Made by a program: the position numbers and the translations under genes. The notes under the pieces are model-generated. The model was not told where the DNA came from. It did not search any database and worked only from the letters and a program-made list of their open reading frames with translations. A DNA stretch of 22,680 nt, taken from positions 1 through 22,680 of IMG/VR virus record IMGVR_UViG_3300037119_006655; one strand, 5' to 3'. Shown here in pieces: positions 1 through 22,680 of this stretch (its first letter is position 1; each line of letters begins with the position of its first letter). This DNA comes from a virus.

Positions 1-764
1 AACACCGAGCCCACCGTGGGCACCAGGTGGTCGGCGACGTTATAGCCCGTCGTCGGGCCGATGCCCTGGAGGCGATACGGGCGACGGCCCTTGAGGAGCA
101 CCAGTTCCTGGATGGAGGAGATGAGGTCGATCAGGATGGAGTTGTCGTTGGGCTCGACATCCATGAAGCCGGCGTCCGTGGTGCCCGTCCAGTCCACCGT
201 GTTGTTCAGCTTCGACCAGTAGAGCCGGCTCGGCACCGCCCGCGCCGTCATAAAGGCGCGATTGCCGTGCATCACGATCACCTGGCCCGTGGCCGGGGGC
301 GAGCCCGCCATGTTCTGGAACGTGGTGCCATCCCACGTCATCGGCGCGTCGTAGCCGTTCGTGATGTGCAGGAGGTCGTTGTAGGTGGCGAAGCGGTAGC
401 GCACCCCGGCGTTGGTCGACTTGCCGGTGGCGAGGTCGGCCGTGGTGCCGTCGGTGAGGATCTTGACCACGCGGCCATCGGACGTGCCCACCACCTGGTA
501 GTCGGTGCCGCTGGAGAGGCGGAATTGGGTGCCGCCGAGGATCTTGACCGTGGCGCCGAGCGTGGTCGCGTTGATCGCGACTTTGCCGAAGCGCTTGGTG
601 ACGCCGCCCTCGGTGGTGAGCACCATGTTCCGCGCCTCGGTCAGGCGGGGGCCCTCCTTCAGGCGCGAGAGGCGGAGCTTGGTCGTCTTCACGTCCAAAC
701 CCCCCGAAAAACTGTCTACTCGGTAGGAGGTGAGGGGATGCCCCCCCAACGCGGTCGCGGCCAT
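1..764 (-). CDS. Tail hub / head-completion beta-propeller-like protein (P22 gp10-like), C-terminus beyond window
   Basis: The frame is open from ATG at 764 to the left edge (254 codons), so only the N-terminal part is present. The ATG overlaps the TAA of the adaptor gene (TAATG), indicating translational coupling. Near the N-terminus is VDSFSGGLDVK followed by LKEGPRLTEARN, the usual opening of phage hub/stabilisation proteins that lists start-up parameters. Further on are YNDLLHITNGYDAPMTWDG and VMHGNRAFMTARAVPSRLYW, the 'looked at the data, here is the device' style motifs (GNR.F, SRLYWS, WT) seen repeatedly in P22 gp10 and T7 gp12-like beta-propeller proteins. Such proteins plug the portal-adaptor channel and form the tail hub of short-tailed phages. 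Family assignment is by motif memory and by its place directly after an adaptor; a siphophage tail-associated propeller is the alternative. Confidence 0.75.
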   Translation of the reverse strand, partial: MAATALGGHPLTSYRVDSFSGGLDVKTTKLRLSRLKEGPRLTEARNMVLTTEGGVTKRFGKVAINATTLGATVKILGGTQFRLSSGTDYQVVGTSDGRVVKILTDGTTADLATGKSTNAGVRYRFATYNDLLHITNGYDAPMTWDGTTFQNMAGSPPATGQVIVMHGNRAFMTARAVPSRLYWSKLNNTVDWTGTTDAGFMDVEPNDNSILIDLISSIQELVLLKGRRPYRLQGIGPTTGYNVADHLVPTVGSV

Positions 765-1480
765 TACTCGAAGAGCCCCTGGACAATCATGGGGTCGCTC
801 GTCTGCCGCGCATTCGAGCCGAAGAAGCGCGCAATGGTCGCCTGCGCTTCTTCCTCCCACATGATGAACGAGCTGTCGCGGTCCTTCATCTGCGCGCGCT
901 TCGTGGCGATGTCCAGCACGGCGAGCCAGAGCGCGTGCGGCACCTGGAGCGTGTCCGTCGTCGCGGTGAGCGTGCCCAGGATCGGCATGTAGGACAGGCG
1001 GAGGTCGAGCGCGCGGTTGGACTTGGGCGCGATGACGAGCGTCCGCTCGCCCATCAGGTCGCAATAGAACCCCACGGAGGGGTCCAGCGTCTCGACGATC
1101 TGGCGCGCGGCGCGAAAGTCGGGATGCGCGCGGTCCTTGAAGACGAATCGCACGTGCTCGTAGCCGCTCGTGATGCAGTCGATGAGCTTCACCTCGGCCA
1201 CATCGGGCGGCAGCGTGTAATTGGTCGTGCTGGCGGCGATGGCGAAGCTCGCGCAATCGTAGTTCTCGGTGAGGATCGTCACGGTGCCATCGGTGGAATT
1301 GCGCTCGATGTCGAAGTAGTCGTCGCCCTTCAGCTTCTTCACTTCCGTCCAGACGACGTGCTGCGCCTGGTCGATGTAGGAGATGAGCTGCGTGTCCGTC
1401 CAGAAGCTGGCGGTGTTCTCGTCCAGGTTCGTCCGCACGTCCAGCAGGAGCTGCGCTACCGTCTTGCGCGGGGCGGCCAT
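764..1480 (-). CDS. Phage neck/head-tail adaptor protein (P22 gp4-like)
   Basis: 238 aa. The N-terminus MAAPRKTVAQLLLDVRTNL, then SFWTDTQLISYIDQAQHVVW, is the helical opening typical of phage adaptor proteins that dock under the portal ring: a 'D..L..YI..A...V' helix follows a W-T/S-D turn. The centre is beta-rich (YTLPPDVAEVKLID) and the C-terminus is a long helix (IMWEEEAQATIARFFG). The start overlaps the upstream stop by one base (TGATG), and the stop overlaps the next gene's ATG. Position between virion genes and the hub supports a connector role. The exact subfamily (gp4, gp6-like or DUF4035-type) cannot be settled by eye. Confidence 0.7.
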   Translation of the reverse strand: MAAPRKTVAQLLLDVRTNLDENTASFWTDTQLISYIDQAQHVVWTEVKKLKGDDYFDIERNSTDGTVTILTENYDCASFAIAASTTNYTLPPDVAEVKLIDCITSGYEHVRFVFKDRAHPDFRAARQIVETLDPSVGFYCDLMGERTLVIAPKSNRALDLRLSYMPILGTLTATTDTLQVPHALWLAVLDIATKRAQMKDRDSSFIMWEEEAQATIARFFGSNARQTSDPMIVQGLFE

Positions 1481-2007
1481 CAGACACTCACCCGGCGATC
1501 CCGGATCACGAACCCGTCCGCCTGCACCACGGGCGTGATGCGCTCCACCGCCACCTCATCATTCGGCACCTGGATCTTGCGCTTGCCGATCCACTGAGCG
1601 CGATCGTATAACTCTCGCGATCCCGCCTCCACGAAGGTGTCGAGCTGGCGGTCCAGGCGCGCGTCCTCGGCCGCCTGCTCCGCGTCGAGGCGGAGGTTGA
1701 GCGCGTCTTGTCCCCCCGCCTCCTGAAAGTCGATGCGGCGCAGCGCCTCGAGGAGGACCCTCGAATTACAGAGATCCGGGTGGATCAGGAGCACATTCAC
1801 GTAGGCGTCGCGGTAACCGGGCCAGAGATCCCGGGCGCGTGGCGACGTGCCGAGCGGGTTCGGCCGTTCCTTTTCCACCGACGGATGGCGGGCATCAAGT
1901 TTCTTTTCGAGGTGCCACAGTCCCTCGCACGGGCCCCACCTAAGCCGGAGGGTTGGGTCCTTCGCCTTGAGGTCCCGGACAACGCTGGGCGGCGGCGTCG
2001 GGCTCAT
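1480..2007 (-). CDS. Conserved phage neck-region protein, unknown function
   Basis: 175 aa, starting at ATG 2007, which overlaps the stop of the 48-aa ORF (ATGA). The N-terminus has VVRDLKAKDPTLRLRWGPCEGLWHLEKK, reminiscent of a phage family in which a short domain 'L+.+DP.L.+RW......W.++R+' lies near head-tail genes. The centre (residues about 95-135) is Glu/Asp/Arg-rich and predicted helical (LDAEQAAEDARLDRQLDTF), and the C-terminus is beta-like (KIQVP...ITPVVQADGFVIRD). No signal peptide or membrane segment. Tight coupling to the adaptor gene suggests a role in head completion, but I do not recognise a defined function. Confidence 0.7.
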   Translation of the reverse strand: MSPTPPPSVVRDLKAKDPTLRLRWGPCEGLWHLEKKLDARHPSVEKERPNPLGTSPRARDLWPGYRDAYVNVLLIHPDLCNSRVLLEALRRIDFQEAGGQDALNLRLDAEQAAEDARLDRQLDTFVEAGSRELYDRAQWIGKRKIQVPNDEVAVERITPVVQADGFVIRDRRVSV

Positions 2008-2150
2008 CGCGCCAGCTCCGTCATAGCGGTCTTGTGATCCGGGCACAGCGGCGCATCGATGTAGGCCTTCGCGGGCGTGGCGGCCGAGACGCCGCAGAGC
2101 GAGCGGTGGCCGGCGAGCCCGATGGTGGTGCAGCACAGCCAGAACCTCAT
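2004..2150 (-). CDS. 48-aa Cys-rich small ORF
   Basis: Start ATG at 2150 overlaps the stop of the 59-aa ORF (ATGA) and its own TGA at 2004 overlaps the next ATG, so it is linked on both sides by 4-nt overlaps. The product starts MRFWLCCTTIGLAGHRSLCG and ends CPDHKTAMTELAR. It has four cysteines and two histidines (CC, C, CPDH), a plausible small zinc-binding arrangement. There is no strong Shine-Dalgarno site; translation would rely on coupling. Evidence is the perfect packing and the Cys/His pattern only. No function is assigned. Confidence 0.5.
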   Translation of the reverse strand: MRFWLCCTTIGLAGHRSLCGVSAATPAKAYIDAPLCPDHKTAMTELAR

Positions 2151-2326
2151 CGCAACAGCCCCGCGGCGAGCGCGAGGAGCCAGGCCGCATAGTAGTGGTG
2201 GAACCGATACCCGACGCCAGCGCCGCCGCTGCTCGCGGATTCCTCGAGCAGGATGAAGCCGCTGTCGTCCTCCAGCGTGAACTTGCTGGTGCCGTCCTCT
2301 TCCTGAACTAAATACTCATTCGCCAT
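2147..2326 (-). CDS. 59-aa small virion-type protein with C-terminal hydrophobic segment
   Basis: ATG at 2326, ten bases after the previous stop, preceded by AAGGGCAGGCGT (weak Shine-Dalgarno). The product begins MANEYLVQEEDGTSKFTLED and continues DSGFILLEES. This is the 'LLQED G...LEDGSG.LLLE' pattern that I associate with short phage structural proteins or fibre N-termini. Residues about 45-58 (YYAAWLLALAAGLL) form a hydrophobic helix that could be a membrane segment. It is followed directly by the 48-aa ORF through an ATGA overlap. Function unknown. Confidence 0.6.
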   Translation of the reverse strand: MANEYLVQEEDGTSKFTLEDDSGFILLEESASSGGAGVGYRFHHYYAAWLLALAAGLLR

Positions 2327-2336
2327 ACGCCTGCCC

Positions 2337-2834
2337 TTACCAGGTCACAGCGTTGAACCAGGTGTTCTCATACGTGCCGCCCCGGAAAAACTTGTGAAGG
2401 GTCGAGGTCCCGTTGATCGCGCCGCAGCGGCCGAACGGTTGCGCGAGGATCGTCAGCGCCGTGGTCTTATCCGGCACGGTGATGCTGACCGTCGTAGAGC
2501 CCCCGTTGCCCATCACCGTGCTCGTCGGCAGCGTGAACAGTCCCTCGTTCTCAGGGCCGCCACAGCCGACCTCAGGGTCCAGGCACCGCGCGAAGGTGAC
2601 AATGTAGTCGAGCGCCATCTGGGCGCCGCCGGTGGCCGACACCTCCACGAGAAAGTACATGTTGCCGCCAGTCGTCATGGTCGCTTCGTAGTTCTGTAGC
2701 GTCGTCGGCGACGTGAGGGTTATCACGTCCACCGCGATGGCGATGCTGCACGGCGGGGCCGTGTCAGCGGTGGCGATGGGAGTGCCGAGCAGCCCCAGGG
2801 CGAGTGCTAACGCCAGACCGAGTCGCTTCATCAT
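2337..2834 (-). CDS. Secreted protein with Sec signal peptide, unknown function
   Basis: 165 aa from the chosen start. An AAGGAG site is followed at once by four consecutive ATG codons (2840, 2837, 2834, 2831); 2834 and 2831 have the right spacing (6 and 9 nt). An upstream ATG at 2855 lacks a Shine-Dalgarno site. The N-terminus is a clear Sec signal: two basic residues (KR), a 13-residue Leu/Ala/Gly core, and an ATA-D cleavage site after about residue 23. The mature part is beta-rich and Thr/Gly-rich, resembling an Ig-like or beta-sandwich domain. It has four cysteines that could form two disulphides, consistent with export. No lipobox is seen. It may act on the host envelope (exclusion, receptor masking) or on exported glycans, but this is inference from topology only. 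Confidence 0.75.
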   Translation of the reverse strand: MMKRLGLALALALGLLGTPIATADTAPPCSIAIAVDVITLTSPTTLQNYEATMTTGGNMYFLVEVSATGGAQMALDYIVTFARCLDPEVGCGGPENEGLFTLPTSTVMGNGGSTTVSITVPDKTTALTILAQPFGRCGAINGTSTLHKFFRGGTYENTWFNAVTW

Positions 2835-2869
2835 CATCATCTCCTTTTTATCCATGCGCCACGAGATAG

Positions 2870-3055
2870 CTACTCATGGGCTCGCACTCTCGTCCACGCC
2901 CGTGCCAGCCACCCCATCGCGGGGGGCGGCGGCGCCGGGCGGGCCGACACGGTCACGACATGGCACGCGAGGCACCCCCTGAGCACAAACGGGTTCGTCC
3001 TGCGATCCAGAGCCAGGAGAAAGACCTCCTCGTGCTGCGGGCACTCATTCGCCAT
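2870..3055 (-). CDS. 61-aa small protein with Cys/His motif
   Basis: ATG at 3055 overlaps the end of the glycosyltransferase gene by 11 nt. The product starts MANECPQHEEVFLLALDRRT and includes RGCLACHVVTVSARP; C5 and H8 together with the CLACH motif could bind a metal. The C-terminus is Pro- then Trp/Arg-rich. The Shine-Dalgarno region is weak (GGGGCGCCCCT). The 14 bases around the start are identical to those at the start of the 59-aa ORF at 2326. Function unknown. Confidence 0.5.
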   Translation of the reverse strand: MANECPQHEEVFLLALDRRTNPFVLRGCLACHVVTVSARPAPPPPAMGWLARAWTRVRAHE

Positions 3056-3719
3056 AGGGGCGCCCCGTCATGGCCTCGTATTCGGCCTCCCAGTCCTTGG
3101 CGTGGTCACAGTGCCGCGTCTCGGGAAACCACGGGCCGCCGAGCGTGTAGTGCAGCATCTTGGCGAGTGGATTCGGCGCGTACTCGCCCACGAGCCAGTT
3201 CCAGTCCAGCGGCAGCGCGCCCACCGACGGCGCCCAGTCGAGCCGATGCAGCTCGGCCGGCGTCGCGGTGTTCACGTACTCGGGCGTGAGCGGGCGGCAA
3301 TCGGGCCCGTAGAACACCATCAGGCTCGACCAGTTCTTGCGCGGGTAGGTCGTCTGCGGCTGGTCGAAAAACTTCGTGGCCGTGCGCGGCGTGTAGTCGT
3401 GCTGGCACACCGCCACCGCCGCGTTGATCGGCAGCGGGAGGTCGCGCAGATCGGCCCGACACAGCATGTCGCAATCGAGATAGAGGCTCCATCCCTCGTA
3501 GCCCGACAGATACGGCACGAGAAAGCGCGTCAGCGAGAAGGCCGTCGACTCCAGCGGGTCACGGTCGCGCTGGTAGAGCTCGCACGCGCGCAATTGCGGC
3601 TGCACCAGCGGCGTGATCGCCACGGGGATGCTCGCGCGCGTCAGGATCGAGTGGGCCAGCACGTGGTAGGCCACCGGCTCGCGCGCGTCGTACCCGATGA
3701 AGATCCGCAGCGGCGTCAT
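3045..3719 (-). CDS. Glycosyltransferase, GT8-like (GT-A fold)
   Basis: 224 aa. The N-terminus RIFIGYDAREPVAYHVLAHS is the opening of a GT8-like family common in phages and cyanobacterial or proteobacterial surface-glycan clusters. Residues 80-85 (YLDCDML) give the DxD motif that binds the metal and nucleotide-sugar phosphate. KNWSSLMVFYGPD around 128-140 is the usual 'W.S.M.F' acceptor-side strand, and the gene ends near HYTLGGPWF, a typical C-terminal motif. It transfers a sugar from a nucleotide donor to an unknown acceptor in the cytoplasm. Start ATG 3719 overlaps the stop of the DUF115-methyltransferase gene (ATGA), so the two enzymes are made together. I infer action on a virion or host-surface glycan. 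Confidence 0.8.
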   Translation of the reverse strand: MTPLRIFIGYDAREPVAYHVLAHSILTRASIPVAITPLVQPQLRACELYQRDRDPLESTAFSLTRFLVPYLSGYEGWSLYLDCDMLCRADLRDLPLPINAAVAVCQHDYTPRTATKFFDQPQTTYPRKNWSSLMVFYGPDCRPLTPEYVNTATPAELHRLDWAPSVGALPLDWNWLVGEYAPNPLAKMLHYTLGGPWFPETRHCDHAKDWEAEYEAMTGRPYGE

Positions 3720-5083
3720 GCGCTCGTCCCCGCCTCGAGGCTCGGCGTCCCCCGCGGCGCCACGAGCACGAACAGCTCCGGCCCCCGCTCGAAGATCCGC
3801 GCGACCGAGAAGTGCGCCTCGAGCCGCGCCTTCCACCACGCCTTCGGCTGGACAATCAGGTGCGTGTTCCGCCCGTCCGGCAGCGTTTTCGTCGCCGGCT
3901 GCGTGTTGATCGTGAGGAACCCGATGTGCCGGATGCAGCGCACGAGATCGCACAGCACGCCCTCGAGGTGCTCCGGCTCGATGTGCTCGAGCACGTCCGT
4001 CGCCACCACGAGATCGGCCGGGCGCGGCGGCGTGTCCTTGCCCGGCACGGCCGGGTCGTACTCCCAGATCGGGAACGGGAGCGCCTGCGCAAGCAGCCCC
4101 TTGCCGCAGCCGTAGTCGAGCACCGTGGTCGTCTTCAGCTCGGCCGCCAGCTTGGCCACCATGTCGGCGTGGCGCGCGCCGCCCACCCCGAAATACAGGT
4201 TCTCCGCGTGGAGCGTCGCGTTCAGCGCCCGGTACTCGGGGCTGATGACCGGGGGCTTGCTGGTGCAGAGCATCGCAATGCCCTTGGCGGGCGCGCGCAC
4301 CCAGTGGCGCGCGAGGTGCTGCACGAGGCCCTCCCCATGAAACGTGGCCGTCACGTCCACGAGCTGCGTTAGCTCATGCAGCGTCTGCCGCGCGCAGTCC
4401 ATGAAGGCCGCGGTGGTCTGGTAGACCGTGCCGGCGTCGGGACACCCGGGCTCGGCGCAATACGTGACCGCCTGCGCGCCGGGGGCCTGGTTGGGATGCG
4501 CGCCCGCGTGCTTGCCCGTGGGCCCCTCGCACCCGTCCATGCCGAAGACGTGTAGGTCGCGGTAGCCGAGCATCCGCGCCATCGCCAGCGCCCGGAGCCC
4601 CGCATTCGCCCCGCCCGTGACCGCCCACTCGCCCGGCGGCAGCAGGCGCAGGCCGCTCTCGGTCGGGTCGAACACGTGCCACAGTTCGACGCGCGCATCG
4701 GCCAGGTGGTCGAAGAGGCGCGGGTGGCAGGCCGAGGCGAGCAGATACGTCGTGGCCGGCGACGGCGGGCCGAGGAGGTCCACCTTGTGCGGGCGGGGGT
4801 CCACGTCCAGATGCCACGTGGGCACGATCCCGCGCTCGAGCAGAAAGCGATGCGCGCCCGAGCACGTGAGGATGGCCGCGTAGTCGCGAAGATCCGACCA
4901 GGTGTCCGCCAGGCTCGGCCCGTACCCGACGACCGCGATTGGCCCGTCCTGGAAGCGCGTGGCGTCGTACTGCAACCGCGCGATCGGCCGAGCGAGCGCG
5001 GACTGGATCTGGAGATCCCGCAGCCACGTCGGGATGCAGTAGCCCACCGTGAGGGGCTGCGTGATGTCGAGGGGCGCGCTCAA
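3716..5083 (-). CDS. DUF115 (Maf/MptE-like) domain fused to class I SAM methyltransferase
   Basis: 455 aa, start TTG at 5083 overlapping the fibre stop (TTGA) with a GAGG site five bases upstream. Residues about 45-260 show the DUF115 pattern: VVGYGPSL (51-58), HLDVDPR (91-97) and GGANAGLRALAMARMLGYRD with FGMD (157-183). Relatives include flagellin Maf glycosyltransferases and the archaeal MptE pterin enzyme. A short insertion has CAEPGC. Residues about 280-445 form a class I methyltransferase: VLDYGCGKG (321-329, SAM-binding motif I), the acidic strand end EYD, and ATDVLEH (361-367), the motif of 'methyltransferase type 11/12' sugar and lipid enzymes. Immediate coupling to a Ser-rich fibre and a GT8-like enzyme suggests transfer and methylation of sugars on virion protein; this is inference. 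Confidence 0.8.
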   Translation of the reverse strand: MSAPLDITQPLTVGYCIPTWLRDLQIQSALARPIARLQYDATRFQDGPIAVVGYGPSLADTWSDLRDYAAILTCSGAHRFLLERGIVPTWHLDVDPRPHKVDLLGPPSPATTYLLASACHPRLFDHLADARVELWHVFDPTESGLRLLPPGEWAVTGGANAGLRALAMARMLGYRDLHVFGMDGCEGPTGKHAGAHPNQAPGAQAVTYCAEPGCPDAGTVYQTTAAFMDCARQTLHELTQLVDVTATFHGEGLVQHLARHWVRAPAKGIAMLCTSKPPVISPEYRALNATLHAENLYFGVGGARHADMVAKLAAELKTTTVLDYGCGKGLLAQALPFPIWEYDPAVPGKDTPPRPADLVVATDVLEHIEPEHLEGVLCDLVRCIRHIGFLTINTQPATKTLPDGRNTHLIVQPKAWWKARLEAHFSVARIFERGPELFVLVAPRGTPSLEAGTSA

Positions 5084-6531
5084 TTGAGCCTCACGACGCG
5101 CATGTAGGAGCCCGGCTGAATGACGGGCGCGTTGACCCCCACGCTGCCGGCACGCGCCTGCAATTGAATGCTGCCATCCCCCGCCACCACAAAGAGGCCC
5201 TCCCAGGTCACCATCATGTTGCGCGAGAGATTCGCGCTCGCCCCGGGGAGGCCGATGACAATCGTGCTCCCCGTGGCGTTTTCGTCGAAAAACCCCATCG
5301 CCATGATGTTCGAGGTCATCCCCTGCGGGGCCCCGGTGCCCGCGGAGAGCTGCATCGCCACGCGCCCATTGGCATTCGTCATCGACGGAAACGTGAGCCC
5401 GTACCCCACCGAGAGCACTTGCGCCGCCGATTGTGCGCGCGTCATCCAGACCCCTTCGAGCCGATACACCCCGCCCGTCAGGAGGGGCGCAGACATGCCG
5501 CTCACGTCGATCAGCGCCGAGGCGGTCGAGACCGTGAACGCATTGGCGAGGACGCGGACGGTGCCGCGCAGGACGGAGGCCGCCGACGCCGCTTGCGCCG
5601 AGACCGCGTCGTCCCCCGCCACCAGCTCCGCGCTCGTCACGCTGCCCGCCCCGCCCGTGCCGCTATTGGCCGAGACGCGGTTGGAGAGCACGTTGTGTGC
5701 GGAGATCAGGTCCGAGAGCGCGTTGCTCACCACGTTCACGGCGGACGCGCGGTTGCTGATCTCGTTACTCAGCGCATTCGACACCGCGTTGACGGCGGAG
5801 GTGCGGATGCTAATTTCGTTGCTCAGCGCGTTCGAGACCACGTTCACGGCGGCCGAGGCGGCATTCGCCACGGACAGGGCATTGGACGCGGCGTTGCTCA
5901 CCGCGTTCACGGCCGAGGTGCGGACGCTGATCTCGTTGGCGAGCGCGGCGCTCACCACATTGATGGCCGAGGCCGCTTGCGCCGAGATGGCATCGTCGGC
6001 GACGACCACCTCGGCGCTCGTGACGCTCCCCCCGGGCCCGGCCGCGCTATTCACGGACACGCGATTGGAGAGCACGTTGTGCGCCGAGATGAGGTCCGAG
6101 AGCGCGTTGCTCACCACGTTCACGGCCGCGGCGCGGACGCTCAGCTCGTTACTCAGCGCGTTGCTGACGACGTCGACCGCGACCGAGACGATGCTCGCCG
6201 CGTTACTCGCCGCGGTCGCCACCGAGAGCGCGTTGCTGGCGGCGTTGCTCGCGGCGTTCGCGACAGACAGGGCGTTGCTCGCGGCATTGCTGACCACGTT
6301 GATGGCCGCGGCGCGGACGCTCAGCTCGTTACTGAGGGCGTTGGACACCACGTTGACCGCCACGCTCGCGGCGGCGGCCACGGCGGACACCTCGTTGCTC
6401 GTCACGCTGGCGAGCGCCTGGAGATCGGCCAGCGTCAGGCGCTTGGTGGCGCCGGCCCGCGCAATGGGGAGCTGATCGGTGGCGACGGCCGGCGCGCCAT
6501 CCGCCAGCTCGGAGATCTTCTTATCGGCCAC
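5080..6531 (-). CDS. Coiled-coil tail fibre / virion protein with Ser-Asn-Ala-Val repeats
   Basis: 483 aa, GTG start at 6531. The N-terminus MADKKISELADG...DQLPIARAGATKRLTLADL is the standard 'KISELP....TDLIPVARGG...+LT..DL' opening of phage fibre proteins. Residues about 48-320 are dominated by variants of NVVSNALSNELSVRAAA of about 14-18 residues, with hydrophobic spacing expected for a trimeric coiled coil. A segment of about 49 residues is duplicated (residues 140-188 and 268-316). Residues about 325-483 form a non-repetitive beta-rich C-terminal domain (GGVYRLEGVWMTRA...VIQPGSYMRVVRLN), the probable receptor-facing or foldon-like knob. The repeat region offers a very high density of Ser residues. 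It sits between a coiled-coil protein and the DUF115-methyltransferase, whose start overlaps its stop. Confidence 0.8.
   Translation of the reverse strand: MADKKISELADGAPAVATDQLPIARAGATKRLTLADLQALASVTSNEVSAVAAAASVAVNVVSNALSNELSVRAAAINVVSNAASNALSVANAASNAASNALSVATAASNAASIVSVAVDVVSNALSNELSVRAAAVNVVSNALSDLISAHNVLSNRVSVNSAAGPGGSVTSAEVVVADDAISAQAASAINVVSAALANEISVRTSAVNAVSNAASNALSVANAASAAVNVVSNALSNEISIRTSAVNAVSNALSNEISNRASAVNVVSNALSDLISAHNVLSNRVSANSGTGGAGSVTSAELVAGDDAVSAQAASAASVLRGTVRVLANAFTVSTASALIDVSGMSAPLLTGGVYRLEGVWMTRAQSAAQVLSVGYGLTFPSMTNANGRVAMQLSAGTGAPQGMTSNIMAMGFFDENATGSTIVIGLPGASANLSRNMMVTWEGLFVVAGDGSIQLQARAGSVGVNAPVIQPGSYMRVVRLN
5584..5730 (-). repeat. Second copy of a ~147-bp in-gene duplication (fibre gene)
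   Basis: Encodes residues 268-316 of the fibre (VSNALSDLISAHNVLSNRVS... to ...DDAVSAQAAS). The matching copy is at 5968-6114. The first 20 residues are nearly identical; the Gly-rich linker after them has diverged (NSGTGGAG against NSAAGPGG). The two copies are 384 bp apart, a multiple of three. Confidence 0.8.
5968..6114 (-). repeat. First copy of a ~147-bp in-gene duplication (fibre gene)
   Basis: Encodes residues 140-188 of the fibre and pairs with 5584-5730. Each copy is a coiled-coil stretch, a Gly/Ser/Pro linker, then a short beta-like SVTSAE segment and a DD.ISAQAAS helix start, so the copies look like repeated shaft modules. Confidence 0.8.
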
Positions 6532-6538
6532 GGCGGGC

Positions 6539-7009
6539 CTACTTCAGCGCGGCGGCGAGGCGCTCCCTGAAACCGCGCTCCTCAGCCCGCAGGCGCTCGA
6601 GCCGGCTCTGGATCTCGGTCATCTCGTCGCGGGCGAGGGTGAGCGCCCGCTGATGCCCCGCCACGGCCTCGGCCTTGGCCTCGCGCGCCTGCACCGTCTG
6701 TGCCTTGACCGCCGTCAGCTCCCGTCGCGCCGTCTCCAGCTCGGCCTCCGCCGTCTGCATCTTGGCCGTCAGGACGGCGTTCAGGTCGGTCAGCGCCGCG
6801 GCGGCTTCACGCTCGAATCGCGCTTTCTTGGCCGCCGCGTCCTTGACGAGCCGGTCGCGCTCGGCGAGGGCGGCATCGCGCACCTTGACGGCCTCCGCCG
6901 TGTCGCGCTTCACGGCCTGCAGCGCCTGGACGCGCTCGAGCGCGCCCTCGCTCCACTTGCGGCGCTCGATGTCGCGGGCGAGGTACTCTTCGAACTCTCG
7001 GTCGGTCAT
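6539..7009 (-). CDS. Coiled-coil protein, unknown function
   Basis: 156 aa from ATG 7009, which overlaps the preceding stop (ATGA). After MTDREFEEYLARDIERRKW the whole chain is highly charged Ala/Glu/Arg/Lys/Leu helix without Pro or Cys (ERVQALQAVKRDTAEAV ... LERLRAEERGFRERLAAALK), so a long coiled coil of well over 100 residues is expected. No signal peptide or enzyme motif. It lies between two virion-like genes and may be a fibre chaperone, a rod or an assembly factor. The seven-base gap to the fibre start suggests that both are co-translated. Confidence 0.7.
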   Translation of the reverse strand: MTDREFEEYLARDIERRKWSEGALERVQALQAVKRDTAEAVKVRDAALAERDRLVKDAAAKKARFEREAAAALTDLNAVLTAKMQTAEAELETARRELTAVKAQTVQAREAKAEAVAGHQRALTLARDEMTEIQSRLERLRAEERGFRERLAAALK

Positions 7010-7398
7010 CCGTCGCGCCCCCACACCAGATGGATCGTCGTCGGCGCGCCGGCCTGCGTATCGGCCGCCACGAACTTCAAGAGCCCACCGCCCAGCGCGG
7101 CCACCGGCAGCGTGATCGCCTTGGACTCCGTGAGCCCGTCCAGCGCCACCAGCGAGCCGTCCACGAGGCTGAACACCTCGAGCGCGACCCACGACTGCGA
7201 GGCTTCGACCGTTGTCGACGGCATCAGGCCATAGAGCACGAGCGAGGTGCTCGTGGCCAGGTCCGGGGTGTAGATCGTCACCACCTTGGCACCCTTGGGC
7301 ACGCGGAAGCTGCCGCTGCTGGTCGTGCCGCCCGACTCCGGCATCGGGATACGGTCGATGAGGGCGTCGAACGTGTAGGCCTGATTCGCGGTGGTCAT
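7006..7398 (-). CDS. Small beta-rich virion-type protein, unknown function
   Basis: 130 aa. ATG 7398 overlaps the preceding TAA by one base (TAATG). The sequence is beta-strand-like throughout (FRVPKGAKVVTIYTPDLATS, SWVALEVFSLVDGSLVAL, GGGLLKFVAADT) and ends TTIHLVWGRDG, as in short phage structural proteins that decorate fibres or capsids. No catalytic motif, cysteine pair or signal peptide. It sits directly after a fibre-like protein, so a co-assembled virion component is the simplest reading. Confidence 0.65.
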   Translation of the reverse strand: MTTANQAYTFDALIDRIPMPESGGTTSSGSFRVPKGAKVVTIYTPDLATSTSLVLYGLMPSTTVEASQSWVALEVFSLVDGSLVALDGLTESKAITLPVAALGGGLLKFVAADTQAGAPTTIHLVWGRDG

Positions 7399-7988
7399 TA
7401 GCCGGCGCTCCAGGCCCCGATGACGGCGCTCATGTACCAGGTCGTGATGCCGTCGGCCACAAGCGTGACGGAGTCGCCCGCGACGTTGCCCGAGGCCGTG
7501 TTCAGCAGCAGGCCCGTCGTCGCGGTCGTGACGAGCGCGGTGCCGTCCTGCGCGGCGTGGATCTTGCCGAGGATATTGTCGCCGGTCGCCACGCCCACGC
7601 GAATCTCGCCGTTCGCCGATCCGGCGCCCGCGGTGAAGGTGTAGGTGAGCCCGGCGGTGGACGCGGCCGGCAGCGTGAACACCTGCGTGCCGCTCGAGGC
7701 GGTGCAGATGTAGACCGTGCCCGTGTCGGCGGCGGTGACGGTCACGGCGGCGGTCGCGGTGACGGAGACGGGCACGCGGACGCCCGTGGACCCGCTGAAC
7801 GTCTTGTTGCCCGTGACGGTCTGCGTATTGCTCAGATCCATCACTTCCTTGGCGCCGGCCGAATGGAACTTGAGCGTGTTCGTGCTCGCGTCCACGATGA
7901 TCTCGGCCGCATCGGGCGTAGGCGCGCTCGCCAGCGTGGGGGAAGCCACCCGGCGGATGTAGCGGACGGTGTTCTCGGAGATGGGCAT
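7398..7988 (-). CDS. Fibre-like / decoration virion protein
   Basis: 196 aa, ATG at 7988 with a CAGGA site. It contains DLSNTQTVTGNKTFSGSTGVRVP, a form of the 'TQTLTNKTL' hinge very common in phage tail fibres. A Thr/Ala/Gly-rich beta domain follows (DTGTVYICTASSGTQVFTLPAAS ... LTYTFTAGAGS ... GNVAGDSVTLVADGITTWYMSAVIGAW), typical of phage virion proteins with an 'everything is beta' jelly-roll or prism fold. The N-terminus (PISENTVRYIRRVASP) is probably the attachment part. No enzymatic residues seen. Confidence 0.7.
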   Translation of the reverse strand: MPISENTVRYIRRVASPTLASAPTPDAAEIIVDASTNTLKFHSAGAKEVMDLSNTQTVTGNKTFSGSTGVRVPVSVTATAAVTVTAADTGTVYICTASSGTQVFTLPAASTAGLTYTFTAGAGSANGEIRVGVATGDNILGKIHAAQDGTALVTTATTGLLLNTASGNVAGDSVTLVADGITTWYMSAVIGAWSAG

Positions 7989-7993
7989 GGGCG

Positions 7994-8275
7994 TTATCCT
8001 GCCGCCACGGCGGGACCGGAGGAGGAGCCGGACGCGGAGGGAGCACTGCTCCGCCGTGACGACAAGGGGAAAATGCGGTCGTAATTCCTGCGGTAGCGGT
8101 CCTGAGCGGCTCTGCTGCCCTCTCCAGTCACGGCAAACACGGGGCGCTCAAACTTCGCCACCTTGTCCTGCGCGATGAGGTCGAACGCGCGATGGATCTC
8201 CCGATCGCGGGCATCGGCGCCCCGGCGGCGGGCGAGCACCTCGCGGCGATGGGCGTTCTGCGCGTAGGTCGCCAT
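7994..8275 (-). CDS. 93-aa basic protein, unknown function
   Basis: ATG 8275 overlaps the acetyltransferase stop by one base (TGATG). The first 65 residues are helical and basic (AQNAHRREVLARRRGADARDREIHRAFDLIAQDKVAKFERPVFAV); the rest is a Ser/Ala/Gly-rich low-complexity tail. The stop is TAA, six bases before the next ATG. I do not recognise it. It could be a small accessory or nucleic-acid-contacting virion protein. Confidence 0.6.
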   Translation of the reverse strand: MATYAQNAHRREVLARRRGADARDREIHRAFDLIAQDKVAKFERPVFAVTGEGSRAAQDRYRRNYDRIFPLSSRRSSAPSASGSSSGPAVAAG

Positions 8276-8754
8276 CAGGCCACCGCATCGCGGACGCGCA
8301 GGCGCGGGATCACCAGGCGGGCCGGATTGCCGGCCACGCGGGTCCACGACTCCACATCGCGCGTCACCACCGCCCCCGCCCCGACCTGGCAACCCTGCCC
8401 GAGCGTGACGCCGGGCAGGAGCACCGCCCCCGCCCCGATCGACACATCATCCTCGACCGTGACTGGCTCGCGACGATAGCCGGGGTTATTCGCCCGCGGA
8501 TACTTGTCGTCGGTGAAGAGCACGCCGGGACCAATGAAGACGCCGCGGCCGATGTGTGTGTGATTCGGCAGAAACACGTTGAACCCGATGCGCGTCCCCT
8601 CGCCAATCACGCAATCGCGGCCGATCTCGCTGTGGCGGCCGATGGAGCACCGCGCGCCGATGCGCGTCCCGCTCATAATGGCGGCGCCTGCCCACACGTG
8701 GCAGTCCTCGCCCAGCGTGGCGGTCACGTCGACCTCTGCCGTCGCGTGGATCAT
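8275..8754 (-). CDS. Left-handed beta-helix (hexapeptide) acyltransferase, WlbB/WbpD-like
   Basis: 159 aa, ATG 8754 overlapping the glycosyltransferase stop (ATGA). Hexapeptide turns run through most of the chain: VWAGAAIMSGTRIGARCSIG, IGEGTRIGFNV, IGRGVFIGPGVLF, VSIGAGAVLLPGVTLG and VGAGAVVTRDV, ending AGNPARLV. The stretch FIGPGVLFTDDKYPRANN is characteristic of N-acetyltransferases acting on 3-amino sugars of nucleotide-linked glycans (WlbB, WbpD). The likely reaction is acetyl transfer from acetyl-CoA to an amino or hydroxyl group of a sugar. With the adjacent glycosyltransferase it suggests a surface or virion glycan that is acetylated. The substrate cannot be read from sequence. Confidence 0.85.
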   Translation of the reverse strand: MIHATAEVDVTATLGEDCHVWAGAAIMSGTRIGARCSIGRHSEIGRDCVIGEGTRIGFNVFLPNHTHIGRGVFIGPGVLFTDDKYPRANNPGYRREPVTVEDDVSIGAGAVLLPGVTLGQGCQVGAGAVVTRDVESWTRVAGNPARLVIPRLRVRDAVA

Positions 8755-9515
8755 GCCAGCGCGGCCTCCGGCTCCGGCTCGGCCGCGGCCTCGGGCATCG
8801 GCCGGAACTGCACCAGCGGCGTGCGGCCCACCGAGAAGCGCACCAGCCAGCCCCCCTCGGCCTCGTCCCACACGGGCTCGATCACACACGGCGTGATGTG
8901 CCCCAGCGTGATGCCGGGGTCCACCCACACGTCGAAGCCCGCGTCCCGGATCTTCCGCGAGAAGTAGCGGTCCTCCGAGGTCTTGCTGCCCGAGATCAGC
9001 TCCGCATACCAGGGCGGCCCGAGCCGCTCGAGCGCCCGGCGGGAGAGCAGCATCCCGGCGTCCCCGCAGACTTCAAACCCTTCCAGCCGGAAGGGCGTGC
9101 GCGGCACCTTGTCGAAATCGCGGTGCCGCCCGTTCGACTCGTCGATGATGATGAAGGCGCACGGCGGCGTGCGATTGAGGCACCCCGGCAGGAGCACATC
9201 GGCGCCGAGGGCGCGCTGCTGGGCGAGCAAGCGCAGCAGCACGTCCGGGGCGAAGGTGTGGTCATCGCCCATGATCCACACCCACTCAAGGGCCGTCGGC
9301 TCACCCGCGCGCGGATGGCCCTCGGGATACACCAGGGCCTTGCGGAAGCTCTCGTTCATATTCGCCGCGATCAGCGGGCCGCAGGTCCAAGTGAGTTGCG
9401 TGCCCCCTGGCACCCGGAGCATGGCCAGGTCTTGGTGGAACATGCTGTAGCGCCCCAGCTCGCCCGTGATCACACACACCGCGCCGGGCGGCGCATCCGA
9501 CTCGACCGGGATCAT
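8751..9515 (-). CDS. Glycosyltransferase, GT-A fold (GT2-like)
   Basis: 254 aa from ATG 9515, one base after the stop of the preceding gene; a TTG at 9533 in the same frame is an alternative. Residues 80-92 (WIMGDDHTFAPDV) hold the acidic metal-binding motif. GDAGMLLSRRALERLG (151-166) and SEDRYFSRKIRDAGFDVWVDP (180-200), followed by LGHI, are the usual acceptor-site and C-terminal strand motifs of phage and bacterial GT-A enzymes. The tail is Glu/Pro/Ala-rich. It probably transfers a sugar from a nucleotide donor in the cytoplasm. Overlap with the acetyltransferase gene makes a two-gene sugar unit. Confidence 0.8.
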   Translation of the reverse strand: MIPVESDAPPGAVCVITGELGRYSMFHQDLAMLRVPGGTQLTWTCGPLIAANMNESFRKALVYPEGHPRAGEPTALEWVWIMGDDHTFAPDVLLRLLAQQRALGADVLLPGCLNRTPPCAFIIIDESNGRHRDFDKVPRTPFRLEGFEVCGDAGMLLSRRALERLGPPWYAELISGSKTSEDRYFSRKIRDAGFDVWVDPGITLGHITPCVIEPVWDEAEGGWLVRFSVGRTPLVQFRPMPEAAAEPEPEAALA

Positions 9516-9516
9516 G

Positions 9517-9984
9517 CTATTGCGTCGCCACAATCCGCGCGGCCGGCGAGAGCGGCGTGTACTCGAGTCCCCAACTGATGACGCCCGTCCCGGAGGCGTC
9601 CAGCGAGGCGGTGATCGTGACGAGCGATCCCGCCGTGCCCGCGATCAGGTCGGTGGGGTGGGCGTGCAGCGAGGGGATACTGGTCGCGATGGCGGTCAGG
9701 ACCGACGCGATCGCGGTTTCCCGGAGCAGCAGGGTCAGCGTGGTGAGCGTGGTGATGGTGGTGCTGGCGGTGATCGCCGTGGCGCCGATGAAGACCCGCA
9801 ACGACGTGGTCGTGGCTAGGACGGTCGTCACCGTGCCCACGATGTTGCGGATCTTCACGATCCCGCTGATGGTGGCGATGGCGCCACTGGCCGCCGCCAG
9901 GCTCTGGGGCAAGGTCACGACCTGGTAGCCGTCGTTGCCGCCTTGGTGCTGCGGCCCGGTGAGATTCGCGTCCCGTCCAGCCAT
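9517..9984 (-). CDS. Thr/Ala/Ile-rich virion-type protein, unknown function
   Basis: 155 aa with a good AAGGAG site nine bases before ATG 9984. Opening MAGRDANLTGPQHQGG..., then a long beta-prone stretch (residues about 40-105) with extreme Thr, Ala, Ile and Val content (VTTVLATTTSLRVFIGATAI, TASTTITTLTTLTLLL). It ends GVISWGLEYTPLSPAARIVA. No cysteine, signal peptide or enzyme motif. It lies between the beta-helix protein and the glycosyltransferase. A virion surface protein is likely, and many Thr residues could be modified by the neighbouring sugar enzymes (inference). Confidence 0.6.
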   Translation of the reverse strand: MAGRDANLTGPQHQGGNDGYQVVTLPQSLAAASGAIATISGIVKIRNIVGTVTTVLATTTSLRVFIGATAITASTTITTLTTLTLLLRETAIASVLTAIATSIPSLHAHPTDLIAGTAGSLVTITASLDASGTGVISWGLEYTPLSPAARIVATQ

Positions 9985-9999
9985 GGGGTCGTCTCCTTG

Positions 10000-10992
10000 T
10001 TAGGCGAGCGCGATGACAACGCCGCCCTCGCCGGAGGCGTCGCCTGTTTGGAAATTCTCCGCCAGCTCGATGTCGGTCGCGGTGCCGAAGGTGGTCTCGA
10101 TCGCGGTCCCGGTGGCCAGCGCGGTGCCGTCCACGAAGTTCTGGTACATCATGAGCTGCCCGTTGACGTTCGCGATGCCGGTCACGATGTTGGTAAAGAC
10201 CGCCGCCGTCGCGCCGCCGCAGCCGCGGAAGAGGTTGCGCCGCATGACCATCCCGAGCGCCGAAGTGGCGAACGTGAACACGCTCGCCCACGCCACGGTC
10301 GTCAGGCCGACCATGAAGTCGTTGTCCTGGAAGACCCACCGCTGCGGGGAGGCCAGGGTGAAGGCATCCCCCTGCGCCGCGTCCACGTAGAACACGCACC
10401 GCTCCACGAGCCAGTCCAGCGCGGCGGCGGCGTTACAGAACTCCGTCGAGGTCGACGCGGCCACGCCCGTGGCGTCGTAGAAGAGATCATGCAGATACGC
10501 GCGATCGGCGCCCGCCGTCACGTCCAGGAACTTCGCGGCGGTCAGCGGCACGATCTTGTGGTGCGCAATCTCCATGTCGTCCGCAGCGGCTGTGAGGCTG
10601 TAGGCCGAGGCGATGGTCGCGGTCACGGTCACGCGCGCCGACTTCGGGTGCCGCACCGGCGGGCCCATGACGCGCAGGCCCGGGCAATCCATTGAGAGCG
10701 CCGTCGCGATCGAGTACGACCCGGGCGTCAGGTAGAGCTTGTCGCCGCGGAAGTCGACCGCGTAGTCAATCGCGCCCTGCAAGGCCGCCGCATCGGTGCC
10801 GTACTGCGTGTTGAGCCCGCCCGGCGTGTAGTGGACGTAGCCGGGATTGCGCTGCCCGACCAGATCGAGCGGGCCCGTCTGGTCCGACTTCGACCAGCCC
10901 TGCGCCAGCGTGCGATAGTCGGAGTCGACCACGTAGAGCGTCTGACCGTAGTTGTCGTTGTCGAGCTTGCTTGCCAGCCAGTGCAGATTCAT
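10000..10992 (-). CDS. Right-handed beta-helix (pectin-lyase-like) virion protein candidate
   Basis: 330 aa with a GAGGAGG site four bases before ATG 10992. N-terminal residues about 1-60 (NLHWLASKLDNDNYGQTLYVVDSDYRTLAQGW) look like an anchoring region; LQGAIDYAVDFRGDKLYLTPGSYSIATAL is the standard entry of a parallel beta-helix ('A...A...GD.+.L.PG.Y.+'). The remainder repeats short strands with N/D/G turns (YLHDLFYDATGV, VERCVFYVDA, WVFQDNDFMVGL, MRRNLFRGCGGA, LMMYQNFVDG). This is a fold of tailspikes and glycan-binding or hydrolysing virion proteins. Catalytic acids cannot be singled out. Confidence 0.65.
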   Translation of the reverse strand: MNLHWLASKLDNDNYGQTLYVVDSDYRTLAQGWSKSDQTGPLDLVGQRNPGYVHYTPGGLNTQYGTDAAALQGAIDYAVDFRGDKLYLTPGSYSIATALSMDCPGLRVMGPPVRHPKSARVTVTATIASAYSLTAAADDMEIAHHKIVPLTAAKFLDVTAGADRAYLHDLFYDATGVAASTSTEFCNAAAALDWLVERCVFYVDAAQGDAFTLASPQRWVFQDNDFMVGLTTVAWASVFTFATSALGMVMRRNLFRGCGGATAAVFTNIVTGIANVNGQLMMYQNFVDGTALATGTAIETTFGTATDIELAENFQTGDASGEGGVVIALA

Positions 10993-11088
10993 CGTGCCTC
11001 CTCAGACGGCCTTGAACGCGCCCAGCGGCGCGCGGAGCCCATACCTCCGGTGCCGGGATGCGCCGGCCGCGCTAACGATTACGCTCTG

Positions 11089-11556
11089 TTAGGCTCCTGT
11101 GTGTAATATGTACACGTTCGGGGTGTTGGTCGGCGCCACCGAGCCCTCGAGCGTGGATGTCACGGCGATGGTGAGCCCGGTGTCCCAGTAGCGCCGCCAC
11201 GACGCGCCCCCGAAGAGCGCCCACGTGATCTCGTTCGCGGTCCCCGCCACAGGAATCTGCACCTCGGCATCCACGCCCGCTGTCACGCTGTCGGCGTCGA
11301 GATCCCACATGTTCAGATAGCAGAGCGTGCCGGTGCTCTGAATGACGACGAGCAGCGGGGTCGCCCCCGCGTCGTCGTCCACTTCCGCCTTCGTGGTCGA
11401 CTGGCCCTCCACGCGGTACAGCACGAGATTGTCGGCCAGGCGCTGGGCCGGCGTGAGGCAGGCGAACGCGGCATCGATCGCCCGCAACACCTCGTCGCCG
11501 CTCGGCAGATAGGAGCACAGATCCTTGAACGTGCCTTTAACGGTGACGTTGGCCAT
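11089..11556 (-). CDS. Virion-region protein, unknown function
   Basis: 155 aa, ATG 11556 with a GAGGAGAG site that overlaps the previous stop region. The opening MANVTVKGTFKDLCSYLPSG is followed by a short helix (EVLRAIDAAFACLTPAQRLADNL) and beta strands (LLVVIQSTGTLCYLNMWDLDADS, NEITWALFGGASWRRYWDTG). Three cysteines, no signal peptide. About 97 bp of non-coding sequence separate it from the next start. A structural role is inferred from location after the capsid gene. Confidence 0.6.
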   Translation of the reverse strand: MANVTVKGTFKDLCSYLPSGDEVLRAIDAAFACLTPAQRLADNLVLYRVEGQSTTKAEVDDDAGATPLLVVIQSTGTLCYLNMWDLDADSVTAGVDAEVQIPVAGTANEITWALFGGASWRRYWDTGLTIAVTSTLEGSVAPTNTPNVYILHTGA

Positions 11557-11560
11557 GGGC

Positions 11561-12004
11561 CTACTCTCCTCGTGCGCGCAGCTCGGCCATGGTCGGCGCC
11601 TTCGTGCGCTTGATGGTCATCGGCTTGGTGCGATTCGCCGTGGACGTGTCCCACCGCTCGATCGCGTTCGGGTCGATCTCGATCGGCGAGCAGTCGAGGA
11701 ACTCGGGGCCGATCTCGGCGATCAGCTCCTCGTCGCCGCCCTGAATCCCGAGGCGGCAGACCCAGTGGTCGTCGATGTCCTTGATGTAGGCCTGCGAGCC
11801 GTAGCGGAGCAGATGCTTGGCGATCGGCCCGCGCCACTGAAACGGCTTCGCGAGGATGGGCTGCGGCTTGTGGTCCCAGTAGAGCGTGCCCTCGTAGGTG
11901 AGGCCGCTCTTGAGGCGGATGTCGCCGCCCACGCCGAGGCGATCGACGACCGTGACGAAGCGCATGTCGTCGTCGACGAACGTGCCGTCTTCCGTGGTAG
12001 CCAT
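11561..12004 (-). CDS. Protein following the capsid gene, unknown function
   Basis: 147 aa, ATG 12004, five bases after the capsid TAG. It opens with acidic residues and VDRLGVGGDIRLKSGLTYEG, and has beta strands interrupted by aromatic residues (LYWDHKPQPILAKPFQWRGPI). The C-terminus is basic (RTKPMTIKRTKAPTMAELRARGE). In tailed phages this slot often holds a head decoration or a head-completion protein, but I see no diagnostic motif. Confidence 0.6.
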   Translation of the reverse strand: MATTEDGTFVDDDMRFVTVVDRLGVGGDIRLKSGLTYEGTLYWDHKPQPILAKPFQWRGPIAKHLLRYGSQAYIKDIDDHWVCRLGIQGGDEELIAEIGPEFLDCSPIEIDPNAIERWDTSTANRTKPMTIKRTKAPTMAELRARGE

Positions 12005-12008
12005 GCGC

Positions 12009-13304
12009 CTAGTCCACGGGCACGATCGCGGCGTTCACGGTAATGCCGTCGATCCGGAAGTTGACGTTGGGCTTGTCGCAGTCGAAATTGTCCCATATTG
12101 TGTACACGCACTCGTAGCCGTGCTGCAGCGTCGAGCCCGTGCCGAGCATCAGCATCGGCGAGCCCGACTGCTCGATCCACTCGCCGGGCTTCATGACGTA
12201 GCGCTTGAAGCCGGCGTTGCGCATGTCGATGCCGTACACCACGCCGTAGTGGCAGAACTTGTCTTCCGTGATCGGGATCGAGCCGAAGGCGAGCTGCCCA
12301 CCCTTGGCCGCCGCGGTCCCGCTGTCCGGCCGCGAGAGATCCGCCCCGATGTAGCGGCGCTGGTCCTCGGTCGAGGTGATATACGCGCGGCGGGTCGAGG
12401 GCTCCATCAGGAGGTCGGTGATCTGCCCGTCACCGCGCATCTGCGCCACGTCGATGGCGCGCTGGATCAGATCCGCCGACCACGCCCCGGCATTGCTGAT
12501 GACCGTGGCGCCGTACAGCGGATACGTGGTCCGGTTCACGTTGTGGAAGGTCGAGACGTAGGTGCCGTCATCGATCATCCCGTTGAGGCCCATCAGTTCC
12601 TTGTTGAAGTTGGTGTCCGCGGCATCGGTCACGGCCGTGCTGTTGGCCGAGACCACGTAGTCGTTGTCGGCCGCCGCGGAGGCCACGCTGCCGACGGTGG
12701 TGATGCTGGTGCCGGCGGCGGCGCGGGTCGCGATGGTGTGCACGGCCGAGGACCGAATCGCCCCCGTGGCCGGGTTGATGATCGCGATCACGCGGTTGGG
12801 GCGCAGGTGCTTGTTGCCGTTGATCGCGCCGGCCACGCCCGCGGGCGCATCGACCGTCAGGGTCGCGCCGGATTCCGCCCCGTTCTGGTACGCGAGGATG
12901 CCGCGGCCGTCGCCGAAGATCGCGCGGCCCCGCTCGATCGCCATGCCCTTGACCAGCGACTTCTGGCCCTGCTCGAATGCGGGCGAGAACGCGGCTTTCT
13001 CGCCCTGCGTCTGCGCGAGCACCTGCTCGGAGTAGTTCGTGCGCCCGTACTGATAGCGCATCGGCACGCGCTTGGTGGTGTAGGCCTCTTTCCCGGCCGC
13101 GGGGATGGATCCCATTTCCGAGCCCCACCCCGAGCCCTCGTTGCGGCCGACTTCGATGCTGCTAACGACCGCGCGGCCGGACCACGTGGCTTGATCGGAG
13201 GCATCCTCGAACATCTTCAGCACGGGCACCCGATCCGGCAGGATCTGGATGATCCCGGGCCGGTAGTGATCGCGCATCGCTTCGTCGTAGGCGGCAGTAT
13301 CCAT
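12009..13304 (-). CDS. Major capsid protein
   Basis: 431 aa; ATG 13304 with AAGGGA nine bases upstream was preferred to an upstream in-frame start at 13385 that lies in the scaffold gene. The N-terminus MDTAAYDEAMRDHYRPGIIQILPDR lacks a delta-domain pro-region, and YGRTNYSEQVL, SLVKGMAIERGRAIFGDGRG (residues about 120-150) and the C-terminal YECVYTIWDNFDCDKPNVNFRID match the layout of HK97-fold capsid proteins in which P-domain helices follow an N-arm. Place after a separate scaffold and before structural genes supports it. The length is nearly that of P22 gp5 (430 aa). HK97-fold membership needs profile or structural comparison. Confidence 0.85.
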   Translation of the reverse strand: MDTAAYDEAMRDHYRPGIIQILPDRVPVLKMFEDASDQATWSGRAVVSSIEVGRNEGSGWGSEMGSIPAAGKEAYTTKRVPMRYQYGRTNYSEQVLAQTQGEKAAFSPAFEQGQKSLVKGMAIERGRAIFGDGRGILAYQNGAESGATLTVDAPAGVAGAINGNKHLRPNRVIAIINPATGAIRSSAVHTIATRAAAGTSITTVGSVASAAADNDYVVSANSTAVTDAADTNFNKELMGLNGMIDDGTYVSTFHNVNRTTYPLYGATVISNAGAWSADLIQRAIDVAQMRGDGQITDLLMEPSTRRAYITSTEDQRRYIGADLSRPDSGTAAAKGGQLAFGSIPITEDKFCHYGVVYGIDMRNAGFKRYVMKPGEWIEQSGSPMLMLGTGSTLQHGYECVYTIWDNFDCDKPNVNFRIDGITVNAAIVPVD

Positions 13305-13323
13305 GCGGGGGGTCCCTTGGGCG

Positions 13324-14250
13324 CTAGCCCGACGCGAATTTCTCCGCCAGCAGCTCGCGCCCCTGCTTCCAGATGGCGCGCTCACGCGCGCCCGGATCAG
13401 CGGGATTGAACTTCAGCGGGGCCGGGGCGGCAGAACCCGGCACCCCACCCCCGCGCAGAGGCGGAGGCAGGTTCCGGGTGGCAGTTTTGGTCTCGGCGAA
13501 CGCGGCCCGCCCAGCTTGGGCGTAGGCCGCGCGTTCCTGGCGGGCCTGCTCAAAGGCGGCGGGGAGCACGCGCGGGTCGCCCTGGAGAAAGGCCTGATGG
13601 GCCTGCGGGAACCGCGCGATAATTTCGGCGACGTGGTCATTCAGCGCGGCCACGTCCTGGGGGGTCCGGATGCCGGCGCTCGCCGCCATCTGCTCCAGGC
13701 GGCGCTCTTCGCCGGTGACATGGCTCTGGGCCAGGCGGTGCTCGAGCTGCGCCATGCGCTGCTCGGCGGCGCTCTGCCACTGCTGACCGGCGATCACGCC
13801 CTGCGCGAGCGCGGGGCCCGCCTTGGCGTACTGCTGCATGCGGCCCCACTCGGGGTGATCGCTCAGCAGGCCGTTCAGGGCGTGCTGCGCCTGCTGGCGC
13901 TCGGCTTCCTCTTGCGGGGAGCGCGACGGCGCCGCGGCGCGCTGCTGCAGCGCCTGCATGATCGTCTGCTGCTGGGCTTGGGATCGCTGATCGAACGACT
14001 GCAGGAGCTGTTGGCGCTCCTGCGCGAACCGCGCCTCGGCCTGCGCCACGGCGCGCTCGGAGGCCTGCTGCACCATCTCGTTGACGCGCCACGGCGGGAT
14101 CACATTGCCGCGGGTGTCGGTGACGACCTGACCCTGCTGCTGCGCAGTGTTTTGCGTCCCTGCGGACGACGGGTCAGTGGCTGGAACTGCTGGGGCTGCG
14201 GGGCCGGGGGACGATGCCGGCGCGACTTCGTCCGACTGCACATCCAGCAT
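13324..14250 (-). CDS. Capsid scaffolding protein
   Basis: 308 aa from ATG 14250; in-frame upstream starts up to 14301 lack a better site. A low-complexity Pro/Ala/Ser N-terminus (residues 1-45) is followed by a Gln/Arg/Glu-rich coiled coil (about 55-120: EMVQQASERAVAQAEARFAQ, QQQTIMQALQQRAAAP), a second helical part (130-230) and a basic C-terminus (PADPGARERAIWKQGRELLAE), as expected for the coat-binding end of scaffold proteins. It lies immediately upstream of the capsid gene, and no protease domain is visible, so capsid maturation without cleavage (as in P22) is likely. Length is close to P22 gp8 (303 aa). Confidence 0.8.
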   Translation of the reverse strand: MLDVQSDEVAPASSPGPAAPAVPATDPSSAGTQNTAQQQGQVVTDTRGNVIPPWRVNEMVQQASERAVAQAEARFAQERQQLLQSFDQRSQAQQQTIMQALQQRAAAPSRSPQEEAERQQAQHALNGLLSDHPEWGRMQQYAKAGPALAQGVIAGQQWQSAAEQRMAQLEHRLAQSHVTGEERRLEQMAASAGIRTPQDVAALNDHVAEIIARFPQAHQAFLQGDPRVLPAAFEQARQERAAYAQAGRAAFAETKTATRNLPPPLRGGGVPGSAAPAPLKFNPADPGARERAIWKQGRELLAEKFASG

Positions 14251-14294
14251 GGGACTCTCGCCGCCGTCGCTTCGTGCGCGGCGATGACTCGAGA

Positions 14295-14336
14295 CGAACA
14301 AAGCCGCCGAGGGTGACCCCTCAGCGGCTTCGTCCG
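14295..14336 (-). terminator. Long stem-loop before the scaffold gene (possible terminator or processing site)
   Basis: On the minus strand CGGACGAAGCCGCTGAGGG, loop GTCA, then CCCTCGGCGGCTTTGTTCG. All 19 positions pair, counting three G-T pairs. The 3' arm contains TTTGTT, so the inner 13-15 bp stem followed by this run would work as an intrinsic terminator; the full stem could also be an RNase III-type processing site. It lies between the end of the Gly/Pro-rich gene (14424) and the scaffold start (14250), where packaging and capsid expression could be separated. Confidence 0.55.
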
Positions 14337-14350
14337 CATCGTCGTGGCCC

Positions 14351-14369
14351 CCGGGTACGAAGCCCCGGA
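14351..14369. other. Short hairpin in the intergenic region
   Basis: CCGGG and CCCGG arms flank an 8-nt loop, about 15 bp from the long stem-loop. Both are in the intergenic stretch 14302-14423, which holds no other gene that I can see. Significance unknown. Confidence 0.3.
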
Positions 14370-14423
14370 GCTTTCGGCGGTTAGCTAGACCGCGCCCGTG
14401 TGGTCGGCTCTAGGACCTGTTCG

Positions 14424-15233
14424 TTAGCGCCCCCGCAGGGCGTCGATGGCGCCCCGCCCCTGCTGCTTCTTGTAGGCCCGCCACCCCTGGGAGCCCGGCC
14501 CGCCGTACTGGGCCCGGAGCTGCGAGAACGCCGACGGGCGCGGCGGCAGGCCCGGGGCCCCGCCGGGCGCGGGGACTTGCCCCATCAGGTTCTGCACCGC
14601 GGGCGGCGTGCCGCCGGTCGGCTTCTGACCGAGGAGGCGTTGCAGGCCCCCGGGGGTGGAGCGGGGGTCGACCCAGTTCGCGCTGCCGGCGCCCGCGCCG
14701 GGCTCGGTCCAGGACGCGCCGCTGCTGGGCGCGCCCCAGGACGACATGTCAGGCCCATTCGTCTGCGCGGCGGGCAGGCCGTAGTCGCCGACGCTGGGGT
14801 CGAGCCTGCGGGGCGCGTCGGCGAGCTGCTGCGCGGCAAGTCTGCCCGTGTAGCCCGGGTCACCCGCGTGGATCGCCATGCTCGGGTCGGGCATGCGGGG
14901 CGCGTCACCCTTCGCGAGGAGGCCCGTGTAGTCGCGGGGGACGGCGCTGGTCCCGCCAGGGTACGCGGGGTTGTCAATCATCCCGCGGCTCGGGGCGGGC
15001 ATGCTGGGCGCCGCCTTTCCGCCGCCAGGATTCGGGTATCCGGGATCGCTCGTCAGGGGCGGCGCGCCGCCACCGATCTGGCCGGTCCCGGGAGCGCCGC
15101 CGCCACCGGGCTCGTAGGCGGGGGCGGTCCAGGGCGCGGTGAACTGCCCGCCCACGAACCCGCCGTCGTCGCCGCCGGGTTGCTGGCCGATCAGGCTTTG
15201 CAGGCCGCTCAGGCGGGACTCGTTGATGGGCAT
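14424..15233 (-). CDS. Gly/Pro-rich low-complexity protein, unknown function
   Basis: 269 aa, ATG 15233, five bases after the HTH gene stop. Very rich in Gly, Pro, Ala and Asp, hence probably disordered. Three copies of a short helical motif are seen: LQSLIGQQP (11-19), LQRLLGQKP (197-205) and VQNLMGQVP (213-221). Repeated DPGY, DNPAYPGG, DPS and DYG motifs occur between residues 60 and 150. The C-terminus is basic (QGWRAYKKQQGRGAIDALRGR). It lies between portal-associated genes and scaffold and may be a portal-region or internal virion protein that uses the motif as a docking peptide (inference). Confidence 0.65.
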   Translation of the reverse strand: MPINESRLSGLQSLIGQQPGGDDGGFVGGQFTAPWTAPAYEPGGGGAPGTGQIGGGAPPLTSDPGYPNPGGGKAAPSMPAPSRGMIDNPAYPGGTSAVPRDYTGLLAKGDAPRMPDPSMAIHAGDPGYTGRLAAQQLADAPRRLDPSVGDYGLPAAQTNGPDMSSWGAPSSGASWTEPGAGAGSANWVDPRSTPGGLQRLLGQKPTGGTPPAVQNLMGQVPAPGGAPGLPPRPSAFSQLRAQYGGPGSQGWRAYKKQQGRGAIDALRGR

Positions 15234-15237
15234 GGCT

Positions 15238-15417
15238 CTACCCTGTAGCCCGCGGCGCGGAGGATTTCAAGATGTGGCGTGTGCGCCACAGGCGGTACAA
15301 GCTCGAGCGGTCGATGCCGGCGAGCTTCGCCGCGCCGCGCATGGACCCCGCCTTCGCGCGCAGCTCCTCGATCTTTTCGATGCGGCGCTCGATCTCCGCG
15401 CGGCGAATCGGTGTCAC
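15238..15417 (-). CDS. 59-aa Fis-type (HTH_8-like) DNA-binding protein
   Basis: Start GTG at 15417 overlaps the portal stop (GTGA), and the stop TAG is at 15238. The product begins VTPIRRAEIERRIEKIEELR, then SMRGAAKLAGIDRSSLYRLWRTRH (residues about 25-48). This matches the Fis/NtrC C-terminal helix-turn-helix (G....AA..LGI.RSSLYR.). The N-terminal helix is charged and could dimerise. At 59 residues it is shorter than Fis (98 aa) and consists of little more than the HTH. It may regulate late genes or help recognise packaging DNA. It is easily missed because it is short and starts with GTG. Confidence 0.75.
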   Translation of the reverse strand: MTPIRRAEIERRIEKIEELRAKAGSMRGAAKLAGIDRSSLYRLWRTRHILKSSAPRATG

Positions 15418-17768
15418 TGCGCGTTGCGTTCCATTTCCGCTTGCTCACCATCCATCCGCGAGGGCGGCTCGGGCCCGCCCTGCGTCGGCCCCTGCATCCC
15501 GCCGGGATTGGACAGGAACCCGCTCGTGGGCGCCGCGCCGGCGTTCATCTGCATCTGGCGGTACGCCGCCTGCATCGCGAGCTGCACGTGCTCCGAGTGC
15601 TTCTTCTCCACGAGCTTTTGGACCGGCTTCGGGAGCTGCTGCGAGGCGTCGCCCTTCAGCCATTCGCCCAGCTCGCGCACGAACGTGGGGTGCCCGTCCA
15701 CATCCGGCCGCACCTCGGGCAGCTCGAGCCCCTGCTGGGTCGCGGCGCCCGCGAGCTGGGTGTAGGTGGCGGGCGGCAGCGGCTGCGCGATCAGGCCGGC
15801 CTGCGCCTGCTGCATCGAGGCCTGCTGGATCTGCTCGGCCTGCGCCAGGAGTCCGCCGAGGAGCTGGACGGCGGCGGGATCGGCCGCGAGCGCCTCGAAC
15901 GTCTCGATTTGCTTGGCGGCGGTCTCCGCATCGGCCTTCATCGACGACAGCCAGTCCGTGCGGCCGAACGCGGCCAGCCATTTCTCGCGGATCTCGGGAT
16001 CGCTCGGATCGATCACGCGATTGGCGCTCAACTGCTCCAATTCGGCCCGGTCCACGAGCGTGGAGCGCGGCGCCGCCCCTTCCGCCTCGGCCACCACGTC
16101 AATCCGGCCCGTGAGGTCGGACGCCAGGAACTTTTCGATGCGCCAGCGGCTGCCGCGCCCCTGAATCTTGTGCAGGCGCTCCTCCGTCACGAATTGCCGG
16201 AAGATCGCCAGGGCCTGGCGCGCCCACTCGGCCCACGCCTGGCTCCACAGGATGAACATCGACCCGAACCGCCCATTGATGCGCTCCTGGATCATCTGCA
16301 GCGCAATCCCCGCGCTCACCCCCGGCGGGCGGTCGCCTTTCAGCAGGGAGAAGGTGGCGGCAATCTCCTCAAAGTCCGAATCGATCACCTGGAGCCACGT
16401 GATGAGCCCGTTCGGAATGCCCGCGCCCTGCACGCGCTCGGGCTTGGCGTGGCCGGGGCCGAGGGCGTTGTATTCGATGATCTGCCCCGGATCGCCCGTG
16501 AACTGCTTGATGTTGGCGCCCGACGGCACCGTCCAGACGGGATTCGCCGTCCGCATGATGAGCCGCAGGATGAGATAGCAGAGCTGATTGCGCTCGACCT
16601 GCTTGCTCGCGAGGTCGTCGGCGACGGTTTTTGACCAGAGCGAGCCGGGGACCAGGCGCGTGGGGAAATACGTCATGGGCAGCATCGGGCCGCGCTCGTC
16701 GTGATACGGCAACGGGCCCATGTGCATCACCTGGGTGCCGCCGAGGATAATCAGGAGCAGCCCCTCGGGATAGGCCCGCGTCGGACGGCTCCAGTACCAG
16801 CCTTCACTCACGCGCCGCTGGCCGCCGGCCGGGCGGCCGAAGGGCTGCGCGCCGCGGGCCCCCGTATCCTCGTGCATGTAGCCCGCGAGCGTCGGCAATT
16901 GCTCCTGATAGTGCTCACCCATCGTGCCGCCGAGGTCGGCGCCGATGCCGCGGGCGGCCTCGCCCCAGCGCTCGAGCGCGTCGGCGGCGCTGAGCGACTT
17001 TTCCCGGTAGTAGTCGGGTACCTCCTGCCATTGCGAATAGCTGGCGTCAAACCACATCTCGAAGAGCGACACCACGTCGCAGTACATCGTGCCGATGGGC
17101 ACCTCGGTGCCGACCGGCTCGCCCGCGTCGTCGACCGCGGGCTCGGTCGGGCCCCCGCACGCGGCGCACTCGGGCGTCTTCTGCGGCGGGCCCGTCGCGC
17201 CGCACGCGAGGCACCGATCATCTTGCTGAAGGCGCATCCCGTGCTGCGGGGAGGGGTCGTAGCCCGTCTCGATCCACGCGCCGCCCGTGAAGCCCGCCCA
17301 GTGCGCGAGCACCTGGCACAGCAGGCGGATATTCACCTCCTCCTCGATCACCTCGATCGCGCGGGAGGCGACTTCCGCGGTCGCGCGGTCCTCGGGCGCG
17401 CTCGTCGCCGGGCGGAACGAGGGCGTGGGCTCGATGCGCGCGAGGACGGACACGTAGGCGCCCATCGTGCTGCTGAATCGGTTCGTGGGAATGATCCGCG
17501 GCCCGCGCATCTGCACCGGGCGCCACGCATTGGCCGCGCGCGAGAACACGATGTCCTGGTGCCCGCGCTCGAATAAGATATTGCGCCAGGCGTTGCGCAC
17601 GAAGCCCTCGCGCCCGCGGCCCCACTCCGTTTTCTTCTCGCGCACCATCGCCAGCGCCGCCGCCTTGTCCTCGGCGGTGATGGTGGCGTAGTCGAGCGGC
17701 GTGGGCCCGGGGGCCTCCGGCGCGGCGGCGTCGGGATCGCTCAGCGAGGGGTCGGCGATGAGGGCCAT
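15414..17768 (-). CDS. Portal protein with zinc-ribbon insertion
   Basis: 784 aa, ATG 17768 directly after the preceding TAA. The N-terminal helical part (REKKTEWGRGREGFVRNAWRN, FERGHQDIVFSRAANAWRPV) and the region around residues 145-175 (LLCQVLAHWAGFTGGAWIETGYDPS) match phage portal proteins of the P22-like size class (P22 gp1 is 725 aa). A CLAC then CAAC pair (C187, C190, C201, C204) forms a CxxC-N10-CxxC zinc ribbon inserted right after that strand. The C-terminal 250 residues are helical and Gln-rich with LLAQAEQIQQASMQQAQAG and LVEKKHSEHVQLAMQAAYRQ, typical of the portal crown or barrel. Packaging motor docking site and head vertex are the expected role. Confidence 0.85.
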   Translation of the reverse strand: MALIADPSLSDPDAAAPEAPGPTPLDYATITAEDKAAALAMVREKKTEWGRGREGFVRNAWRNILFERGHQDIVFSRAANAWRPVQMRGPRIIPTNRFSSTMGAYVSVLARIEPTPSFRPATSAPEDRATAEVASRAIEVIEEEVNIRLLCQVLAHWAGFTGGAWIETGYDPSPQHGMRLQQDDRCLACGATGPPQKTPECAACGGPTEPAVDDAGEPVGTEVPIGTMYCDVVSLFEMWFDASYSQWQEVPDYYREKSLSAADALERWGEAARGIGADLGGTMGEHYQEQLPTLAGYMHEDTGARGAQPFGRPAGGQRRVSEGWYWSRPTRAYPEGLLLIILGGTQVMHMGPLPYHDERGPMLPMTYFPTRLVPGSLWSKTVADDLASKQVERNQLCYLILRLIMRTANPVWTVPSGANIKQFTGDPGQIIEYNALGPGHAKPERVQGAGIPNGLITWLQVIDSDFEEIAATFSLLKGDRPPGVSAGIALQMIQERINGRFGSMFILWSQAWAEWARQALAIFRQFVTEERLHKIQGRGSRWRIEKFLASDLTGRIDVVAEAEGAAPRSTLVDRAELEQLSANRVIDPSDPEIREKWLAAFGRTDWLSSMKADAETAAKQIETFEALAADPAAVQLLGGLLAQAEQIQQASMQQAQAGLIAQPLPPATYTQLAGAATQQGLELPEVRPDVDGHPTFVRELGEWLKGDASQQLPKPVQKLVEKKHSEHVQLAMQAAYRQMQMNAGAAPTSGFLSNPGGMQGPTQGGPEPPSRMDGEQAEMERNAQ

Positions 17769-18143
17769 TTAGCGCTCCACTCCTTGCGCGTCGCCAATCG
17801 CGCCCAGCTCGGTCGAGCGGATCAGTTCCTCCAGCGTGCTCGGCATCCGCTCGGGCGCCAGCGGGCGCGTCGGGCCCGTGATGCCGCCGAGCCCCCGCTC
17901 GGCCAGGCGCTGATCGGTCGCCGTGTCGTTGCGCTGCCGCTCGGCGGTGTAGAGCAGCCGCCAGAACTCGACCTCGGCCTGCAGATGCGCGACGAAGGCG
18001 GCGCTGGGATCGCGCAGGCGCGCCACTTCCGCGTCGCGGTCGGCGCGCAGGCGGTCGAGCGCGGCGTCGAAGCGGGCGCGCTCGTAGTCGGCGAACCCAT
18101 AGCGCATCTGCGCGAGCTGCGCGTCGGTGACGAAGAGCTTCAT
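17769..18143 (-). CDS. Coiled-coil protein between terminase and portal, unknown function
   Basis: 124 aa from ATG 18143, overlapping the large terminase stop (ATGA). Residues 15-75 are helical and charged (FADYERARFDAALDRLRADRDAEVARLRD...LQAEVEFWRLLYTAERQRND). The second half is Pro/Gly-rich and contains STLEELIRSTELGAIGD. The stop is immediately followed by the portal ATG. No known domain recognised; presumably an assembly or packaging accessory. Confidence 0.65.
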   Translation of the reverse strand: MKLFVTDAQLAQMRYGFADYERARFDAALDRLRADRDAEVARLRDPSAAFVAHLQAEVEFWRLLYTAERQRNDTATDQRLAERGLGGITGPTRPLAPERMPSTLEELIRSTELGAIGDAQGVER

Positions 18144-19963
18144 CGGCCAATCTCCAGGAGCTGCGGGTCGAGCTGCCCGAGCGCTGCGGGGTCCAGCGTG
18201 CGCTCTGCCTGCCGCGCGCGATGCTGCTGCCAGCCGATGAGCAGACTCATGCGATCCAGGCCCCCCTGCCCGTTGGCCGCGCGGGCGGCGAGCACCTGCG
18301 CCTCCCACGCGCGCTGCTCCAGCACCTCGGGGTCGGCCCAGGACGCCGCGACGGCCGGCGTGTTCGGCTTGCCGCGCAGCTGATACAGATCGGCCACCGG
18401 GTCGAGGAGATCGTCGGATTCGTTTTCCTGGTCCATGCGGAACTTGTCCGCCTGGTCGATGAAGTCGGCCAGCGCCTCGCAGGACTCCAGCGCGTGGATC
18501 TGCTTCGCCATCCACGGGCCCTGGATGAGCCCGATGCGCTGCTGCTTGGTCCGCTGCGTGTCGCGCTCGAGCCCGAGGATCGGCAGATAGAAGCCCCGCC
18601 GGTCCCCCTCGTTAGTGAACACGTGGCGCATGCCCTTCTGAAACCCCGTCGCCTCGAAGCCGATCCGCTGCATCGGCGCCCCGCGCGCCTGGAAGTGCTC
18701 GACGAGATCAAACACCTTGCGCACGAGCGCCTCGTCGTCCCGGCGCGCCATCCACAGCTCGAGCAGCCACAGATCGCCGCGGTGATCGAAGCCGCCGACG
18801 GCGATGCCGGAATGATCCGCCCACTTGTGCAGGCTCTGCGCGGGATCGATCGCCATCGCCACCCACAGCGTGGACAGCGGCGGCGCGGCGCGCTCGAGCT
18901 GCAGATTCGGCGCGCCGGTGGGGTCCAGGCGCGGGAAATGCGCCGTCTCGGCCGACACCGGGTTGAGCAGATACTGCGCGTTGAAGTTGGACGGCTCGTT
19001 GTCGCGCTCCACGAGCAGTTCCAGGCGCGTCGTGTCGCCGGGGGGCCGGCGCAGGCAGAAGCGCTCGGGAAAGCTCACGGCCACCCACCCGTGCCCCGGC
19101 ACATCCCCCACGACGCCGTCCCGCACCGCGGGGTCGTCCGCCGTGCGCGGGGTCGTCTTTTCCCACGCCGCCTTGATGTAGATGCCCATCGGCAATTGCC
19201 CGCGCGCGTGCCGCGCGCGCTGCGCGGCGTAGGCGTCCGCATAGTGCCAGTGGGTGCCGACGAACTCCTTCGTCGCGCCGGGATCGAAGAGCGGGCGCGC
19301 CTTCATGAAAAAGTCCCACACCTTCGCGCGCTCGGCCTTCGTCCCGGAGTTCTCCTTGCCCACGCAATCGTCGAACACGCCGCCGTCGTAGTGCCGGCTC
19401 ACCAGCTCGCCCTCCACCCCGATCGTCTGGATGGTGGATTCGCGCAGATCGCGCCGGCTCCGCTGCACGGTGATCGCCCCTTGCGTCCATTCCAGGCCCG
19501 CTCGCGCGGGATCGCGCGGCAGAATCTCCGGGAAGAGGCCCAGCAAGAGATCGTTGCCGCTCAGATGCCCCTTGATGCCCGCCAGGAACCCCTCCGCGTT
19601 CTCCCCCTTGTTGCTCGCCAGCAAGATCCGCGTGTTCGGCCCGCACACCCGCCCGTGCCACCGCTGCTGGCACCACCACGTCGCCGGATCGGCCAGAATC
19701 CGCTGAATCACCGCCGCCGTCGTGATGATCGACGACTTGAAGAACCCGCGGCTGAGCAAATACAGATTTTCGTCGTAGCGCGTCGTCTGCATCCACGCGC
19801 ACAGCGGCTTGTGCAGCGTGTCGGTCAGCAGATTCGGCGTGAGATGCGCGTACAGGACCCGCCGCGCGAAGGCGTACAGATCCGTCTGGCACAGCATCCG
19901 CATCGCCGGCTTCGTCTGCGCCTCCGGCGTCGTCTTCGAGGCCGTCAGCACCGTCGGCGGCAT
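18140..19963 (-). CDS. Terminase large subunit
   Basis: 607 aa. Start ATG 19963 overlaps the upstream stop (TGATG). ATPase domain: Walker A-like SRGFFKSS (residues 71-78, in the 'PRG..KS' position of phage terminases) and Walker B GGVFDDCV (194-201) with acidic residues D198 and D199. Nuclease domain, RNase H-like: MAIDPAQS (D373), DHSGIAVGG, FEATGF (E437) and DDLLDPVADL (518-527), giving the acidic metal-binding triad. It cuts concatemeric DNA and drives packaging at the portal. The portal gene lies one gene away. The N-terminal 60 residues precede the ATPase core and probably bind the small subunit. Confidence 0.9.
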   Translation of the reverse strand: MPPTVLTASKTTPEAQTKPAMRMLCQTDLYAFARRVLYAHLTPNLLTDTLHKPLCAWMQTTRYDENLYLLSRGFFKSSIITTAAVIQRILADPATWWCQQRWHGRVCGPNTRILLASNKGENAEGFLAGIKGHLSGNDLLLGLFPEILPRDPARAGLEWTQGAITVQRSRRDLRESTIQTIGVEGELVSRHYDGGVFDDCVGKENSGTKAERAKVWDFFMKARPLFDPGATKEFVGTHWHYADAYAAQRARHARGQLPMGIYIKAAWEKTTPRTADDPAVRDGVVGDVPGHGWVAVSFPERFCLRRPPGDTTRLELLVERDNEPSNFNAQYLLNPVSAETAHFPRLDPTGAPNLQLERAAPPLSTLWVAMAIDPAQSLHKWADHSGIAVGGFDHRGDLWLLELWMARRDDEALVRKVFDLVEHFQARGAPMQRIGFEATGFQKGMRHVFTNEGDRRGFYLPILGLERDTQRTKQQRIGLIQGPWMAKQIHALESCEALADFIDQADKFRMDQENESDDLLDPVADLYQLRGKPNTPAVAASWADPEVLEQRAWEAQVLAARAANGQGGLDRMSLLIGWQQHRARQAERTLDPAALGQLDPQLLEIGR

Positions 19964-20151
19964 CAGCGGACGGCGTCCAGCCAGTCCCGCGTGGGCTGGT
20001 ACCAGTCGGCCAGGACCGCGTCGTACACGCTCTTCACCGGCGGCAGCGCGCCCACCGCCCGCCAGCCCCGCTCCATGTCGGCCGCGAACCGGTGCGCGTC
20101 CGTCAGCCGAACCGGCCGGTACCAGTGCGTCTCCGTGCGCCAGTGGGCCAC
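19963..20151 (-). CDS. 63-aa ORF preceding large terminase, unknown function
   Basis: GTG start at 20151 chosen because AAAAGGAG lies five bases upstream; an earlier TTG at 20181 has none. The stop overlaps the terminase ATG. Sequence VAHWRTETHWYRPVRLTDAHRFAADME, then YDAVLADWYQPTRDWLDAVR, is rich in Trp, Tyr and Arg, mostly helical. No recognised domain. Coupling with the terminase suggests a packaging accessory. Confidence 0.65.
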   Translation of the reverse strand: MAHWRTETHWYRPVRLTDAHRFAADMERGWRAVGALPPVKSVYDAVLADWYQPTRDWLDAVR

Positions 20152-20179
20152 CGTCGCTCCTTTTCCTGTGACGCCGCGC

Positions 20180-20218
20180 AAAACGAAACCCGCCGCTTCC
20201 CCTGCAGGAAGGGCGGGC
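20180..20218 (-). terminator. Intrinsic terminator candidate between small-ORF block and terminase block
   Basis: On the minus strand, GCCCGCC...GGCGGG pairs, with a further 5-bp stem (CTTCC/GGAAG) separated by one bulged G; the loop is about 6 nt. It is followed by TTTCGTTTT. This fits a rho-independent terminator reading leftward, 30 bases before the Shine-Dalgarno of the 63-aa ORF. Confidence 0.6.
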
Positions 20219-20271
20219 TGCGTTCGCGGTCAGGCCCCCGCCGCTGGCCGGCGACGAGGTGCGCGGGTGGG

Positions 20272-20514
20272 TTAGCGTTCGGTCGTTGTGCGGTGCTCCT
20301 GTGGGACGCCGTCGCGGAGCGTGCCGTCATCGCCGAGGGCGGCTTGCGCGATTTCGATCATCGCCTCGGCGCACTGGTCGCCGCAGGACTCGTACTGCAC
20401 GATCGCCACCAGCGCGGCCCGCAGCCGCCGCACCTCCGCGATCAGCGCCAAGATCCGCCCCCCCAGCAGTCCGGCCCCAGCGCCCGATGCCCCGAGCGCT
20501 CCGCCGCCTCCCAC
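20272..20514 (-). CDS. Small helical protein (80 aa if read from GTG 20514); possible frameshifted C-terminus of the 20537 ORF
   Basis: GTG 20514 has GGAG eight bases upstream. Residues ILALIAEVRRLRAALVAIVQ form a typical small phage helix, and the C-terminus has CGDQCAEAMIEIAQAALGDD. The preceding ORF, from ATG 20537, runs in the other frame through the same DNA and shares a G7 run (20458-20464). A -1 slip there joins the two into an 88-aa protein. Either the 80-aa form or the fused form could be real. Confidence 0.5.
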   Translation of the reverse strand: MGGGGALGASGAGAGLLGGRILALIAEVRRLRAALVAIVQYESCGDQCAEAMIEIAQAALGDDGTLRDGVPQEHRTTTER

Positions 20515-20537
20515 CGCGCCAGCTCCGCCTCCGTCAT
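20442..20537 (-). CDS. 31-aa ORF, MTEAELARWE-type, possible N-terminal half of a frameshifted gene
   Basis: ATG 20537 overlaps the stop of the 42-aa ORF (ATGA) and has GGAG six bases upstream. The sequence MTEAELARWEAAERSG is the N-terminus of a small-protein type common in phages, which normally continues with a helix such as ALIAEVRRLRA. That helix is found in the adjacent frame (20272-20514). The frame closes at 20442, 20 bp past the G7 run, so it is truncated unless ribosomes slip there. Confidence 0.45.
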   Translation of the reverse strand: MTEAELARWEAAERSGHRALGPDCWGGGSWR

Positions 20538-20662
20538 GCCAGGCTCCGCGCCATCGCCGCCACGCTGTCCGCCGCCCGCAGCCGGTCCCACAGTACCAGG
20601 CGCTCCGCGATCGTCAGCCGCGCGACGTCCCACTGCGCCGGCACGCAGAACCCGCTCTTCAT
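20534..20662 (-). CDS. 42-aa small ORF, unknown function
   Basis: ATG 20662 with GGAGAG and AAAGGGG upstream. The same frame extends upstream to 20866 but the extra part is compositionally unlike a protein and lacks a site. The product is MKSGFCVPAQWDVARLTIAE followed by RLVLWDRLRAADSVAAMARSLA. It ends by ATGA overlap with the next small ORF. It is part of a set of tiny ORFs between the terminase subunits. Confidence 0.5.
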   Translation of the reverse strand: MKSGFCVPAQWDVARLTIAERLVLWDRLRAADSVAAMARSLA

Positions 20663-20923
20663 CGCGCCCCTTTTCTCTCCGAAAATTCTATTGCTGGAGC
20701 GACGTGCCGGCCTCAAGGAGGGCCCGCGCCCGCCCCAGGCTATATCAGAAGGGACTCCGGGGGCCTCGACGGCATCTCCTGGCCCGCCTTGAGCCCGGTC
20801 CAGCCCGCTACAGTCCGTCGCGCGCGCGTTCACCCCAGTTCTGCGCATGATCTCAGGCGCTAACATGCTGGATACATGCGCATGTCTGCGTCGACGGCGC
20901 CCATTCGCAGATGTGGGCCTGTC
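20663..20923. other. 261-bp non-coding stretch with possible regulatory elements
   Basis: No convincing gene. It holds an A+T-rich spot at 20681-20692 within GC-rich DNA (candidate minus promoter: TTGAGG at 20711-20716 and TAGAAT at 20685-20690, but a 20-bp spacer). It also holds a 12-bp palindrome ACATGCGCATGT (20874-20885) and a second TGCGCATG at 20842-20849. These are candidates only. Confidence 0.3.
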
Positions 20924-21109
20924 TCACCACGCGCTAGGCCTCGGGCCTGCTGGGCGGGTTATGGGCGTGGCTGAGCTCGCGGAACCCGACTCCTGAGCCT
21001 GCGCCAGCCGGATGGTCATCAGGGCGCGCCAGCGCACGTCAGTGACGCACAGATGGCGGAGACACGCCTGCTGGATACTCACCCGGCACGCGCGCTCGGT
21101 GTCGGTCAC
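20924..21109 (-). CDS. 61-aa ORF after small terminase, unknown function
   Basis: GTG at 21109 overlaps the small-terminase stop (GTGA), a coupling pattern used throughout this region. The product starts VTDTERACRVSIQQACLRHL and continues CVTDVRWRALMTIRLAQAQE, then a Ser/Pro-rich tail. Two helices with four cysteines or hydrophobic residues; no known domain. The tail could simply be the run-out of the frame. Confidence 0.5.
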   Translation of the reverse strand: MTDTERACRVSIQQACLRHLCVTDVRWRALMTIRLAQAQESGSASSATPITRPAGPRPSAW

Positions 21110-21663
21110 GGCGTCTGCGTGGCGTCCGGCAGCGCGGGGAGGGGGCCATGCGCCAGCAGCTGCTGGGTGGGCTCGGTGAGGTCGCCGAGCATGGCACGGA
21201 GGACGGCGGCGATGTCGACACCGGGCACTTCCGCGGTCATGTTCAAGCTGACCACGGCGTGCTTCTCGATGTACTTGGCGGGCTCCTCCGCCTTGTTCGT
21301 CACGATGGCGCCGACGGGATTGCCGGTGGTGCGCGTGTTGTGCATGAGGCTGTAGCGGCAGCGGGCGCGGTAGAACTCGAGCGCCGCGGTCACTTCCGCC
21401 GCGAAGGCGGGATCATCGGCCACGTAGTCGTAGAGGCTGGAGCGGCCGATGCGGGCGTACATCGCCGCGGCGGACTTCTCGCCGTAGGTGGCGAGGTGCT
21501 TCAGGAAGGGGTCGTACAGCTCGCGACGATGCGGGTGAGCGGGCGGGACTTCCAGAAACGCGATGAACTCGGGGAAGTCTTCCCACTCCCAGGGGCTCTT
21601 AGGCGGCGTGGGTGTCCGACGGGCACCGGGGCGGACCAGTTCGGGCACCACGTCTATGTCCAT
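21106..21663 (-). CDS. Terminase small subunit
   Basis: 185 aa. A Pro-rich N-terminus (residues 10-30) is followed by a helical domain (PWEWEDFPEFIAFLEVPPAH). Residues about 62-90 (EKSAAAMYARIGRSSLYDYVADDPAFAAEV) are the helix-turn-helix and adjoining 'DP.F' loop typical of TerS proteins that bind the pac or cos site. The middle contains a long helix (LEFYRARCRYSLMHNTRT), and the C-terminus is Pro/Gly-rich, as expected for the part contacting the large subunit. It is the first gene of the minus-strand cluster, 0.4 kb from the divergent genes. The start lacks a strong Shine-Dalgarno site. The large subunit is four small ORFs downstream. Confidence 0.7.
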   Translation of the reverse strand: MDIDVVPELVRPGARRTPTPPKSPWEWEDFPEFIAFLEVPPAHPHRRELYDPFLKHLATYGEKSAAAMYARIGRSSLYDYVADDPAFAAEVTAALEFYRARCRYSLMHNTRTTGNPVGAIVTNKAEEPAKYIEKHAVVSLNMTAEVPGVDIAAVLRAMLGDLTEPTQQLLAHGPLPALPDATQTP

Positions 21664-21780
21664 GCGTGAGGACTACCACGGGGAGGGGTCGGTGGTCAAT
21701 GTCTTACCGCGGGGCGTGGGCAGAGACGGCGCAGACCGAACATGGTGAGGCGCCTACGGCAGTGAGGTAGAAGCTTCTTC

Positions 21781-21809
21781 ATTATGCGAGGGGTCGGCTG
21801 GCGGGCGAA
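21781..21809 (-). promoter_or_regulatory. Candidate promoter of the minus-strand cluster
   Basis: On the minus strand TTCGCC (-35, 21804-21809), 17-bp spacer, CATAAT (-10, 21781-21786; five of six consensus bases). The -35 box is poor. The expected start is about 21774, giving a leader of about 110 nt before the small terminase ATG. Confidence 0.35.
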
Positions 21810-21833
21810 TTGACGCGGTGTGTTGCGCAGGCC

Positions 21834-21843
21834 GGTGGTAGTC
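21834..21843 (-). promoter_or_regulatory. Outer half-site 0 of the operator array
   Basis: Minus-strand GACTACCACC matches the arm GACTACTACA of site 2 at 8 of 10 positions. Its implied centre lies 32 bp from site 1, mirroring the 33-bp step between site 2 and half-site 3. Confidence 0.35.
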
Positions 21844-21855
21844 GCTGGCGCTGGC

Positions 21856-21875
21856 AACCACTACCTGTAGTGGTC
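21856..21875. promoter_or_regulatory. Operator-like inverted repeat, site 1
   Basis: AACCACTACCTGTAGTGGTC; the inner arms ACCACTAC and GTAGTGGT are perfect inverted repeats around CT. The right arm TGTAGTGGTC is identical to that of site 2, 55 bp away. A dimeric repressor or activator site is the usual explanation. Confidence 0.65.
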
Positions 21876-21910
21876 GAGGCGGGTGATTTCTGGCCCATTC
21901 TGCCATGCGT

Positions 21911-21930
21911 GACTACTACATGTAGTGGTC
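21911..21930. promoter_or_regulatory. Operator-like inverted repeat, site 2
   Basis: GACTACTACATGTAGTGGTC: 10-bp arms with a single mismatch and a perfect 12-bp core (ACTACATGTAGT). It shares the whole right arm with site 1. Confidence 0.7.
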
Positions 21931-21943
21931 GCTCTGCTGCCAT

Positions 21944-21963
21944 ACCCACTACATCTTGTCGGT
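21944..21963 (+). promoter_or_regulatory. Degenerate operator, half-site 3
   Basis: Contains CCACTACA, the inner left arm of the consensus, followed by a weak right arm (five of ten positions). It is 33 bp from site 2 and about 20 bp upstream of the plus promoter's -35 box. Confidence 0.45.
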
Positions 21964-21973
21964 ACGATTCTCC

Positions 21974-22003
21974 TTGACGAAGTAGCCAAGGCCTTGGTAA
22001 TGT
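21974..22003 (+). promoter_or_regulatory. Plus-strand promoter with palindromic spacer
   Basis: TTGACG (-35, 21974-21979), 18-bp spacer, TAATGT (-10, 21998-22003). The spacer contains the perfect 12-bp palindrome CCAAGGCCTTGG (21986-21997) abutting the -10 box, where a bound protein would block polymerase. Start expected near 22010; the first good ATG is 22091. Confidence 0.5.
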
Positions 22004-22090
22004 ACGGTCATGGACAACGCACACGGGCCCGCCGGAGGCTCCCACCCCCGACGGACCCTCACCCCAACCCGATCCCTGGAGGATCAGATC

Positions 22091-22348
22091 ATGGCTACCA
22101 AGCACGCTACCACGAAGCGGAGCCGCAGCGCCCTCTATGGGCAGTTCCTCACCGCGCTGGAAGCCTTGGGCGCGACTCTCTGCCCCACGTGCGGGGACTA
22201 CGCGATCCATACGCAGCCCTGCCCCGGCTGGTCGGCGAAGTTTGGCGGGGGCGGCGACTGCCTCAACCGCCCGTACCGGATGGAGCTGGCCGGCGGGCTC
22301 GAGGTGGAAGAGATCGAGGCCGAAGTGCTGAACGCGCAGGCGGCATAG
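22091..22348 (+). CDS. 85-aa Cys-rich (zinc-ribbon-like) small protein
   Basis: ATG 22091 preceded by GGAGG eight bases upstream; the in-frame ATG at 22010 lacks a site and lies in the promoter region. The N-terminus is basic (MATKHATTKRSRSALYG), followed by LCPTCGDYAIHTQPCPGW and GGDCLNRPY: cysteines at 31, 34, 44 and 57 and H40 can form a zinc site. The C-terminal part is acidic (LEVEEIEAEVLNAQ). First gene rightward of the divergent control region, so probably an early gene product, such as a small regulator or host-modifying protein. Confidence 0.7.
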   Translation: MATKHATTKRSRSALYGQFLTALEALGATLCPTCGDYAIHTQPCPGWSAKFGGGGDCLNRPYRMELAGGLEVEEIEAEVLNAQAA

Positions 22349-22357
22349 GAGGCCTCC

Positions 22358-22680
22358 ATGAGCGCCTTCATCGTCAGCGCCCGCCATATCGACTACCTGC
22401 TGACCGCTGGCCTGCGCTTGGACACCAACTACCCCTTGTCGTGGTCCATCAAGCCCACGGGTGAGCCCATGCCCGACCCAAGCGAGGACTTCCAGGCGTA
22501 CATCGCCTGGACTACGCGCCAGCGCACCGAACTGCGCAGCGACACAGCCGATCAGGTCGGGGCCATGCTCGTGAACGAGAATCGCTTGAGCGTGAACGCG
22601 CGCTACCAGGAAGACGAGATTGAGGAGTTCTACACCTTCACGCCCTACCGGGGCAAGGTGACGGCCGTCCAGACGCTCCT
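22358..22680 (+). CDS. Unknown conserved phage protein, C-terminus beyond window
   Basis: ATG 22358 with AGGAGG five bases upstream, ten bases after the previous stop; open for 107 codons to the edge. It begins MSAFIVSARHIDYLLTAGLR and includes TADQVGAMLVNENRLSVNARY, then FYTFTPYRGKVTAVQTL. This looks like a small-protein family found on actinobacterial and other high-GC phages and plasmids, whose function I do not know. The pair with the Cys-rich gene forms the start of a plus-strand operon. Confidence 0.7.
   Translation, partial: MSAFIVSARHIDYLLTAGLRLDTNYPLSWSIKPTGEPMPDPSEDFQAYIAWTTRQRTELRSDTADQVGAMLVNENRLSVNARYQEDEIEEFYTFTPYRGKVTAVQTL

Follow-up and report, generated by a model that had tools for sequence, protein, structure and literature searches.

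Gene arms and palindromic sites of the divergent spacer

The window, by which we mean the whole stretch of DNA analysed, is the complete virus record IMGVR_UViG_3300037119_006655 (22,680 bases), itself a fragment. A leftward arm headed by a probable terminase small subunit gene diverges from two small rightward genes, and the spacer between the arms is lower in G+C (60%) than the record (69%). The relevant features, with coordinates in the window, are as follows.

15414..17768, minus strand: portal protein (phrog_156, E = 1.6e-15)
18140..19963, minus strand: terminase large subunit (phrog_38, E = 3.4e-51)
21106..21663, minus strand: probable terminase small subunit, heading the leftward arm (phrog_4044, E = 1.7e-5)
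21834..21843, no strand assigned: weak left half-site GGTGGTAGTC of doubtful function, centre 21833.5, 32 bp left of box A
21856..21875, no strand assigned: box A, NrdR-like, AACCACTACCTGTAGTGGTC, centre 21865.5; 21.7 bits with the viral box matrix and a single-box match to the viral pair model
21911..21930, no strand assigned: box B, NrdR-like, GACTACTACATGTAGTGGTC, centre 21920.5; 24.3 bits, left member of a proper pair
21944..21963, no strand assigned: box C, NrdR-like, ACCCACTACATCTTGTCGGT, centre 21953.5; 17.1 bits, paired with box B as the right member, at 33 bp
21974..22003, plus strand: possible rightward promoter, TTGACG-N18-TAATGT, read by eye and under the promoter-scan threshold
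22091..22348, plus strand: rightward gene 1, 85 aa, with four cysteines, a potential zinc ribbon
22358..22680, plus strand: rightward gene 2, an ORF with a GGAGG site, truncated by the record end

The start at 22091 was picked on account of a GGAGG site at 22078-22082. Family searches gave no convincing match for either rightward gene, and no relatives of these two ORFs were found. Relatives of the terminase genes occur in two contigs, with identical proteins, which end before the spacer. No ribonucleotide reductase (RNR) gene was found in the window, although one could lie further along the rightward arm, the record being a fragment. In the structural arm, an ORF at 3716-5083 combines MptE-like and methyltransferase family matches in one protein.

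A sequence-only reading of this DNA had described the spacer as an operator array of four elements, symmetric about 21893 and lying between divergent promoters. Its core is borne out by the sequences AACCACTACCTGTAGTGGTC and GACTACTACATGTAGTGGTC: boxes A and B are strong inverted repeats, their centres 55 bp apart, with the arm TGTAGTGGTC in common, and TGTAGTGGTC is found nowhere else in the record. The right outward half-site proves to be more than a half-site, being a near-full third box (box C). The left one agrees with the half-site at 8 of 10 bases, a level that 0.3% of random window positions reach at that offset, but its score as a full box is -24 bits. Because this left element is so poor a box, the four-element symmetry hangs on one weak half-site, and the array comprises three sites, including one pair at 33 bp, instead of four in symmetry. 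As for the divergent promoters, the gene arms do diverge, but no sigma-70-type promoter reached threshold in a consensus scan. No terminator-like site, that is, a G+C-rich hairpin followed by a T run, occurs in 21300-22680.

One palindrome as good as these would be unremarkable (two with at least 9 of 10 pairs were observed in 22.7 kb, versus 2.7 expected); the improbable part is the recurrence of the same sequence. When the window was scanned with a matrix made from other viruses' boxes, the best position after boxes A-C reached 6.4 bits, and 1 Mb of random sequence matched in dinucleotide make-up held zero sites above 15 bits. Two places, 21660-21691 where the terminase small subunit gene starts and 21903-21931 at box B, have the string CCATGCGTGA with a box-like stretch after it. 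One could pass for a degenerate copy of the other; the copy at 21660-21691 scores -4.5 bits as a box.

Resemblance of the array to NrdR box pairs

The consensus CCACTACATGTAGTGG, together with the 33 bp spacing, suggested NrdR boxes, and the motif, CCACTACATSTWGTGG, matches the NrdR box, an identity for the array that is well supported at the level of sequence and geometry. NrdR tetramers bind two boxes approximately three helix turns apart, with symmetric GC pairs conserved in each box (PMC9110341). Pairs with 14-17 bp between boxes are bound well, and the gaps reported for NrdR pairs are 15-17 or approximately 26 bp (PMC12051234). The conserved C and G lie 4.5 bp either side of the centre in all of boxes A, B and C, and the 33 bp between the centres of boxes B and C falls within the range for NrdR pairs (14-17 bp between boxes, approximately 30-33 bp centre to centre). 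Box A lacks a good partner; the strong boxes A and B, separated by 55 bp, fall outside the pair spacings reported for NrdR. Looping, proposed in the sequence-only reading, is not supported, on that account and on account of the weak left element.

The array shares its palindrome, the C/G at 4.5 bp and the placing of two boxes approximately three helix turns apart with the bacterial pairs at S. coelicolor nrdRJ and nrdAB and at E. coli nrdHIEF and nrdAB (PMC9110341, PMC12051234, PMC12176259). It differs from them in being phage-borne, in having a third strong box at an atypical 55 bp, and in standing before terminase genes instead of RNR genes; its neighbours are the terminase arm and two small genes rather than an RNR or nrdR promoter.

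A sequence model was built on 28 viral pairs, with the window left out. Searched against the window with all filters off, it matched 21912-21959 at 30.4 bits (E = 5.2e-9), and beyond overlapping or single-box matches to the array, no window match fell under E = 1. The viral matrix likewise recovers bacterial NrdR promoters. In 9-10 kb stretches of E. coli K-12 the top matches are the pair before nrdH (31 bp) and the pair before nrdA (31 bp), and in a 9-10 kb stretch of Streptomyces the top pair precedes nrdR. The matrix returned no pair around nrdR in Microbacterium and Collinsella (L119 and L120), where the nrdR genes adjoin unrelated genes, or in Klebsiella phage Kp4866-6 (L122).

Run over 84,980 genomes of bacteria and archaea, a strict paired pattern hit three loci, each in Verrucomicrobia. 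At one of them the pair precedes a gene with NrdR Zn-ribbon and ATP-cone domains (nrdR), and at another it precedes an SMC gene. The model gave three matches at E < 0.001 in 59 Verrucomicrobia genomes, two of them in a genome already known. Since these matches are so few, the exact motif is not the usual form in that phylum. In two Verrucomicrobia genomes, an NrdR-like pair lies before a gene of approximately 1,260 aa (L023 near 7902 and L025 near 2484), which in L023 encodes an SMC protein.

Recurrence of the pairs in viruses and their neighbouring genes

A looser paired pattern found 36 stretches in viral contigs and a second pattern found 74, for a combined 83 loci in 36 clusters by tblastx. 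Pairs recur in many lineages, with a spacing of 31-33 bp in most viral clusters. Per cluster, the centre spacing was 32 bp in 19, 31 bp in nine, 30 bp in five, 33 bp in three, 34 bp in three, and 28 bp and 36 bp in one each, in a tally where one cluster can be entered under several spacings and to which the patterns admitted only 28-36 or 30-34 bp. One position of the first box, left unconstrained by the second pattern, nevertheless keeps the NrdR signature: C occurs 4.5 bp left of centre in 103 of 104 boxes. The siting is mostly intergenic: just three of the 28 clusters with enough flank have the pair wholly within an ORF of at least 100 aa, versus 20.2 expected at random positions. Two direct copies of TGTAGTGGTC were sought in viral contigs and turned up at 18 loci; most of these are GT-rich repeats, and the palindromes of the window are absent from all of them.

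Where a function could be assigned downstream of the pairs, it was mostly that of a late gene, and late genes (terminase, portal, scaffold, head protease, endolysin) follow the pairs in approximately eleven clusters. Replication and recombination genes are fewer. The loci are as follows.

Terminase: L028, L054, L104, L106 and L089, and L107 as a later gene
Portal: L034 and L039
Scaffold: L051 and L037
Head protease: L066, and weakly L092
Endolysin: L061 and L036
Replication or recombination: RusA in L042 and L033, a processivity factor in L083, and a helicase further on in L101

The bias of the pairs toward late genes is suggestive only, because the tally favours longer genes and is without a matched control.

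Cultured phages carry such pairs as well. The circular, 31 kb Pontimonas phage phiPsal1 (MG835450) has a pair at 47.5/79.5, 32 bp apart, shortly ahead of the small terminase gene (at 97). Its annotation includes no RNR, and a further pair of comparable score was not seen. Like the array, this pair is upstream of a small terminase gene in a phage without annotated RNR, but the terminase is unrelated, the pair is single, and it lies approximately 20 bp from the start codon versus approximately 250 bp. The T7-like Berlinvirus BA14 (L131) has pairs at 141.5/173.5, 8554.5/8586.5 and 39763.5/39795.5, and FE44 (L132) has the same arrangement: the pairs, 32-33 bp apart, lie in both terminal repeats and, in one case, within an early ORF. 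T7 (L133) has no pair. A palindrome that resembles an NrdR box follows gene 18 in T7 (GGCCACTACAGATAGTGGTC, centre 36841.5) and in BA14 (GGCCACTACATCTAGTGGTC, centre 36134.5). It may be an RNase III site. Because it is partnerless and may be such an RNA processing hairpin, it was kept out of the evidence for NrdR boxes.

NrdR as a candidate regulator of phage late genes

Our preferred reading, which we regard as fairly probable, is that the array consists of NrdR boxes (the pair 21920.5/21953.5 plus the strong site at 21865.5) through which host NrdR gates the terminase arm by dNTP state. NrdR, host-supplied as far as is visible, would bind the boxes when loaded with dATP and ATP and would repress transcription from the spacer, most likely that of the terminase arm. 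Repression would be lifted once phage replication had drained dATP, or once phage genomes outnumbered NrdR, and the late genes would then come on. The same boxes could act as a sponge, helping to derepress host ribonucleotide reductase genes. Loss of NrdR repression in infected cells is on record for the pneumococcal phage SpSL1, infection by which raises three host transcripts that have an NrdR site ahead of them (PMC6755750). The terminase arm is favoured as the putative controlled arm solely on the analogy of the other viruses; the pair itself is nearer the rightward arm, approximately 130 bp from the start at 22091 versus approximately 250 bp from the terminase arm. That position counts against the mechanism, as do the partnerless box A, the rarity of the strict motif in the Verrucomicrobia genomes searched, and the BA14 and FE44 pairs, which are not at late promoters.

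The BA14 and FE44 positions fit titration better than late-promoter control, and they are the first point in favour of a decoy function, in which the boxes do nothing but titrate NrdR, derepressing host ribonucleotide reductase for phage DNA synthesis while the neighbouring phage genes go unregulated. The rise of NrdR-site transcripts in SpSL1 infection would be expected here too, and an RNR is not seen in most of the viral records with boxes (among the 36 from the first viral scan, one has a class I or II RNR). Nevertheless, a decoy has no need of pairs that are strongly intergenic and often directly ahead of late operons, and three boxes per spacer are few for a sponge before replication. 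We therefore consider titration alone unlikely.

Phages commonly have self-regulated divergent operators, and the repressors of lambda-type and similar phages act at divergent operator arrays. The array resembles these in its palindromic sites repeated between divergent arms. It differs in that a metabolic sensor of the host would take the regulator's part, and no repressor gene was found beside it. The sites might still be operators of a phage regulator encoded beyond this fragment, either one whose sites have the same sequence by chance or a phage-encoded NrdR, such as the one annotated in cyanophage S-SRP02 (PMC8790148). Nevertheless, bacterial NrdR promoters show a matching motif and spacing, as do unrelated viruses, and an NrdR gene was found in none of the 28 pair-bearing viral records and not in the window, so we judge a phage regulator less probable again than titration. 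An operator array whose regulator has no gene in the window, as the sequence-only reading had it, is supported, with NrdR the likeliest regulator. The Fis-like protein that it offered as a candidate is not supported: the sole trace of that helix-turn-helix family scores 12.4 bits against a cut-off of 22.

Two further explanations have very little probability left. The sites could belong to a packaging signal (pac/cos region) bound by the terminase small subunit, given that the array is approximately 200-300 bp from that gene and that several other pairs adjoin terminase genes, but the motif is also found beside unrelated terminase families, beside portal, scaffold, lysis and replication genes, and at bacterial nrd genes, and sharing of this kind speaks against terminase binding sites. 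RNA hairpins (a terminator or RNase III sites) instead of DNA-binding sites are just as hard to credit: box B does fold well as RNA (-13.1 kcal/mol, z = -3.3) and the look-alike of T7 and BA14 has no partner, but boxes A and C fold no better than shuffles (z = -0.5 and -1.2), nothing terminator-like is present, and the 33 bp pair geometry would go unexplained.

Returning to host NrdR as the regulator, we propose, tentatively, a wider extension: many unrelated phages may have independently gained NrdR pairs at late promoters for packaging, head and lysis genes, with a dATP/ATP-sensing host repressor serving as a timer that lets late transcription start after replication has drained dNTPs or titrated NrdR. 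Searches of open-access full text brought up no publication describing NrdR boxes at late genes of phages, which is weak evidence of novelty, as most subscription journals lie outside that coverage. NrdR has so far been described as a repressor dedicated to ribonucleotide reductase genes. If phages do place its boxes at late promoters, the change from replicating to packaging would take its cue directly from the dNTP pool, and the phage copies would also relieve repression of host dNTP synthesis. The site pairs in dozens of otherwise unrelated phages suggest that phages read, or soak up, the host metabolic sensor NrdR.
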